From Bdellovibrio bacteriovorus W (GTDB lineage Bacteria; Bdellovibrionota; Bdellovibrionia; Bdellovibrionales; Bdellovibrionaceae): a stretch of DNA of 64,000 nucleotides. The notes beneath the pieces are model-generated. The model was not told the DNA's origin. It worked only from the letters and a program-made list of their open reading frames with translations, and made no database searches. Shown here in pieces: positions 1 through 64,000 of this stretch. The stretch spans positions 2,356,001 to 2,420,000 of the forward strand of contig CP002190.1 in the NCBI GenBank assembly GCA_000525675.1, written 5' to 3'. Made by a program: the position numbers and the translations under genes. Within the stretch, counting starts at the first letter, position 1. Each line of letters opens with the position of its first letter.

Positions 1-71
1 TCCGCAAGCTTGGCCGCTGCCTGCATGGCCTCTTGGCTTTTTCGCGTCATTTTTTCAATATCATTGCTCAT
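1..71 (-). CDS. clpB: ClpB-like disaggregase, N-terminal fragment
   Basis: Only the first 23 codons lie in the window; the gene runs off the left edge. The peptide begins MSNDIEKMTRKSQEAMQAAA, which resembles the first helix of the ClpB N-terminal (Clp-N) domain, where a short lead is followed by K(T/S)QEAL-like residues. A good ribosome site (GGGAGG) lies a few bases before the ATG at 71. ClpB is a cytoplasmic AAA+ chaperone that rescues aggregated proteins with DnaK. The gene is divergent from the small gene at 134. The call rests on 23 residues, so another Clp-N protein such as ClpA or ClpC cannot be ruled out. Confidence 0.6.
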   Translation of the reverse strand, partial: MSNDIEKMTRKSQEAMQAAAKLA

Positions 72-133
72 AACGCCTCCCTAGAATAAAGATGAGTCTT
101 CTTAAAAAATTGTCAACGTGAGGAAATTCGGAG

Positions 134-391
134 ATGTCCATTATAAATCCAAAGGGCAAAAAAAAGTCCCCACCTCGCTTAACCGCGTCGATCAAAAAGG
201 ACCGCGTCAACCCCGTTGATTTTCAGAAATACGACACTCGTTTTGCCTGCGAAGATTGCTCTCACTTTGACGGAGAAAAAATCATTTGCACCATTGGCTA
301 CAACCCCTCTCATCATCTGCGAGCGGAACAATCCCATCAATACGCCTTGGCGGGAAACATGGCCTTTTGTCGCTTCCTTGAAATTGACTGA
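134..391 (+). CDS. Small four-cysteine protein, function unknown
   Basis: This 85-residue protein has a lysine-rich N-terminus and a cysteine pattern that could bind metal: C39-x2-C42, C52 and C79, with H44 and H60 nearby. It has no signal peptide, so it is probably cytoplasmic. A GAGGA motif lies 9 bases before the ATG. It is transcribed alone, divergent from the ClpB-like gene, and followed by the long flagellin leader. I do not recognise the family. The coding call rests on the ribosome site and the ordered Cys/His pattern. Confidence 0.65.
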   Translation: MSIINPKGKKKSPPRLTASIKKDRVNPVDFQKYDTRFACEDCSHFDGEKIICTIGYNPSHHLRAEQSHQYALAGNMAFCRFLEID

Positions 392-530
392 TCCTAAGTC
401 CTAATTCTCAGCTATTCTCCCTCTGTAAGTCCTGTATAAGAATGACTCATTCCCTTCATTGGTCTTGGACACAGGGCTCGCACTACGTCTAGTTATAAAA
501 TCTTGTGTGCAAAACCAGTCTCAGGTCCTG

Positions 531-557
531 TCAAGGCCTCGTCTCAAATCCCGATTA
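531..557 (+). promoter_or_regulatory. Candidate sigma-28 (FliA) promoter of flagellin
   Basis: TCAA (531-534), a 15-base spacer and CCCGATTA (550-557) match 9 of 12 bases of the FliA consensus TAAA-N15-GCCGATAA. Transcription would start near 565, giving a leader of about 280 bases before the flagellin ATG. A second TCAA-N15-ACCGATAA site occurs at 41669-41695, before a CheX-like gene. The call is an inference from motif and context. Confidence 0.45.
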
Positions 558-564
558 AATGGCC

Positions 565-847
565 ATCAATAATTCACTCGGAAGGAGTCAAAGAGAGTAC
601 CCACTCTCTTGAACAACCGAAAGGAGGGCCTTCAAGGATGACTTAGTGAAAGAACAATAGATTGTTCAAGTTACGGAGCAATTAAGCAAAGTAACAACTT
701 TTAGACGTAATAGTTAAAAAGGCCATTTAAATAAGCACAGACTCGGATGTCAGTGCTCGACTAGGCAAAGTAGGTTTGCCGAAGTCAAAAAAACAAATCA
801 AGGAGGGTATTGAAAATGAAAAATAAATATTAACGGAGGAATTTAAA
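565..847 (+). promoter_or_regulatory. Structured flagellin mRNA leader with mini-ORFs
   Basis: No ordinary gene lies between 392 and 847. The part downstream of the candidate promoter holds two hairpins: arms 734-742 and 749-757 with one A/A mismatch, and GGCAAA/TTTGCC at 764-769 and 775-780. It also has several strong Shine-Dalgarno motifs near 621, 801 and 834. Two of these face tiny ORFs: ATG-ACT-stop at 638-646, overlapped by a GTG mini-ORF at 646-660, and the five-codon ORF at 816-833. The layout suggests translational control or stabilisation of an abundant mRNA. Confidence 0.5.
816..833 (+). other. Five-codon leader ORF (MKNKY)
   Basis: The ORF reads ATG AAA AAT AAA TAT TAA. Its own AGGAGG motif at 801-806 sits about 9 bases upstream, and it ends 14 bases before the flagellin ATG. 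The flagellin ribosome site (GGAGGA) begins one base after the stop codon, so ribosomes ending here would unload next to the flagellin start. It may act as a translation-coupling leader peptide. Confidence 0.4.
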
Positions 848-1681
848 ATGGGAATGAGAGTAACTACAAACATTGCAGCACTGAACGCACAACGTAACCT
901 TGTTGGTTCACAAAGGCAGATCAATGACTCAATGGCGAAACTTGCTTCTGGAAGCCGTATCAATAAAGCTGCGGACGATGCTGCAGGACTAGCGATCTCT
1001 GAGGGCTTAAAAGCTCAAATTCGTTCTGCTGCTCAAGCACAACGAAATGCGAACGATGGTATCTCAATGGTTCAAACTGCTGAGGGTGGCTTGAACGAAA
1101 TCGGTAACATCGTGGTTCGTCTACGTGAGTTGGGAATCCAAGCGGCTTCTGACACTGTCGGCGAAAAAGAGCGTGGTATGTTGAATAAAGAGGTTCAACA
1201 ACTTAAATCAGAGATTCAACGTATTGCCAGTGTTACTACTTGGGGTACAACTAAACTTCTAGATGGTTCATCTCCGAAGTTTGATTTCCAAGTTGGTCTT
1301 TTCAACAACGCTGAAGAAGATCGTATCTCTTTCAACGCTGGTGAAAACGTAGCGACTCTAGATGCTCTTGGTTTAGCAGGTGTTGATTTCTCTTCAAAAG
1401 CAGGTGCACAAGCTGCTTTGGCGAAATTAGACGATGCTCAAACTTCGATCTCTGGTACACGCGCTAACTTAGGTGCTCTACAAAACAGATTGACTTCAAC
1501 GGTAGACAACTTGGGTGTTGCTCAAGAGAATCTATCAGCTGCTAACAGCCGTATCCGCGACACTGACGTAGCTCAAGCTTCTTCAGAAATGACAAGAAAC
1601 AACATCTTGTTACAAGCTGGTACTTCTACTCTAGCGCAAGCGAACCAATCTAACCAATTGGCTCTTAAGTTGATCGGTTAA
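848..1681 (+). CDS. fliC: Flagellin
   Basis: This 277-residue protein is the structural subunit of the flagellar filament. The conserved D0/D1 N-terminus (TNIAALNAQRNL, then LASGSRINKAADDAAGLAIS) and C-terminus (SRIRDTDVAQASSEMTRNNI, then QANQSNQLALKLI) are intact. The central region is short, so the outer domains are minimal. Export would be through the flagellar type III system, and no cleaved signal peptide is present. An excellent GGAGGA ribosome site precedes the ATG, and a strong terminator follows. The gene is monocistronic with a long leader. Predatory bdellovibrios carry several flagellin paralogues; this sequence alone does not show which one this is. Confidence 0.97.
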   Translation: MGMRVTTNIAALNAQRNLVGSQRQINDSMAKLASGSRINKAADDAAGLAISEGLKAQIRSAAQAQRNANDGISMVQTAEGGLNEIGNIVVRLRELGIQAASDTVGEKERGMLNKEVQQLKSEIQRIASVTTWGTTKLLDGSSPKFDFQVGLFNNAEEDRISFNAGENVATLDALGLAGVDFSSKAGAQAALAKLDDAQTSISGTRANLGALQNRLTSTVDNLGVAQENLSAANSRIRDTDVAQASSEMTRNNILLQAGTSTLAQANQSNQLALKLIG

Positions 1682-1707
1682 GAATAAATACTTAAGTACG
1701 ACAGCAG

Positions 1708-1747
1708 AAAAGCTCGGGATGCAAATCCCGAGCTTTTTGTTTTTCTT
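1708..1747 (+). terminator. Rho-independent terminator of flagellin
   Basis: A perfect 13-base stem (AAAAGCTCGGGAT pairing with ATCCCGAGCTTTT) closes a GCAA tetraloop at 1721-1724 and runs into a T-rich tract. Confidence 0.93.
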
Positions 1748-1835
1748 TTAGGCAGTTTCTACTTTTTTTCATTCTTCCTTTAGATCCCGTTCAGACTGCC
1801 GAAAAATAAGGCACCACTAGAGGGAGTTCGATTCC

Positions 1836-2606
1836 ATGTCTAAGATTGTAATGGGAACCATTTTTTCGATCTTGCTACTTACCGGCTGTGCTGACTCTGG
1901 ATTTAGTGTGATGGAAAGCTTGATGAACGATCCTTCGAATACCGATACCGAAGCCCCTGACCGCGGGGACGGCGGCGGCACTCAGTCTCCGGGAGAATCC
2001 CAACCTCCTGTTAATAACTATCCCGAATACCAAAAGCTCAACCTCGACAGCCGCGTTGATGGGGGCAGTTACGACCAAGAGCCAGTGGCCACACTGAATA
2101 AAGCACAAAAGAAGATTCACCTGCGCCTTCCCCTGCCCCGTTTTTCTAACTATCAACCCTCCATCCGCACCTTGAACGACCCCAAAGGAGTGGAGATTAC
2201 GATTAGAGCTTCCACCGCAGGGTCCGCAGATTTTGAAGCTATCGTGAGTCTACCTTTGGCTGCTTTTTTGGACTCTACAGCGGGTCTCCCAAGTCGAAGC
2301 ACTCTTCCAAATGGACTCCCATTGCCGGGAATGAGTGGCTCCTTCCCTCTTGCCTCCTTGCCAATGAATAATGGAACTTCAGAAAGCCTTTATCTATATC
2401 TAGGTAAGGGCCGCGTGGGCTTCTATATTGAAAGCGCCTACTTCCCAGAGTTCATGACAGTGACCTCCCCTGTCCTCAACTCCTCTGGACTGAGAACTTT
2501 TGGGAATTTGACCATCGTCCCTAAGACGGGTTCCTACCTCGGCGGACTTTTTCTGCACTTTTATGTTCCAATTGACATAGAAATTATTCTTAGAAGTGTG
2601 CTCTAG
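1836..2606 (+). CDS. Lipoprotein of unknown function
   Basis: This 256-residue protein has a lipoprotein signal peptide with lipobox LLTGC (Cys18). A Gly/Pro/Asp-rich linker (about residues 30-60) follows, then a beta-rich globular region (about 85-256) with Pro/Leu-rich stretches. It should be lipid-anchored in the periplasm or outer membrane. It is flanked by the flagellin terminator and the lysine-rich protein gene and appears to be transcribed alone. I recognise no domain. The antisense reading frames across it look like noise. Confidence 0.75.
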   Translation: MSKIVMGTIFSILLLTGCADSGFSVMESLMNDPSNTDTEAPDRGDGGGTQSPGESQPPVNNYPEYQKLNLDSRVDGGSYDQEPVATLNKAQKKIHLRLPLPRFSNYQPSIRTLNDPKGVEITIRASTAGSADFEAIVSLPLAAFLDSTAGLPSRSTLPNGLPLPGMSGSFPLASLPMNNGTSESLYLYLGKGRVGFYIESAYFPEFMTVTSPVLNSSGLRTFGNLTIVPKTGSYLGGLFLHFYVPIDIEIILRSVL

Positions 2607-2662
2607 CTCTAAACAAGACCCCGACTCTCTAACAAGATTTTGATTTGCCTGACAGTGCAAAG

Positions 2663-2706
2663 ATCGCTAGTCTATTGAGGCAAATCCAAATCTTCTTTCT
2701 AGCGAT
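2663..2706 (+). promoter_or_regulatory. 8-bp inverted repeat before the lysine-rich protein gene
   Basis: ATCGCTAG (2663-2670) and CTAGCGAT (2699-2706) are perfect inverted copies about 28 bases apart. The right arm ends just before the AGGGAG ribosome site of the gene at 2722. A hairpin or an operator is possible. Confidence 0.35.
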
Positions 2707-2721
2707 TCAGGGAGTCTATCA

Positions 2722-3495
2722 ATGGCAAAAAAGAAAGCAAAAGCAACTAAGAAACCAGCTGCAAAAGCGGCTAAAAAGACAGTTAAAAAAACTGCGAAAA
2801 AAGTAGCTAAAAAAGTTACAAAAAAAGCTCCGGCAAAAAAAGTAGCTAAAAAGGCAGCGAAGAAAACAACTGCTAAAAAAGTTACGAAAAAAGCGGCAGC
2901 TAAAAAAACAACTGTAAAAAAGGCTACTAAAAAAGCAGCTCCAAAAGCTTCTGCAAAAAAAGTAACTAAAAAAGCAGCTCCGAAAAAAGTTGCTAAGAAA
3001 GTTGCTAAAAAGGCACCTGCCAAAAAGACAACAGCTAAGAAGACTGTAGCAAAAGCTCCTGCAAAAAAAGCAGCTCCGAAAGCTAAAGCAGTTAAGGAAA
3101 CAAAACAGTCTATAATGCCGACTGAAGTTGAAATCCTAAAACCTTCTGCGCCAGTTATCGAAGATATGGAAGATAACTTCGAAGACGAAGCCGAAATGGA
3201 TGAAATCATTGATATCGAAGAAGAAGATTCTGAAGATGGAGATGACTGGTCATCAGATGAAGACATGATCAATGACGAATCTGATGAAGACGACTTCGAC
3301 GACGAAGACGATATGGATGAAGACGAAGAGTACGCTGATGAGTCTGGCTCTTCTGAAGAAGAAAATGAGTCTCCAGCTTCAAGTGAAGATGACGAAGACG
3401 AAGAAGATGATGACTTCTTAACTCATACATCAGATGACGACGATGATGATGACGATGAAGACGACGATTTTGGTGATGATGAAGGTTACTTCTAA
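2722..3495 (+). CDS. Histone H1-like lysine-rich protein with acidic tail
   Basis: This 257-residue low-complexity protein has opposite charges in separate blocks. Residues 1 to about 128 are repeats of the KKA/KKT/APAKK type, as in histone H1 tails, AlgP and HU tails. Residues about 129-146 form a short linker. Residues about 147-257 are almost entirely Asp/Glu/Ser and end in an Asp run. There is no signal peptide. The basic half should bind DNA or RNA; the acidic half could shield it, bind basic proteins or drive condensation. An AGGGAG ribosome site and a strong terminator frame a single-gene unit. The antisense frame looks hydrophobic only because lysine codons read backwards give Phe and Leu codons. 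Confidence 0.85.
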   Translation: MAKKKAKATKKPAAKAAKKTVKKTAKKVAKKVTKKAPAKKVAKKAAKKTTAKKVTKKAAAKKTTVKKATKKAAPKASAKKVTKKAAPKKVAKKVAKKAPAKKTTAKKTVAKAPAKKAAPKAKAVKETKQSIMPTEVEILKPSAPVIEDMEDNFEDEAEMDEIIDIEEEDSEDGDDWSSDEDMINDESDEDDFDDEDDMDEDEEYADESGSSEEENESPASSEDDEDEEDDDFLTHTSDDDDDDDDEDDDFGDDEGYF

Positions 3496-3516
3496 TCGCT
3501 GATTCTTGAATATATC

Positions 3517-3552
3517 TAAAAAAAGGGGAGCTCCATGCTCCCCTTTTTTGTT
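3517..3552 (+). terminator. Rho-independent terminator
   Basis: GGGGAGC (3525-3531) pairs with GCTCCCC (3537-3543) around a 5-base loop. The stem is extended by an A tract on the left and a T tract on the right. Confidence 0.9.
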
Positions 3553-3588
3553 TCTTGAAGTCATGATTTTTTTTGATACTCTGGCTCT

Positions 3589-4758
3589 ATGTATAAAAAG
3601 TACTACTCCAGATTTCTAGCGGCCCAATCTCCAGTTCTACACTTTGCCTGCCATAGCCATCACTATTGGCCCGATGTTACTCGGGATGCTCATATTAAAT
3701 ACTGGGACGACAGTGCGAAATATGTCGATGATAAATGGGGGCATTTCTTTTCAAATGCCATTCCTAAAGCACAAAGCTTCATTGCCAAAAATCTTAATTT
3801 GTCTTCAGGGGAAAATATCGTCTTTGCCCCTAACACTCACGAGTTCGTCTTTCGCCTCTTAAGCCAGTTCCTAGAAAACAAGACTATTAAAATCCTGACG
3901 ACAGATTCGGAGTTCTATAGCTTCGATCGCCAAGTCAACAGGCTCTCTGAATGGTCCCATGTCGAAGTTATCAAAGTGCCAACCCAGCCTTTTGCGACAT
4001 TCAGCGAAAGATTTATCGAAGCTGCGCAGAAAACGAACTTTGACCTGATCTTCTTTAGTCATGTTTTCTTTAACTCAGGGTTTGCTTGCGACATTGATTG
4101 TATCTTGATGGACCTTAAAAAAGGTCCGCACACTATTGTCGTTGATGGCTATCATAGCTTTATGGCACTTCCGATTGATTTCAAATCCCATGAAGATCGC
4201 GTCTTTTTCTTGGCAGGATCTTATAAATACGCACAAGGAGGAGAAGGCGGATGCTTTTTACACGTCCCTCACGGAACAAGTCATCGCCCCGCTTACACCG
4301 GATGGTTTGCTGAACTTGCCCATTTAGACAACGTCAGCGCTGCCACAGCTTACCCGACATCGGCTATGCAATACGCCGGAAGCACGATGGACTATTCAGC
4401 TATTTATCGACTGAATGCGGCCTTAGAGCTTTTCGCTGAGGACGGCATCACTCCGGCTGAGATTCACGCCCATATTAGAAATTTACAGAGAGTCTTTATC
4501 GAAGAGATGAAGAAGAATTCGCATCCTCTTTTAAACGAATCCGCCCTTTTATATTATGGGGAGAACTTAGGTCATTTTCTGACTTTTGAATTACCAAGTG
4601 CAAATCAAACCAAAAAAATCGTCGATGCCCTCAAAGACAAACACGTTATTACTGATTCTCGAGGCAATAGACTGCGCTTTGGATTCGGTTTGTATTTGTC
4701 TGAAGAAGACATTCGTAAAGCGTGCGCCTTGATATTTAAAAACAACGCCCCTCGCTAG
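3589..4758 (+). CDS. Class V PLP-dependent enzyme, kynureninase-like
   Basis: This 389-residue cytoplasmic protein has the fold-type I pattern of class V aminotransferases, cysteine desulfurases and kynureninases. D186 in VVDGYHS would contact the PLP pyridine nitrogen, and K213 in GSYKYAQGGEGG would form the Schiff base. The N-terminus and the kynureninase-like order of these motifs favour a kynureninase-type enzyme, but no kyn neighbours are present, so the substrate is unknown. The gene stands alone. Its stop codon falls inside a GC hairpin that also serves the convergent gene. Confidence 0.8.
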   Translation: MYKKYYSRFLAAQSPVLHFACHSHHYWPDVTRDAHIKYWDDSAKYVDDKWGHFFSNAIPKAQSFIAKNLNLSSGENIVFAPNTHEFVFRLLSQFLENKTIKILTTDSEFYSFDRQVNRLSEWSHVEVIKVPTQPFATFSERFIEAAQKTNFDLIFFSHVFFNSGFACDIDCILMDLKKGPHTIVVDGYHSFMALPIDFKSHEDRVFFLAGSYKYAQGGEGGCFLHVPHGTSHRPAYTGWFAELAHLDNVSAATAYPTSAMQYAGSTMDYSAIYRLNAALELFAEDGITPAEIHAHIRNLQRVFIEEMKKNSHPLLNESALLYYGENLGHFLTFELPSANQTKKIVDALKDKHVITDSRGNRLRFGFGLYLSEEDIRKACALIFKNNAPR

Positions 4759-4762
4759 GGGC
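4733..4762 (-). terminator. Terminator of the minus-strand gene pair ending at 4771
   Basis: GCCCCT (4747-4752) pairs with AGGGGC (4757-4762) around CGCT. On the minus strand the stem is followed by GTTGTTTTTAAA. It includes the stop codon of the plus-strand PLP gene. Confidence 0.6.
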
Positions 4763-4770
4763 TCTAAAAT

Positions 4771-5307
4771 TTAAAAGAAGTAACGAACCCCGATACCGCT
4801 TGCGAGATAGTAGTCAGGACGATTGGCATAACGATCGTTATTAGCAACCACGATGGCCAACTGATCTAAAAGTGTCCAGTCCCAGTAGAGACTCCAGTTA
4901 TCAAGAGTGACATGGGACTCAAAAACCAAACCGAAGCGATAGGCGGTATTGTCATAGTAATTTTTTTCTGGATACTTAGACGAGTTTTGCACAAACGTCT
5001 CTTCACACATACATCGAGCCGCTAAAACTCCTACTGAGACAATGTTCCAATGAGTTTTCTGATAAGAATACTTAAAGGGCAAATACAAATACTTCACGTT
5101 GACCTGATGAATATCATCACCAAGAATTCCAGCCGTTTTTCCCACACCCATGGTTGTCATATGTTTCTTGTTCTGGGAAACATACACCGCACTCATATTG
5201 GTCTTTCCCATATAGCCGCCAGAACCCACAGCCATACCCCATTCAGCCGATGCGACTTGTGCGCTAAAGATAAGAGAGATCAGCACTATGGTCTTTTGAA
5301 ATATCAT
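4771..5307 (-). CDS. Small outer-membrane beta-barrel protein, function unknown
   Basis: Starting at the ATG at 5307 (GGGAG about 7 bases upstream) the protein has 178 residues. It has a classical signal peptide ending near ASA-EWG, alternating aromatic/polar beta-strands and a C-terminal phenylalanine (RYFF), as in proteins inserted by the BAM complex. The upstream ATG ten codons earlier lacks a ribosome site. The 5' end overlaps the preceding metallophosphoesterase gene by 44 bases, so the two are probably co-transcribed and translationally coupled. A CMC pair near the middle is unusual for a barrel. I do not recognise the family. Confidence 0.75.
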   Translation of the reverse strand: MIFQKTIVLISLIFSAQVASAEWGMAVGSGGYMGKTNMSAVYVSQNKKHMTTMGVGKTAGILGDDIHQVNVKYLYLPFKYSYQKTHWNIVSVGVLAARCMCEETFVQNSSKYPEKNYYDNTAYRFGLVFESHVTLDNWSLYWDWTLLDQLAIVVANNDRYANRPDYYLASGIGVRYFF

Positions 5308-6100
5308 GTGTGCACTCCCTTCTTTGACATCTTTCAACTAATACTTTTTCTCTAGAAAGAGTGATTCTACTCCAATAAACGCCTTCCGTTCTCTGAACTT
5401 GATGGCGCACGTAAGTGCCTTCATTAAAAGTCAGGAAGACATGATGGTGCCCATGCAGAACAAGGCGCACATTGAAGCTCTGAAAAATCTCTTTGAAGTA
5501 CTCAATTTGTTCTGCAGTAAAGTATTCGTCGTTATCTGGGTTTACGTGCATCATCATAACTTTAGGCAAAGAGGACGAAGCTAACTCCTCTTCAAGCCAT
5601 TGCCAGTCTAAATCTATGGGCAAAAAATCGAGACGATTATTATTAAAGAAGATGAACTTATAACCACCTTCAAAAAAGGAAAAATTGTACTCGCCAAAGA
5701 TGCGGCGATAGAGAAGCTTTCCCTTAGTTAAGGTATCATGATTTCCCATTATCGTGAAGTGAGGCTTTTTTAGCCTAACGATGGATTTGAGATAAGCATC
5801 ATACTCGAAATTAAGACCTTGATTTGTAAAGTCCCCAAGGCTGATCGTAAAATCTAAATCTGAATTATTTGCAACACCAACCCAGTCTTGCAAGGACATA
5901 TAGTTTTGATGACTATCGGAGATGACTCCGAAAACTACCTCGTCATCATGCAAAGACTGGGAGGATTCTAGATCGAACAAGTTGACGTGATTGTAGTTCG
6001 TTAACTTTGTATCTGTCTCTTCCGAGAAGGGAGAGTTCTTAAGAGGGGCACAGCCCACCATCAGAAAAGTAACTACAATGGCAGACCAAAAAAACTTCAA
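5264..6100 (-). CDS. Metallophosphoesterase lipoprotein
   Basis: This 278-residue protein has a lipobox (LMVGC, Cys17) and a complete calcineurin-like phosphoesterase core: D62/H64 in SDSH, D90 in GDF, N120-H121 in GNHD, then MHVN and GHHH. These residues hold a binuclear metal centre that hydrolyses phosphomonoesters or phosphodiesters. The anchor places it in the periplasm or outer membrane, so nucleotides, sugar phosphates or lipid phosphates are plausible substrates. It follows the MarR gene by 11 bases and overlaps the OM-protein gene by 44, so it may lie at the end of the efflux transcript. Confidence 0.88.
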   Translation of the reverse strand: MKFFWSAIVVTFLMVGCAPLKNSPFSEETDTKLTNYNHVNLFDLESSQSLHDDEVVFGVISDSHQNYMSLQDWVGVANNSDLDFTISLGDFTNQGLNFEYDAYLKSIVRLKKPHFTIMGNHDTLTKGKLLYRRIFGEYNFSFFEGGYKFIFFNNNRLDFLPIDLDWQWLEEELASSSLPKVMMMHVNPDNDEYFTAEQIEYFKEIFQSFNVRLVLHGHHHVFLTFNEGTYVRHQVQRTEGVYWSRITLSREKVLVERCQRRECTHDISKDHSADLSYL

Positions 6101-6111
6101 CTTTATTCTCC

Positions 6112-6627
6112 TTAAGCACGAGTCAGAATATTTGTGTTATTCATCATCCTTTCAAGCAAAGAATTCAACGATGCTTTGTCTTCCGATGAAAAATTGTTCC
6201 AAAAACTTTCTACGCTTGGAGACCAACGCGGAAAAATTTCGCGCAATGTTTCGCGCCCCTTATCAGTGATGTGAATGAGAAAAGCTCTTCCATCCATCTC
6301 GTGCTGCTTTCTTTGCACAAGACCATTCTTTTCGAGTCCACTTACTAAGCCCGACATAGTAGCTTGAGTAACACCTAACTGAGAAGATAGGTCCGTCGGC
6401 TTTAAGCCTTCTAAATTATCTTCCAAGAGACAAAGAATCGTAAATCTACCAATAGATAGATTGTACTTCGCAAGGTGAGAATCCATATGATTCTCTAGTT
6501 CGGTCGCAATTTTAAGAAACATCAAGTTAGCGTGGAGAGCGTCGGTATCGACACCCTCCTGCAATCTATTAATAGATACTTTGAGTTCTTCTTTAGATGG
6601 CAAATTTTGAATAAAAAGTTTAGCCAT
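6112..6627 (-). CDS. MarR-family transcriptional regulator
   Basis: This 171-residue protein has a winged helix-turn-helix of MarR type at about residues 55-125: LSIGRFTILCLLE, LKPTDLSSQLGVTQATMSGL, and wing residues GRAFLIHITDKG. It should bind palindromic operators as a dimer and be released by small ligands. It begins 14 bases after the RND pump with an excellent AAGGGGG site, so it is co-transcribed with the pump and may feed back on it. The locus also has a divergent TetR regulator. Confidence 0.93.
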   Translation of the reverse strand: MAKLFIQNLPSKEELKVSINRLQEGVDTDALHANLMFLKIATELENHMDSHLAKYNLSIGRFTILCLLEDNLEGLKPTDLSSQLGVTQATMSGLVSGLEKNGLVQRKQHEMDGRAFLIHITDKGRETLREIFPRWSPSVESFWNNFSSEDKASLNSLLERMMNNTNILTRA

Positions 6628-6640
6628 TTAATCCCCCTTA

Positions 6641-9600
6641 TTATTTGGAGCCCAATGGATTAAGCGTTGAAAGACCATCATCTTCGCTGTCATTTTCAGT
6701 GTTCACTGCAACTTCTGAGTGCTTCGCCTGAGGCGCCTCATCCTTCTTATGCGATGTAAAGCGAGACCCTAGATTATTAGCCCACACTCTAAAGCGATCC
6801 ACGTATGTGAACACCGCAGGAACTACGATTAAGGTTAGGATCGTTGATGAAATCATCCCACCAATAATCGCCACACCCATCGCAGTTCTCGTTTTAGAAG
6901 CTTCGTTCATACCGATTGCAACAGGGATTGTACCTGCGATCAGAGCAAACGAAGTCATTAGAATCGGACGAAGTCTTGTTTTACCCGCAGCAAGAAGAGC
7001 GTCAGCACGACTCATTCCTGTAGCCATCATCTGATTCGTATAGTCGACCAGAAGAATACCGTTCTTACCTGCGACCCCGATCAACATGAAGAAGCCAAAG
7101 ATGGCAAACAACGTGATCGTTTCGTTCGTAATATAAAGAGCCAAGAACGCTCCACACAATGCTAGGGGCAAGGCCACCATGATTGTAATCGGCGTGATAA
7201 ATGACTCGTACAAACTCGCAAGGATCAGGTAAATAAACAGGATCGCAAATCCAAGGGCCAGCATCGTTGAAGTAACTAGCTCCTGCATATTCTCAGCATC
7301 CCCACCAAACGTGTATCTTACGTTTGAAGAAAGAGCTGTGTCTCCAGTTGATAGCAACTTCGCAGTATCCCCTAAGACCGTGCTTAAACCAGCTCCTGGT
7401 GCTAGACCCGCTGTGATTTGGATATAACGACCTCTATCTTGACGTTCGATACTTGCAGGACCTGATTGCAAATCACCATTGGCAACGTCTGACAGACGTA
7501 CTAGCTTTCTGTTCACGTTTGGAATCACCACAGAGTTAAAGCTTTCTTGAAGATTTCTCTGTTCTGGCATCAAACGAACACGAACATCGTACTCACGTCC
7601 TCTTTCTCTGAACTTAGCTGGCGTAAAACCTTCTACCTGAGCACGTAACTCTTCACCCATTGTACGAGTATTTACACCGTACTGTTTTGCCGCTCCTGGC
7701 TTTAAGACCACCTGCAACTCAGGTTTACCCGCTCTGTAGTTTGTATCAACGTCCACCAGTCTTGGATCTGCTTTGAGTTTTTCAAGAATCGCCATCGCTG
7801 ATGTTTCTAACTCTTTAGGATCCGCAGAAATAATATTCAGGATAAATGGCTGTTGCCCCATTCCTCCAGAAGCGTCGTATTTCTTAACTACTGGGTTGGC
7901 AACGTCAGCAAAACCAGCAAGTTGTCCACGGACTTTATCTCTGAACTCTTCTGTCGTGTAACCATTGCGTTCTTTCACTGGTTTCATCTGCACGTAGAAG
8001 TTAGCTTTATTCGCTTCACCGTATTGGCTTCCTACGATCATAGCTGTAAAGTTGACTTCTGGATTGTCTCTAAGAACTTTATCCACTTCAGAAGCTACTT
8101 TATTCATACCATCTAAACTCGTACCCGGAACCATCTCTAGGGTGACTGAGAATTCCCCACTATCATCATCTGTAATGAAAGCCCCTGGAACTTTAGTTAC
8201 CGTGTAAACACTGGCTACGAAAACTAAACCTGTAATACCAATCGTCATCAATGGATGGCGTAGAGTCACTTTAAGAAGTGATACGTAAATCTTTTCTAAA
8301 TAACTTTGGAATCTATCAAAACCTTTTAATAGACGACCTAAAGTTCTGTCATAAAGAACATTCGATGCTTTCTTAGCCCCTTCCCCATGACCGTCGCCAC
8401 CGAAGTAAGCTGTCAACATTGGGATAATAGTCATGGCAACGAACCAAGAAATGGCCATTGAGTAAACAACTGTCATACCGAATTGCTTCAAGAATTGACC
8501 AATCGTACCTGACATCGCACCTACTGGTACGAATACCGCGATCACCACAAGAGTGATGGCAATAACCGCCAATTGAATCTCAGTGGCTCCACGCTCAGCC
8601 GCTGTTAGTGACTCTTCACCGTACTCTTCCATACGACGATAAATATTTTCAATAACCACGATCGCGTCGTCGATTAGAAGACCGACCGCAAGAATCAACG
8701 CTAACATCGAAACGACGTTAATCGAGAAACCTGCAAGCTTCATAATCATGAACGCACCGATCAATGAAATCGGAAGCGAAAGAGCTGTAATGAATGTTGA
8801 GCGCGCACTGCCTAAAAAGAAGAAAACTGTTAAAACCGTTAAGATAATACCAATGATGATCGTTTCTTGAACGTCAAAAATATTGTTCTTAATTTTAATC
8901 GAAGCGTCGTTCACCAGACGAACCTTCGGGGCCCCAGGCATCTTATCAAGCTCTGGCTGTAACTTTTCCATCTGACGAACAACTTCATCAGCAACTTTTA
9001 CCGTATTCGAACCCGATTGACGGAAAACTTGTAAGAACAAAGCCTTATCGCCATTTACGAAGGCGCGCGACTTTTCATCCTCAAGAGTATCAACAACTTT
9101 TCCTAAGTCAGAAATACGTGTTGGCACTTCGTTACCATACAAGTTTACAAGTGTATCAGAGATTTCATCGACGGTTTTAAACTCACCCAGTCCTCTAAAG
9201 ACGAGCTCTTTGCCACCTTGATCCACTTTACCACTCGGAATATTTTCTCCAGAGGCTCCCACTTGTCCGGCAACTTGACTCACTGAAATTTCACGAGCAC
9301 GTAATTTGTTGCGATCCAGAAGAACATGAATCTCTCTTTCACGACCACCGAAGATTTCAATCGCACCTACGTTTGATACTTGCTCTAAACGTGGCTTGAT
9401 AAACTGATCGGCGATATCGAATAAAGCTGCATCTCCCAAATCATTGGCTGTCAAAGAAAGCATAAGAATTGGCGTGTCAGACGGGTCAAACTTTTTGATG
9501 ATTGAGTCTTCGACTTCAGTTGGAAGTTTAGCCTTAGCAATGTTCACTTTATCACGAACTTGCTGTTCAGCTTCCTTAACATCCACCTCACTGTTGAACT

Positions 9601-9880
9601 CAACAATAACTTGAGAAACGCCTTCTAAAGACTTAGACGTCAAACGCTTAATACCAGAGATTGTACTCACCTCTTCCTCTACGGGACGAGTGACAAGAGT
9701 CTCGATCTCTGAAGGACCAGCCCCCGCGTAAACTGTTTGCACAGTTACTACCGGAACACTGACGTCAGGGAATAAATCCACGCTCATCGATTTAAATGAT
9801 GCCCAACCCACCACGAGAATCGCGATGGTCACACAGGTCATGAATATCGGTCTACTTATTGATAGTTTTGGTAAACTCAT
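6641..9880 (-). CDS. RND efflux pump, HAE1 (AcrB/MexB) family
   Basis: This 1079-residue inner-membrane pump has the usual architecture: two repeats of six transmembrane segments, each with a large periplasmic loop. The proton-relay residues are visible: the Asp pair in LLIDDAIVVIENIYR (TM4) and the Lys in GVAGKNGILLVDYTNQ (TM10). AcrB is about 1050 residues. The C-terminus adds a charged tail of about 45 residues. It starts just after the TolC-like gene, so pump and channel are co-expressed. No periplasmic adaptor (MFP) gene is present in the locus, which is unusual for HAE1 pumps. The substrate is unknown. Confidence 0.95.
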   Translation of the reverse strand: MSLPKLSISRPIFMTCVTIAILVVGWASFKSMSVDLFPDVSVPVVTVQTVYAGAGPSEIETLVTRPVEEEVSTISGIKRLTSKSLEGVSQVIVEFNSEVDVKEAEQQVRDKVNIAKAKLPTEVEDSIIKKFDPSDTPILMLSLTANDLGDAALFDIADQFIKPRLEQVSNVGAIEIFGGREREIHVLLDRNKLRAREISVSQVAGQVGASGENIPSGKVDQGGKELVFRGLGEFKTVDEISDTLVNLYGNEVPTRISDLGKVVDTLEDEKSRAFVNGDKALFLQVFRQSGSNTVKVADEVVRQMEKLQPELDKMPGAPKVRLVNDASIKIKNNIFDVQETIIIGIILTVLTVFFFLGSARSTFITALSLPISLIGAFMIMKLAGFSINVVSMLALILAVGLLIDDAIVVIENIYRRMEEYGEESLTAAERGATEIQLAVIAITLVVIAVFVPVGAMSGTIGQFLKQFGMTVVYSMAISWFVAMTIIPMLTAYFGGDGHGEGAKKASNVLYDRTLGRLLKGFDRFQSYLEKIYVSLLKVTLRHPLMTIGITGLVFVASVYTVTKVPGAFITDDDSGEFSVTLEMVPGTSLDGMNKVASEVDKVLRDNPEVNFTAMIVGSQYGEANKANFYVQMKPVKERNGYTTEEFRDKVRGQLAGFADVANPVVKKYDASGGMGQQPFILNIISADPKELETSAMAILEKLKADPRLVDVDTNYRAGKPELQVVLKPGAAKQYGVNTRTMGEELRAQVEGFTPAKFRERGREYDVRVRLMPEQRNLQESFNSVVIPNVNRKLVRLSDVANGDLQSGPASIERQDRGRYIQITAGLAPGAGLSTVLGDTAKLLSTGDTALSSNVRYTFGGDAENMQELVTSTMLALGFAILFIYLILASLYESFITPITIMVALPLALCGAFLALYITNETITLFAIFGFFMLIGVAGKNGILLVDYTNQMMATGMSRADALLAAGKTRLRPILMTSFALIAGTIPVAIGMNEASKTRTAMGVAIIGGMISSTILTLIVVPAVFTYVDRFRVWANNLGSRFTSHKKDEAPQAKHSEVAVNTENDSEDDGLSTLNPLGSK

Positions 9881-9882
9881 AA

Positions 9883-11325
9883 CTACTTCCCGCCTTCAGC
9901 GTTTGTTTCATATAATTTTATTTGCGCCTGCAAACCTAAGATCTGAGCCGCAGCTTGAACACGATTTACTTCTGACTGAGAGAAATCCTGTTCAAACAAA
10001 AGAACTTGATACGTTGTCGTACGACCTTGTTTTAAGCGAGCTCTTTCATTATCAAGCTTTGCTTTTTGAGCATTTACAATCCCTGTAGCTAGGCGAAGAT
10101 TTTCTTTAGCTTCACCTAATTGCTGAACTAGATTTTCCCAGTCCTGCTCTTGAGTGAACTTTTTATGTTGGTATAAAAGATCTGCTGCCTTCGCAGACTT
10201 TAAAGCTCCAGCCTTTGCGTCCGCTGCAGCCCCGATATTCAAAGGAATATTCAAGCGCACACCGACAACTGTCGTATCATGCTCGGTCATATTGGTGCGA
10301 TCCATCGCCTCCTGCAGATCTGTCGAACGACCATTTAATGCATACGAACCGTAAACATCTAAAGTCGGGCGATTCTTTTCAGCAAGGACATTAGCGCTAG
10401 CTTTGGCTAGATCCGCCTGAGCTTGGGCAACTTGCAAATCATATCTATCGCCTGGGCGACTCTTTGGAAGCTCCACCGTCGTCAGAGTTCCATAATCGAT
10501 ACCTGACAGCGCTGGTGCGGGCTCTTCTGCTTGTCTATTAATATATGTGTTAAATTGACGACGAGCCGCCTTTTCTTGATTAGCAGCTAACTGCACTTGA
10601 AAAGAAACAGCCTCTACCATTGCTTTCGCTTGCAACACATCGGCCTTCTCACCCAAATTCATTTTTTCTTTTTTAGTCACATAGTCCAAAATGCTTTGCG
10701 CCTGAGCCAATGCTCTTTTTTGAACGGCTACTATATCTTGAGCAGAAGCCAATCTCCAAAACGCAGCTTCAGCCTCTGTTAAATATCCTTTAGCTTGAGC
10801 TTCTGAGCCAAATCGCTCCGCAACTGATTGCTGACGATTAAGTTCTTGCTTAGCGCGCTCCGTTTTACCGAAAGCATTTCCCCAAAGAGGCATTGATAAC
10901 TCTAACTTAGGAGTCGCATACCAAAATGTCGTTGGAAAACCAGCAGGAATACTTGCTGATTGAATTCCTTCAATCTCTGTTTTCTCGGCAGCGTAAGAAA
11001 CTGTCGCCTTCAGACCAAAGCTGAACTCTTGGCTTAAACCCAAAGAATAGTTTTCCATATTAATACGGTCATACATAATAGCTGAAAATGGCTCTTTGCC
11101 ATCCTTCAGTAGCTGAGCGTTTGCAAACAACTTCGGAGTGAAAAACAAATCTGCATCTCTTGCTTTTAAAGTCGCAGCTTTCGCGGACTCTTCAAAAGAT
11201 CGGTATCCTAAGCTTTCACCTTTTACTTGGTTTAAATATTCATCCAGAGTCAGCGCTTGTGCAGGCACAGCTAGGCCTCCCACAACTAACACAGCTAAAC
11301 ATCTATTAATTATTTTTGACGACAT
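9883..11325 (-). CDS. TolC-family outer-membrane efflux channel
   Basis: With the ATG at 11325 the protein has about 480 residues. It has a signal peptide ending AVPAQA-LTLDEYL and two outer-membrane efflux protein repeats rich in Ala/Gln coiled-coil (for example about 180-270 and 385-470). GGAG sits 6 bases before the second of two adjacent ATGs (11328 and 11325). The open frame extends 40 codons further upstream, but that part crosses the TetR operator region and lacks a ribosome site. The channel would form the outer-membrane exit duct for the RND pump encoded just downstream. Confidence 0.92.
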   Translation of the reverse strand: MSSKIINRCLAVLVVGGLAVPAQALTLDEYLNQVKGESLGYRSFEESAKAATLKARDADLFFTPKLFANAQLLKDGKEPFSAIMYDRINMENYSLGLSQEFSFGLKATVSYAAEKTEIEGIQSASIPAGFPTTFWYATPKLELSMPLWGNAFGKTERAKQELNRQQSVAERFGSEAQAKGYLTEAEAAFWRLASAQDIVAVQKRALAQAQSILDYVTKKEKMNLGEKADVLQAKAMVEAVSFQVQLAANQEKAARRQFNTYINRQAEEPAPALSGIDYGTLTTVELPKSRPGDRYDLQVAQAQADLAKASANVLAEKNRPTLDVYGSYALNGRSTDLQEAMDRTNMTEHDTTVVGVRLNIPLNIGAAADAKAGALKSAKAADLLYQHKKFTQEQDWENLVQQLGEAKENLRLATGIVNAQKAKLDNERARLKQGRTTTYQVLLFEQDFSQSEVNRVQAAAQILGLQAQIKLYETNAEGGK

Positions 11326-11338
11326 CATAGTCTCCGTA

Positions 11339-11394
11339 ATGTAATTGCTTACATACTTATTTATATTAGAACCCTTAAGTATGCAATCAATTAC
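11339..11394. promoter_or_regulatory. Large inverted repeat, candidate TetR operator at tolC promoter
   Basis: GTAATTGCTTACATACTT (11341-11358) and AAGTATGCAATCAATTAC (11377-11394) are inverted copies matching at 16 of 18 positions. The left arm contains the perfect palindrome ATGTAA-TTGC-TTACAT (11339-11354). The site lies directly before the TolC-like start, where a repressor would block the efflux operon. Confidence 0.6.
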
Positions 11395-11431
11395 TTTATT
11401 GAAAACGTCCTGAGGATGTGTTAAATTGTAG

Positions 11432-11460
11432 TTATCTAGTATTTTCATATACTTAGATAA
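11432..11460. promoter_or_regulatory. Second inverted repeat, before tetR
   Basis: TTATCTAGTAT (11432-11442) and ATACTTAGATAA (11449-11460) form an inverted repeat with a one-base bulge. It ends 16 bases before the TetR ATG, suggesting autoregulation. It is not the same sequence as the repeat beside tolC. Confidence 0.45.
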
Positions 11461-11476
11461 TTTAACCGAGGGTGCA

Positions 11477-12124
11477 ATGGAAGAAGACGGAAAAAAAGAT
11501 TCTCAATTAGATATAAGTGATACTCAGGTTAAGCCAAAAAGAAGAGACCGCTCGGCCTCTGAAGAACGTCTAATCAACGCTGGGAAAGAGGTCTTTTCTA
11601 AGTTCGGCTTTGATGGCGCTACGACAAAAATGATTTCAAAAACTGCTGACGTTAATGAATCACTTATTGGTCGATACTTCGATGGAAAAGAGGGACTGCT
11701 CGTTGCCATCATTCAAAAATTTGTCGAAGACCTATCGGACAGAGAGATTGCCTACCCTCCTCAAAACTCTCTCACTGAAGAATTGCTTTGTTATGTCAAC
11801 GATCGCATGTGTTATGGAACAGACCACTCTGACTTTGCCAAAATTATTTTCTCTCAAGCATTGGTAAACAAAGAATTTCGCCGCCGAGTGCGTGAAACAA
11901 TCCCGATGCAAATGGATCCTAACCTTATTAAACGTGTTCAGCTTCTAGCAGATACTGGAAAACTAAAAAATAAAAACAGCGTTCAAACTATCTGTAGAGA
12001 TATCGATATTTATTTGGATGGGCTTTTCTTCTTTGAATTCATTCTTCATGAAAGCAAACCAGAATCCATTATTAAACAAGCTTCCGAGTTTATTAAGAAC
12101 TACGCGCCTATCTTTGAAAAATAA
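11477..12124 (+). CDS. TetR-family regulator of the efflux locus
   Basis: This 215-residue protein has an N-terminal TetR helix-turn-helix at about residues 25-72: ERLINAGKEVFSKFGFDGAT, then the recognition region ADVNESLIGRYFDGKEGLL. The C-terminal helical ligand and dimer domain diverges, as is usual. It is divergent from the tolC-RND-marR operon, with two inverted repeats between them, so it most likely represses the pump and itself. A GAGGG ribosome site precedes the ATG. Confidence 0.93.
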   Translation: MEEDGKKDSQLDISDTQVKPKRRDRSASEERLINAGKEVFSKFGFDGATTKMISKTADVNESLIGRYFDGKEGLLVAIIQKFVEDLSDREIAYPPQNSLTEELLCYVNDRMCYGTDHSDFAKIIFSQALVNKEFRRRVRETIPMQMDPNLIKRVQLLADTGKLKNKNSVQTICRDIDIYLDGLFFFEFILHESKPESIIKQASEFIKNYAPIFEK

Positions 12125-12152
12125 AAAAGGCTCTTTGCAATCAAAGAGCCTT
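12120..12152 (-). terminator. Terminator between convergent genes
   Basis: AAGGCTCTTTG (12127-12137) and CAAAGAGCCTT (12142-12152) form a perfect 11-base stem with a CAAT loop. The T tract follows on the minus strand, so it mainly serves the gene ending at 12177. It may also slow plus-strand transcription after tetR. Confidence 0.8.
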
Positions 12153-12176
12153 AGTAATCACTTTTCCCAAAAACTA

Positions 12177-13106
12177 TTAATCAAAATTCGGAAGATCTAA
12201 AATCACTCCATCATCGTCTGCTGGTTTCTTGTCAGACTTCTTATCCTTGTCCTTATCTTGATTCTTACTTTCCTGCGAAGAAGACTTCGGAGCTGTAGTT
12301 TCATTTGGAGTTCCAGAGGATACCGGAGGTAACTCACGAACTTCCACTTGCGGTTCTTTGCCTAAGCCCACAACTTGAACTGGCTCAGGATATTGAGTCT
12401 GATTTTTAGTTTCAGTTTTTTTCTGTTCTGCCTGTCTTCTTTGTTCTTCAATTCGTCTTTGTTCTGCGGCGCGGATCTCTTGCTGACGACGAGCCTCTGC
12501 TTGACGCAAATCTTGCTGTCTTTGCTGCTCAATTCGCTGTTGCTCCATTCGCTGCTGCTCTTGGCGGCGACGCTCATCTTCTTGACGCTTTTTAATAGCC
12601 ACTGGATCGTATTGATCAAGACAGATTTTAGCTGCATTTTTTCCGGTGTGACGACCCGACTGATAAAGATCTACCACACAGCGTTTGACCTCATAGGCTT
12701 GCGCTGAGGTACAAACTTTTACTCCATCAATCCCCGTGCGATCTACAACATACAATCCACCTCTTAAATATAAATCAGTCGCACAGCGAGCTGCTTCAAT
12801 ATGACCTGTATAGGCACATGCCTCACCCGCAATTAAAACGTTGTTCCCATCAGGATAACCTTGCGGTTGATTTACGCGATCCAACTCATGAGTTAAGTTG
12901 ATCACGCATGATTGAAATGCTGTATCCGTTCGTCCCAAGGAACAAACATGATCTGTTTTAGACTCTTTAGCCGCAATCCTTTGGTAGATATTCATAGAAC
13001 AGCGCTGAACTTCGGGGGATAAGATTCTCTCAACCTGAGCATGCGATTGCGATGACCAAGCTGTCATGACCAGCGTCCATATTCCAATGGTTTTTTTAAT
13101 CTTCAT
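12177..13106 (-). CDS. Secreted Cys-repeat protein with Q/R-rich coiled coil
   Basis: From the ATG at 13106 (GAGG 6 bases upstream) the protein has 309 residues. A signal peptide ends near SHA-QVE. Four repeats follow, each opening with a Cys and an LY- or NL-like motif and closing with another Cys about 19-31 residues later, for example CATDLYLRGG...VKVC and CVVDLYQSGR...AKIC. This suggests four small disulfide-linked modules. Residues about 190-240 form a highly charged Arg/Gln/Glu coiled coil, and the C-terminus is Lys/Asp/Ser-rich and disordered. I do not recognise the family. The periplasmic location is inferred from the signal peptide. Confidence 0.72.
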   Translation of the reverse strand: MKIKKTIGIWTLVMTAWSSQSHAQVERILSPEVQRCSMNIYQRIAAKESKTDHVCSLGRTDTAFQSCVINLTHELDRVNQPQGYPDGNNVLIAGEACAYTGHIEAARCATDLYLRGGLYVVDRTGIDGVKVCTSAQAYEVKRCVVDLYQSGRHTGKNAAKICLDQYDPVAIKKRQEDERRRQEQQRMEQQRIEQQRQQDLRQAEARRQQEIRAAEQRRIEEQRRQAEQKKTETKNQTQYPEPVQVVGLGKEPQVEVRELPPVSSGTPNETTAPKSSSQESKNQDKDKDKKSDKKPADDDGVILDLPNFD

Positions 13107-13259
13107 ATTGCGCCTCATTTGTTCTAAGCACAGACCTCTAAATTCATCTCATTTTAGTGCAATCACTAAGCCAGCTATAATCCAACAGAAGAGTTTCTAG
13201 ATAGGACAGAGTGATTACTCGCTGATCAGAGCAACAATTTACGTCTCTCCTAGAGACAA

Positions 13260-14174
13260 TTATTCTAGGTGCAGTCCTTTTACCACCCGATGCCCCTCTT
13301 CTTTTAAAGTGCGGGCGCTTTGACAAACCTTATCCAGGCTGCGAATGAGTCCTTTGTCTTTTTCAAGAGATAAAGTCTGCCTCCAGAGATCGCAGTCTTC
13401 TAGAATAAACCCCAGCATCTCATGGCCTTTGCTAGAAGTGCTCTTGATATAGCGAGTGCTTCGCTCAAAGTGTTCCTCTAAAAAGCCCTGTGGTTTGTGA
13501 ATCGTATAAATGGCTCTGATAAACTTTTCTATCGTCGTTTCTTCGTACTCACAGGTTTTTACAAAAAGCATCTGCATCTTGGCGTAACTAACAAAGCTAT
13601 TAATTAAATGCTTCTTATGCTGCTCGTCGCGAAATCCATTGAACATATTAAAAACTTCTTTAGCCTCAAAGAAATCCTCTTGAGAATCTTGAGATCTCAA
13701 AACAAATTCAGATTCTTGGGTTGCATCTTGCATAAGGCGAGCTCGATCAAAAAGATAGTGGCTAAACTCATGGATAACAGTCCAATCATCTGCGCCTTCA
13801 CTCAAAAGAATAGTGGGTTCTTGGACTCGATACATGAGATTTGTAGGAGTCATGTAAAGCCCAATCACACCCTCTTCAAAGAGATTAAGAAATTTAGATG
13901 AAAACTTTTCTTTGCTAGCATAGGGTAGAAAACCTAACGTGATTGTCTCTGCCTCAGGATCTTTCACGCGATAAACTTCGACGTTGAAGCTTTGGATATA
14001 GCCAATCTTTTCCTTCATGTTCATTTGCAACATAGGCAAAATTAAATTCATTTCGATTTTTTTATCAAAATCTAAGGTGGTGCAGTTAACACAAGCTGCC
14101 TGCGCACTTTGTGCAAAAAACAGCATCAACAAAAAGAATGAAATAAAACTGCGAGTTCTCTGAATTCGTTGCAT
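13260..14174 (-). CDS. Secreted HExxH protein, putative zinc metallopeptidase
   Basis: From the ATG at 14174 (AGGA 5 bases upstream) the protein has 304 residues with a signal peptide ending AQSAQA-ACVNC. It contains VIHEFSHYLFDRARL, an HExxH zincin motif, near the middle. A third zinc ligand is not obvious; Glu/Asp-rich helices follow (SQEDFFEAKEVFNMF). It should be exported to the periplasm or beyond. The pattern fits a metallopeptidase, perhaps with a cell-wall or prey-protein substrate, but one motif is thin evidence. The gene is monocistronic, between the Cys-repeat gene and the sigma-54 activator. Confidence 0.68.
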   Translation of the reverse strand: MQRIQRTRSFISFFLLMLFFAQSAQAACVNCTTLDFDKKIEMNLILPMLQMNMKEKIGYIQSFNVEVYRVKDPEAETITLGFLPYASKEKFSSKFLNLFEEGVIGLYMTPTNLMYRVQEPTILLSEGADDWTVIHEFSHYLFDRARLMQDATQESEFVLRSQDSQEDFFEAKEVFNMFNGFRDEQHKKHLINSFVSYAKMQMLFVKTCEYEETTIEKFIRAIYTIHKPQGFLEEHFERSTRYIKSTSSKGHEMLGFILEDCDLWRQTLSLEKDKGLIRSLDKVCQSARTLKEEGHRVVKGLHLE

Positions 14175-14291
14175 GGAGATCCTGTAATGCAAAGTCCATG
14201 ACAACCAAAAAGACCGATAAGAAAAAAATGAGAGTGGTTTTACTGATTAGGGTTTTGACAGCCGCTCAAATTTCGCAGCCAGCGTCTCATT

Positions 14292-14347
14292 TTGAAACAA
14301 AAACCGGCGAAGAACAGGGGGATGAGAGAGAAACCCCGTTCTTCGCC
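14292..14347 (-). terminator. Terminator of the sigma-54 activator gene
   Basis: GGCGAAGAAC plus GGGG (14305-14320, one bulged A) pairs with CCCC plus GTTCTTCGCC (14334-14347). On the minus strand the stem runs into GGTTTTTGTTTC. Confidence 0.85.
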
Positions 14348-14360
14348 TTTGCTAGTAACC

Positions 14361-15416
14361 TTATTTCATTGGCTTAGAGTGAACTGCGAATTTTTCAAAC
14401 TCACCGTACTCATGAAGCTTGTTGTAAAGAGTCTTGATCGTGATTCCCAAGTTGTTCGCCGCTTGCGTTTTATTACCACCGAAGTGAGCAAGAGCTTTTA
14501 GGATATAACGTTTCTCAAGATCATGAAGAGTCATTTGTGGATCATAATCCAAAACATCTTTTTCTTTTTCACCTTCACGAATATTCTCTGGAATATCGTT
14601 AAGCATGATCATGTGACCTTCAGAAAGAATTTGCAGTCTTTCACAAACGTTTTGAAGCTCACGGATATTTCCCGGCCAGTCGTAACGAACAAGAGCTTTC
14701 ATAGCTTCTTCATTCACAGTACGACCACGGTTTAAGTATGCGTGTTGAGAGTTATTTAAAAAGTGACTGATCAACGCAGGGATATCTTCTTTTCTTCTGC
14801 GAAGAGCTGGAGCACTTACAACGATCGTGTTGATACGGTAGAAAAGATCCTCACGGAAATTTCCTCTTTGTACTTCCATGTCCAATTCACGATTAGTTGC
14901 ACAGATCAAACGGATATCAACTTTGATTGGCTCTTTACCACCTACACGGTACATTTCGCCTTCTTGGATGAAGCGAAGAAGTTTTGCTTGGATAGCTGGG
15001 TCCAACTCACCGATTTCATCCAAGAAAAGAGTTCCACCGTTAGCAGCTTCTGCCAAACCGATCTTACGGTTATAAGCACCCGTGAACGAACCTTTTTCAT
15101 GACCGAAAAGTTCTGACTCTAAAAGAGTTTCGCGAAGAGCACCGCAGTTAATAGCAATGAAAGGCTTGTTTTTACGATTTGAACGATCGTGAATAGAACG
15201 GGCAATCAACTCTTTACCAGTACCAGACTCACCAAGAACTAGAACGTTGGCTGTTGAGGGAGCCACGCGATCTACCATTTTCATCAACTGACCCATAACT
15301 TCTGATTGATAGACGATAGTCTTGTTTTCCATCGCTCTTGAAGTTTGGTTTGTATTCCACATCACTTGTTTCGCATTCTGAGAAGAAGGTAGGATCGTTG
15401 AGTTGTTTTCGTTCAT
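14361..15416 (-). CDS. Sigma-54-dependent transcriptional activator, no receiver domain
   Basis: This 351-residue protein is almost only an AAA+ domain plus a Fis-type helix-turn-helix. Walker A is GESGTGKE (about residue 62), the sigma-54 loop is GSFTGA (a common variant of GAFTGA), Walker B is GGTLFLDEIGE, and the arginine-finger region is REDLFYRIN. The C-terminal HTH is GNKTQAANNLGITIKTLYNK. The short N-terminus has no REC, GAF or PAS domain, so activity may depend on expression level or partner proteins rather than phosphorylation. It should remodel sigma-54 RNA polymerase at target promoters. The 188-base upstream gap, shared with xerC, should hold its promoter. Confidence 0.93.
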   Translation of the reverse strand: MNENNSTILPSSQNAKQVMWNTNQTSRAMENKTIVYQSEVMGQLMKMVDRVAPSTANVLVLGESGTGKELIARSIHDRSNRKNKPFIAINCGALRETLLESELFGHEKGSFTGAYNRKIGLAEAANGGTLFLDEIGELDPAIQAKLLRFIQEGEMYRVGGKEPIKVDIRLICATNRELDMEVQRGNFREDLFYRINTIVVSAPALRRRKEDIPALISHFLNNSQHAYLNRGRTVNEEAMKALVRYDWPGNIRELQNVCERLQILSEGHMIMLNDIPENIREGEKEKDVLDYDPQMTLHDLEKRYILKALAHFGGNKTQAANNLGITIKTLYNKLHEYGEFEKFAVHSKPMK

Positions 15417-15604
15417 GTGTTCCGCCTTTCAGGTGGTCCTGCTTTTTTAAAACTTTTAAGTGTCTCAATTTGAATATTTCATTTTGATACACCGTGACAA
15501 CGCATTGAGTTATAACCTTGGTCCTGTAAGTTTTGCAAGATATTTTTTGCATGGCGTTAGAATTTTTTTAAGGGTTCTCGTTATTTTTTAAAGGAATTAG
15601 AGGC

Positions 15605-16477
15605 TTGGAAAAGAGATTTCACCTTCACGAAAATATATCTAAATATATGTATTTTATGGAGTTTATAAAATCTGCCTCGCCCCTTACCTTGAAACATTAT
15701 GGGCTGGATTTAAAACAAGCATTTGGTGATAATGATTCTCAAGTACTTTCAGAGGATGAACTCTTAAAGAAATGCCGCCTGGCTCTTAATGGTTGGGCCT
15801 CTTTAAGTCTTTCTTCTAGAAATAGAAAAGCCGCCACTCTGAAGAGCTTTCTAGGTTGGGCTTTTCAAGAAAGCCTCTTATCTCGAGATCTCTCTTTACA
15901 AATCATCTGCCCTAAGGTCCCGAAAAAACTCCCCCACTTCCTCAGTGTCGATGAAGCTTTGGCTGTGCTGAAAGCTTTGAATAAAGAAGGCTCACTGCAG
16001 GAACAAACTCTTTTCTCTCTTCTTTATGGCGGTGGCTTGCGTGTGAGTGAAGCCTGCCAACTTCGTTGGGATCAAGTTTTCCTCAATCGCCAAGAATTAA
16101 GAGTCCTAGGAAAGGGGAAGAAAGAGCGCGTGATTGTGCTCCCAACTCTTTCTTGCCAATACTTAGAGAAGATGAAAAAGACATCCTTTAAGGAAACCTA
16201 TATCTGGGGCGAGACGGCCCTCGATCCACGAGTGGCCTACGACATGGTCAAGCGCTCAGGCCAACGTGCGGGACTGATGAAGCCTCTGCATCCCCATGCA
16301 CTCCGCCATAGCTTTGCCACCCACCTACTATCGAGTGGCGCGAACTTAAGAACTCTGCAAGAAATGCTTGGCCACGAAAGCCTGCAAGCCACGGAGAAGT
16401 ACACTCATCTAGGTATAGATCAATTGGCTCGCACCATGGAAGCCCTTCATCCCCTCGGGAAGAAAAAGATTTCTTAA
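15605..16477 (+). CDS. XerC/XerD-type tyrosine recombinase
   Basis: This 290-residue protein has an N-terminal SAM-like DNA-binding domain (about 15-105) and a complete catalytic domain: R146 (GGGLRVSEAC), K170 (LGKGKKERV), H231-x2-R234 (HPHALRHSF), H257 (MLGHESL) and nucleophile Y266 (TEKYTHLG). Length and motifs fit XerC or XerD, which resolve chromosome dimers at dif. The start is TTG at 15605 with an AAGGAA site; later ATGs at 15647 and 15656 lack ribosome sites and would trim the SAM-like domain. The XerC versus XerD choice cannot be made here. Confidence 0.9.
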   Translation: MEKRFHLHENISKYMYFMEFIKSASPLTLKHYGLDLKQAFGDNDSQVLSEDELLKKCRLALNGWASLSLSSRNRKAATLKSFLGWAFQESLLSRDLSLQIICPKVPKKLPHFLSVDEALAVLKALNKEGSLQEQTLFSLLYGGGLRVSEACQLRWDQVFLNRQELRVLGKGKKERVIVLPTLSCQYLEKMKKTSFKETYIWGETALDPRVAYDMVKRSGQRAGLMKPLHPHALRHSFATHLLSSGANLRTLQEMLGHESLQATEKYTHLGIDQLARTMEALHPLGKKKIS

Positions 16478-16531
16478 GTCTTGCTGTTTAAAAAATAGAA
16501 TAGAACAAAAGATCTTCAGAAGATTTAGGAA

Positions 16532-17131
16532 CTAAAGAAGTGAAGCATGCTCAAGATAATGCTGAAGCATTTTTTCGACATTGCGAAGTTCATCATCCAC
16601 AATACCGCGACATTCTTTTAATTGGTTTACATCGGAAAGATTTGTTTTTAGAAACGGCGCCATCCATGGCTCCGCATTGATTACACCTTGTTGGAAGAGA
16701 AACTTTAAATAGAAATGCATCTTCATGACAAGAAGATCTTCACAAATTTCTATGGCCTTTAAAGTATTTCCCAATAAATTAAATAAAAAAGATGAATCAC
16801 GATCACCCTCTTGGCTGACTTTCGCCACACACTCTAAAGCATGCAACGCAAATTCCAAGTGATCATAACTGCGCTTTAAAGCAGCAAAGTCATTTATTAA
16901 AGTAGCCTCTTGAAGAGTATGAAGCTGGGCTTGAGAACTCCGGCGATAACTAAAGGATACAAAGTGGGATGGCTCTAAAATCCCACCGCCGAAACGTTTT
17001 TTACTTTTAAGAGCTGCGCGAGCTAAAAAAGACAGTTTTTCTCCTGAAGTAGATATAGCATGGAGAATTAAATCAGCTTCCCCATACTTCACTTTTTTAA
17101 GAATGATAAATTTATCTTTTTCCTGAGACAC
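16532..17131 (-). CDS. recO: DNA repair protein RecO
   Basis: This 199-residue protein begins with the RecO OB-fold: IILKKVKYGEADLILHAIST, then LSFLARAALKSKKRFGGGI. An all-helical C-terminal domain follows. RecO loads RecA on SSB-coated DNA with RecR. It is somewhat shorter than the usual 230-250 residues and lacks zinc cysteines, as many RecO proteins do. The start is GTG with a weak ribosome site, and it follows the gene at 17169-18161 by 37 bases, so coupling is likely. Confidence 0.85.
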   Translation of the reverse strand: MSQEKDKFIILKKVKYGEADLILHAISTSGEKLSFLARAALKSKKRFGGGILEPSHFVSFSYRRSSQAQLHTLQEATLINDFAALKRSYDHLEFALHALECVAKVSQEGDRDSSFLFNLLGNTLKAIEICEDLLVMKMHFYLKFLFQQGVINAEPWMAPFLKTNLSDVNQLKECRGIVDDELRNVEKMLQHYLEHASLL

Positions 17132-17168
17132 TGATTTAGAAAACCCTTCCCCTGCTGAAGAGCAGCAG

Positions 17169-18161
17169 TTAAGGCTTCACTTCCCAACTCTGCTCGGCAC
17201 GGATTTGTTTTACACTTTCTTCAAGCACTCTAGCAAGCTCTGGATTCTGAACAGCCGTCGCGCGAATTAAGAGCATACCCCGCAGTTCGCTAGTCAAAGG
17301 CTGAGGCTGCCACCACTGCATCGCGCTGGCCGTCATATTTAAGGCACAAAGACTCGTTGCCAGTAGATCCGATGAGGATATCTTTTTCTCCAAAAGGGTC
17401 TTGAGATATTCGGTATTAATATCTTCAAAAACTAAAACTGCACGATCAAAAGTGCGCTCCTCATTTGATTCCAAATAAGCCCGAGCACCCCACTGGCTAG
17501 CCTGAGATTCAAACTTTAGAACAGACTCTTTGTTTTCTAAGTCTAAGCTTTGAACGCTCGTGCGCAAATCTGTTAGGTATTTTTCTTTGTTCCAAGATAG
17601 TCCATGCGCAAGAAGTGCAGGCGATCGAAATCTTTCTCCGAGTATCGCCACACTCTGCCCTTCACCCCATGAGCAAACTCGCACAGAGTAAGGCAGTATT
17701 TCTTGGGTTTCATAGTGATGCTGAAAGTGAGAAAGACGAATTGTTATTATTCTCTTTGCATTCAACAGTTCGTTTAAACGATTCACAAAAGGAAATCGCC
17801 TTCCCGTCACTGGATGGTCTTCACTCACTAAAACAAAGGCTGTGTCGGCTTTAAGAGACTTTACAAACTCATCGACAGCTTCTTCTGAGGTCTCTAAATC
17901 CATCGCCGGTACTAAGCGCACATCGTAAGTTTCTTTGTAGTAGTATGGCAGAATGAGCCCCGCCAAAGGGGTTTGACCAGAGACAAAAGCGACCGATTTT
18001 TTATGAGTCATAAATTGAGCTGTGCCTTGCGCCACTTCGTAAAGAGCTTCCGCCATGCCGGTATAGGCGCGGGCACGATTTTTAGCAGAAATTTTTAGCT
18101 CTGAGTGCAGAGCTTCATTCAGCTCTTCCCACTCTTCCTGACGGACGAGGTCGATTCTCAT
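17169..18161 (-). CDS. Conserved-looking cytoplasmic protein upstream of recO
   Basis: This 330-residue protein has no signal peptide or membrane segment. It shows alternating helices and strands (for example SVAFVSGQTPLAGLILPYYY and TAFVLVSEDHPVTGRRFPFV). Their order is reminiscent of a class V PLP fold with the lysine position lost, but this is only an impression and no motif confirms it. The gene precedes recO on the same strand, is divergent from an outer-membrane gene and probably shares a promoter with recO. I do not recognise the family. Confidence 0.68.
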   Translation of the reverse strand: MRIDLVRQEEWEELNEALHSELKISAKNRARAYTGMAEALYEVAQGTAQFMTHKKSVAFVSGQTPLAGLILPYYYKETYDVRLVPAMDLETSEEAVDEFVKSLKADTAFVLVSEDHPVTGRRFPFVNRLNELLNAKRIITIRLSHFQHHYETQEILPYSVRVCSWGEGQSVAILGERFRSPALLAHGLSWNKEKYLTDLRTSVQSLDLENKESVLKFESQASQWGARAYLESNEERTFDRAVLVFEDINTEYLKTLLEKKISSSDLLATSLCALNMTASAMQWWQPQPLTSELRGMLLIRATAVQNPELARVLEESVKQIRAEQSWEVKP

Positions 18162-18208
18162 TCATTCACACTATCAAAGAAGTCACTAAAAGAGGCTCCG
18201 ACAAAGGT

Positions 18209-18231
18209 CTCAATTTAACGGTAAATTTGAG
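18209..18231. promoter_or_regulatory. Near-palindrome CTCAATTTA-ACGG-TAAATTTGAG
   Basis: The arms match except for one base of length. The site lies between the divergent genes starting at 18161 and 18275, where an operator would act. Related CTCAATTTGA motifs occur near 15463 and at 21801-21813. Confidence 0.35.
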
Positions 18232-18274
18232 TATTGCACACTTCCTCTTTAGAATGATTCCACGAGGTATAGAG

Positions 18275-18892
18275 ATGATTCGATTCGCCGTTTTAATTCT
18301 GATGTTTTCTGGTTTCTTATTTTCACAATCGGCGATGGCACTTTTTGAAGCTCGAGTTTCCTATGGCCTTTTAACCACCGACACGGATCTAAATAAAGCC
18401 TGTACGGGCTGTACAGCTCCTGTCCCTTCTCAATCCCCTACCTATGGCTTGGGCGCAGATGCTCTTTTTGAATTACCGCTGAACTGGGTACCTCGCCTTG
18501 GAGTGCGCTATGAAAACATGGGAGCGACTTCTTCTGCGAACGGAATTGATATCAAAGGTGAATTCACCCGAGTAGCGCTTTTACTCAACTGGCGTTGGAC
18601 TCATTCTGTGTTCTATTTTGGTCCGACTCTATCCTACGGTTTATCTCACACCACGGCATTTAAGATCACTCAAGGGGCACAAACTCAAGCTGACTTTTCA
18701 CCTGGCTCCACATCTTCGTTTTCCTATTCCATTGAAGCCGGGTTAAAGCTAATTGGATTTAATATTGGAGCAGAGCTTGGTTATCTCGATATGACCTGGG
18801 GCGACGCAAAGGACTCTACAGGTAACGCGCCCACTCAAGATCTGCGCATGAGTGGCCCCTACGGTAAGTTTATACTTGGCTTTTCTATTTAA
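18275..18892 (+). CDS. Outer-membrane beta-barrel protein, function unknown
   Basis: From the ATG at 18275 (GAGG 7 bases upstream) the protein has 205 residues. A signal peptide ends near SAMA-LFEAR. Alternating strands follow, with frequent glycines and aromatics (VSYGLLTTD, RLGVRYENMG, FTRVALLLNWRW, YFGPTLSYGLS, NIGAELGYLDMTW, YGKFILGFS), typical of an eight-stranded OmpA/OmpW-like barrel. A CTGC pair in an early loop could form a disulfide. An in-frame TTG at 18227 has no ribosome site. The gene is followed closely by the desaturase, so both may be part of envelope lipid or membrane maintenance. Confidence 0.75.
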   Translation: MIRFAVLILMFSGFLFSQSAMALFEARVSYGLLTTDTDLNKACTGCTAPVPSQSPTYGLGADALFELPLNWVPRLGVRYENMGATSSANGIDIKGEFTRVALLLNWRWTHSVFYFGPTLSYGLSHTTAFKITQGAQTQADFSPGSTSSFSYSIEAGLKLIGFNIGAELGYLDMTWGDAKDSTGNAPTQDLRMSGPYGKFILGFSI

Positions 18893-18939
18893 GTGTCGAA
18901 ATCTATTCGCCTCTGTTACTATGAACAAGAGAGGTGAAA

Positions 18940-20061
18940 ATGAACAAAAAACGAATTGAATGGCCGGTGGCTCTTTTTCTGGTGTTAAATCCTCTGATCA
19001 CCATCGCCCTATTACCCGTCTATTTTTACTTTTATGGTTTTCAATGGCAAGTCTTCGCATTCGCACTCGTGTTTGCGGCAGCTACGAATCTAAGCATCAC
19101 AGCTGGTTATCACCGACTGTTTTCTCATAAAAGTTATGATGCACATCCAATTGCAAAAGCGCTTTTTCTATTGATCGGTGCTTCGGGATTTCAAGGCTCG
19201 GCTTTGAAATGGTCTTCGGATCACCGTCGTCACCATACACATATCGATGGCGAGAAAGATCCTTACAACATCAATGAGGGCTTTTGGTATGCTCACATGG
19301 GTTGGTTGTTTTATAAGGACTCTGTAGATCAAAAGATCCACGCCCCTGATCTTGAAAAAGATTGGATGGTAAAGTTTCAACACAAATACTTTGCTCCTTT
19401 AGCAATTGTGATGGGCTTTGTTTTACCTGGTTTGATCACTTACTGGATGGTAGGAAATTTCTTCGGCGGTTTTGTTGTTGCGGGAGGGTTAAGAATTTTC
19501 CTCACTCAACAAAGCACATTCTTTGTAAACTCTCTTTGCCACACTCTTGGAAAGCAAACTTACTCTAAAGAGATCTCTGCAAGAGACTCTTGGTTTGTAG
19601 CGATCCTTACCCATGGCGAAGGCTACCATAACTTCCATCATAAGTTTCAAATCGACTACCGTAATGGGATCAAGTGGTATCACTGGGACCCAACAAAATG
19701 GGTAATTCGCTCTTTGAACTTCATGGGCCTTGCAACGAAGCTTCGTCAGATTTCAAACGTTGAAATCTTAAAAGCACGCCTGCAAGCAGAATCTGCGCAG
19801 ATGACAAAGCATGGTTTTGCTGAAGATCAACTGCAAGCTATGCGCGAGAAAATCCTAGAAGCTCAGAACAAAATGAAGAAACTTCGTGAGGACTATGAGC
19901 AGTTTAAATTAGATACTGCTAAACGCAGAGATGAGCTTAAAGAAGCTTACGACCTCAAAGTGCTTCAGTTCAAACACGACATGGAAATTGCTAAGTTAGA
20001 GTTCCGAGTCGGTATGAAGCAATGGCGCATGCACTTGCAACAAGTTCGTTCGGTGTCTTAA
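18940..20061 (+). CDS. Membrane fatty-acid desaturase with C-terminal coiled coil
   Basis: This 373-residue membrane di-iron enzyme has the three histidine boxes of acyl-CoA/acyl-lipid delta-9 desaturases: HRLFSH, HRRHH and HNFHH, with two pairs of transmembrane segments. It would insert a double bond in acyl chains and tune membrane fluidity. The start is the ATG at 18940 with GAGGTG ahead. Unusually, residues from about 275 on form a long charged helix predicted to be a coiled coil (for example EKILEAQNKMKKLREDYEQF). Typical bacterial homologues end soon after the third box. The tail may mediate oligomerisation or docking. Confidence 0.92.
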   Translation: MNKKRIEWPVALFLVLNPLITIALLPVYFYFYGFQWQVFAFALVFAAATNLSITAGYHRLFSHKSYDAHPIAKALFLLIGASGFQGSALKWSSDHRRHHTHIDGEKDPYNINEGFWYAHMGWLFYKDSVDQKIHAPDLEKDWMVKFQHKYFAPLAIVMGFVLPGLITYWMVGNFFGGFVVAGGLRIFLTQQSTFFVNSLCHTLGKQTYSKEISARDSWFVAILTHGEGYHNFHHKFQIDYRNGIKWYHWDPTKWVIRSLNFMGLATKLRQISNVEILKARLQAESAQMTKHGFAEDQLQAMREKILEAQNKMKKLREDYEQFKLDTAKRRDELKEAYDLKVLQFKHDMEIAKLEFRVGMKQWRMHLQQVRSVS

Positions 20062-20130
20062 ATCTTTCTAGTTTTAAAAATAAAAAAAGCCTCCTAATAA
20101 TCTGTACCCCAAAAATGGGACACAAAATAA

Positions 20131-20167
20131 AAAGCCCTATCTATGATAAGATAGGGCTTTGTTTTTA
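20131..20167. terminator. Bidirectional terminator between convergent genes
   Basis: AAAGCCCTATCT (20131-20142) and AGATAGGGCTTT (20149-20160) form a perfect 12-base stem. T tracts follow on both strands, serving the desaturase and the YiiX-like gene. Confidence 0.92.
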
Positions 20168-21706
20168 TCGACAACTCTTTGCCGTTTTAGATCTAAAGAA
20201 CCAGTGAAACTTCGATCGATCGACCTTCGTCGAATCTCTGTCATAAGCGGCTTGCTGCGACTTCACAGACTCTTCTCTTAGAAGACAATCCTTAATTCGA
20301 TACTCTTCATTGATCTTCATCATCTCTTGAAATGAAGGAAGATACTTATTCTTCGCATAGTACTCTTTCTCTTTGCTATAGAGATTCTCTTGAAGAGTCT
20401 TTGCTACAGCTTCAAACTTCACGTTCGTGCGGATACTTTGAATCGGCATATATTTCGGCAATGTCTCTGAAACCAATCCGAACTGTCGCGCTATTTTTGC
20501 GATATAGGCTAAGCCAGAGTGTTGAGGTGCCCAATAGAATTTATAATCCTTTTCAATCATCCAGGAGTACATGCTCTGTAAAACAGCATCTTGCATTCGC
20601 ACTTGGCGCAGCAATGGATAGTGGCGATACTCCGCAACGAAATCAAAGCGTGGGTCCACTTCAATATCATAAGGTGCAAAGAGTGTTTCCTTCGTCACAC
20701 CTAAGCTCTCCGGATATTCTCTGTCTTTAAACTTTGTCAAAGAGCTTCGGAACTGAGGAACTTTAACTCTCCCCCCAGAAGCGATGTCATAGGCATAGCG
20801 TACGACCTCAGAACAAAAGAACTCACTGTAGTCGTCATCGTCCATCTTAAAGTCGTAACGAATTCCTTTTTTCTGATCCAGAGCCTTGCGAGCTTTATCA
20901 TACATCACTCGCGCAGCTTTTTTTGCCAGCTCAGAATCTTTCGATCTATAGAGAGCTACACGCGCATCGTAAGACTTACGCCACTTCTCTAAAGGAGTAA
21001 TGATTGTTCCGTATTGAATTAATGCTTCCACCACATGAAGCTGCCCCTTAGAGTCTTCGCCAACAATAGCAATATGAGAGAAGTTACCTTCCTCATCACC
21101 GATACGCGCAATCATCGCCGAGACGTGGGACTTGCCGCGCACAAGGAAAACGTCACCACTCTTAATCTTAAATCCCTCAAAACTTGGATTTGTCCATGTG
21201 CTAGGCTTAGCATTCACTAAGATAGGGGCTTCTTTAAAAGTATAAACTTTTTGTTGAATCAACCACTCTAAAAGATACTCCTCAGCAAAACGAGCATACT
21301 GAAACCCCTCACGTAACTTTTGCACACAGGCAAGTGGCAAAGTCTTCTTGCCGTCGAACTCTTGAAGCTTGTCATGTAAAGCGACGCGAATATTGAAAAT
21401 AGTATCGATCACTTCAGGTCCTGCAGTCTTAAGCTGCTCAGTCTCTTGCGCTGTTTTTGGAATGAAGTGATCTGCTGGTAAGTGGAATAAATAGTTCGTC
21501 ACTGAGTTTACAAATGTAGGACAAGAGGTAGGGTTAAAGATCTGAGGATTTGAAATATCATTCAAAACCTGACGTGCCCCTTGAATCAACTCCTGACTGC
21601 TGGCAGGCTCTCTATAGTTCTTCACTGGTTGATGCGCAAAATCAGTGCTTTTACATGAAGCTAAAAACATAGCCGAAGCCAAGAAGGCGACCTTATAAGA
21701 TTTCAT
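20165..21706 (-). CDS. YiiX/NlpC-P60-like permuted papain-fold lipoprotein
   Basis: This 513-residue lipoprotein (lipobox FLASC, Cys18) carries a YiiX/YaeF-type domain at about 170-310. It has the early histidine segment (FSHIAIVGE), VVEALIQYG, WRKSYDARVALYR and the later catalytic-Cys segment FFCSEVVRYAY, the circularly permuted order of this amidase family. Such enzymes cleave amide bonds in peptidoglycan peptides or lipoproteins. The helical N-terminal extension (about 30-165) and C-terminal region (about 330-513) are not recognised. The lipid anchor places it in the envelope. It is divergent from the secreted lysozyme-like gene, a suggestive pairing for wall metabolism. Confidence 0.82.
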   Translation of the reverse strand: MKSYKVAFLASAMFLASCKSTDFAHQPVKNYREPASSQELIQGARQVLNDISNPQIFNPTSCPTFVNSVTNYLFHLPADHFIPKTAQETEQLKTAGPEVIDTIFNIRVALHDKLQEFDGKKTLPLACVQKLREGFQYARFAEEYLLEWLIQQKVYTFKEAPILVNAKPSTWTNPSFEGFKIKSGDVFLVRGKSHVSAMIARIGDEEGNFSHIAIVGEDSKGQLHVVEALIQYGTIITPLEKWRKSYDARVALYRSKDSELAKKAARVMYDKARKALDQKKGIRYDFKMDDDDYSEFFCSEVVRYAYDIASGGRVKVPQFRSSLTKFKDREYPESLGVTKETLFAPYDIEVDPRFDFVAEYRHYPLLRQVRMQDAVLQSMYSWMIEKDYKFYWAPQHSGLAYIAKIARQFGLVSETLPKYMPIQSIRTNVKFEAVAKTLQENLYSKEKEYYAKNKYLPSFQEMMKINEEYRIKDCLLREESVKSQQAAYDRDSTKVDRSKFHWFFRSKTAKSCR

Positions 21707-21800
21707 CGGATGTACACTCCCGTCAGATGAACAGTGTTGCTCTCTAATATATAGACAATATCTTTTCGGATTTTTTGAAACGGTCTTAAGGTTTTGATTT

Positions 21801-21813
21801 TCTCAATTTGAGA
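21801..21813. promoter_or_regulatory. Palindrome TCTCAA-T-TTGAGA
   Basis: A perfect 13-base odd palindrome lies midway between the divergent YiiX-like and lysozyme-like genes, in a 269-base region with no gene. Its position fits a shared operator. Confidence 0.35.
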
Positions 21814-21975
21814 CAATCTAAAAACGTCTAAAATTATGACAGCCCAGTGACGTTCTTCCGTTTTAGTTTCGTTTTTGGAAGTCTTCAGATTTTAAGCAAA
21901 TGACCTAAGTTCATGATTTCATTTTTAGATTATGACAATGCCAACTTTGAACAGGCTTTGCATTTGAGTCTTACC

Positions 21976-23088
21976 ATGGATACTCAAAGAAAAAAAATCA
22001 CAGCTTTTAAAGGCCTTCTACTCGCAGCATTGCTTGTTGGTTTTTCCGGTAAGGAAAAATTTGTAGAGCTAGATGGATATTTAAATGGACGAAGCTCCGC
22101 CTCTTTCACAGCTCGTGATCGCAATATCTTAAAAGTACTCAACAAAGGTACTCGTGGCGAAATCTTAGAGTATAAAAAACTTCCGTCTGGAAACTATGGC
22201 CTTAAAATTAAAGCTATTAATGGGACCAGCGCCGGCGGCACATTTTGGGTTTATCATAATGTGAAGAATTCAGATTTGGCTCTCTTTGAATCTGTGCCTA
22301 GCTCTTGGGGAGTTGCAAACTCACGAGCTGTTAGTTCGGTTGAAAGAGCCAAGGGAGTGGAAACAAAGCGAGAGACTCAAGCTCGCACAGAACAACCCGC
22401 TGGGAACCTTTCATCAGCCTCTCCGGCCCGCGCCATTGAACTCATTGGTAAATCCAATGATCAGATTCAAAGAGCCGGTGAATCTACTTGTAATAACTGT
22501 ACAACAGCCCCTCCGACTGCTGGCCAGAGAGCTATCGTGCGCTCTAGCGGAAAACAAATGCCAAGAGCCTGCTCGGCACTTATGGATAACTCGGGCCAAC
22601 TAGGCCCACACGGACAAAGTATCTACAGCATCATGGCCGAGAGTCAGTATCAGCGTCATTTCACGGCTAACAATTCTCTGGGTCAGTTCTGCCCGAAGTT
22701 CAATCAGCTGAACAATCAAGATAAGCTTATTGCGTGGACTTGGTTCTGGACAGCACTAGCATCGGAAGAATCTGGCTGTAACCCAACAATTACCCATGCA
22801 ACTCACTATAGAGACCGCAGTGGTCGAGTCAAAGTTTTGAATCCAGTAGAAGGCTACGGACTATGGGCGATGGAAAAAGATCGCAACGTTCGTCGCTGGA
22901 GAGGGGCTGCTTGTAGCGATATTGGTACAGTAGCAAAACAAGCTCGTTGCTCTATTGATATTATGGCAAGTACTCAGCTGACCAAAGGAAGAACTGCTGG
23001 CATCAATAACATGAGTTACTGGGGCCCAGTTCGCAGAGGTAACTCACAGATTATTCCACACATGAGGAGACTAAGCTTATGTTTCTAA
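21976..23088 (+). CDS. Secreted SH3-like plus lysozyme/SLT-like peptidoglycan hydrolase
   Basis: From the ATG at 21976 the protein has 370 residues with a signal peptide (KK, then AFKGLLLAALLVGFSG). The frame also opens at 21913, but that adds a non-hydrophobic lead and has no ribosome site. Residues about 35-105 look like a bacterial SH3 domain. A disordered Ser/Ala/Glu linker follows. The C-terminal third has the lysozyme-fold signature: WTALASEESGCNP with the likely catalytic Glu, then GYGLWAMEK and YWGPVRRG. Several cysteine pairs suggest disulfides. It likely cleaves glycan strands of its own or prey wall. It overlaps the next gene by 10 bases. Confidence 0.78.
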   Translation: MDTQRKKITAFKGLLLAALLVGFSGKEKFVELDGYLNGRSSASFTARDRNILKVLNKGTRGEILEYKKLPSGNYGLKIKAINGTSAGGTFWVYHNVKNSDLALFESVPSSWGVANSRAVSSVERAKGVETKRETQARTEQPAGNLSSASPARAIELIGKSNDQIQRAGESTCNNCTTAPPTAGQRAIVRSSGKQMPRACSALMDNSGQLGPHGQSIYSIMAESQYQRHFTANNSLGQFCPKFNQLNNQDKLIAWTWFWTALASEESGCNPTITHATHYRDRSGRVKVLNPVEGYGLWAMEKDRNVRRWRGAACSDIGTVAKQARCSIDIMASTQLTKGRTAGINNMSYWGPVRRGNSQIIPHMRRLSLCF

Positions 23089-23522
23089 AAATTAAATACG
23101 CACTACTTATTGTAAGCTTACTATTCACTTCTATAGGGTTTGCAAAAACTATCACGACACTTGATACGGGAAACTTTATTCTAGTGAAAGGTGAAAAAGG
23201 GCTTTGCCGCAACTTCGCGATTCTTGAAGCAGATCTTTTTAGCAAACGATTTGAAGTTGGTGGATTTTATAGATTTGAAGTCGCAAACTCAGACTACAAC
23301 GTTGAGTCTGATTTAGACCCAGAATGCACTTTCAGAGAACAAAACCGCAAAGTCATTGTAAGTTCTTCTGAAACAACATTGATTCGTGTGAATGAAGAGA
23401 TTTGCAAAGGACAAATATCTTCACGCACAACTTCAACAGCAAGCTTAAGACAAGATGAAATTCAAATCAGTCATGAACTTAATGGCGTTGATCCATATAT
23501 CTGTCTTTGGAAAAGAAAATAG
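23079..23522 (+). CDS. Small secreted protein coupled to the lysozyme-like gene
   Basis: This 147-residue protein has a signal peptide ending near GFA-KTITT and four cysteines (LCRNFA, PECTF, EICKG, YICLW), probably two disulfides, in a beta-rich domain. The ATG overlaps the lysozyme-like gene by 10 bases and has an AGGAGA site inside that gene, so translation is coupled. The tight pairing suggests a partner, regulator or inhibitor of the hydrolase, but this is inference from neighbourhood only. A terminator follows. I do not recognise the family. Confidence 0.75.
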   Translation: MFLKIKYALLIVSLLFTSIGFAKTITTLDTGNFILVKGEKGLCRNFAILEADLFSKRFEVGGFYRFEVANSDYNVESDLDPECTFREQNRKVIVSSSETTLIRVNEEICKGQISSRTTSTASLRQDEIQISHELNGVDPYICLWKRK

Positions 23523-23552
23523 TTTTTATCTTCCCTCCCCCAAAAACCACAC

Positions 23553-23588
23553 ACGGATCACTTCCACCAAAGTGATCCGTTTTTTTTA
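23553..23588 (+). terminator. Rho-independent terminator
   Basis: ACGGATCACTT (23553-23563) and AAGTGATCCGT (23570-23580) form an 11-base stem followed by eight T residues. It ends the lysozyme-like gene pair. It overlaps the last codons of the convergent LysR gene by a few bases. Confidence 0.92.
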
Positions 23589-24482
23589 AAGCTTTTCTAA
23601 TAAATCTTTCATCGACATTAAAGACGCAGCCACTGTGTTTTTAATTTTGCGGTCTGCCGCTAATAAATAGATCTCTTCATAGACGCCAGGTAATTTTCCT
23701 AAGATAACAAGGTCTTTTCTCTTTACCAATTCTTTGGCAGAAAGCTCATTCAAAGGAATTAATCCCAATGCCTTTTTTCCTAAAATTTCTTGAAGGCTGG
23801 TATCCTGAGTCTCTGCAATGCGATCGACCTGAATTTCGTGGCTGTGAAAAAAGTGATCTAAATCCTTACGCAAGTGACTATGACTTGTCGGCAACACAAA
23901 GGGCTGACCATGCAAAGACTGCGGGAAGTCTTTCTTTAAATGTTTGAATTCGGGAGCCGCACAAATCATCACGTTGTATCGAGCAATTTTTTTTGCATAG
24001 ACCGAATGTTTATCAATGCTTGCGGGATAGTTCGTTAATAACAAATCCAGTCGATGCGACATCAAGTCATGGAAAAGATCCTGCCCCTGCCCTTCAAAAA
24101 CTGAAATGCTACAATTATCTGCTTCTAAAGCTTTTGCCATGACGTGCTCTATAATAGATTTCGGCACGCTATCTAAAGCCCCAATCCGAAGCTGGATGCG
24201 GCTATTAGGGCGCCGCTCCTTAAGAGCGGCCACTAGCTCATCGCCCAACAGAAAGATCTGCTCTGCATACTTATAGGCCGTCTTGCCTGACTCTGTTAAA
24301 TGTAGGCGCTGTTTTTTACGCTCAAAGAGTTCACTTTCTAAAGAGTCTTCCAAAAGCTTAAGCTGCGAACTCAGAGTGGGTTGCCCTAAGCGTAACTTTT
24401 CGGCGGCCCGCGCAATACTGCCTTCCTTAGCTATAATATAGAAATAATAGAGATGGTGGTAATTCACCCACGCCAAATTCAT
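23586..24482 (-). CDS. LysR-type regulator, NhaR-like
   Basis: This 298-residue protein has a LysR winged HTH at the N-terminus: YHHLYYFYIIAKEGSIARAA, then LRLGQPTLSSQLKLLE. The NYHHLYYF opening is characteristic of the NhaR subgroup, which in enterobacteria responds to Na+ and pH. A periplasmic-binding-like effector domain (about 95-290) follows. It is divergent from the TerC gene 127 bases away, so it probably controls terC as well as itself. Link to ion stress is inferred from both families. Confidence 0.92.
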   Translation of the reverse strand: MNLAWVNYHHLYYFYIIAKEGSIARAAEKLRLGQPTLSSQLKLLEDSLESELFERKKQRLHLTESGKTAYKYAEQIFLLGDELVAALKERRPNSRIQLRIGALDSVPKSIIEHVMAKALEADNCSISVFEGQGQDLFHDLMSHRLDLLLTNYPASIDKHSVYAKKIARYNVMICAAPEFKHLKKDFPQSLHGQPFVLPTSHSHLRKDLDHFFHSHEIQVDRIAETQDTSLQEILGKKALGLIPLNELSAKELVKRKDLVILGKLPGVYEEIYLLAADRKIKNTVAASLMSMKDLLEKL

Positions 24483-24515
24483 ATAACTCCCTCGACCCGA
24501 TAGACGCCCTTTATT

Positions 24516-24540
24516 ACTTCTTCGTTTTAAATGAAGAAGT
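24516..24540. promoter_or_regulatory. Inverted repeat in lysR-terC intergenic region
   Basis: ACTTCTTC (24516-24523) and GAAGAAGT (24533-24540) are perfect inverted arms around a 9-base AT loop. It could be a LysR operator or the base of a terC leader hairpin. It does not resemble the yybP-ykoY manganese riboswitch. Confidence 0.35.
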
Positions 24541-24609
24541 TCTTGCAGATTATCGATTTTTACTTAGATAGTAAATTGATTAGTATAACGGCCATTCAAG
24601 GAGAAAAGA

Positions 24610-25584
24610 TTGGAATCGATTTCATTATTTCCGTTTGCCGAATATTGGTGGTTTTATGGCTGCTTCATCGTCTTTGTAATGGCGATGTTGGCCCTCGACC
24701 TCGGCGTTTTTCATAAAAATGATCACGCAGTGAGCTTCAAAGAAGCCTTGTCCTGGTCGGTGGTTTGGATCAGCCTTGCCATGCTCTTTAACGTCGGACT
24801 TTACTTTTACAGTCTGAACAAGTTCCCGGACCCAGAAACTGCTAAAACTGTAGCCTTACAGTTCTTAACGGGTTTCGTCCTCGAGAAGTCTCTGTCCGTC
24901 GACAATATCTTCGTCTTCGTCCTGGTCTTTGGTTTCTTTGCCATCCCCGCGAAATACCAACATCGCATTCTCTTCTTCGGTATCTTAGGAGCTCTAATTT
25001 TCCGTGCGATCTTCATCGCTCTGGGATCTATCTTAATGCAATACCAAGCAGTTGTATGGATCTTCGGTGCATTCCTTATTATCACCGGTGTTAAGATGAT
25101 GTTCTCTGAAGACGAGCAAATGGACCCTTCTAAAAACTGGGTGATCCGTTGGATGAAAAAACATCTGCGCGTAAAAGATCAACTTCACGGGAATCACTTC
25201 TTCGTGCGTGAGAATGGACTTCTATATGCAACTCCATTGTTTATCGCTTTGATGTTCTTGGAAATGACAGACGTGATTTTTGCTGTCGACTCTGTTCCGG
25301 CAATTTTCGCTATTACAAATGAGCCACTAATTGTTTTCACTTCCAATATCTTTGCGATTCTGGGATTGCGCTCTTTGTACTTCCTACTTGCTGGAGTTGT
25401 AGATAAGTTCCATCTCTTGAAATACGGCCTTGCTGCAGTACTAGTTTTCGTCGGACTCAAAATGGTTTGGTTAAACCAAGCTTTCGATGGTCACTTCCCG
25501 ATTTTAGTCTCTCTAGGCATTATCGGCGCCCTCATCGGCGGCTCTATTGTCGCTTCTTTGCTTTTCCCAAAGAAAACAAATTAA
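24610..25584 (+). CDS. TerC/Alx-family integral membrane protein
   Basis: This 324-residue protein has about nine hydrophobic segments and the TerC hallmarks: ALDLGVFHKNDHAVSFKEAL near the N-terminus, LEKSLSVDNIFVF, and a second half with FLEMTDVIFAVDSVPAIFAI, where acidic residues line a proposed metal path. Members are linked to tellurite resistance and, for Alx/MntP-like proteins, manganese export. The start is TTG with an AAGGAG site 7 bases upstream; no nearby ATG is better. It is divergent from an NhaR-like LysR gene. Confidence 0.93.
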   Translation: MESISLFPFAEYWWFYGCFIVFVMAMLALDLGVFHKNDHAVSFKEALSWSVVWISLAMLFNVGLYFYSLNKFPDPETAKTVALQFLTGFVLEKSLSVDNIFVFVLVFGFFAIPAKYQHRILFFGILGALIFRAIFIALGSILMQYQAVVWIFGAFLIITGVKMMFSEDEQMDPSKNWVIRWMKKHLRVKDQLHGNHFFVRENGLLYATPLFIALMFLEMTDVIFAVDSVPAIFAITNEPLIVFTSNIFAILGLRSLYFLLAGVVDKFHLLKYGLAAVLVFVGLKMVWLNQAFDGHFPILVSLGIIGALIGGSIVASLLFPKKTN

Positions 25585-25597
25585 AAGCTTTGTATTT

Positions 25598-25645
25598 CCC
25601 TCTCTTCAAGAGACAATTTGAAGAGAGGGATTCCCTCATTTTTTA
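25598..25645 (+). terminator. Long hairpin after terC
   Basis: CCCTCTCTTCAA (25598-25609) pairs perfectly with TTGAAGAGAGGG (25618-25629). The T run comes about eight bases after the stem, so termination may be partial, allowing read-through into thpR. Confidence 0.6.
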
Positions 25646-25679
25646 CTGCTTGTAAACAGTGATGAAGGAGGTTTCAGTT

Positions 25680-26285
25680 ATGACTCGTCGACTTTTTATC
25701 GCTATCAACGCATCAGAGCCTTTGGTTAAAACCTTCCCACCAACTCTCAAAAAATTAAAAATTAATGCTGACCGTAGAGATATGGCCGTCAAATGGGTTC
25801 CCTTAGAGAATCTCCATGTGACTTTGGCTTTTATAGGTGAAAGACCTAGCGAAGACATTCCAGTTATTGAAGAAATTATGAAATCCATCAGTGCAAAAAT
25901 TCCAGCCTTTGATTTGAAAGTCGAAGACATGGGAGCTTTTTCCTCCGAACAAGATGCTCGAGTTCTTTGGTTGGGCGTACAAAACAAAAAAATACTCAAT
26001 CAACTTCGTGATGAACTTATCGAAGGACTCGATCAAGGGGATTTACTTTTCCGCGAAGAGGTCAGACCTTATGTTCCGCACCTTACAATCGGCCGCTTGA
26101 AGAATCCGCGCAGCGTGAAAGATATGATCTCTCCTTTTAAAAGGAAGAGTTTCGGAAAAATTCACATCAATGAAATTGTTCTCTATGAGTCCAGGATTCA
26201 AGGGGCATTTCCGGTATACACACCCGTTCTGAGATACCAGCTCCTCGGGCAACCTGAAATCAATGAAACGGAATCTGTACTTTAG
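25680..26285 (+). CDS. thpR: RNA 2',3'-cyclic phosphodiesterase (2H family)
   Basis: From the ATG at 25680 (AAGGAGGT 7 bases ahead) the protein has 201 residues. It begins MTRRLFIAINAS, typical of ThpR/LigT, and has both 2H motifs: HVTLAFIG and HLTIGRLK. These histidines and threonines hydrolyse 2',3'-cyclic phosphate ends of RNA; the family also shows reversible 2'-5' ligation in vitro. It is cytoplasmic. An ATG seven codons upstream overlaps the ribosome site and is not the start. A bidirectional terminator follows. Confidence 0.93.
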   Translation: MTRRLFIAINASEPLVKTFPPTLKKLKINADRRDMAVKWVPLENLHVTLAFIGERPSEDIPVIEEIMKSISAKIPAFDLKVEDMGAFSSEQDARVLWLGVQNKKILNQLRDELIEGLDQGDLLFREEVRPYVPHLTIGRLKNPRSVKDMISPFKRKSFGKIHINEIVLYESRIQGAFPVYTPVLRYQLLGQPEINETESVL

Positions 26286-26300
26286 AAGTTCTTGGTTACA

Positions 26301-26340
26301 AAAAAAACCAACTCTTTTTGCGGAGTTGGCTTTTCTTTTA
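26301..26340. terminator. Bidirectional terminator
   Basis: CCAACTC (26308-26314) pairs with GAGTTGG (26323-26329). An A tract lies to the left and a T-rich tract to the right, so it can terminate both thpR and the convergent small secreted gene. Confidence 0.88.
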
Positions 26341-26357
26341 TTTCAATATTTAGATAT

Positions 26358-26762
26358 TTAGCGGCGGCGATCTGCCTGACCATCAAGTCGTACGTAAATA
26401 TCATGGGTCTGCATACTCACACGAAACTCTCCTGGATAAAATCCAGAGAACGGTGGCCAGAACCTAACGCTGATACGGCAGCGCTGAGAAGGTGCTAATA
26501 CTCTTGGACAATTGTGGCTCAGAGAATAAGCGCTGCTACCACGGCGCATATGAATACCCTTGATTTCAGCTGGGGCATCTGGGAAAGCCGTCAAAGTGAA
26601 GTCAGCGTATGATACTTGCCCCTCCAGAATACGACCGAAGTAATATGAATAGTACTGGTCAGGTCGTCTTTCCGTAGAATCCCCCCCCAAGGCATTTAAC
26701 TCCATAGCACTTGCACTTAAAGTTAAGAACAAACTTGCGAACAAAATAGCGATTTGTTTCAT
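26358..26762 (-). CDS. Small secreted Ig-like (ASH-type) domain protein
   Basis: This 134-residue protein has a signal peptide ending SASA-MELN. One beta-sandwich resembles the repeats in ASPM/SPD-2/Hydin and related choice-of-anchor proteins: a Cys-containing segment NCPRVLAPSQRCRISVRFWP, a Pro/Gly turn, then GEFRVSM strands. Its two cysteines are placed as usual in these domains. Such domains usually occur in large proteins, so a stand-alone, secreted one may bind a partner or surface. It sits between two terminators and is transcribed alone. Confidence 0.72.
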   Translation of the reverse strand: MKQIAILFASLFLTLSASAMELNALGGDSTERRPDQYYSYYFGRILEGQVSYADFTLTAFPDAPAEIKGIHMRRGSSAYSLSHNCPRVLAPSQRCRISVRFWPPFSGFYPGEFRVSMQTHDIYVRLDGQADRRR

Positions 26763-26811
26763 AGATTCCCTCCCTCAGATTAAAGTCTGGAAGAGGAAAC
26801 CCGCGAACGCA

Positions 26812-26846
26812 AACAAAAAAAGGAGTTCTTCTCAGAACTCCTTTAA
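26812..26846 (-). terminator. Terminator of the nuo operon
   Basis: AAAGGAGTTCT (26819-26829) pairs with AGAACTCCTTT (26834-26844) around TCTC. A T tract follows on the minus strand after nuoI. Confidence 0.88.
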
Positions 26847-26871
26847 ATTTATCTATGTTTTTAAATAGGGC

Positions 26872-27396
26872 CTACAGACCTGATTTTAAGCGTTCTTCAT
26901 CATCAACGTGAGTTTGGATTCCGCCTTTAAGGCTTGGACGATATGCCAAATGATTGATGTCATAGATGAAGTTTGCACCGTTAACTGCTGGTGTTTGCCA
27001 CTCAGGCCCCATGCGAACAGCATCTACTGGACATGCCTCTTCACAAAAGCCACAGAACACACAACGAAGGATATCAATCTCATAGGAAATTGGATATTTC
27101 TCTACTGTTGGATCTTCGTGCTCAGCTGCAGTAATCTTGATACACTCGGCTGGGCAGTTTGTCGCGCAAAGCATACAAGCTGTACAACGTAGTGACCCGT
27201 CTTTTTTTACAGTCAAAACGTGGTTACCTTTAAAACGAGGAGAGTATTCGTATTTCTCCTCTGGGTAGTTCAACGTCATCATCTTTTTGCGATTAAAAAG
27301 ATTCTTTAGCAAGTGCTTCATCGTGATGCCAAGACCCGCTAAGATCCCTGGCAAATACCACTTAGATGCTCTTGAGTTATTTTGCATTACGCTCAT
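26872..27396 (-). CDS. nuoI: NADH-quinone oxidoreductase subunit I
   Basis: This 174-residue ferredoxin-type subunit carries two 4Fe-4S clusters: CTACMLCATNCP and CVFCGFCEEACP. These are N6a and N6b, which pass electrons towards NuoB. The N-terminal helix (LPGILAGLGITMKHLLKNLF) lies against the membrane arm. It overlaps nuoG by 4 bases (ATGA) and ends the operon. In the usual nuo order NuoH lies between G and I; here it is missing. Confidence 0.95.
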   Translation of the reverse strand: MSVMQNNSRASKWYLPGILAGLGITMKHLLKNLFNRKKMMTLNYPEEKYEYSPRFKGNHVLTVKKDGSLRCTACMLCATNCPAECIKITAAEHEDPTVEKYPISYEIDILRCVFCGFCEEACPVDAVRMGPEWQTPAVNGANFIYDINHLAYRPSLKGGIQTHVDDEERLKSGL

Positions 27397-28973
27397 AAGC
27401 TACCTCTTCTAAAGACAAACTCATTCTTTTTACGAGCTTCCAACTCAACTTGGTCTGGACGCTGGTTGTGTGGATGGAATGGCTTCTCCGCAGTTGGAAT
27501 TGCCAAATTCTTACCCGCCATCAACAATGCAACCTCAGTCAAAGTCAGAGCTTCAGAAACGATTGTCGTTACTTTTTTAAACTTCTGCTCAAGGCCTGAG
27601 TGATTGATAAATGTTCCGTCTTTTTCAACAAAAGACTTCGCAGGAATCACGTAAACATTGCCTGTCAAAGCCATCACAGCATCGTTCTTCGAAGATTGAA
27701 TCCAAATAAGATTCTGAACTTTTGCAAATTCAGCAACTTTTGCATTCATCTCTGGGAAGGCTGCTTGGTTTTCTGGACCTGCCACCACTAGAGTTTTAAT
27801 TTCTCCAGAAGCAATTCCAGCAGACAGATCAGTCCAAGTTGCAGTGATGTTGTGCTTTTCCAGAACTTTTAACAAACCTTTTGTATTTGGATTCTTGTCA
27901 CCACGAAGTAACAAGCCATCGAAGCTTTCAAAAGATTCTTTGTTATTGACCCAGAAGTAAATTTTATTAGTTTTAAATTCGTTTACGAAAGTAGAAACCA
28001 TCGCTTCGAACTCTTCCACAGTGTATTGCGCTGTTAGAACAAGTCCCAAAGCTCCTGCTGGTGTGGCTTTGATAACCTCGTGGGTTTTCTTTGCAACCGC
28101 TCCCGCTGGCATTTCTTCCCAACCATTCACACCACGAACCTGTCCTTTAAGGATACGGTTTTCGCGATTTACGAATTTATAGAAATCTCTACCTTCATCA
28201 CACATCCAGTGACCGTTGACATCTTCATTGTAAACTGGCTTCACGCGGAAAAAGCCTTCTTTATTGTAGTAAGCTTTAACGTTACAGCCTGTAGAACAAC
28301 CATTACAGATAGTTTCTGAGTCTTTTAGATACCAAACACGCTGACGGAAACGGAAGTCTTTAGAAGTCAAAGCTCCAACTGGGCAGATATCCACTGTGTT
28401 CAATGAATATTTATTATCAAGCTTCACACCGTCGTGAGTTCCGATTTCAGAACGATCACCACGGTTGAAAATTCCCAACTCATTCGTTTTAGAAACTTCT
28501 TCTGTAAAACGAACACAGCGAGAGCAAAGAATGCAGCGCTCAGAATCTAGAACAACTGTGGGTCCTAAATCGACAACTTTATGCTTCTTCTGTTTTGGTT
28601 CAGCCATTTCTGGATCGTACTTACCGTACTCCATATATTGATCTTGCAAACCACACTCACCGGCTTGGTCGCAGATTGGGCAGTCCAATGGATGGTTGAT
28701 AAGATGGAAATCAAGACCCCATTTAACAGCATCACGAACTTTGTCAGATGTGTTGTTGATCTTCATTCCTTCGGTAATCATTGTGTTACAAGCAATTTGC
28801 ACACGTGGATTTCCTTCGATTTCAACCATACAAAGACGACATACACCTGCCACAGATAAACCATCGTGCCAGCAGTAGTGAGCAATACGCTCACCAGAAT
28901 CAACCATTGCTTTGATGATCGATGTGCCTTCTTTTACTTCGATCTCTTTGCCATTAATGGTGCATTTCAGCAT
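27393..28973 (-). CDS. nuoG: NADH-quinone oxidoreductase subunit G, short form
   Basis: This 526-residue subunit has an N-terminal 2Fe-2S ferredoxin domain (CRLCMVEIEG), the His-liganded cluster segment (HPLDCPICDQAGECGLQD), a 4Fe-4S segment (CILCSRCVRF) and the start of the molybdopterin-like domain (ETICNGCSTGCNVKAYYN). It is far shorter than E. coli NuoG (about 900) and shorter than most mitochondrial-type homologues (about 700), so the C-terminal pterin-fold part is reduced. The electron chain itself is complete. It overlaps nuoF by 20 bases and nuoI by 4. Confidence 0.93.
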   Translation of the reverse strand: MLKCTINGKEIEVKEGTSIIKAMVDSGERIAHYCWHDGLSVAGVCRLCMVEIEGNPRVQIACNTMITEGMKINNTSDKVRDAVKWGLDFHLINHPLDCPICDQAGECGLQDQYMEYGKYDPEMAEPKQKKHKVVDLGPTVVLDSERCILCSRCVRFTEEVSKTNELGIFNRGDRSEIGTHDGVKLDNKYSLNTVDICPVGALTSKDFRFRQRVWYLKDSETICNGCSTGCNVKAYYNKEGFFRVKPVYNEDVNGHWMCDEGRDFYKFVNRENRILKGQVRGVNGWEEMPAGAVAKKTHEVIKATPAGALGLVLTAQYTVEEFEAMVSTFVNEFKTNKIYFWVNNKESFESFDGLLLRGDKNPNTKGLLKVLEKHNITATWTDLSAGIASGEIKTLVVAGPENQAAFPEMNAKVAEFAKVQNLIWIQSSKNDAVMALTGNVYVIPAKSFVEKDGTFINHSGLEQKFKKVTTIVSEALTLTEVALLMAGKNLAIPTAEKPFHPHNQRPDQVELEARKKNEFVFRRGSL

Positions 28974-30246
28974 ACGTCGTTCCTTTTACTTTCGAACGTC
29001 CTTCACGAACGTAGAATTCAAATTCATCTCTAAATTTAGTGACAAAACTTAATACTGGTAAAGCCGCCGCATCAGAAAGGGCGCAAATAGTTTTACCCTT
29101 CATGTTGTCAGCAACTTTTACTAGAAGATCGATATCCTGTAAGCGACCACGGCCTTCTAAGATCGAGTGAACGATCTTGTCCAACCACCCTGTACCTTCG
29201 CGGCAAGGCGTACACTGACCACAAGATTCATGGGCATAGAAGTGAGTCAAAACACCCAACATATCAACCATACATTGAGAGTCATCCATCACAATCACAG
29301 CTCCAGATCCAAGCATTGTGCCCAATCCTGCAAGTGACTCGTAATCTAGATTCGCTTTTGCAGCCTCTTCAGCTGTAATTACAGGAGCTGAAGAACCACC
29401 CGGGATAACCGCTTTCAACTTACGACCTGGCTTCATTCCGCCACCTTCGTTGTTGATCAGATCTAATAACGAATATCCAAGTGGAACTTCGTAGTTACCT
29501 GGCTTTTGCACGTTTCCAGAAAGAGCAAATAATTTTGTTCCTGTGGATTTTTCTGTGCCGTATTTTTTATAAGCTTCAGCACCATCACGAATGATGTATT
29601 TTACTGCAGCTAAAGTTTCTACGTTGTTCACAATTGTTGGTTTTTTCAAATAACCTTGAACCGCAGGGAATGGAGGCTTCAACTTTGGTTGCCCTTTCAA
29701 TCCCTCAAGAGAAGAAATCATTCCTGTTTCTTCGCCGCAGATATAAGCACCTGCTCCGCGATAAACATCAAGATCGAAATCAAAACCAGAACCTAGAATG
29801 TTTTTACCAAGAAGACCTGCTGCATAAGCTTCTTTAACAGCTTTCTCAAGGCACTCTACTGGATAGTAGTATTCACCACGAACGTAGATATAACCTTTAT
29901 GAGAACCGATCGCATAGGCAGACATAATCATACCTTCGATCAATTGATGAGGAGCTCTCTCCATCATCAAACGGTCTTTAAATGTTCCCGGCTCCCCTTC
30001 ATCGGCATTACATAGTAAGTAGCGAGGCTCGCCATTTTTTGGCAAGAATCCCCACTTCATACCTGTTGGGAAACCTGCGCCCCCACGGCCACGAAGACCT
30101 GAAGCTTTCACTTCATCAATGATCGCCTGAGGCTCCATTTTAAAAGCTTTTGTCAGTGTCGAATAACCGCCATGAGCTTGATATCCAGCAAGAGTTTGAA
30201 ACTCAGGAAGGTGATAGAATTCTGTCAGTAATTTAGTTTCAGCCAT
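28954..30246 (-). CDS. nuoF: NADH-quinone oxidoreductase subunit F
   Basis: This 430-residue NADH-binding subunit has the FMN/NADH region (SGLRGRGGAGFPTGMKW, GAGAYICGEETGMISSLEG) and the N3 4Fe-4S motif SCGQCTPCREG with a later Cys (TICALSDAA). It takes hydride from NADH to FMN. It starts in a TAATG overlap with nuoE and overlaps nuoG by 20 bases, so the arm subunits are translated in step. Confidence 0.96.
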   Translation of the reverse strand: MAETKLLTEFYHLPEFQTLAGYQAHGGYSTLTKAFKMEPQAIIDEVKASGLRGRGGAGFPTGMKWGFLPKNGEPRYLLCNADEGEPGTFKDRLMMERAPHQLIEGMIMSAYAIGSHKGYIYVRGEYYYPVECLEKAVKEAYAAGLLGKNILGSGFDFDLDVYRGAGAYICGEETGMISSLEGLKGQPKLKPPFPAVQGYLKKPTIVNNVETLAAVKYIIRDGAEAYKKYGTEKSTGTKLFALSGNVQKPGNYEVPLGYSLLDLINNEGGGMKPGRKLKAVIPGGSSAPVITAEEAAKANLDYESLAGLGTMLGSGAVIVMDDSQCMVDMLGVLTHFYAHESCGQCTPCREGTGWLDKIVHSILEGRGRLQDIDLLVKVADNMKGKTICALSDAAALPVLSFVTKFRDEFEFYVREGRSKVKGTTYAEMHH

Positions 30247-30719
30247 TACTTCATTCCTCTTAACAAGTTCATCGCAGTTTCTGGAGTTAAGTTCTCATGA
30301 TACTTTTCATTTACTTGCATCATTGGAGCGGTTCCACACGAGCCCAAGCACTGAACTTTGGAAACTGTGAAGCGACCATCTTCAGTCACTTCATCGTACT
30401 TCACACCAAGTTCTTTACAGATATAGTTTGCTAGCTCACGACCACCCTCAAGTGCACAAGAGATATTCGTGCAAACTTGAACGTGATATTTACCCACTGG
30501 CTTCTGATTGAACATTGTATAGAACTTAAAAACTTCATTGATACGAGATTCAGGAATCTCCATCACTTGAGAAAGATAAGTGATCATCTCAGGCGTAATA
30601 AAGCCGTTGTTTTCTTTTTGTGCAATGTAAAGGCTAGGAATAATTGCAGACTCTTTTGCTTCGAAGCGAGTCAGTTCTTTTCTTACTCCTGCTAAGCCCT
30701 CTTCACTTAGTTTAAACAT
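30246..30719 (-). CDS. nuoE: NADH-quinone oxidoreductase subunit E
   Basis: From the ATG at 30719 (AAGGA 7 bases upstream) the protein has 157 residues. The thioredoxin-like fold binds cluster N1a with four cysteines: CTNISCALEGG and CLGSCGTAP. The open frame extends 22 codons upstream into nuoCD, but that part has no ribosome site. A 43-base gap from nuoCD is the largest in the operon. Confidence 0.95.
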   Translation of the reverse strand: MFKLSEEGLAGVRKELTRFEAKESAIIPSLYIAQKENNGFITPEMITYLSQVMEIPESRINEVFKFYTMFNQKPVGKYHVQVCTNISCALEGGRELANYICKELGVKYDEVTEDGRFTVSKVQCLGSCGTAPMMQVNEKYHENLTPETAMNLLRGMK

Positions 30720-30762
30720 TCTCAAATCCTTATTTGAAAAAGTGTCTATAAGAGAGGACCGA

Positions 30763-32445
30763 TTAACGGTCCAACTCTCCAGCAATAACGTTCATAGTTG
30801 AAAGTGTCGCAATAGCGTCTGGAAGCATCGCTCCCTTAACAACCGTTGGGAACGATTGATAGATCGCAAAACATGGCGCTCTTACTTTCAAACGGTACGG
30901 ATTCGCAGAGCCATCGCTCACTAGGTAGAAACCAAGCTCACCGTTAGCAGCTTCCGTTGCATCGTAAACTTCACCCACTGGTGGGCGAAGTCCTTTGATG
31001 ATCAACATAAAGTGATTCATCAAACCTTCGATGTTTCCGTAAACGTCTTTTTTCTCTGGAAGAACAATTCCTTTATCGCGAATTGTGTAATCGCCACCTG
31101 GAATGTTTTTGCAAACCTGTTCAATGATACGCACTGACTGACGCATTTCCTCGAAGCGAACCATGAAGCGATCATAAACGTCGCCATTTGTTCCAACTGG
31201 GATATCAAAGTTCAATGCATCGTAACCGTAGTATGGCTGAGCTTTACGCAAATCATGCGCTACACCCGTTGCACGCAACAATGGACCTGTGTAACCCCAT
31301 TGAATCGCGTCTTGAGCAGATACTGGACATACATCACGAGTTCTCTTAATAAAGATCTTATTCTCAAGAACCATTCCGGCCATTTCATCAGTGCCTTTTT
31401 TAATCTCTTTAATAAGATCAAGCACATCATCGAACCAACCTTCAGGAGCATCTTGAGCCATCCCACCAACACGGGTCATAGACACGGTTAAGCGAGCGCC
31501 ACAAAGCTTTTCAAAAAGACCGTAAACTTTTTCACGCATTTGGAACATATAGAAGAAGCCTGTTAAAGCTCCTAAGTCCATCGCACCAGTACCAAGTGCA
31601 ATTGTATGATCCATGATACGAGATAGTTCCGCCAAAATAACACGCATTGCTTGCGCTTTCGGAGGAATCTCAACTCCCAACAAACGCTCAACCGTTTTAC
31701 AGTAACCAATGTTGTTCATCGGCGCTGAGCAATAGTTCAAACGATCTGTATAAGGGATCACTTGATTGTACGGATGCGTTTCTGCCATTTTCTCAAAACA
31801 GCGGTGCAAATAACCAATTTCGTTATTACAACGAACGATTGTCTCGCCATCCATCTCAGCCATGATACGCAAGGTACCGTGAGTTGCTGTGTGTGATGGT
31901 CCTACGTTGATTGGAACATACTTATCATTCAAAACGTCTCCAGGAGATCCCGGCTCGTTATTGAAATGAAGAGGTACGCTTGAATCACAAGACTGCTGAT
32001 GATCAGCTTCATAATCTTTTCTTAAAGGATGACCAACGAATTGATGATGAGTCAAAATACGGCGAAGATTTGGATGACCTTCGAAAATAATCCCGAACAT
32101 GTCATAAGCTTCGCGTTCAAACCAATCGGCCCCGCGCCAAGCATTCAGAGCTGTGCCGATAGACTCACCCTCACCCACCTGAGCTTTTAGACGCAGACGA
32201 GAAGAATCTTTTGAAGAGTAGAGTTGATAGACTACATCGAAACGCTTATCGCGATTTGGATAATCCACCCCGCAAATGTCCATCAAGAAATCAAAAGAAC
32301 CCGTATCACGAAGATGCAAAAGAACCGCCGGAACAAATTCCTTTGGAAGTTCAATCATGTCGTCACCCACAGCGTGAGTGAACTTAAATTTCGTTACATC
32401 AAATTTTGCAGACAAGATCTGCTTAATATTCTCAAGCTTTGTCAT
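30763..32445 (-). CDS. nuoCD: NADH-quinone oxidoreductase fused subunit CD
   Basis: This 560-residue protein joins NuoC (about 1-165, ending in the conserved [20 protein letters not shown] and the HPLRKDYE region) to NuoD (about 175-560, with [15 protein letters not shown] and a C-terminal [14 protein letters not shown]). NuoD forms part of the quinone-binding pocket with NuoB. C-D fusions are known in several lineages. It overlaps nuoB by 14 bases. Confidence 0.96.
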
Positions 32446-32995
32446 ATGGATTCTTCCAGTTATCTTTCCAAGGACGTGGTTGATGAGTTGCGATCATACG
32501 CTGTAGCGCCATGATTCCATCCATCACTGCTTCTGGAGTCGGTGGGCACCCAGGAATGAATACATCCACTGGAATAATTTTATCAACGCCTTGAACAACG
32601 TGATATGCGCGATAGAAGCCACCAGAGCTTGCGCACGCTCCCATAGAAAGAACATATTTTGGTTCAAGCATTTGCTCATAAATGCGCACGATGACCGGAG
32701 CCATTTTCTCGGTGATTGTGCCAGCGACAACTAGAAGGTCCGCTTGACGAGGAGAGAAACGCGCAACCTCAGCACCAAAACGTGCTAAGTCGTATTTCGG
32801 TCCCATCACCGACATGAATTCGATACCGCAGCAAGCAGTCCCGTACGGCATAGGCCAAAGTGAATTTTTTCGCCCCCACGCAACCAAAGCATCAAGCTTG
32901 GAAGTGAAAGCAAAGCTTCGTGACATGTCATCCGCTGCCTGAGTTCCTGTCACCCCTGAATGGGACGCAGTACCCTGCACTTCATCATTGTGCAT
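32432..32995 (-). CDS. nuoB: NADH-quinone oxidoreductase subunit B
   Basis: This 187-residue subunit holds cluster N2, the last iron-sulfur centre before quinone. Ligands are the adjacent CC in [11 protein letters not shown] in MGACASSGG and C in PGCPPTPE. An AGAGGTG site precedes the ATG. It is the first gene of the operon. No nuoA lies upstream: the next gene is divergent and unrelated. Confidence 0.96.
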
Positions 32996-33077
32996 AAATA
33001 CACCTCTGCAATTTCAATTAGCTATCATTAAGTAGTTACTGAAAAACCTTAGTCTTGACAACTAGATATGTAATATA

Positions 33078-33111
33078 GGACAGGCGGCCCCAATGTTCAA
33101 CGCACCTGTCC
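33078..33111. promoter_or_regulatory. Inverted repeat between nuoB and the pseudo-subtilase gene
   Basis: GGACAGG (33078-33084) and CCTGTCC (33105-33111) are perfect inverted arms about 20 bases apart, in the 198-base divergent gap. It could be an operator for either side. Confidence 0.35.
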
Positions 33112-33193
33112 AAATGCGAGTAAATGAAATTGATTCTCCGCTCTGTCATCTTCACACTGGTTGTTCGACTTGTTTTTCGATGGAAGGATTCTT

Positions 33194-34414
33194 ATGAAAA
33201 CAATTTCGATTTCGGCACGTTTTGCTGTTTTCATACTTTTACTCCTGAGCCCGCTCCTTAGTCAGGCTCGCACCAAAAAGGCTCCCAAACCCCAAATTAG
33301 CCAAGAATTGCTTATTAAAGTGGCGAATGAGTCTCCTCTTCAGCAACTTAAGATGCCTTTTACGCCTTTAGGGAGAAATTGGTTTGTGTTGCGAAACACT
33401 CGCCACCTCTCCTGGGCAGAAATTCAAAACCAAGACGGTGTGATATTTCTGCAACAAAACTCAGCCATTCAATTGGCTGAGAACTACAAACTTCAAGACT
33501 CTCTTCGTCGCGCCGCCTTGACAAAACTGATCAAAAGAAACGCTCATCTTCTAGAAGTCGAGGAAGCCTCGCCACATGATGCGGAGTCACAAATCACATC
33601 CCCGCCCCAGACCTACTCCCAAGGTCACGAAAAACTCAAGGTCGCCCTTTTAGGAACGGGCATCGACCTTGCCGACAATAACGTTAGAAACCACATCGCC
33701 ATCAATCATAAAGAAATCGCCGACAACGGAATTGATGACGACAACAACGGCCTCATTGACGACATCAATGGCTGGGACTTTGTGGAAAACTCCAATCTTC
33801 CCATGGAGAAAACTCTTCGCCCCGAAGAGATCCTTACTCTCGGAGGCAACCCGGGCCAAGGAACTCACGCCGCAAGAAAATTGCTTACAGACAAAACGCA
33901 TTCACAAACAGAACTTCTGCCAATTCGAATTCTTAACGCTCAAGGAGTCGGCAAACTTTCAGATCTTTTGCATGGAACTTTTTATGCCCTTGAAAACAAT
34001 GCACGAATCATTCACGTACAAGCCTCTCTAGAGGACTCTCTACGCAGAACTCCAGCCCTGCAAGAACTTCTGACGATCGCAGAAGAGGCCGGCAGCAAGT
34101 TCGTTTATCCAGATATCATTTTAGAAACCGAAGAGACCTGCCCCGCTGCCGACGATAAAAACCTCATAGCAACACTCAAAAAAATCTCCGAAGAGGACGG
34201 CAGATCGTTAGCGATTGATTTCTTGGGATACAAAGTTGAGTTCAGCAAAATTCAATCAGCACTGACGACTTATACGCAGGCACTTATCAGCACATGGAGT
34301 CGCAACACCAAAGCTTCGCAAGAAACTGTTCGCAACAAAACAGCGAATGATCTTAAAAAACTTCGCTGTGTTGTTGCGACGGAGATGAACGGCTCTGAGT
34401 TTTATAAAAATTAA
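33194..34414 (+). CDS. Secreted subtilase-like protein lacking catalytic residues
   Basis: From the ATG at 33194 (AAGGA 6 bases upstream) the protein has 406 residues and a signal peptide ending SQA-RTKK. The core follows the S8 subtilase plan: KVALLGTGIDLAD (about 149-161), a calcium-loop-like segment GIDDDNNGLIDDINGWDFV (179-197), GQGTHAARKL (221-230) and LLPIRILNAQGVGKLSDLLH (241-260). But the catalytic Asp of DTG is Gly154, the catalytic His of HGTH is Gln222, and no GTSMAxP serine motif exists. It is therefore probably inactive as a protease and may bind peptides or act as a decoy or regulator. Its 3' end overlaps the convergent gene by 62 bases. Confidence 0.82.
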   Translation: MKTISISARFAVFILLLLSPLLSQARTKKAPKPQISQELLIKVANESPLQQLKMPFTPLGRNWFVLRNTRHLSWAEIQNQDGVIFLQQNSAIQLAENYKLQDSLRRAALTKLIKRNAHLLEVEEASPHDAESQITSPPQTYSQGHEKLKVALLGTGIDLADNNVRNHIAINHKEIADNGIDDDNNGLIDDINGWDFVENSNLPMEKTLRPEEILTLGGNPGQGTHAARKLLTDKTHSQTELLPIRILNAQGVGKLSDLLHGTFYALENNARIIHVQASLEDSLRRTPALQELLTIAEEAGSKFVYPDIILETEETCPAADDKNLIATLKKISEEDGRSLAIDFLGYKVEFSKIQSALTTYTQALISTWSRNTKASQETVRNKTANDLKKLRCVVATEMNGSEFYKN

Positions 34415-35141
34415 TTTCTTCTGGGGTTCTTTCTTTACGAACTCCAGGTGCCAAAATTTCCTGCCCTATTACACTTTGATCCTTGGGATACTTTCTTGAA
34501 AGCGCCATCAAATCCGAGTGATAAGACAGAATCAATGTTCCGCGCTGAAGAGTGTTTGCTAACTCTACAAATTCATTTTTCCCCAATGCTATGCCACCAT
34601 CACTCCACCCCATGCGTTTGTTTTTCGCAGCAAATGCTTCTGAGACAAATGGCACCCCATAAATAACAAATTCTTTTTCTCGTGTTTGACTATTCGACTT
34701 ATCAATTCCATCCATCGGAATGACAACATCCTTTTTAGGATCTTTGCGGAACCCTCTAGCGTATAAAAACCCTAAAGAACTCTTACGCTCTTCGGGCCTG
34801 TTTGAAAAGCTTCGCGTCTGAACGAAGCCTGAGGATTGGGCGTGCCCCACATAGTAGCTCAAGACCTCTCCAGACCATAAATTAATAAGATGAAAGCGCT
34901 TCGCCGTAGAAGGCTTTGAATAGTCAATCAACACAGCCGCCTGTGTATTGGCGATCCGACCCGCGTTGTAATCAAGCATGTTAAAGATTAAATCCAGCGC
35001 TTCCCTCTTTAGGCCTGCGCCTTCAAGCTTATCAATGATATAGTTTCCATCACTGTCTCGCCGCTTAAAGACGCTTGCTTCGGCCCATGAGGTGAATGAG
35101 AAAATTAAAATAGCAATAATCGTGTATTTCCATTTTTTCAT
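34353..35141 (-). CDS. L,D-transpeptidase-like (YkuD_2) protein without catalytic Cys/His
   Basis: This 262-residue protein has a signal peptide ending AEA-SVFK and follows the murein L,D-transpeptidase catalytic-domain family in order: IDYSKPSTAKRFHLINL (73-89), SFSNRPEERKSSLGFLYARG (111-130), EFVIYGVPFVSEAF (157-170) and GWSDGGIALGK (178-188). In active members the last two read approximately VIHG and GRSxGCPAL. Here the histidine is Tyr161 and the catalytic cysteine is Gly183, so the fold looks intact but inactive. It may bind peptidoglycan stems. It converges with, and overlaps by 62 bases, the pseudo-subtilase gene. Confidence 0.82.
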   Translation of the reverse strand: MKKWKYTIIAILIFSFTSWAEASVFKRRDSDGNYIIDKLEGAGLKREALDLIFNMLDYNAGRIANTQAAVLIDYSKPSTAKRFHLINLWSGEVLSYYVGHAQSSGFVQTRSFSNRPEERKSSLGFLYARGFRKDPKKDVVIPMDGIDKSNSQTREKEFVIYGVPFVSEAFAAKNKRMGWSDGGIALGKNEFVELANTLQRGTLILSYHSDLMALSRKYPKDQSVIGQEILAPGVRKERTPEEINFYKTQSRSSPSQQHSEVF

Positions 35142-35219
35142 GGATACACTTTTGCGAACTATCGGCAGTCGGTCTATTTACGTCTTAGTAATTAACCACT
35201 GCCGCCAATTACAAGATCG

Positions 35220-35954
35220 TTAGCTACGTCGCTTAATCGCGCCCATATATGAGTATTGCCATGGACGGAAAGAAAGAAGGATCCCAATATCTGAAGTCGG
35301 GATTTCATTCTCCCCCTCGAACCTTGCCTCTTCCTGCAACTCCACGACCAGACGTTCTAACTTACTTTTAAATTTTGCCAATGAGGAATTACTCAAACGC
35401 ATAAAAGAAAAGCGAATATAATCTTCGGGTTTAAAATCATAATGAAAGTAGTTGGCCTTAGTCTGCTCCCAAAGCACTTTCCCCGCAGCTCCGTCTCGAC
35501 GAAAACGCACAGAGCCTGGCTTCTTTAGTTTCACCTTGTCGCGAGGATGAAGTTCGATCAGATTCAAACGATCTAACTGAAAAAGATACTTCTTCAGCTC
35601 CGCACTCGAAATTTGATATTCCTTCTCGATTTTTGCGGGCGACTTTCCCTCTTGCAACATCATAAAGAAATGCAATAAGCGCGGGTTGTCTGCCAAAGCG
35701 GACTCTTGATCATCCGTCATCACCGAAGAGGCTTCTCCTTCTTCAAGACGAGCCCCCTTAACCACATCCGCAAAACTGAGATCAGCCACTTTGCAAATTT
35801 CTTCTAAGCGTTCCAGACTGAGACTCTTACTTGAAAGAATCCTTTTCACACTGGACTCACTGAGATCCAAAGACTTGGCGAGGTCTCTATAAAGAATGTT
35901 TTTCGCTTTTAAACTACGTTTTAACGACGCTAGAAATTGATCGATCTGGGACAT
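35220..35954 (-). CDS. XRE-family helix-turn-helix regulator
   Basis: From the ATG at 35954 (GGAGGG ahead) the protein has 244 residues. The N-terminal Cro/CI-type HTH is at about 8-65 (NILYRDLAKSLDLSESSVKR, then ILSSKSLSLERLEEICKVAD). A second helical region (about 90-150, KSPAKIEKEYQISSAELKKY) looks like another winged helix, followed by a charged domain of unknown role. It may bind DNA as a dimer and regulate the divergent sORF-ABC exporter operon 101 bases away, though its targets are not visible in the sequence. Confidence 0.85.
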   Translation of the reverse strand: MSQIDQFLASLKRSLKAKNILYRDLAKSLDLSESSVKRILSSKSLSLERLEEICKVADLSFADVVKGARLEEGEASSVMTDDQESALADNPRLLHFFMMLQEGKSPAKIEKEYQISSAELKKYLFQLDRLNLIELHPRDKVKLKKPGSVRFRRDGAAGKVLWEQTKANYFHYDFKPEDYIRFSFMRLSNSSLAKFKSKLERLVVELQEEARFEGENEIPTSDIGILLSFRPWQYSYMGAIKRRS

Positions 35955-36055
35955 CCTACCCTCCAAAACCAGAGTACTGTCTTTTGATACTTATTTCAAG
36001 GGTATTGAATAACAACCCCTAGCAGCCGACAATGTATATAGCAAAGGAGGTGGCC

Positions 36056-36196
36056 ATGAGAGCACTTAGATACCTAATAGAAAGATTGTTCGACCAAAGA
36101 CCCTTCTTTTATGGATGGGAACAACGGGACTTTGAACGACGCCGAGAGCAATCAGCAACGCGATTCCAAAACACTTGCAGAATCGGTCGGGACTAA
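36056..36196 (+). CDS. 46-residue basic small protein upstream of the ABC exporter
   Basis: ATG to TAA encodes MRALRYLIERLFDQRPFFYG (first 20) and a highly Arg-rich C-terminal half ending in CRIGRD. It has a near-perfect AAAGGAGGT site 6 bases before the ATG and ends 16 bases before the first ABC gene, which has only a weak ribosome site. It is therefore probably translated and may couple translation of the exporter. It could also be a regulatory leader peptide or an exported peptide, but no leader signature is visible. Confidence 0.6.
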   Translation: MRALRYLIERLFDQRPFFYGWEQRDFERRREQSATRFQNTCRIGRD

Positions 36197-36212
36197 ATAA
36201 AGTTCCGACTGC

Positions 36213-37973
36213 ATGCATTCGCAAGATTTAGAAAACACCAAGTTATTCAAGCGTCCCCTTTGGTTTTATATTAAAAACAATCCCCGAGCCTTTAGCCTGG
36301 GGATGATTTTCTTATTGGCCACTAATATTCTTGATGGAATTTATCCGCTGATCCTTAAAGCGGCTATTGACCAAATTGAATCTCAATCACCGCTAAGCGC
36401 ACTCGGCAAGTCGTGCATCGCCCTCCTTGCAGTGATGACGGGACTCGCGGCCACACGCTTTGGCTGGAGAGTTCACTTTGGCCGGTTTCATACTTATGCC
36501 GCTGAACACATTCGACAAAAAATATTTCGCCATCTAACAACCCTTGGCCCTAATTTCTTTCAAAGAAACCAAGTGGGTGAACTGATGAGCTTACTCACCA
36601 ATGACGTGCAGTCGTTCCGTCAAGCCATCGGCCCAGGGCTTTTAATTCTGGCGGACGGAATTATCATTATCGCAGTGGTCCTTCCCATCATGGCGAGCTT
36701 GAGCTGGTCTTGGACATGGAAGACTTTGGTGTTCCTTCCGTTGGTTCCGTTTTTAATTTGGAAAGTGATGCGTCTGATCCATGCTAATTATCGTATCCAA
36801 CAGGATCGTTTTTCTGAGCTCACAGGTGTTGCCCAAGAAACAGTGGGCGGCATTCGTGTCATAAAGAGCTTTTCGCAAGAGGACAACCGCACTCAGCTCT
36901 TTAACTCCGTCAGCTCTGCCTTTGAAAAAGCCTGCAATAAAGTGGCGCGTATTGACGCTTACTTTATCCCCATCATGGAGTTCGGAGTCACTTCTGGAAG
37001 TGTCATTCTTTTATTTATCGCCAAAGATGATTTATTTACAGGTGCGGTGAGCATCGGAACCTTCGTGGCCTTTCATCGCTATATCCAAAAAATGGTATGG
37101 CCAATGACTGCTTTGGGCATGGGGTTTTCATATTTCCAGAAAGGCTATGCATCCTTTGACCGTATCAAGAAAGTTTTAAGCACTGACACAGATATTCCAG
37201 ATAGTGGTGATCTTGATCTACAAGACTTCAAAGAGCTCGAAGTTCGTAACCTATCTTATAAGCACCCTGGCAGCGAACACTATGTTCTTAAAAATGTCTC
37301 TTTCACACTGCGTGCTGGAGAAAGCCTTGGCATCATGGGACCCGTGGGCGCTGGAAAAACAACCTTGCTACATTTGCTGACTCGTATGTATCCCCTTGCT
37401 GAAGGTGAAATCCTTATCAACGGCAAGCCGATTGAACTCTACACTCAAGAGTCTTTACGCAAAACATTCTTATTAGTACCTCAAGAGGCCTTTCTATTTA
37501 GCGAAACTGTTTCTGAGAATATTAGCTTTGGTCTTTTGGATCGCGCGACAGATGAAGAGACTTTACGCATGACCGAGGTTGTGGATTTAACAAACGAAAT
37601 TCAATCTCTGCCTCATCAGTTCAACTCTCAGCTAGGTGAACGCGGAGTCAACCTTTCAGGCGGCCAGAAACAACGTCTTACGATTGCTCGTGGTTTGATT
37701 ATGCAGACACCTGTTTTAATTCTCGACGACTCATTGAGTGCCGTTGATACCAAAACAGAAAAAGCCATCGAAGAAGAACTCAGTAAAGCTTCAACTCGAA
37801 ATAGTCGCATCATTGTGGCCCATCGACTGTCTTCACTGAAAGCCATGGATCGCATCTTGATCCTAAAAGATGGCGAAGTCGAAGCTCTTGGCACTCACCA
37901 AGAATTGATGAACGTCAGTCCGACCTACCAGACTATTGTTAAAATCCAAGGCCAAGGAGCTTCTCATGAATGA
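36213..37973 (+). CDS. Heterodimeric ABC exporter, subunit 1
   Basis: This 586-residue half-transporter has six N-terminal transmembrane segments (to about 310) and a C-terminal ATPase. Walker A is GPVGAGKTT and the signature is a canonical LSGGQ. Walker B is LILDDSLSAVD, where the catalytic Glu after Walker B is Asp. This matches the degenerate-site half of asymmetric exporters such as BmrCD or TM287/288. Substrates could be drugs, lipids or peptides. It follows the 46-residue ORF and overlaps the second subunit by 8 bases. Confidence 0.93.
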   Translation: MHSQDLENTKLFKRPLWFYIKNNPRAFSLGMIFLLATNILDGIYPLILKAAIDQIESQSPLSALGKSCIALLAVMTGLAATRFGWRVHFGRFHTYAAEHIRQKIFRHLTTLGPNFFQRNQVGELMSLLTNDVQSFRQAIGPGLLILADGIIIIAVVLPIMASLSWSWTWKTLVFLPLVPFLIWKVMRLIHANYRIQQDRFSELTGVAQETVGGIRVIKSFSQEDNRTQLFNSVSSAFEKACNKVARIDAYFIPIMEFGVTSGSVILLFIAKDDLFTGAVSIGTFVAFHRYIQKMVWPMTALGMGFSYFQKGYASFDRIKKVLSTDTDIPDSGDLDLQDFKELEVRNLSYKHPGSEHYVLKNVSFTLRAGESLGIMGPVGAGKTTLLHLLTRMYPLAEGEILINGKPIELYTQESLRKTFLLVPQEAFLFSETVSENISFGLLDRATDEETLRMTEVVDLTNEIQSLPHQFNSQLGERGVNLSGGQKQRLTIARGLIMQTPVLILDDSLSAVDTKTEKAIEEELSKASTRNSRIIVAHRLSSLKAMDRILILKDGEVEALGTHQELMNVSPTYQTIVKIQGQGASHE

Positions 37974-39783
37974 TAATTTCATGAATGAGGATCTTGTAAA
38001 AACAAAGATCACCTACCCCACTCTATTCAAACGTCTTTGGCCCTATGCTCGCAAAGAAAAGGCATTGTTATTTTCTGCTATCTTCGCTGTAGCTGTAGGA
38101 GCGTTGGTCGCGCGCCTTATTCCTGCCCTGATTGGTTATGCCATCGACGAGGGCGTACAGAATAAAAAGTATGAGGTCTTTGCCTTTGTTGTTGGCGCCT
38201 ACCTAGGTCTCGAGATCCTGCGCTCAATCCTATCGTTTGCAAACGTGTATCTTTTCCAACTCTTTGGAAATCGCATGCTCTTTCATTTGCGTGAAGATCT
38301 TATGAGCCACGTACAAAGACTGCCACTACAATTTTTCAACAAAACTCCGACTGGCAGAATTGTGACTCGCCTCACGAACGACGTCATGTCCCTAGGAGAG
38401 CTTTTCACCGATGGGGTTATTTCAGTATTTACCCACATGGTTATTATTGTTTCTGTTGTTATCGCGCTAGCATTGATTTCATGGAAACTAACAATTGTAA
38501 CATTGATACTCGCTCCAATTTTTATTGGAGCCTCGTTTTACCTGAGTAATAAAATTCGTGCGATTCTCAGTGAGCAAAAGAGAAAGCTCTCTGTCATCAA
38601 TGCTTTCCTTGCAGAAAACTTAAATGGCATCAAGGTGGTTCAGCTTTACAACCGTGCCAATAAGAACCGCCAAAGGTTCGGCGGTCTTTCCGAAGACTAT
38701 CGCGACACCAATATGCGCTCGATTCGCGCCTATGCCCTCATGCAACCAATCATGAATCTCTTCAACGCGACTACGATTACGAGTGCCCTTTATTTTGGTG
38801 GCTATCTTAGCGCACAAGGTTCTATTGCTATCGGAGCATTGGTTGCATATCTGATGAACATTCAAGATTTCATTCCACCTCTGCGTGAGATCCTTGAGAA
38901 ATACCAACAGTTTCAGAACTCTTTAACCAGTGCTGAGCGTATCTTTACTCTGATGGATGAGTCACAGGAGCATGAGCTTGCGTCAACAGAGCTTTTAGCT
39001 CTGCCTAGCGTTCAGGGTGAAATTGAAATTAAAAATTTGAACTTCAGATATGAAGATAATCTCCCCCTGGTCTTAAAAAATATTCAATTAAAAATTACCC
39101 CTGGGGAATCCATTGCTCTAGTCGGTCGCACTGGGAGCGGTAAATCGACGTTTATCTCTTTATTACAGCGCTTTTACGATGCTCCCCATGACTCTATTTT
39201 TATTGACTCTGTGGCTATCGAAAAACTACCTCGCAGAGATATCCGTCGCATTGTTGGAGTCGTTCAACAGGATAATTATATCTTCAGAGGAACAATTGCC
39301 GACAACATTGGCTTAGGGGATGAGCGCATCTCTTCTTCTGCGATTGAAGCGGCCTGCATTAAAACAGGTTACATGAATCTTTTAAAGAAAACGGGGCGCT
39401 CTCTAGAAAGTGCTGTTGAAGAACGCGGAGCCAATCTTTCTGTCGGCGAACGTCAGTTGATTTCTTTTGCACGCATCTTAGCTTTTAATCCTGATATTTT
39501 GATTCTCGATGAAGCCACAGCGAATATCGACTCGGAAAGCGAAGCGATTATTCAAGCTGCGACTCGCGAAGTGACGAAGGGGCGCACGAGTATTATCATC
39601 GCCCATCGCCTGAGTACGATTGAACAATGCAATCGCATTGTCGTATTAGATCAAGGGAACATCATTGAGGTGGGCTCCCATAAAGAGCTTATGGAAGCCA
39701 AAGGTCAGTACTATCAATTTGCTTCTCTAGGCTTAAATTCCACAGAGATGGACACATCTGCTGCCGGCACAGCCGACCCATAG
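37966..39783 (+). CDS. Heterodimeric ABC exporter, subunit 2
   Basis: From the ATG at 37966, inside the end of subunit 1 and with GGAG ahead, the protein has 605 residues. Six transmembrane segments are followed by an ATPase with Walker A GRTGSGKST, Walker B LILDEATANID with the catalytic Glu present, and H-loop IIAHRLS. The signature is LSVGE instead of LSGGQ. Together with subunit 1's Walker B Asp, this places both defects in one composite site: its catalytic base and its signature are both non-canonical. The 3' end overlaps the convergent VWA gene by 70 bases. Confidence 0.93.
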   Translation: MNDNFMNEDLVKTKITYPTLFKRLWPYARKEKALLFSAIFAVAVGALVARLIPALIGYAIDEGVQNKKYEVFAFVVGAYLGLEILRSILSFANVYLFQLFGNRMLFHLREDLMSHVQRLPLQFFNKTPTGRIVTRLTNDVMSLGELFTDGVISVFTHMVIIVSVVIALALISWKLTIVTLILAPIFIGASFYLSNKIRAILSEQKRKLSVINAFLAENLNGIKVVQLYNRANKNRQRFGGLSEDYRDTNMRSIRAYALMQPIMNLFNATTITSALYFGGYLSAQGSIAIGALVAYLMNIQDFIPPLREILEKYQQFQNSLTSAERIFTLMDESQEHELASTELLALPSVQGEIEIKNLNFRYEDNLPLVLKNIQLKITPGESIALVGRTGSGKSTFISLLQRFYDAPHDSIFIDSVAIEKLPRRDIRRIVGVVQQDNYIFRGTIADNIGLGDERISSSAIEAACIKTGYMNLLKKTGRSLESAVEERGANLSVGERQLISFARILAFNPDILILDEATANIDSESEAIIQAATREVTKGRTSIIIAHRLSTIEQCNRIVVLDQGNIIEVGSHKELMEAKGQYYQFASLGLNSTEMDTSAAGTADP

Positions 39784-40679
39784 AATCGAATCACATTCGT
39801 CGCTTCGATATAGTCCCATCCATCTTCTTGACTGCGGGGGATCTCAACTCCCCCTAGTTTCACTCGAATCGAATCTAAGATAGGCTTCTTTGAAAGCTTG
39901 TAGTCAGTAATGATCTCATAGATTCGTGCACGGATATTCTTCACGGCTCGGTCTAAGCTTGAGGTACAAATGGATTCTTTAATTCCACCAGAAATATCGG
40001 CAAGACCTTTAAAGATATTTCCCACCGAAGAGTAGTCATTAAAGGTTCGGCATGTCGGACTTTCTTCAAGTACTCCGATAAAATTAAATACCCAAGAGCG
40101 CGATCCATCCACCCAAGGTGTTTTAATAGAATCCAAAAAGTTTGTAAAGTGCGCCACAGGATTAGAGACAGGGCTATTGTCTTCCTCGTCACTCAATGCA
40201 ATCACAACTAATAAAGCATCATCGCGCAGAAATCCCTTGCCCTCTTCACTTTGATAGCGTGGAGATAAAACAATCTCCATGGCATCAAGACTGCGTTCAA
40301 GATTTGAGCCCATCTCACCAGCAAGCATGCGCGAACGCAGAAGAGCTAACATATTAGGAGTCTTTTGCGTTAGGAATCGAGGATCCCCCAGAAGGCGGCC
40401 TCCCGTTTGGGGATTGGTCACTGAAGAAGTCACAACTCCAATATGATAATCCATCTTCAAACTATTCAAGGTTGTCACCAACGAAGGAATTTGTTCATCC
40501 AAACTGCGTTGGTGCTTAGCCATGGAAGAGGAGTCATCCACGAGCCAAAGAATATCCACTTTATTATTATAATTAATGGCATTTGAAAAATGATCAGTGT
40601 GCTGGGGTAAATCAAACTGAACACCCGAACAGCCCACCACCATGGCCATTATACAAAGTACAAGAATTTGTCTAAACAT
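39714..40679 (-). CDS. VWA-domain lipoprotein
   Basis: From the ATG at 40679 the protein has 321 residues; the ATG two codons earlier is also possible. The lipobox is MVVGC. A von Willebrand factor A fold begins VDILWLVDDSSSM, where DDSSS fits the DxSxS MIDAS metal site, and continues through VVIALSDEEDN. A C-terminal beta region (about 260-320) is separate. It would bind a protein partner at the cell envelope through a metal-dependent site. Its 70-base 3' overlap with the exporter gene is convergent. A terminator separates it from the upstream PilZ gene. Confidence 0.85.
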   Translation of the reverse strand: MFRQILVLCIMAMVVGCSGVQFDLPQHTDHFSNAINYNNKVDILWLVDDSSSMAKHQRSLDEQIPSLVTTLNSLKMDYHIGVVTSSVTNPQTGGRLLGDPRFLTQKTPNMLALLRSRMLAGEMGSNLERSLDAMEIVLSPRYQSEEGKGFLRDDALLVVIALSDEEDNSPVSNPVAHFTNFLDSIKTPWVDGSRSWVFNFIGVLEESPTCRTFNDYSSVGNIFKGLADISGGIKESICTSSLDRAVKNIRARIYEIITDYKLSKKPILDSIRVKLGGVEIPRSQEDGWDYIEATNVIRFYGSAVPAADVSISVEFKPREAN

Positions 40680-40689
40680 TGGCATACCC

Positions 40690-40720
40690 CAAAAAAGCGA
40701 AAAGCAGCTCTAGGCTGCTT
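40690..40720 (-). terminator. Terminator of the PilZ gene
   Basis: AAGCAGC (40702-40708) pairs with GCTGCTT (40714-40720) across the PilZ stop codon. On the minus strand it is followed by TTCGCTTTTTT. Confidence 0.7.
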
Positions 40721-41498
40721 TTGCTGTGAAGTTCTTTATCGACTCTCGGGCCGACTGACTGAGTGTGGTAAATTTGACTCCATATTTAATAGAGTCCTCA
40801 GACTGTGGACCTTTGACATAGCTCTTACTCACTACTTGGCAAACCACGTTGAATGGAGGAACGCCATCCCCGGGTTGGAAGTGCAGGAATAACGACTGTC
40901 CTGGCTGCAAGTTTGGACAATCAATCAATACACCCGCCCCGCCAGCACTGATCTCAAGAGCCTTACCTCTAAAGACGGTTTTGTTATTATGCACGATAAG
41001 GGAGGCACCATAGTTGGCTCTCGCGTGACGTCGTCTAAAAAAGACCTCTGCCACTTCAATGTCTTTTGAATCCTTCATCGAGCGAATACTGTCGGGATTA
41101 AACTCATCAACTTCGGCCACTCTTTTCCATGCAGGAAGTTTGGCGTGCCAAATATAATCAAACTCATAAAGCGCTTTCTCTTGAAGCATTTGAATGAGTT
41201 CAAGTTGACAGAATGGACCATAATTATTGCCATCCTTTAGAACAAACCACTCTTTGTCCTTCATTGTATTAAAGGAAATGGTTTGCGCCGGACGACTGGT
41301 TGGCCGTTGCGGCATCTGTCTTGTGAGTTGGGCTGCAAAATCAGGATGCTCTAAAAGCATCATCCATTCACCGATGGCCTCATCAAAGACATAGTCTGTC
41401 CATTGCTGCTCTTGAGCCTCGACCTTCTCTAAGATCGCCGCGTGGGTATAAGGCCCGACATGAGTCCCATTGTTTGAAAGATAGTATTGTTTTGTCAT
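40710..41498 (-). CDS. GYF_2-like and PilZ domain protein, putative c-di-GMP receptor
   Basis: This 262-residue protein has two GYF_2-like modules (YYLSNNGTHVGPYTHAAI near 5-22; WFVLKDGNNYGPFCQLELI near 83-101) and a C-terminal PilZ domain from about 150. PilZ residues for c-di-GMP are partly visible: RRRHAR fits RxxxR, and EISAGGAGV stands for the D/NxSxxG motif with Glu in first place. It is cytoplasmic. PilZ proteins in predators control motility, gliding and invasion; this one may scaffold a partner through its GYF-like modules. The TPR gene at 51208 has a related N-terminal module. Confidence 0.87.
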   Translation of the reverse strand: MTKQYYLSNNGTHVGPYTHAAILEKVEAQEQQWTDYVFDEAIGEWMMLLEHPDFAAQLTRQMPQRPTSRPAQTISFNTMKDKEWFVLKDGNNYGPFCQLELIQMLQEKALYEFDYIWHAKLPAWKRVAEVDEFNPDSIRSMKDSKDIEVAEVFFRRRHARANYGASLIVHNNKTVFRGKALEISAGGAGVLIDCPNLQPGQSLFLHFQPGDGVPPFNVVCQVVSKSYVKGPQSEDSIKYGVKFTTLSQSARESIKNFTAKAA

Positions 41499-41668
41499 TC
41501 TATCAAAACTCCTTCACGAAAAAGTATCGGAGTTTTTTTGAAATCACTTAACCACTGGATATTAAAGATTTTTATTTAATTTTTGCGATAAAATGAAGAA
41601 CTTCTAGCCAGATGTATTTGTAATCTCAAAATGCGATTTTCTATAAACATAATTTTGAATTTTTTTGA

Positions 41669-41695
41669 TCAAGAATTAGTCTCTTCGACCGATAA
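41669..41695 (+). promoter_or_regulatory. Candidate sigma-28 promoter before the CheX-like gene
   Basis: TCAA (41669-41672), 15 bases and ACCGATAA (41688-41695) match 10 of 12 bases of TAAA-N15-GCCGATAA. If used, transcription starts near 41702, which rules out the two earlier ATGs and favours the TTG at 41733. Confidence 0.45.
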
Positions 41696-41732
41696 GATGG
41701 GCATGGTTTTCGTTCAAAAAAGAGAAGTAAAA

Positions 41733-42635
41733 TTGAGAAAAAATATTCTAATTGTCGACAATAATCGGGAACTAGAAAGCCTTGTAAAAGAGCCTCTCCT
41801 CAAAGAGCTTGAAAATACGGGCGTCTCTCCAATTGTCGTTCGCGCCAAAGATGGTGCTGAAGCAGCTATTAAATCTGAAAACCAAAAATTTGATATGGTT
41901 ATTATTGATACTGAAGTTCCCCGCCTAATGGATGGAGGATTCGTATACGATATCCATACTTATAAGAACACTCAGGATGCAGAGGTTATAGTTATCTCAC
42001 AAAGAGAACTCTCTGAACTCCCTGAATCTTTACAGCGCTCACGTTACTTTAAGAAACCGGTCACTCCCTCTGAATTAATTAATGCCATGGTGTCGATTCT
42101 AAACATTCAATACCAAGGAAAGAAGCCCGACGAGGCCACTTCTGCAGCGGCCGTAAAGTACGCCGTGGATGTTCGCGTGATCAATGCTGTGATTAAGGCG
42201 ACTACCAATGTTTTAACTCAGTTCGGTGTTAAGAACATAAAAATGCAGGGTGCAAAAACAATGGCTGCCAATACTCCCCTTCAAGGTGAAGTTTCGTCTG
42301 TCATTGATATTCGTAGTAAGTATTTTAAAGGATACCTCACGGTTAGCTTCGATAAATCAAGCTTTCTAGAGCTGGTTTCATCAATGCTCATGGAACCACA
42401 AACTGAGATCACACCCGACAATCAAGATGCCGTGGGTGAGATCAATAATATCATCTTCGGTAACGCGAAATCAGAGATCACTTCTTATGGTGTTGAAATG
42501 ACAGTGCCAAAAGTAATCATGGGAAAAGATCAAACCATTCCGACTCTGCCTGGAGCTGCCGGAATGTTGATCCCTTTTGCAACTGACGCCGGAGAATTCT
42601 ATCTGAGCGTTGTAGCCCTGCCTTGCGATAACTAA
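41733..42635 (+). CDS. Receiver-like domain fused to CheX/CheC-like phosphatase domain
   Basis: From TTG at 41733 (GAGAAG 5 bases ahead) the protein has about 300 residues and opens directly with receiver strand 1 (LRKNILIVDNN). The phosphorylatable Asp is in MVIIDTEVP and the conserved Lys in FKKPVTP; the usual acidic pair is DN, so metal binding may be weakened. A CheX-like domain follows (about 150-300) with the ExxN signature in GEINNIIFGN. Such fusions dephosphorylate CheY-type proteins. ATGs at 41631 and 41697 are in frame but lack ribosome sites. The sigma-28-like promoter upstream links it to motility. Confidence 0.82.
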   Translation: MRKNILIVDNNRELESLVKEPLLKELENTGVSPIVVRAKDGAEAAIKSENQKFDMVIIDTEVPRLMDGGFVYDIHTYKNTQDAEVIVISQRELSELPESLQRSRYFKKPVTPSELINAMVSILNIQYQGKKPDEATSAAAVKYAVDVRVINAVIKATTNVLTQFGVKNIKMQGAKTMAANTPLQGEVSSVIDIRSKYFKGYLTVSFDKSSFLELVSSMLMEPQTEITPDNQDAVGEINNIIFGNAKSEITSYGVEMTVPKVIMGKDQTIPTLPGAAGMLIPFATDAGEFYLSVVALPCDN

Positions 42636-42661
42636 GCTCGTAATATCGAGCCACTACACCG

Positions 42662-42972
42662 AACTCACGCAAGAACTCGTTTAAAACTCCCAGATGCAAG
42701 GCGCACGGAGGAAGGCGTACTACCAGTACGCCGACGACAAGCAACGCCGACCCTTTCACCCAACTCACGCAAGAACTCGTTTAAAAACCCCAGATGCAAG
42801 GCGCGCGGAGGAAGGCATACTACCAGTACGCCGACGACAAGCAACGCCGCCCCCTTCCACCCAACCCACGCAAGAACTCGTTTGAAAACCCCAGATGCAA
42901 GGCGCGCGGAGGAAGGCGTACTGCCAGTACGCCGACGACAAGCAACGCCGCAGGTGGGGTTTTAAAACGAGT
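42662..42972. repeat. Three tandem units of an inverted-repeat element
   Basis: Three units begin at 42662, 42762 and 42863. Each reads AACTCACGCAAGAACTCGTT (or near) and then CAGATGCAAGGCGC, and contains the core palindrome GCGTACT-ACC-AGTACGC or a one-base variant. The last unit is bounded by ACTCGTTTGAAAACCCC (42876-42892) and the inverted GGGGTTTTAAAACGAGT (42956-42972), 16 of 17 bases matching. The array fills the gap between two genes and contains only spurious reading frames. Related single copies occur at 48847-49097. Confidence 0.9.
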
Positions 42973-42974
42973 GC

Positions 42975-43379
42975 CTATTCCAAACCGATGGCTTTTTTCC
43001 ATTCGGGTGTCGGGCTTAAAAGCTTCCGCTCCTTCATATCGAAAAGACCAAATACAAAATTGGCTTCACTAGCAACAGAGCCGTCTTCTTTAAGCATCTG
43101 CTGCTGCATGACTCCGATTTTGCCTTCGTATTTAAGAACTTTTGTAGTGATACGAATTCTTTCACGCAGACGAATTTCTTTGAGAAACTTTAGAGTGACT
43201 TCAAGAATCACAGGACCTTGTTTTAAACGATGAATGTCTGCATAGCCAAAACCACGAGGAGTGATAAGGTCCCAGCGAGCTTCTTCGTAAATTTCAAGAT
43301 AAGTGGCATTATTGATATGACCATAAGAATCTAAGTGATGTTCTTTTACAATAAATTCAAAGACAGTATTTTCAGCCAT
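42975..43379 (-). CDS. Hotdog-fold acyl-CoA thioesterase
   Basis: From the ATG at 43379 (GAAGGAG 5 bases ahead) the protein has 134 residues and the 4-hydroxybenzoyl-CoA thioesterase pattern: HHLDSYGHINNATYLEIYEE, where the Asp is the usual catalytic residue. It would hydrolyse acyl-CoA or acyl-ACP thioesters in the cytoplasm as a dimer or tetramer. Its stop codon lies three bases after the inverted-repeat array. Confidence 0.9.
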   Translation of the reverse strand: MAENTVFEFIVKEHHLDSYGHINNATYLEIYEEARWDLITPRGFGYADIHRLKQGPVILEVTLKFLKEIRLRERIRITTKVLKYEGKIGVMQQQMLKEDGSVASEANFVFGLFDMKERKLLSPTPEWKKAIGLE

Positions 43380-43481
43380 ATGCACTCCTTCAATTGCCTT
43401 CTAAGAGGTCTTCATTCTATCTAAATAGGACGTACTTGAAAACTCTTTGCTTTCAATCTCCCATTATGGCTAGATGGCTTT

Positions 43482-44207
43482 ATGTTATCACAAATTCTTG
43501 TGGAAATTCAGCAATACCAACAAAACAATAAGAAGGTTCTTGTTGTATTTGACCTCGACTCAACTTTGTTCAATGTCAGTCCTCGTACCGAAAGAATCCT
43601 GAAGGATTTTGCGGAAGTTCCATTGAATCAAATTCGCTTCCCTAAGGAAACGCAGGCACTTAAAAATATTAAGACGCAGCATACAGATTGGGGTATTACG
43701 GATTCTCTATCGCGAATGAACCTCACTGAAAATACAGAGTTTTTAGAGGCTGTTCAGGCATATTGGCAAAAACATTTCTTTTCCAATCATTACCTGCAAT
43801 TTGATTCTCTCTATGATGGGGCTTTAGAGTATGTTCGAGATCTCGATCAATTGGGAGTTGAAATTATTTATCTAACAGGCCGAGATGTCGATCGCATGGG
43901 CCCTGGGACTTTCCAAGTTCTGCATGATTGGGGCTTTCCGATGCATCATCGCGCACGCTTAGAGTTAAAGCCTCATAAGAGCATGAACGATGCACAATTC
44001 AAAACTGACTTTGTAATTGCAGCGGATAAAGAAGGTTACGACAAAATCTATTTCTTTGAAAATGAACCAGTGAATCTAGTCCATCTTCAAGAAAACGGTC
44101 CTCACGTAGAAATGATTTTTTTTGACTCGACTCACTCACGCAAGGCTGAGCCGCCTCAAGGGATTAAATCGATTGTCAATTTTTTGAAAAGCACAAAGGA
44201 ATCTTAA
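43482..44207 (+). CDS. HAD-superfamily hydrolase
   Basis: This 241-residue protein has HAD motif I FDLDST, motif II YLTGRD and a later acidic region FFENEP. Between them lies a helical cap (about 30-110). The DxDST variant suggests phosphatase activity. The stop codon directly abuts the RsmI-like start, and HrpB follows two bases after that, so all three form one operon of nucleic-acid or nucleotide enzymes. Confidence 0.85.
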   Translation: MLSQILVEIQQYQQNNKKVLVVFDLDSTLFNVSPRTERILKDFAEVPLNQIRFPKETQALKNIKTQHTDWGITDSLSRMNLTENTEFLEAVQAYWQKHFFSNHYLQFDSLYDGALEYVRDLDQLGVEIIYLTGRDVDRMGPGTFQVLHDWGFPMHHRARLELKPHKSMNDAQFKTDFVIAADKEGYDKIYFFENEPVNLVHLQENGPHVEMIFFDSTHSRKAEPPQGIKSIVNFLKSTKES

Positions 44208-44867
44208 ATGCTTCATATCGTAGCGACTCCCATTGGTGAGGCCCATGAAATCTCTCAGCGCGCTTTAGATATCTTAACTGCCGCAGAGATCATCATCTGC
44301 GAAAGCACCAAAGAAGCATCTAAGCTTTTGCGCCACTTTGGCATTTCTGGAAAAACGTTTGAAGTTTTAAACGAGCATACAACCAAAGAAGATCTTCTCG
44401 CTTTGGTCCCTCTCTGTGCCGAAAAAAATGTCGCTTTAGTTTCAGACTGTGGCACTCCTGGATTTTGCGATCCAGGTGCTGACCTAGTCGGTCTTTGTCG
44501 CCAAAAAGGTATTTCCGTTAAATCGGTCCTTGGGCCTTCGGCTTTAATGGGTCTACTTTCTCTGTGCGGAGAGCGCATTGATGAGTTTGTCTTTAGAGGC
44601 TTTTTGCCGGCTGAAACAGAAGCCCGTAAAAAAGCTCTGAAGGAACTCACCAAAGAAAAGCGCGCCGTGATTCTTATGGATACTCCTTATCGCCTCAAAA
44701 AAATTCTTCAAGACATGAAAGAAAACTTCCCACAGCGAAAAATGCTCATGGTTATGAATCTTTCGCAAGAATCTGAAGTAAGCCTTGAAGGAACCATAGA
44801 TCAAATCATTAAGAAAAATCCCCATGATAAAGCAGAGTTCATGCTAATGCTTTACCCGACTAGGTAA
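44208..44867 (+). CDS. Short RsmI-like SAM methyltransferase
   Basis: This 219-residue protein has the RsmI opening IVATPIGEAHEISQRALDIL, then ICESTKEA and VSDCGTPGFCDPGADLV, close to RsmI VSDAGTPxxxDPG. RsmI ribose-methylates 16S rRNA C1402. Typical RsmI has about 280 residues; here the C-terminal 60 are missing and PTR-like residues are changed, so it may be a paralogue with another target. It directly abuts the HAD gene. Confidence 0.85.
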   Translation: MLHIVATPIGEAHEISQRALDILTAAEIIICESTKEASKLLRHFGISGKTFEVLNEHTTKEDLLALVPLCAEKNVALVSDCGTPGFCDPGADLVGLCRQKGISVKSVLGPSALMGLLSLCGERIDEFVFRGFLPAETEARKKALKELTKEKRAVILMDTPYRLKKILQDMKENFPQRKMLMVMNLSQESEVSLEGTIDQIIKKNPHDKAEFMLMLYPTR

Positions 44868-44869
44868 AA

Positions 44870-47392
44870 ATGAAAGAACGTCTGCCGATTGATGATTTCT
44901 TAGAGGGCATTGGAGCTGCGTTAGCTAAGAGTCCAAACATTGTTTTAACGGCGGCTCCCGGAGCCGGTAAAACAACACGCCTGCCGCCTTTTCTTTTAAA
45001 ACACTGCCAAAAGAAAGTGGTGGTCTTAGAACCTCGCCGCATGGCCGCTGTTGCTGCCACTCACCGCATCGCTGAAGAAAATAATTGGCAAGTAGGAAAT
45101 GAAGTTGGATACACTGTGCGCTTCGCTAATGAATCCAGTGCAGAGACGCGTTTGATTTTTATGACAGAGGCTCTTTTTGCGAGAAAGCTCTTAGAGGACT
45201 CTGAACTTTCAGATATTGATATTATCGTCTTAGATGAGTTTCATGAACGTTCTTTGACGGTAGATATCTGTCTTGGTCTTATTCGCGAACTTCAGGAACT
45301 TGGACATCCCGTCAAACTTGTCGTTATGTCGGCAACCTTAAATGCCGCTAAGATCAGCCAGTATCTAGGTAACTGCCCTGTCATTGATGTCCCCGGGAAA
45401 CTATTTGAACTTACTATTCAAAATCAAAAGTCCCATCAGATCCTAGGCACCGGACCTGATTTTTATGAAAATATTTTTCAAACCCTCAAAGTGGCCTCTA
45501 CGAATTCACAGAAAGATATTCTTGTCTTCCTTCCAGGGGTCGGTGAAATTCGTAGGACACACGAAAAAATAGACTCTTGGGCACAAGGTTTGGGAATTCG
45601 TATTTTTGAATTGCATGGGGCACTGGATTTAAAGTCTCAGCAAGAGGCCTTAAAGAAAAGTTCTCAGCGACGTATTGTTTTGGCTACGAATATCGCTGAG
45701 TCATCCGTCACAGTCGATGGTGTAGATACAGTCATTGATACAGGTATTTCAAAGCAATTAAAACAAAACTTCAAAACAGGATTTGGAAAACTTGAACTCG
45801 GTCGCATCAGCCTTAACAGTGCTACTCAGCGCGCGGGCCGTGCAGCTCGTCAGTTTGCAGGCACTTGTTATCGCCTATGGAGCAAGAACGATGAACTCGC
45901 CTTTCAAGCCCATGATATCCCTGAAGTTCAAAGGATCGATCTGAGTGAAAGCCTTCTTTTTTTAAGTTCTCAAGGAGTTCAAAACTACCAAACTTTTTCG
46001 TGGTACGAAAAGCCTAGCTTAGTTTCTATTCAGAGCTCGCAATTAACTTTAAAGACTCTCTCAGCGGTGGATACAGAAAATCGCATCACCAGCGTGGGTG
46101 AGAAACTCTTACGCTTTCCCCTGCCCTTGCGCCTAGCAAAGATGATTCTTAAATCTTTGGATCTTCGCTGCTTACAATTAGCTTGTGATGTCGCTGCGAT
46201 CCTTCAAGAGAAAGACTTTCTTCGCAAAGACGAGCTAGCTGGTTGGTTAGGAGCTGACATTGAGTGCGATCTAACTCCTCGCCTTGAAGAGTTAGAAAAA
46301 TTTAGGAAGCGCGGGACTTCGTCTCCTGCAGTCGTTCAAAATATTCTAAAAAGTTCTGAGCAGCTTTACCGCTTAGCTCAAGGAATGATGAATGGCCCTG
46401 ATTTAAAAAACCCTGATAACTTAGAACTTCTTTTACTACACAGTTTTACCGATCGTCTGTGTCGTCGCCGTCAAAAGAGCGAACGCGCAAAAATGCTGGG
46501 CGGGCGCGGTGTTAAACTCTCAGATGATTCTTTAGTAAAAAAGTCTGAAATCTTTATCGCCATCCATGGAATTGATTCTGCCGCTTCCGAAACTCAAGTT
46601 TTTTATGCCATTGGCATAGATAAAGAACTAATTCTTAAAGAACTCGATTCCCAGATTGAACGCCGTGAAAAGTTGATCTTTGATGACGAGAAAGAAAAGT
46701 TCTACCTTGCAAGTTCACGATGGTTTCAAGACTTGGAACTTGATGAACCCAGTTTAAAAAATCCTACATCTGATGTTATTCAGACTCAGCTCCCGCAAGT
46801 ATTAAAAAGTCGATTTTCTTGGCTACTACAAAAAAACGAAGACCTTCAACATTGGTATGAACGCCTTCAAATTTTGTTAAAGCATCTTGAAGGTGATGAC
46901 TCCAGAAAAAGTATCTTCGACACCTTCAATTGGGAACAGAGCCAAGAAGAAGCCCTCAATATGGCAGCTTTAGGAGAAAGCTCTTTAAAAGATGTCATTG
47001 AAAAGAACCTCGTTTACTTTTTCAATAGCACTCTGCCTAGTGAGATGCAGCAGCTGCTTAATACAGAAGTTCCTGCATCTTTGAAGGTTCCGAGTGGCAG
47101 TCTGATTCGTATTCACTATCCAGAGGCCTTACCTCCGTATATTGAAGTGCGTATTCAAGAGGTGTTCGGTCTAATGGAAACACCGAAGTTACTATTTAAA
47201 ACGGTACCGCTGACTTTTCATTTACTCGGGCCGAACTTCCGCCCCGTGCAAGTCACAAGTAATTTGGAAAGTTTTTGGAAGAATGGATATCCCGAAGTCC
47301 GCAAAGAGCTGCGCATTCGCTATCCGAAACATCAATGGCCCGAAGATCCTGCCGATGGAACGCCAGAAGCCAAAGGACGTAGACGTCACTAG
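44870..47392 (+). CDS. hrpB: ATP-dependent RNA helicase HrpB
   Basis: This 840-residue DExH helicase has motif I PGAGKTTRLP, motif II DEFHERS, motif III SATLNA, and motif VI ATQRAGRAAR. The C-terminal helical and HrpB-specific regions (about 450-840) are complete in length. Its role in bacteria is poorly defined but fits RNA or RNP remodelling. It starts two bases after the RsmI-like gene. Its stop codon lies inside a perfect palindrome shared with the next gene. Confidence 0.95.
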   Translation: MKERLPIDDFLEGIGAALAKSPNIVLTAAPGAGKTTRLPPFLLKHCQKKVVVLEPRRMAAVAATHRIAEENNWQVGNEVGYTVRFANESSAETRLIFMTEALFARKLLEDSELSDIDIIVLDEFHERSLTVDICLGLIRELQELGHPVKLVVMSATLNAAKISQYLGNCPVIDVPGKLFELTIQNQKSHQILGTGPDFYENIFQTLKVASTNSQKDILVFLPGVGEIRRTHEKIDSWAQGLGIRIFELHGALDLKSQQEALKKSSQRRIVLATNIAESSVTVDGVDTVIDTGISKQLKQNFKTGFGKLELGRISLNSATQRAGRAARQFAGTCYRLWSKNDELAFQAHDIPEVQRIDLSESLLFLSSQGVQNYQTFSWYEKPSLVSIQSSQLTLKTLSAVDTENRITSVGEKLLRFPLPLRLAKMILKSLDLRCLQLACDVAAILQEKDFLRKDELAGWLGADIECDLTPRLEELEKFRKRGTSSPAVVQNILKSSEQLYRLAQGMMNGPDLKNPDNLELLLLHSFTDRLCRRRQKSERAKMLGGRGVKLSDDSLVKKSEIFIAIHGIDSAASETQVFYAIGIDKELILKELDSQIERREKLIFDDEKEKFYLASSRWFQDLELDEPSLKNPTSDVIQTQLPQVLKSRFSWLLQKNEDLQHWYERLQILLKHLEGDDSRKSIFDTFNWEQSQEEALNMAALGESSLKDVIEKNLVYFFNSTLPSEMQQLLNTEVPASLKVPSGSLIRIHYPEALPPYIEVRIQEVFGLMETPKLLFKTVPLTFHLLGPNFRPVQVTSNLESFWKNGYPEVRKELRIRYPKHQWPEDPADGTPEAKGRRRH

Positions 47393-47408
47393 ATCAAACT
47401 AGTGACGT
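47383..47408. terminator. Perfect palindrome joining two convergent stop codons
   Basis: ACGTCACTAG (47383-47392) and CTAGTGACGT (47399-47408) are exact inverted copies around ATCAAA. Each arm carries the TAG stop codon of one of the convergent genes. No T tract follows, so an intrinsic terminator role is uncertain; it may stabilise 3' ends. Confidence 0.55.
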
Positions 47409-47605
47409 GTTCCCTCACTCATACAAATATCTTCTGAGCATTGACTCTCTATCAAAGATAGAAACGATGCACTTCTGAATGCCAACTCGTGAAGAGTGTC
47501 GACATCCAGAACAAATCTTTCACCGGCAAGTTCAAGGGATATCCACTCCGTGGATACCTCTTGAAAAACGATTTGCTCAGTGTCCAATAATTTAGTTGTT
47601 TTCAT
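47399..47605 (-). CDS. Small acidic protein downstream of rpsD
   Basis: From the ATG at 47605 (AAAGGA about 7 bases ahead) the protein has 68 residues, mixed and mildly acidic, with two cysteines near the end (SQCSEDICMSEG). It has no signal peptide. It overlaps the end of the S4 gene by neither frame nor stop but starts 20 bases after it, so it is probably co-transcribed. I do not recognise it. Confidence 0.6.
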   Translation of the reverse strand: MKTTKLLDTEQIVFQEVSTEWISLELAGERFVLDVDTLHELAFRSASFLSLIESQCSEDICMSEGTRH

Positions 47606-47625
47606 GAGCAATCCTTTTTGCATTA

Positions 47626-48255
47626 TTAACCTCTCATTGAGTAATAACCAATGACCAAGCCTGGTTCAAAAGAAAATGGAATAGCTTCGATTTTCGGCTC
47701 ATCAACGATGCGCCCCACTTCTTCTTTATTGGCGTTAGTTTCTTTCACAAGAAAGTCTGCCAACGGCAAGCGAGGGGCTTGCTGGGACTGCATATATACT
47801 TGATTGGTATAGGTCTCAGCCGCTAAAGAAACGATATCGTTCACTTTTAAAATCTGTGATGGGATATTTACTTTACGTCCGTTCAAGCGCACTTTCCCAT
47901 GGCGCACTAACTGACGTGCAGCGGGAATACTTGGTGCAAATCCTAAACGAAACACCACGTTGTCTAATCTCTTTTCTAAGAGATTTACTAAGACCTCTAC
48001 CCAGTTCGTAGCTGTGGATTTTTTTGCAAGTCCAATCAATCGACGGAATTGCTCTTCACGAACTCCGTAGTGGAAACGAAGCTTTTGTTTTTCTTCTAAT
48101 TGCAACGCGAACTCAGAGTATTTACGACGACGCAATCCGTGCTGCCCCGGAGGATAAGGACGACGCTCAAGAGCTCCTGCTTTTCCCATTCCTGGAAGTT
48201 CAGTCAAAAGGCGGCGCTGTCTTTTAAATCTAGGAGTTTTTCCTGTTTTTTTCAT
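47626..48255 (-). CDS. rpsD: Ribosomal protein S4, stand-alone and without zinc cysteines
   Basis: This 209-residue protein has the S4 N-terminal arm (ERRPYPPGQHGLRRRKYSEFA), the globular core (HYGVREEQFRRLIGLAKK) and the S4 RNA-binding domain (NVVFRLGFAPSIPAARQLVR, then HGKVRLNGRKVNIPS). S4 nucleates 30S assembly. The first 30 residues lack the CxxC zinc site, as in C-minus S4 forms. The gene lies outside the usual rpsM-rpsK-rpsD-rpoA cluster, so it may be a second S4 or a relocated sole copy. An AGAGGA site precedes the ATG. The leader contains a palindrome AGTGATTCACT at 48329-48339. Confidence 0.93.
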   Translation of the reverse strand: MKKTGKTPRFKRQRRLLTELPGMGKAGALERRPYPPGQHGLRRRKYSEFALQLEEKQKLRFHYGVREEQFRRLIGLAKKSTATNWVEVLVNLLEKRLDNVVFRLGFAPSIPAARQLVRHGKVRLNGRKVNIPSQILKVNDIVSLAAETYTNQVYMQSQQAPRLPLADFLVKETNANKEEVGRIVDEPKIEAIPFSFEPGLVIGYYSMRG

Positions 48256-48407
48256 CTCAACATGTCCTCTATATCAAAATCATTTTTCAACGTATGAAAA
48301 TGTTTAAGACTGATTCGAGGAAATGAAAAGTGATTCACTGATTTTCTCTTGCAATGAGAAACTAAAGAAAGCTTCTTGAGAATGGAGAGAAAACAAAATG
48401 AAACCTA

Positions 48408-48446
48408 GTTGAAATAAAAAAAGCCCCACCATGATGGCAGGGCTTT
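48408..48446 (-). terminator. Terminator of the 40-residue protein gene
   Basis: An 11-base stem with two G-T wobbles (48421-48431 with 48435-48445) is followed on the minus strand by TTTTTTTATTTC. It isolates the small gene from rpsD. Confidence 0.85.
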
Positions 48447-48454
48447 TGATTCGT

Positions 48455-48577
48455 CTACCAACCTGTTAGGTGGCGGCGACGTGCACGCTTACGCGCAGGG
48501 GCTTTATTTCCAACATTCTCTGTCTGAGTGTTTGTCGTAGGTGCATTGGTTGAGTTTGTCGATTCTGTCTGCTTCAT
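48455..48577 (-). CDS. 40-residue basic protein
   Basis: From the ATG at 48577 (AAAGGAG 7 bases ahead) the peptide reads MKQTESTNSTNAPTTNTQTE, then a basic end (APARKRARRRHLTGW). The Thr/Asn-rich first half is likely disordered and the Arg/Lys-rich end may bind nucleic acid or ribosomes. It has its own terminator, so it is a separate unit. I do not recognise it. The longer open frame upstream has no ribosome site. Confidence 0.6.
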   Translation of the reverse strand: MKQTESTNSTNAPTTNTQTENVGNKAPARKRARRRHLTGW

Positions 48578-48846
48578 AGCCGAACTCCTTTCGAGCCAGA
48601 TTAAGATCAAAGACAGTATCTCATTGAAGCCCCGCATTAAGCGAAGCATTTATGCATGTTTTTTTAACTGATAACAGAATGAAAAATGATTACAGCTACT
48701 TAATGCTCAGCAAGAGCACAGAGCGTTTGCCCCCCATGCCTCAAAATTTACGAAAAGCCCTCAAGAATCCGTGGATAACAAAGAATTTGAACTGAAAAAT
48801 CATCAAAACAATCTGAACGCAAACCAAGTATTCCACTTCACACTAG

Positions 48847-48970
48847 AAAATTCGTCAAAAAGGTCTGGATGTTAGGCGGAGGTGGGCTCTCGCAACGCAG
48901 GCGTACTATAAGTACGCCGAAGTGAGAAAGCCTGCCGACAACGACACAGGCAGGCCTTTTTCACAATTTT
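48847..48970. repeat. Inverted-repeat element, copy A
   Basis: AAAATTCGTCAAAAAGG at the left and the inverted CCTTTTTCACAATTTT at the right bound a 124-base unit. Inside are ACGCAGGCGTACT and AGTACGCCGAAG around ATA, the same GTAC palindrome core as the tandem array at 42662. With copy B it fills most of the 509-base gene-free stretch before cysE; the remainder (48578-48846) shows nothing I recognise. Confidence 0.8.
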
Positions 48971-48971
48971 C

Positions 48972-49097
48972 AAAATTCGTCAAAAAGGTTCAGATGCAAG
49001 GCGGAGAATGCCACCCGCAACGCAGGCGTACTATAAGTACGCCGAAGAGAGGACGGCGTTCGACAACGCAGTCAGATGGATCTTTTTCACGAATTTT
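48972..49097. repeat. Inverted-repeat element, copy B, overlapping cysE
   Basis: AAAATTCGTCAAAAAGG (48972 on) pairs with the inverted CTTTTTCACGAATTTT at the right end. The core palindrome GGCGTACTATAAGTACGCC is identical to that of copy A. The right end runs into the cysE gene: the last three codons and the stop (ENS-stop) lie in the terminal repeat, so insertion set the present cysE C-terminus. Confidence 0.8.
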
Positions 49098-49602
49098 CTT
49101 TAACTTTGGCTACGGGGCCGAGCATCGTCCCCCCCGCTGGCACATCTCTAATCACAACTGCATTGGCGCCAATCAAAGCACCTTCTCCGACAGTGATAGG
49201 CCCCAAGACCTTTGCTCCTGTGCCGATAAGAACTTTGTTTTTAACAGTTGGATGGCGCTTCACGGGATCGAACTTCAATCCCCCCAAAGTCACGCCGTGA
49301 AAAATAATGCAATCATCACCGATCTCAGCAGTTTCTCCAATCACGACACCCATGCCATGATCGATCACGAGGCGTCTGCCAATCGTGGCACCAGGATGAA
49401 TCTCTACGCCGGTAAGAAGACGAGAAATCTCAGCGACGAGTCGTGCAAGAAAAAACAAGTTTGCCTTATAAAGACGATGAGCAATGCGATGACAAGCCAA
49501 AGCTTTAGGGCCTGGGTAAAGCAAAGCAATTTCCCAAAGCGATTTCGCTGCAGGATCATAGTTTTTATAGGTCTTAAGCAATTCAAAAATATCTGAAAAC
49601 AT
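49087..49602 (-). CDS. cysE: Serine O-acetyltransferase (short form)
   Basis: This 171-residue protein is a left-handed beta-helix acetyltransferase with hexapeptide repeats from about 65 on: [10 protein letters not shown], then [19 protein letters not shown] with the catalytic His of the family, and [17 protein letters not shown]. The short N-terminus makes it EpsC-like. It acetylates serine to O-acetylserine, the precursor of cysteine. Its ATG overlaps the YhaM-like stop (TGATG), placing cysE last in the ten-gene run. Its C-terminus is written by repeat copy B. Confidence 0.93.
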
Positions 49603-50564
49603 CAATACTTCTCATTCATATCATCTAGCAAAAAGTAACGATCAAAAAGATCACTATAACGAGACCAGCGATCGCCAGAAGCTCTCTCTCCGTCCATCAA
49701 AGTTTTGATCGTACTGACTTTGCTATCAAAATCGTCAATCATCGCAACGACCATCGCTTCTAAAAACTTAGGACGCTTTGGCGAACCGTATTCAAGTTTA
49801 CCATGATGACTGAGGATGATGTGCTTACACACATCTTTAAGTTCTTCGTTAAAGCCCAAAATCCGTGAAGCTTTCTTATCAATCAACTCGCAGGCAATCT
49901 GTATATGACCTAAAAGCCTTCCGCGATCTGTATAAGTTGTTCCGTTGTCGTAAGCAAGCTCCCAAATCTTTCCGATATCGTGGTAGATCGCCCCAAAGAT
50001 GAGAAGGTCTTTATTTAAGAATGGATAGTGCCCGCCAATGAAGTCCATAAGCTTGCTGATAGATAAGATATGCTCAAGTAAACCACCGCGCCACGCATGG
50101 TGAATACTCTTAGCCGCCGGAGCTTTTAAAACCAGAGGCTTAATTTCTGGATCTTCGAGGGTATCTAAGATGAGCTGACGAAGCTGTTCATTGCGCATAG
50201 CTTTTACTAATTGTAAAAGTTCGACGTACATATCGTCTGGATTGCGATCTGCTTTCGGCAAAAAGTCTTCAAAATTCACAGTGTCAGCAGGGACTTTTTC
50301 GATCTTATGGATAATGAGCTGCTTGCGATTTTGAAAGAGCTGAACACTTCCTTTGACCTTTACAATGTCTCCGATTTCAAACTCACGTGAAAGATCTTCG
50401 ACGCGATCCCAAAGACGAGCATCGATAGTTCCTGAAGCATCAGAAAGAATAGCTCCCATAAAGGGCTTTCCGTTTTTCCCTGTCGCTACGGTTTTTTCTT
50501 TGACGAGAAAAAGCTTTTCGACGGTATCTTTGTCTTTAAGATGAATTATTTGAGTTGCATCCAT
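49602..50564 (-). CDS. OB-fold plus HD-domain protein, YhaM-type 3'-5' exonuclease
   Basis: From the ATG at 50564 (GGAGGA ahead) the protein has 320 residues. An OB-fold (about 15-95, [20 protein letters not shown]) is followed by an HD phosphohydrolase domain (about 150-290). [24 protein letters not shown] and HIILSHHG supply metal-binding His and Asp residues. YhaM family proteins degrade single-stranded RNA and DNA 3' to 5'. Both ends overlap neighbours by one base (TGATG), so it sits firmly inside the operon. Confidence 0.9.
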
Positions 50565-51208
50565 CACTTTCCTCCGCAAAAAAACTGTTTTCTTTGGCTG
50601 TCTTTAAAGGTCACCTGCGAAACTAAGATTTCACTTCCAACTTGAGAAGCAAACAAGAACGTTCCACCAATAACATACAAGTCGCGTTCACCTGTGGTAT
50701 TCACCTTGATACCATCATCTTGCATCAGCACCAAGACCTTGCTGGAGATATCAGAAAGTGTGCCGCAGCCTGCTCCAAAAGATTTTTGATCTATGGTGAC
50801 AGTTGGCAGAGCACTTTGAAATAACACACGCTTTTCTTTACTCTCGACAAAGGGAGCATATTCAAAGTTCACAAAGTAAGTACCGGGAACTGCCCCGATA
50901 TAATCAGCTAGATCAATCTCTCCGCCCCCTTTAGGAAGCGCGATCCGCAGCTTACGACTTTTCAAAACACCTTTATTCTTCTCCGTCAGAATGACAGAGA
51001 TCTCAGACATGACTGGAGTAAAGCTTCCCAGCAATGCTCGATCCTTGAACTCCAGCATCTCCCATGCTTTTGAAGAGACAAGAATATCCTCAGAAAGCTT
51101 TTCAACTTTTTGAGTGCGGATATTTTCTTCGATGTTTTTCTTATCTGTACAGCTCGCAAGGCAAGTTAACAAGAGGAGCGAGATCTTCAGAAAGCTCTGA
51201 GCCTTCAT
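50564..51208 (-). CDS. Lipoprotein of unknown function
   Basis: This 214-residue protein has a lipobox CLASC (Cys20), a charged spacer (KKNIEENIRTQKVEKLSEDI) and a beta-rich domain with a CG pair (GAGCGTLSD) and a C-terminal CGG. It should be lipid-anchored in the envelope. Tight linkage (stop and start overlap on both sides) with Mla, TPR and YhaM genes suggests an envelope role. I do not recognise a family. Confidence 0.78.
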   Translation of the reverse strand: MKAQSFLKISLLLLTCLASCTDKKNIEENIRTQKVEKLSEDILVSSKAWEMLEFKDRALLGSFTPVMSEISVILTEKNKGVLKSRKLRIALPKGGGEIDLADYIGAVPGTYFVNFEYAPFVESKEKRVLFQSALPTVTIDQKSFGAGCGTLSDISSKVLVLMQDDGIKVNTTGERDLYVIGGTFLFASQVGSEILVSQVTFKDSQRKQFFCGGK

Positions 51209-52995
51209 TATTCATTCTCCAATTGATCCCTTAACTCAATCAACGGTAAAAAGTTCGGCTCTGATTGCAATCCTGCTCGAATATAATCATAAGCCGTCGT
51301 GCGCTCATTTCCTTTAAGCACTACCCACGCAAGTCCCAAAAGAGCATTGGCGTTGCGACTGTCTTGCGCAAAAGCTTGAGAAAAATATGCATGAGCACAA
51401 TTTACATCATCAACACTGATACACATCTCGCCTAATAAAAGATTCTTTAATGGCAATGTTTGAACTTCGGGGGCTTTTAAGAGAACTTGCGCCTCTGGAA
51501 ATCTCCCTACACGAGTTAAGTAAGCCGCTTGCGTGACAAGCACATAAGGATCTTTCGGAGCTTCTGCTAAAGCTTCGCTCAGAAGTTTTTGAGCCTCAGA
51601 ATCTCGTTTCACTTCCATATAACAAATTGCACGAAGTGCCTTAAGTTCCGGATGCGGAGTTTGCTTGCTATAAACCTCTGAACAATACTTCTCGACGTAA
51701 TCCCATTGAGTAAATCGCCAATCAACTTCAAGAGGGTGAACAAAACTTCCCGCTTGGCCCGGCATCTGACTTAAAAACTGAACCACCGATTGGTTCACAC
51801 CATCGACATCGCCCAGAAGACTTTGTGCATAGATTAAGAATAAAATAAGTTCTTGGCGGAGATAAGCGGTCTTATGAAGATTGCCGCGAATGTCACGAAC
51901 AAGGTTGTTCAGAACTAGAGTATCACCTTGCTCTTTAGCGTACTCAACAGAAGCCACCGAGCGACCAAAGAGTGCTAATACAGACTGAGGATTCTTTCTA
52001 TAGATGGCATCGAAATCACGCATTGCCGATCCATAGTTACCTTTTTTTAGCTGAATAATCGCAAGATTCAAAAGAGCTGAAATATTAAAAGGCTCATGGC
52101 CAATCGCTTTTTGTAAAGTATCTTCCGCCTGTTTTAAATCCCCGTCCATCATATAAGAAACGGCAATCCCCAGATAAGCCTCAACGACTTCTGCTCGACT
52201 GCGCCCTTCTTGAATGAGAGCTCTTTCTAAAACGCGACGGCCCACTAATGATTGACGATCTTCAGAAATTAAAAGATTCGCCATCTTTACTTGAGTCTCT
52301 AATTCAGGCTCACGAATCTTAATGGCAGAGTGATACATACCCAATGATTTCTCATAAAGCCCTAAAGACTTATAGCGAAGAGCCCGTGCGATCATTTCAT
52401 CGTAACCAAGAGTCTTTTCCTGCCCCTTACGAGACACTGTCATAAAGACGACGGCGACAACTAAAACACCGAGTGCAGCAACTGCCAAAGTTAAAACGCG
52501 AGAGCGTCGACGGATCTTTCCCATCACACGAGTATCTGCTGATGAACCGTAACTTTTTTCTACAGTCGCAGGGCGTGCTCCAGGAGATTTTGAAGTTTCT
52601 TTAGTCGGAGTGATATCACGAATCAACGCTTCCGAAATTGGTGGAGGCGTTAGATCTTGATTAAAATGCGATGGAATCGGTGTCGGCGTTAACTCATCTG
52701 ATAGATGAGTTATATCAGTCCGTGTGATGGAAGTATGCTGTGCCACCGACTGAGTCATTGTTTGCTCAGAAGAAGAGTCTTGTTCATTCCGAATAGTTTT
52801 AACGACTTCTAGAAAGCGAGGATTTTCACGAATATAGGCCCAGCGGCCTTGAGGTTGACGAATCTCATCAATAATAGAAATTTGTTTCGAGCGCAGCTGA
52901 TCCACAACTTCCATAAAAGTAAATGGCCCAAGAATTCTTGTGGAAGATTTTACGAGCCAATTTCTTTGCTGGTCCTGCTGCTTTTCCTCAGTCAT
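51208..52995 (-). CDS. TPR protein with N-terminal GYF-like domain and one membrane segment
   Basis: This 595-residue protein has a cytoplasmic GYF_2-like module (about 10-70: WLVKSSTRILGPFTFMEVVD), a disordered Thr/Pro/Ser linker, one transmembrane helix (about 165-185, LTLAVAALGVLVVAVVFMTV) and a large domain of TPR repeats (about 200-590, for example YKSLGLYEKSLGMYHSAIKI). It would bridge cytoplasm and periplasm and act as a scaffold. It starts four bases after the MCE gene stop. The GYF-like module is shared with the PilZ protein at 40710, which hints at a common partner. Confidence 0.85.
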   Translation of the reverse strand: MTEEKQQDQQRNWLVKSSTRILGPFTFMEVVDQLRSKQISIIDEIRQPQGRWAYIRENPRFLEVVKTIRNEQDSSSEQTMTQSVAQHTSITRTDITHLSDELTPTPIPSHFNQDLTPPPISEALIRDITPTKETSKSPGARPATVEKSYGSSADTRVMGKIRRRSRVLTLAVAALGVLVVAVVFMTVSRKGQEKTLGYDEMIARALRYKSLGLYEKSLGMYHSAIKIREPELETQVKMANLLISEDRQSLVGRRVLERALIQEGRSRAEVVEAYLGIAVSYMMDGDLKQAEDTLQKAIGHEPFNISALLNLAIIQLKKGNYGSAMRDFDAIYRKNPQSVLALFGRSVASVEYAKEQGDTLVLNNLVRDIRGNLHKTAYLRQELILFLIYAQSLLGDVDGVNQSVVQFLSQMPGQAGSFVHPLEVDWRFTQWDYVEKYCSEVYSKQTPHPELKALRAICYMEVKRDSEAQKLLSEALAEAPKDPYVLVTQAAYLTRVGRFPEAQVLLKAPEVQTLPLKNLLLGEMCISVDDVNCAHAYFSQAFAQDSRNANALLGLAWVVLKGNERTTAYDYIRAGLQSEPNFLPLIELRDQLENE

Positions 52996-52999
52996 ATTT

Positions 53000-54370
53000 C
53001 TACAAAGGTGCCTTCGTTAATAAGAGTTTCAAGTCGTCGTTTGTTAGCATAATACCCATGCCAAGGTAGTTAGAACGTGCATCGTGTTTATCAAGGGCAT
53101 CATGAATACCACCTGTAACGTAGATACCTCTCCAAACAGACCAGGACAATGAACTGCGCAGGTACATATTGCTCAGATCATAGGCTTCAACACTGAAACG
53201 CAATTTGCGACGGAAGAAGTGGTAATCCACTCCAAAGCCACCTGCGTTTTCAATAATACCGCCCTTTAGTGTTAGATCCCAGAATGTCTTAGCAAATAAT
53301 AGCGTAAACTTTATCTTATTTTGATAAGTTTTAACTTCTGTATAATCAGAACCAGCCCCTCCGCCAGTTCCGGTGACTTGAGTGCGAGTGGTTTCGACCA
53401 CACCGGCTGGATCGTCAACAACACCTATGTAGTAATAACGATCTAGTCCTGGTTGAATTTGAATTCCAATTTGAGTTTTTGAAGCTCCAATATCCCCTAG
53501 ATATTCAGCGCGGAAGTCGAAAGAAGTTTGGATTCTTGTAGCTGTATCCAGAAGACCACTCAGCCCGTCAATCGCGTTGGTGACAGACTCTGCCGTTTCT
53601 TCATCGGCAACGAGTTTGCCAATTGCGCCTTCACCTTTGGCTATCTTGTCAGTGATCTCTTCAAGGTTTTTCATAGAGTTTGAAAGACGAGCCCAAGTTT
53701 CTTTGAGACCGTTTTCACTCTTATCATCCAAAGCCGTTTTCAAAGAAGACGTAACATCACGAAGGTCATCTATAATATGACTGACCTTACCTTTATTTTC
53801 GCTGGTCAGATCAGCAATATCGCCAGAAAGAACTTCGATGTTTTTTAGAATACGACCGAGAACATGATTGCGTGTGCCTTCACCAGACGTCGCTTCTTTT
53901 AAGTTTTGTGCCACTTCTTTTAAAGAGGAAGCCACATCAGAAACTTGCGCCATGAGGTTGTCTAAAGAGCCACCATCTTTGACAGTGAGAATTTGGCCCC
54001 CCTCAGAAAGTGGAGGATCTGTCGGCGACCCCGGATAGACTTCAACGTGCTTATCCCCTAAAATACCTTGCGCCTTAATTTCAACGGCTGCAGAAGTTGT
54101 TAACGGAATTTCAGAACGAATAATGACGTCAATGCGAGCCTGGCCATCTTGAAGAGTGATATCTTTAATAACACCAACGGGGATACCTGCTGAACGGATC
54201 GTCGAGTTCTTAATAAGTCCGCCCGCATTGGGCAAAAGAAACCAGGCTTTTTTGGAGCGCCCCATATAGGACGGATTTTCACTCACCTGCATGGACATAA
54301 CCGCGATCAGTGTTCCCACAATGATCACCATCATTCCTACTTTAAATTCTGCCGTCCGAAGCCAACTCAT
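53000..54370 (-). CDS. MlaD-like MCE protein with coiled coil and C-terminal beta-barrel-like domain
   Basis: This 456-residue protein is much longer than MlaD (about 180). It has an N-terminal membrane anchor (about 10-28), an MCE domain (about 40-118, VGVIKDITLQDG, ILGDKHVEVYPG), a helical coiled-coil stretch (about 135-280) and a C-terminal region (about 285-456) of alternating amphipathic strands rich in Tyr/Phe/Gly (FRAEYLGDIG, KTQIGIQIQP, GFGVDYHFFRRKLRFSVEAY, YLRSSLSWSVWRGIYV). That order would let one chain span from inner to outer membrane. It overlaps MlaF by 4 bases. Lipid transport is inferred from MlaE and MlaF. Confidence 0.88.
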   Translation of the reverse strand: MSWLRTAEFKVGMMVIIVGTLIAVMSMQVSENPSYMGRSKKAWFLLPNAGGLIKNSTIRSAGIPVGVIKDITLQDGQARIDVIIRSEIPLTTSAAVEIKAQGILGDKHVEVYPGSPTDPPLSEGGQILTVKDGGSLDNLMAQVSDVASSLKEVAQNLKEATSGEGTRNHVLGRILKNIEVLSGDIADLTSENKGKVSHIIDDLRDVTSSLKTALDDKSENGLKETWARLSNSMKNLEEITDKIAKGEGAIGKLVADEETAESVTNAIDGLSGLLDTATRIQTSFDFRAEYLGDIGASKTQIGIQIQPGLDRYYYIGVVDDPAGVVETTRTQVTGTGGGAGSDYTEVKTYQNKIKFTLLFAKTFWDLTLKGGIIENAGGFGVDYHFFRRKLRFSVEAYDLSNMYLRSSLSWSVWRGIYVTGGIHDALDKHDARSNYLGMGIMLTNDDLKLLLTKAPL

Positions 54371-55131
54371 TGGTGTTTCATCCCTTTATTCACAAACCTT
54401 TTTACCAGCTCGATATCTGTGTTGAAGAAATCGTCTGGAGTGCCGAACAATAAAACTCGACCACTATCTAACATTGCAATGTGGTCGGCAATTCTAAATG
54501 CAGCGGCTAAATCATGGGACACCATAATAGATGTAGTCCCTTGACGCGACTTGTGAGTATTCAGAATTAAATTATCCACCATTTCCGTCAGAATGGGATC
54601 TAATCCAGTTGTGGGCTCATCGTAAATCAGGATTTCTGGATCAAGGGCGAGAGCGCGCGCAAGGCCCGTTCTCTTCTGCATTCCACCACTGATTTGATTC
54701 GGAAGCTTATTATAGTGTTTAGATTCCAAGCCCACTTCCTGAAGTTTTGCCTCTGCGATCTTGCGAACTTGAAATTCCTTAAGGTCACGGCGGTGTTCAA
54801 AAAGTGGAAAACATACGTTCTCCATTACCGTCATATCGTCAAAAAGAGCGGCGGACTGAAATAATACCCCAAAATTACAGCGAAATTTGGTGAGTTGTTG
54901 CTCATTAAGCGTACTGATATCAGTACCAAGAACATCTATGGTCCCCGAAGTTGGCTTATAGAGACCCAGTAAGTGTTTCAACATGACACTCTTTCCTGTT
55001 CCCGAAAAGCCTATGATCGCTGTCAAACTTCCTTTAGGAATCTCTAAGTTCACTCCTTTAAGAACGAACTCATGTCCTCCATCAAAAGACTTTTTCACAT
55101 CTCGCATTGAAACTGCTGATTGAACTCTCAT
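54367..55131 (-). CDS. mlaF: MlaF-like ABC ATPase for lipid transport
   Basis: This 254-residue protein has Walker A GFSGTGKS, signature ISGGMQKRTGLARAL and Walker B ILIYDEPTTGLDP. The SGGMQKR signature is specific to MCE-type transporters. It powers retrograde or anterograde phospholipid traffic with MlaE and the MCE protein. It begins in a TAATG overlap with mlaE. Confidence 0.94.
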   Translation of the reverse strand: MRVQSAVSMRDVKKSFDGGHEFVLKGVNLEIPKGSLTAIIGFSGTGKSVMLKHLLGLYKPTSGTIDVLGTDISTLNEQQLTKFRCNFGVLFQSAALFDDMTVMENVCFPLFEHRRDLKEFQVRKIAEAKLQEVGLESKHYNKLPNQISGGMQKRTGLARALALDPEILIYDEPTTGLDPILTEMVDNLILNTHKSRQGTTSIMVSHDLAAAFRIADHIAMLDSGRVLLFGTPDDFFNTDIELVKRFVNKGMKHQ

Positions 55132-55958
55132 TAAGTAATCCCCACGAGATCATAAAATATGCGAATCAAGTTACTGACGAAGTAATCAATAATTATGATA
55201 CCCACCATACTTTGCACGACGCCTTGATTGGTTGCATCGCCAACCCCTTTTGCACCACCTTTGGTATTAAAACCACGGTATGTACACATCGCTGCGAAAT
55301 AAATTCCGAAGATCATGCCTTTAATAAGGCCTTCATTAATATGTTTCACATCAATAAAGTCGGCGATCTTTTGCCAAAAAACGGCTTCATCTAACTGAAC
55401 CAACTTCACACAGAGAAAATAACTTCCTAACATCGCCACGAAGTCAAAAACCGCTACCAACAGAGGCATACAAATGAATGCAGCAATAATACGTGGAGCG
55501 ATCAAATACTGTTTGGTATTTACACCCATCACATCCAGAGCATCAATCTGCTCATTCACACGCATCGTACCTAGACGTGCAGCCATCGCGCCACCTGCGC
55601 GTGCAGCTACAATCAATCCCGTTAATACAGGGCCTAATTCGCGAGTGATCCCAAGAGCTACCGTAGGGCCCACCATATTCACGGCATTGAAAAGTTTAAA
55701 ACCCAAATATAACTGAAATGATAGAGCCAACCCTGTGAAGACACCGGTTAAGCAAATGATCCCGATTGATTGATTCCCGATGAACTCCATGTGACGAATA
55801 ATTTCTGTAAAACGCGAAGGTTTTGCAAAAGTCAGTCGAATACTTTCCCAGAAGAAAAGAACAATACGGCCTGTTTCATCAATAAAGCCTTGGAATTTAT
55901 TAATAACAAAAGCACCGAGTGTTGAAACATAGCGATGCATTGTTTGAGCGATTGTCAC
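55131..55958 (-). CDS. mlaE: MlaE-like lipid ABC transporter permease
   Basis: This 275-residue inner-membrane permease has five or so hydrophobic segments and MlaE signature regions: ITRELGPVLTGLIVAARAGG, GTMRVNEQIDALDVMGVNT and a C-terminal membrane segment. The start is GTG directly after the alr stop codon (TAG-GTG); an ATG six codons later has no better ribosome site. No mlaB or mlaC gene lies in the run. Confidence 0.93.
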   Translation of the reverse strand: MTIAQTMHRYVSTLGAFVINKFQGFIDETGRIVLFFWESIRLTFAKPSRFTEIIRHMEFIGNQSIGIICLTGVFTGLALSFQLYLGFKLFNAVNMVGPTVALGITRELGPVLTGLIVAARAGGAMAARLGTMRVNEQIDALDVMGVNTKQYLIAPRIIAAFICMPLLVAVFDFVAMLGSYFLCVKLVQLDEAVFWQKIADFIDVKHINEGLIKGMIFGIYFAAMCTYRGFNTKGGAKGVGDATNQGVVQSMVGIIIIDYFVSNLIRIFYDLVGIT

Positions 55959-57161
55959 CTAGCCCCCGACTTCCTGATTTACAAACTTCGCTGCAGAACC
56001 AACAAACACACGAGGAACTCTCTCCCCGACGCTTGTTAACATTTCCCACACTATGGATTTAGCCTTCACAGCTAATTCCTCTGGAGAAATAAACGAACCA
56101 CTCTCTCCAGCGCCAAATAAGATCACTTCTTTATCCTTAAACGTGCTGAGATCCTGATCGGCCACAACATCTGTCACATCGACCATTAAATAATCCATGC
56201 AAACATTGCCAATCACGGGAACTCTATGCCCTGCGAACAAGACTGTCCCTTGATTGGAAAGAATACGATGATAACCATCGGCATAACCAATCGGAACAAT
56301 GGCGATCACAGATTCGCGCTGTGCTTTCCAAGTTCCACCATAAGAAACAGTTTCTCCAACTTTGAGTCTTCTAAAAGAATTTACGACAGACTTCAAGCTC
56401 ATCACTGGTTTTAATTGCAACTCTTTAAACTCAGGAATGGGATTATAGCCATAAATTAAAAGCCCTGGCCTCATTCCCCACTCTTGAAGATTCAGAGGAT
56501 GATCAGGCTTTAGTTTTCCTTCGGACTGCAAATGAGTCAGACTTATAATCCCTGCAGTATTCAGCGCATGACAGAAGACGTTAAGGGGTTTAAAAACTTT
56601 GCTCACTCCATCAAGTGCTCTGAGTTGCGCAGCACTTTCAAGATTTTCTTCTACAGCGTTTTCACCAGAATATAAATGAGTCAAAAGAGCTTTTACGCGA
56701 ATCTTACGATTCTGCCACAGTCTTTCAAAGAGACTCTGCGCTTCTTCTGGACGGAATCCCAAACGATTCATCCCCGTATCAAACTTAAGATGAATCCCTA
56801 CAGGGGAAGTGGTCACTGCATTTTCGAGATGATCAATATGCTCCCAAGTGCTGACAACAGGAGTGAGATTGTACTGAATAATTTTCTCCGCACCCACTTG
56901 ATCAAAACCACGGAATACCAAGATCTCGGCTTTCACTCCGAAATTTCTTAACAACAAACCTTCTTCGATCAAGCACACGCCAAACTGTTGAATGCCCATG
57001 GTTTCAAAAAATCTCGCCAACTGCACATCTCCGTGCCCATAGGCATTGGCTTTCAACATCGGACAAAGAAAGCGATTAGGAAAACGAGACTGAATTTGCT
57101 TAATGTTAAAAGCAAGATGATCGAGATTAATTTCAGCAAATGTTCGTCTATACATTTCCAT
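55959..57161 (-). CDS. alr: Alanine racemase
   Basis: This 400-residue PLP enzyme has the PLP lysine in LCPMLKANAYGHG (about 35-47) and the second catalytic Tyr in GETVSYGGTW. It supplies D-alanine for peptidoglycan. The start is ambiguous between ATGs at 57161 and 57155. It begins eight bases after the degenerate GGDEF gene and ends against mlaE, so peptidoglycan precursor supply and lipid transport genes share a transcript. Confidence 0.94.
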   Translation of the reverse strand: MEMYRRTFAEINLDHLAFNIKQIQSRFPNRFLCPMLKANAYGHGDVQLARFFETMGIQQFGVCLIEEGLLLRNFGVKAEILVFRGFDQVGAEKIIQYNLTPVVSTWEHIDHLENAVTTSPVGIHLKFDTGMNRLGFRPEEAQSLFERLWQNRKIRVKALLTHLYSGENAVEENLESAAQLRALDGVSKVFKPLNVFCHALNTAGIISLTHLQSEGKLKPDHPLNLQEWGMRPGLLIYGYNPIPEFKELQLKPVMSLKSVVNSFRRLKVGETVSYGGTWKAQRESVIAIVPIGYADGYHRILSNQGTVLFAGHRVPVIGNVCMDYLMVDVTDVVADQDLSTFKDKEVILFGAGESGSFISPEELAVKAKSIVWEMLTSVGERVPRVFVGSAAKFVNQEVGG

Positions 57162-57169
57162 CTTGATTG

Positions 57170-58648
57170 CTACTCCATCGGCACTTCAAAGTCGGGCTTA
57201 TGGGTTTCGGGGGCTTTGAATAAGCATATCTTATTCCCACCCTTGTCGGTTATATGCAAGAGAGCTTTGGTTGCCGATTCATCTAGACTTTTTGCAGAGT
57301 CGCAAAGTGAAGGGTATTCACTTATCCCCAAGCTTACAGAAATTTTCATTCCACTTTCCAGCAGCGCTGTTCCTTCAATAATCCGACGAAGCCTCTCAGC
57401 TCTTAGAGCAGCACCCTTGCGCGAGCAATGTGGCAAAATTAAAGCAATCTCATTTGCAGCTGTTCGACAAGTCACATCGTTGGTGCGACTTGTTTTATGA
57501 GTCACTGTTGCGACAGCCTTTAACAACTCATCGCGAACCGATTCACCAAGACTGCTTTCAATTTCATAAAGATCATCAATCGACATCTTCACGACAGAAA
57601 GTGGCTGTTTCAATCTTCGCCCGCGCGAAACTTCATTCTCTAAGACTTTGAAGTAATAATTTCGATTATAAAGTTCTGTGACAAAATCTTGAACTTCTAA
57701 AGAATCGACTTTCTTTTCCAGTGCAAAGTTTGAATAACACAGAGACAAGAGAGTGAACTCCTCATTGATCTCTGCTACGTATTTCGCGTCTAAACTTCCA
57801 GAGAAAACAAAAACACCCTCAAGACTATGATATGCATATAACGGCAGAGCTTTTGGCGGATTAAAACCAAAGGCCTCTTTCAGCATTTTGCTGAAGCGCT
57901 CAGGCAACTGCCCCATGGTCACTCTTTCTGAAAGAGTTCTCATATCCTCAGCTTCGAGTTGAACGCCCACACCTTGAATATCGCTATTGGGAATTCCCCA
58001 GCCATGAGTCGCCACGAAAGAGCGAACCGAAGGGAGATATTTAAAATAGATGCACAGAGTTTCTTTTGGAATGTGTTGCAAGAACTTATGCAACATATCC
58101 TCTTTGCTTTCTGCTACCTTATAAGTCGCAATGCGCGAGCTTATAGCAATTGGAGATTCTTGCGGCTGCAAAGTCTGTACTTCTTTTTCGCTAGAACTGA
58201 GTTGCTCTTGAGTCTTTTTAAGATCTGCAAAAAGTTGTTCGTTTTGATAGGTTAAAAACAGACGCTCACATGCTCTGTCCGTGGCCCAAAGAATTCGAGA
58301 CTCTAAAGCCGCCTCTTCATCTGAGATCACATCCACAAAACCATAAGAATTGTATTGAGCCAGAATCTCAAACTGTGATGTTGCTGAGACCGCTAAAAAG
58401 CGAATGTCATCGTTAATTTGTAGGGTTTCATTTACAAAATCACTCAACGATCCCGCCAAAGCGGTTGTCGAGAAGATTAAAATGTGGGGTGCATTTTCTT
58501 TCATGCGATCAAAGAGTGTTTCTATGTCTTGAAAGAAATAGGCGTCGTATCCCGCTTGCGAGAGATAGACCTTCGCCGATGCGCCCAAATCAACATTGGT
58601 CGTATAAACGAAGACAGTAAACTGAGAACTATAATCCCTAATATCCAA
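57170..58648 (-). CDS. Degenerate receiver plus degenerate GGDEF protein with intact I-site
   Basis: This 492-residue protein has a receiver-like domain (about 10-125) in which the phosphorylated Asp is replaced (ILIFS, Ser60), a coiled-coil linker (about 130-165), a GAF-like region (about 180-310) and a GGDEF domain (about 320-485). The signature GGDEF reads AANEI (397-401), so cyclase activity is unlikely. The inhibitory-site motif RTND (388-391) sits five residues upstream as in active I-sites, so it may bind c-di-GMP as a receptor. The start is TTG directly after the kinase stop codon, with GAGG ahead. B. bacteriovorus CdgA is a described degenerate GGDEF protein; orthology cannot be shown here. 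Confidence 0.87.
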   Translation of the reverse strand: MDIRDYSSQFTVFVYTTNVDLGASAKVYLSQAGYDAYFFQDIETLFDRMKENAPHILIFSTTALAGSLSDFVNETLQINDDIRFLAVSATSQFEILAQYNSYGFVDVISDEEAALESRILWATDRACERLFLTYQNEQLFADLKKTQEQLSSSEKEVQTLQPQESPIAISSRIATYKVAESKEDMLHKFLQHIPKETLCIYFKYLPSVRSFVATHGWGIPNSDIQGVGVQLEAEDMRTLSERVTMGQLPERFSKMLKEAFGFNPPKALPLYAYHSLEGVFVFSGSLDAKYVAEINEEFTLLSLCYSNFALEKKVDSLEVQDFVTELYNRNYYFKVLENEVSRGRRLKQPLSVVKMSIDDLYEIESSLGESVRDELLKAVATVTHKTSRTNDVTCRTAANEIALILPHCSRKGAALRAERLRRIIEGTALLESGMKISVSLGISEYPSLCDSAKSLDESATKALLHITDKGGNKICLFKAPETHKPDFEVPME

Positions 58649-60772
58649 CTAAATCCTCTTTCCAGGACGACGAATTTCTACGTGATAGTCTGCCAAATTA
58701 GACTTCTTAGCCTCTCGAGGGGCCATCGTTGGTGGAACAATAAAATCCACAGGAGTTAAATCATCATTCATTGCCTCAAGTTCGCTGTCAGTGGGTCCTG
58801 CTTCAGGAGCCATCACAGCTGCGACATCAATACGATCCGTGCTCTCGTCATTTAAGAATCCATCACGGAACTGTAAATCAGCATTGGCCTTCAATTGAGG
58901 CTTCACCACTGGATCTTTCTTTTTTAAATCAGCAACGTCTTTCTCATCCGGCAGATCTAAAAGACTTTCAATATTTACATCCAATGGAGACTCCTTTTTC
59001 ATTTCATCTTTAGCCAATTCAAAACTAGCTTCTGCTTCAGTGCGATGTTCAGAATTTTCCGGTAGTTTTACAACTTCCATTGCGATCACTGCCGCTGCTT
59101 CGTCTTTCACTGGAGCCGCCGCCACAGCTTGATGAGCTTCAGGGCGAATTAGAACTTTCATTTGCGTCCCCTCGCCTCGTGAAGAGACGATTGAGATCTC
59201 TCCGTGATGTTCTTTAAAGACACCGATGGCATAAGAAAGACCCAAGCCCATATGCCTTGAAACGGATCTTGTCGTAAAGAACGGATCAAAGGCGTTCTGA
59301 ATTTGCTGAGCATCCATCCCTTCGCCTTTATCAGAAACATGAAGATGAATTCCATCAGCATCTTCAAAAAGATCTACAACGATTTCCTTGTGTGCCATGC
59401 GCTCCATGGCTTCAATTGAGTTTTCTAAAATATTAGAAATTGCACGAGAAACGGCTGCGGTATTCATAGCAAACGCAGAGGTAGCATTTAAGTTTTGCGT
59501 AACTTTAACACCTTTTTGTTTCAACAGAGTTTCAACTTGCTTTAGAGCTGTTGCTAAAGGTCCTTCAATTTTAGTCTCTGTTTTTTCTTTAATCTCTTCA
59601 CCGGCATAACCTAAGAGTTTATCCAAAACCATTCGCGTCGCTCTCGCCTCACGCACAATAGACTGAGCTGAATTTTCAATTTCTGCATCTGGTTTTTTCG
59701 CTAAAATCATCTGTGAAAAACCCATGATCGAAGCTAAGGGGCCACTCATTTCATGTGCTAAGGTAGATGCAATTCGAGATGCCACCTCGAGTTTTTGTTT
59801 TTGTGAATCGCCTTCACTCGGAGCTGAAACTGCAATTTGCCCAATGGAGAGTTGATTGTTTTTAAATTTCAAAGCTTGAACTTCGGCTAATAAACTATCT
59901 TGTTGTGCAAGAACTGGGTTGAGAAGCCACATTCCTAAAGCAACTCCCACAATCGCTAAACCTAAACCGAGCAGTGCTAACTGAGTGATGAAAGACCATT
60001 TGCCTTTTTGTGCAAGCCCCAAAGAAGCATTAGCTAGAGTCATCAAGTTCGTCTCGGGAACTTTTTCATACATTCCAAAAAAACTTCCAGTCTTGCTCTG
60101 ATAGACAAGAGTGCCGTAAGTGGAACGTGTGTTCTCAAAGTTTTCAAAGACAGCATCGTCACGAATCACTGTGCCGACATATTCTGGAGTCAGATGCCCC
60201 ACCATTTGCCCATTTTCAGTAATGACCGAAAACTGAGATAGAGAATTTCGTTGTGAATCAACAATGGACTGAAAAAGTTCACCGGAACTAAAAACCGCAG
60301 TAGCACGGGCTCCCTCAAGAAAAACAATTCCTACAAAACGATTCTTCTGTTGATCTTGAAAAGGTTTTACAAAATATCGGGTAGCACTCCCCACCTCTGG
60401 TAATGATCCTAAAGCGGAGCGAACAAAGTCGGCGGTCCATGCCGAAGCCTTTGAAGAATCTCTGGCGATAAAGCTTTGCACCTCGTAAGTTTTTCCTTGA
60501 GCTGTGTAAGTTGCCACACCAAAGAAAGGCGCCATAGTATTCCAAGGAATTCTTTCACGCGAGCTGACATCACTTGTGAAGAGACCCAATTTTTTTTGTA
60601 ACGATTTCATCTCGGATGCGATAGAAAAATTAATGGCACTCACTTGAGTTCGCGTCTGAGACTCTACCCACGTTTGGCGATCCGAAGAGACAAATGAATC
60701 CACGCGCCAAAGCACGACCCCAATGAATAGAGCGGTCCCTACGATCAAAGCGCCGATGAATTTTGTTTTCAT
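58649..60772 (-). CDS. Membrane sensor histidine kinase with long acidic tail
   Basis: From the ATG at 60772 (AAGGAA ahead) the protein has 707 residues. Two transmembrane helices (about 5-25 and 262-285) flank a periplasmic sensor domain (about 30-260). The cytoplasmic part has the H-box TLAHEMSGPLASIMGF (His340), N-box NILENSIEAM, G1 DKGEGMD and G2 GLGLSYA. After the ATPase domain a tail of about 180 Ala/Glu/Asp/Lys-rich residues follows, with no receiver domain. It heads the ten-gene run and directly precedes the degenerate receiver gene, so the missing phospho-acceptor must lie elsewhere. Confidence 0.92.
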   Translation of the reverse strand: MKTKFIGALIVGTALFIGVVLWRVDSFVSSDRQTWVESQTRTQVSAINFSIASEMKSLQKKLGLFTSDVSSRERIPWNTMAPFFGVATYTAQGKTYEVQSFIARDSSKASAWTADFVRSALGSLPEVGSATRYFVKPFQDQQKNRFVGIVFLEGARATAVFSSGELFQSIVDSQRNSLSQFSVITENGQMVGHLTPEYVGTVIRDDAVFENFENTRSTYGTLVYQSKTGSFFGMYEKVPETNLMTLANASLGLAQKGKWSFITQLALLGLGLAIVGVALGMWLLNPVLAQQDSLLAEVQALKFKNNQLSIGQIAVSAPSEGDSQKQKLEVASRIASTLAHEMSGPLASIMGFSQMILAKKPDAEIENSAQSIVREARATRMVLDKLLGYAGEEIKEKTETKIEGPLATALKQVETLLKQKGVKVTQNLNATSAFAMNTAAVSRAISNILENSIEAMERMAHKEIVVDLFEDADGIHLHVSDKGEGMDAQQIQNAFDPFFTTRSVSRHMGLGLSYAIGVFKEHHGEISIVSSRGEGTQMKVLIRPEAHQAVAAAPVKDEAAAVIAMEVVKLPENSEHRTEAEASFELAKDEMKKESPLDVNIESLLDLPDEKDVADLKKKDPVVKPQLKANADLQFRDGFLNDESTDRIDVAAVMAPEAGPTDSELEAMNDDLTPVDFIVPPTMAPREAKKSNLADYHVEIRRPGKRI

Positions 60773-60933
60773 TAAAGCGGTTCCTTCCTTGCTTTTAGGG
60801 CCTCCAGAAAAACCCTCAGGTTCCCAGCACATCCTTGGGCTAAGCCTGTTGATTTCATTGTAGTTTTAGAAACTAACAAGAATCAAGTAAGAGTGCTTTG
60901 CAAATGACTATAAAAAGAGTAGAAGATGGCGAC

Positions 60934-62547
60934 ATGAACACACATCGCTCCGATATTCTTATCATTGGCTCTGGGACTGCGGGACTGGCTCTTGCTCTGA
61001 AGCTCTCTACTCAAGGTAAAGTCATTGTCCTTGCTAAGGACGGAGCTCAAGGGACGAACTCAGCTATGGCTCAAGGGGGAATCTCTGCGGTGATGTCGAA
61101 CGAAGATAGTTTTGAATCCCACATTCAAGACACTTTGGTTGCTGGAGCAGGCCTTTGCAATGAAACCGTTGTTCGTGACTATGTAGAGCAAGCCCCTGAT
61201 CGCATTAGAGATTTAGTAAACTGGGGTGTTCAATTCGATATTCGCAAAGACTCTGGCAATGAAGAGGTTGAAGTTGATTTGACGCGCGAAGGCGGTCATA
61301 GCTATCGACGCATTCTTCATTTCGAAGATCAGACCGGCCTTGAAATTCATCGCACTCTTTTAGCAAGAGTGAAAGAAAATCCCAACATCGTCTTGATGGA
61401 AAAGTTCTATGCCATCGATCTTATCGTCAATAAGGACATTGATCCGCATGACATGTCTCCAGTCGCCTGTTCGGGCTGCTATGCTTTAGGCACGGAGGAT
61501 AACTCCGTTCATTCATTTATCGCCAAAGCAACAGTCCTTGCCACAGGGGGCGCTGGCAAAGTCTATCTCTATACCTCTAATTGGGGAGGCGCTACCGGCG
61601 ATGGTATCGCCATGGCCTACAGAGTCGGTGCGCGTGTTGCCAATCTTGAATTCATGCAGTTTCACCCGACTTGCCTCTTCCATAGAGAGTCTCGTAACTT
61701 TTTGATCTCGGAAGCCCTGCGCGGAGAAGGTGGGGAGCTTATCGATGGGCACGGCAACGCATTCATGCACAAATATCACAAATTGGGCTCTCTTGCTCCC
61801 CGTGATGTAGTGGCAAGATCCATCGACAATGAAATGAAAAAATCCGGGGCCGAGTGCGTCTATCTAGATATGACAAAACTGGATCCTGAGTTTTTAAAAA
61901 ATCGCTTCCCAACGATTTACGCTCGCTGCCTCGACTATGGTATTGATTTAACCACTCAACCAATCCCTGTCGTTCCCGCTGCCCACTATCTTTGCGGTGG
62001 CGTCCTTACAGACAAAATGGGAAAGACCGACATCCCTGGACTTTGGGCTATTGGCGAGACCGCTTACACGGGCCTCCACGGAGCCAATCGCTTGGCTTCC
62101 AATTCTCTTTTAGAGTGCTTAACCACGGCCCACAATTGCTCCTTGGATGTTCAAGATCAGTGGCAACAATTGAAGTTCCCAGCAAAACCTCCACAGCCAT
62201 GGCATTATCCAGAGCATTCGGATGCGGACGAGATGATTGTTATTAATCATATGTGGGATGAGATTCGCCGTCTGATGTGGAACTATGTGGGTATTGTTCG
62301 CTCCAACAAACGTCTAGCAAGAGCGCAACATCGCCTACAAAATATTCTTGCAGAAACCAAAGAGTATTACTCGAACATGAAAATTCACCCTGACATCTTA
62401 GAACTCCGTAATATCGCAACGGTGGCAGAGCTTTCAGTTCGCTGTGCTCTTAAAAGACAAGAGTCACGGGGCATTCATTTCAACATCGATCATCCACAAA
62501 CAGATCAAGACGCCGAAGACACGATAGTCGTCCGTGGCATTTTGTAA
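60934..62547 (+). CDS. nadB: L-aspartate oxidase
   Basis: This 537-residue flavoprotein (start at the ATG at 60934; an earlier ATG at 60904 lacks a ribosome site) has the FAD-binding GSGTAGLALALKL, the NSAMAQGGISAV signature, EALRGEGGELIDGHG and the C-terminal helical domain. It oxidises aspartate to iminoaspartate, the first step of de novo NAD synthesis with NadA. No nadA or nadC is adjacent. It is divergent from the kinase gene. Confidence 0.95.
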   Translation: MNTHRSDILIIGSGTAGLALALKLSTQGKVIVLAKDGAQGTNSAMAQGGISAVMSNEDSFESHIQDTLVAGAGLCNETVVRDYVEQAPDRIRDLVNWGVQFDIRKDSGNEEVEVDLTREGGHSYRRILHFEDQTGLEIHRTLLARVKENPNIVLMEKFYAIDLIVNKDIDPHDMSPVACSGCYALGTEDNSVHSFIAKATVLATGGAGKVYLYTSNWGGATGDGIAMAYRVGARVANLEFMQFHPTCLFHRESRNFLISEALRGEGGELIDGHGNAFMHKYHKLGSLAPRDVVARSIDNEMKKSGAECVYLDMTKLDPEFLKNRFPTIYARCLDYGIDLTTQPIPVVPAAHYLCGGVLTDKMGKTDIPGLWAIGETAYTGLHGANRLASNSLLECLTTAHNCSLDVQDQWQQLKFPAKPPQPWHYPEHSDADEMIVINHMWDEIRRLMWNYVGIVRSNKRLARAQHRLQNILAETKEYYSNMKIHPDILELRNIATVAELSVRCALKRQESRGIHFNIDHPQTDQDAEDTIVVRGIL

Positions 62548-62554
62548 TTGGACT

Positions 62555-62578
62555 TGCCCTGACTGCGGAGTCACGGCA
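62555..62578. other. Hairpin between nadB and the hydrolase gene
   Basis: TGCC-c-TGACT (62555-62564) pairs with AGTCA-c-GGCA (62569-62578) around GCGG, with one C/C mismatch. There is no T tract. It ends 11 bases before the next ATG and may affect ribosome access. Confidence 0.4.
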
Positions 62579-62589
62579 ATCTGATTTCT

Positions 62590-63441
62590 ATGTACAGCAG
62601 ATCAGAAGGTTTTTTTACAGGCGCATCTAATAACAAAATCTTTTTCCAAATTTGGAAAAAAGAAAATGCCCGTGGCACCATTCTTATTACCCATGGCCAA
62701 GGTGAACACTCTGAGTGCTATACCCGCTTGATCGAAGGCTTGAGTGATTTGAATGTCAACTTTTATGCATGGGACCTACGTGGCCATGGAAGATCTGAAG
62801 GCCGCAGAGGTTTTGTAAAAGACTTTGATGAGTACTGCGAAGACTTCCATCTCTTTGTACAGAAAGTTCACTCTGAAGAATCCGTTAAAGGAAAACCGTT
62901 TATTCTCTTAAGCCACTCCATGGGGGGCTTGATCCAACTGAAGTCTCTTTTGAAGTTCTCTGATATCAAAGCAGATGCTTTAGTTTTCAGCGCACCTTTC
63001 TTAGGTCTTTCTGTACCGGTTCCGACTTACAAAGAAAAAGCTGCTTTCATTTTTAATTCAATCCTTCCACAGATAACGATGGGGAACGAAATTCGCAATG
63101 ACATGCTTACAAGAGATCCTGACGTTATTCGGGAATACGAACAAGATGCTCTTCGCCACTCGCGTGTGTCGCCAGGAGCGTTTGTTGGCTTCTTAGATTC
63201 TTTTGAGTTTGTTTTGCCACGCGCTGCTGATTTTAAAATGAAATCTCTTTTTCAAATTCCTTCGGATGACCCTGTGGTCAGCTCGCCTGTAACAAAATCT
63301 TTTTTTGAACGCTATGGTGCTCAGGATAAAAAAATGATTACTTACGATGGCGCTCGTCACGAGCTCTATAATGACATCAACAGACAAGAAGTATATACAG
63401 ATCTTAAAGAATTTCTCAGCACTGTTTTGGAGCAAAAATAA
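62590..63441 (+). CDS. Alpha/beta hydrolase, lysophospholipase/monoacylglycerol lipase-like
   Basis: This 283-residue protein has the family opening ILITHGQGEHSECY, then AWDLRGHGRSEG, the nucleophile elbow LSHSMGGL (catalytic Ser) and late Asp (SDDPVV) and His (GARHELYND) residues, completing a catalytic triad. The HG-x-G-E-H and RGHGRSEG motifs are typical of the monoglyceride lipase/lysophospholipase group. It has no signal peptide. It overlaps the next lipoprotein gene by one base. Confidence 0.9.
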   Translation: MYSRSEGFFTGASNNKIFFQIWKKENARGTILITHGQGEHSECYTRLIEGLSDLNVNFYAWDLRGHGRSEGRRGFVKDFDEYCEDFHLFVQKVHSEESVKGKPFILLSHSMGGLIQLKSLLKFSDIKADALVFSAPFLGLSVPVPTYKEKAAFIFNSILPQITMGNEIRNDMLTRDPDVIREYEQDALRHSRVSPGAFVGFLDSFEFVLPRAADFKMKSLFQIPSDDPVVSSPVTKSFFERYGAQDKKMITYDGARHELYNDINRQEVYTDLKEFLSTVLEQK

Positions 63442-64000
63442 TGATTCGTTTTCTATGCTTATTTCTATTACTTGCAGGATGCTCAACCACTCGCACAACG
63501 CAAGCGCCCGTTTCTTCTCGCAGTTATATGACTGTGATTGATAAAAACTCGGACCGCATTCGCCGCTACTCCGGCTTCTATAACACTCTCGACGTTGAAG
63601 CGACAATTCTGAACAAAGAAATTCTTTCGAATCAGCTCTATTACCTAACAAGCCTCTATCAGTGGGATGAATCTAAGAGCCAAGCAGAGGGCGAAAAGAT
63701 TTTTAAAGATTCTAAAACATCAACGCAGTTTTTCGTGAGCTTCTTTACTCCGGAAAGAAAGAATATCGATCTTTCAAAAAAGAATACGATTTGGAAATTC
63801 TTCTTAGACGTAGATGGAAGAAGGTTTGAAGGAACAGCGACACGCTTTAAGGCACCCATGGCAGAGACTGAAGTGATCTATCCTTATCACAATCGTTTTT
63901 ATATCCCTTATATTATTTCATTCCCAGTTCCCACAGAGGCCATCGAAAATAAGCCTGTAGAGCTAACAATCACTGGAGCCGTAGATTCAGGGACGCTGAA
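63441..64000 (+). CDS. Lipoprotein, 3' end outside the window
   Basis: The first 186 codons are visible. The lipobox is LLLAGC (Cys14), and the protein continues into a charged, probably beta-rich domain (VIYPYHNRFYIPYIISF near the end). It starts in a TAATG overlap with the hydrolase gene, so the two are translated together, and it should be anchored in the envelope. The C-terminus lies beyond 64000. I do not recognise the family. Confidence 0.72.
   Translation, partial: MIRFLCLFLLLAGCSTTRTTQAPVSSRSYMTVIDKNSDRIRRYSGFYNTLDVEATILNKEILSNQLYYLTSLYQWDESKSQAEGEKIFKDSKTSTQFFVSFFTPERKNIDLSKKNTIWKFFLDVDGRRFEGTATRFKAPMAETEVIYPYHNRFYIPYIISFPVPTEAIENKPVELTITGAVDSGTL

Follow-up and report, generated by a model that had tools for sequence, protein, structure and literature searches.

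An apparently dead subtilase beside nuoB, confined to the W lineage among the Bdellovibrio family genomes compared

In the 64,000-nucleotide stretch of the Bdellovibrio bacteriovorus W genome analysed here (the window), the gene divergent from nuoB encodes a 406-residue protein that is apparently a catalytically dead subtilase; judged by alignment, its catalytic Asp and His and the oxyanion Asn are gone and its Ser motif is destroyed. On this sequence evidence the protein is a pseudoprotease, with the catalytic residues absent and the gene kept open. Synteny and homology together identify it as the orthologue of the subtilase that most relatives carry beside nuoB. Among 52 copies at this locus the pseudo form is, by alignment, confined to the W genome, and is thus restricted to one lineage. 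The features on which the analysis rests are the following.

33182–33187, plus strand: Shine-Dalgarno-like GGAAGG, 6 nt upstream of the ATG (sequence)
33194–34414, plus strand: pseudo-subtilase coding sequence, 406 aa (ORF calling; syntenic orthologue of intact subtilases)
33194–33268, plus strand: Sec-type signal peptide, residues 1–25 (...LLSQA), with the cleavage site judged by eye
33299–33553, plus strand: prodomain-like module, residues 36–120 (orthologue prodomain profile, E 2e-14; model pLDDT >90 over most of it)
33653–33655, plus strand: Gly154 in place of the catalytic Asp (alignment with orthologues)
33725–33763, plus strand: retained Ca-loop-like segment NGIDDDNNGLIDD, residues 178–190 (retention analysis)
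33857–33859, plus strand: Gln222 in place of the catalytic His, the next His being residue 225 (alignment with orthologues)
34106–34411, plus strand: residues 305–406, barely recognisable and shortened by deletions of 10 and 30 residues (orthologue profile; alignment)
34253–34258, plus strand: Gln354-Ser355 at the catalytic Ser site, Gln aligned and Ser one residue on, in a marginal alignment with orthologues
32432–32995, minus strand: nuoB, divergent neighbour and anchor of the syntenic locus (synteny)
34353–35141, minus strand: convergent YkuD_2 L,D-transpeptidase gene, its last 20 codons antisense to the pseudo-subtilase 3' end (ORF list; Pfam)

Catalytic positions and descent from the nuoB-linked subtilase

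A reading made from the sequence alone had placed Gly at the catalytic Asp and Gln at the catalytic His and had noted that GTSMA is missing, and both the sequence and the orthologue alignment bear this out. LLG154TGID stands where VIDTG is expected and PGQ222GTH where PGHGTH is expected, so that the D-[TS]-G and HGTH motifs of active S8 proteases are both lacking; the position of the oxyanion Asn, likewise a mark of active S8 enzymes, is deleted, and no GTSMA motif occurs anywhere in the 406 residues. The protein gives no match over the cut-off to Pfam PF00082 (Peptidase_S8), and the Pfam and NCBIfam searches returned no family and no NCBIfam protease model. A phmmer search of solved structures nevertheless finds subtilisins at 3.5e-10, via residues 148–279, a likeness that exceeds chance.

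Congeners carry, divergent from nuoB, a gene for a subtilase of ~472 residues that comprises signal peptide, prodomain and S8 domain (PF00082, E 1e-58), and the W gene occupies an identical position and orientation. The intact copy of genome G003 (L136:9244-10662, 472 aa, PF00082) shares with the W protein the locus, orientation, signal peptide, Ca-loop and prodomain motif, the last of which, YKxQDxLRRAAL, is specific to the family; it differs in keeping D164, H232, N330 and S415, in being 66 residues longer, and in matching PF00082 at 1e-58 where the W protein has no match. Across the family, nuoB was found in 62 of 66 genomes, with the subtilase at the locus in 52 (counting G061, where it lies ~6 kb from nuoB) and absent there in 10. 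Asp, His, Asn and Ser are intact in 50 of the 52 copies (49 from the alignment, and G065 read directly), a distribution that contradicts the earlier description of the pseudoprotease as conserved. All four positions are lost in one copy, that of the window genome (G000), where the Ser call rests on a marginal alignment. The one from G028 (genus g5; L137:9294-10619) lies at the same nuoB locus and has lost core segments (140–149 and 368–388, orthologue numbering) that overlap those missing from the W protein; it differs from the latter by keeping Asp, His and Ser, with Ser in place of Asn, and by still matching PF00082 at 1e-25. Neither the 66 family genomes, the 141 genomes of the order, nor a single scan each of a genomic and a viral contig collection yielded a closer homologue of the W protein, and comparison of the pseudo form is therefore limited to one genome.

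The proposal that the pseudoprotease is secreted agrees with its signal peptide, which sequence comparison places at the N-terminus of the orthologues too, and with a frame that is open and apparently selected despite the loss of Asp, His and Asn and the destruction of the Ser motif. Codon usage and G+C at the three codon positions fall within the range of the other window genes, and coding statistics score the other five frames at the locus below the frame 33194–34414.

The window genome encodes about 13 other S8 proteins by Pfam search, and the five for which the first search of this genome gave full listings keep their catalytic motifs, as judged by eye. Atypical-looking S8 matches in G000, G003 and G006 were set aside, since their catalytic residues seem, by eye, to be kept. 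The divergent S8 proteins at L200 (G000:C1:2022800-2025200) and L201–L203 have SGATP or SSNSAA for GTSMA, with catalytic residues apparently intact by eye.

Extent of the remaining scaffold

The S8 scaffold had been described as well kept, and this stands for the first part of the protein only. An orthologue profile matches residues 31–123 (4e-12) and 142–304 (2e-32), a span that includes the Ca-loop-like segment and an LSD helix at about 255–267. The description fails for residues 305–406, which in the orthologues hold the oxyanion Asn, the later sheet strands and the Ser; here the match to the profile is marginal, second best among 1000 shuffled copies. Over the whole protein, 39 of the 165 near-invariant orthologue columns are deleted, and there are seven deletions of at least 3 residues, all in frame. 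Among the undeleted near-invariant columns, the best 20-column run keeps 17 against an overall rate of 0.39 (P=0.0005 by shuffling) and spans residues 171–221, Ca-loop-like segment included, a clustering that could partly come from misalignment outside the cluster. The prodomain is 34% identical to that of congeners and the stretch between Asp and His 49%, and the figure falls to 18–19% in the later catalytic parts; the intact congeners share 73%, 86% and 79–88%, respectively, among themselves.

An AlphaFold model of the pseudo-subtilase reached a pLDDT of 76.5 and a pTM of 0.77, with an alignment that included active orthologues and so biased the model toward the subtilase fold. Confidence is very high in the prodomain, good in the core, and poor at 310–331 and 392–406. 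Among solved structures the model comes closest to unprocessed pro-subtilisins (2zwp, Z 21.8, 257 residues, 3.5 Å), and its prodomain is packed as it is in them. Modelled likewise, an intact orthologue gave a pLDDT of 85.4 and matched the same chain with Z 41.2 over 339 residues at 2.0 Å, its best Z scores being 41–46 as against 21.8. The predicted fold is therefore that of a trimmed pro-subtilisin and not a well-kept S8 scaffold.

Divergence, locus rearrangement and competing explanations

The pseudo-subtilase is only ~28% identical to its congeners over ~386 aligned residues. When neutral substitution of an intact orthologue was simulated, the first stop appeared at 96% identity on average, and none of 300 simulations retained an open frame at or below 60% identity. 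An open frame after such divergence is, as far as sequence can tell, beyond simulated neutral decay. The neighbouring nuo proteins are slightly faster, at 0.143–0.157 to congeners as against ~0.10 between congeners, and the subtilase branch of the window genome is 8.34 changes per column long (median 0.13), a saturated value that says only that the branch is very long. The protein tree likewise puts the pseudo-subtilase on a long branch; its membership of the genus clade is not rejected (AU p 0.196), and neither is a clade joining it to the G028 copy.

The 3' side of the locus has been rearranged. In G003, the subtilase is separated from a convergent YkuD-type L,D-transpeptidase by a YceI gene, an MbnB/TglH/ChrH-type enzyme, a DUF2063 gene and a chemotaxis receptor (together L136:10700-14640), an interval whose content varies in length among congeners. 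In the window this four-gene block is gone (junction at ~34414), and a search of the 3.0 Mb W genome at 1e-5 gave no match to the MbnB-type gene. The YkuD gene has lost the stop codon it had ancestrally and now runs ~20 codons antisense into the pseudo-subtilase 3' end (34353–34414). Since both the block and the YkuD stop have been lost, the sequence indicates that a deletion joined the 3' ends of the two convergent genes.

We interpret the gene as probably encoding a secreted, non-catalytic protein, derived from the single nuoB-linked subtilase and kept as a binding module, a reading we hold with modest confidence. The secreted subtilase of the Bdellovibrio family would have lost its catalytic machinery in the W lineage; its frame has stayed open, and the parts retained are the prodomain-like module and that half of the catalytic domain which holds the Ca loop. 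The protein would be exported, and because it lacks a triad for self-processing its prodomain would stay attached, leaving a permanent prodomain-plus-core unit whose job may be binding and not cutting. Against this reading we count the absence of the gene beside nuoB in 10 of 62 genomes, by which dispensability is common, and the last third of the protein, which by the orthologue profile looks unconstrained. These same observations belong to its main rival, a relic under relaxed selection: inactivated and drifting, its frame held so far by some weak constraint (e.g. avoidance of toxic misfolding), and on course to disappear. The missing gene in 10 genomes, the disappearance of the adjacent four-gene block from a 3.0 Mb genome, the barely recognisable last third, the very long branch and the erosion of the G028 copy would all suit a relic. 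However, ~70% of the amino acids have changed while the frame stays open, codon usage is normal and the seven deletions are all in frame, which is unexpected under drift, as is the clustered retention of invariant residues, and we regard the relic as a serious possibility that is nonetheless somewhat doubtful.

Other origins fare worse. Replacement of the native gene by an unrelated paralogue or a horizontally acquired subtilase would accord with a tree that does not place the protein firmly, yet we hold it improbable, given the same position and orientation beside nuoB, the family-specific prodomain motif shared with the orthologues, a genus clade that the AU test tolerates, and the want of any closer relative in the 141 order genomes. 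Continued proteolysis through shifted residues is harder still to credit: Asp158, His225 and Ser355 do lie within four positions of those lost, but intact orthologues carry equivalents of Asp158 and His225 in addition to their true catalytic residues, the oxyanion Asn has been deleted, and the catalytic domain lacks its later strands. The sequence-only reading had held that an intact triad in the orthologues would refute it, and had glossed such an outcome as a recent loss or a sequence error. Asp, His, Asn and Ser are indeed intact in all but two of the copies, and the dead form is seen in the W genome only; the gloss fails, because identity is ~28% to every congener and simulated neutral decay to that level always breaks the frame. 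The reading frame is open yet divergent along its whole length, the genome is a single contig with a completeness of 99.96%, and the segments missing from the protein are not coded in other frames at the locus, nor is there a sign there of a frameshift, leaving an error or a very recent pseudogene the least credible of the explanations.

If the binding-module reading is right, precedent would allow the protein to sense, hold or inhibit a partner; sibling subtilases are the obvious candidates. That the protein acts as a prodomain-type inhibitor of those siblings is a guess by analogy, and an unlikely one, although the prodomain-like module expected of a SUB1-ProM-like inhibitor is present. Similarly unlikely would be a secreted regulator derived from a digestive subtilase, whose uncleavable prodomain and Ca-stabilised half-domain bind and restrain sibling subtilases of the predator, or those of prey, with G028 converting the same gene independently.

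Comparison with known non-catalytic subtilases

Events that leave one lineage with an S8 pseudoprotease are of a known kind, and in this case the W lineage lacks a protease that most relatives keep. The literature searched holds nothing on a Bdellovibrio pseudoprotease of this sort, and the HD100 orthologue is not named in the literature found. With synteny fixed, this one locus offers a clean natural series from protease to non-catalytic protein, with 50 intact copies, one half-eroded and one dead; counting also the genomes where the gene is absent, the series is unusually complete, and it bears on whether the prodomain is what survives.

Well-studied bacterial pseudoproteases of subtilase origin are few, and the Csp proteins of Clostridioides difficile are the worked case. 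CspC keeps Asp105, has Thr for His and Gly for Ser, superposes on CspB at 1.03 Å and carries a jelly-roll insert; its prodomain stays attached without self-processing, and it works as a sensor or regulator (PMC6636752). CspC and CspA resemble the W protein in being subtilase-derived, and our model matches the CspC-CspA entry 9pr8 with Z 17.3, although they are not orthologous. The W protein differs from CspC in having lost all catalytic residues and in its trimmed core, and it is without the jelly-roll insert that marks the CspC type, being shorter than its orthologues with no extra domain predicted. A second likeness, again without orthology, is to SUB1-ProM of Plasmodium, a stand-alone prodomain-like protein that inhibits a subtilase in trans (PMC6993865): in both, a prodomain-like module is retained with no active protease attached. 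SUB1-ProM, however, is a prodomain-like protein alone whose inhibition has been shown, whereas in the W protein half of the catalytic domain remains and an inhibitory role is putative.
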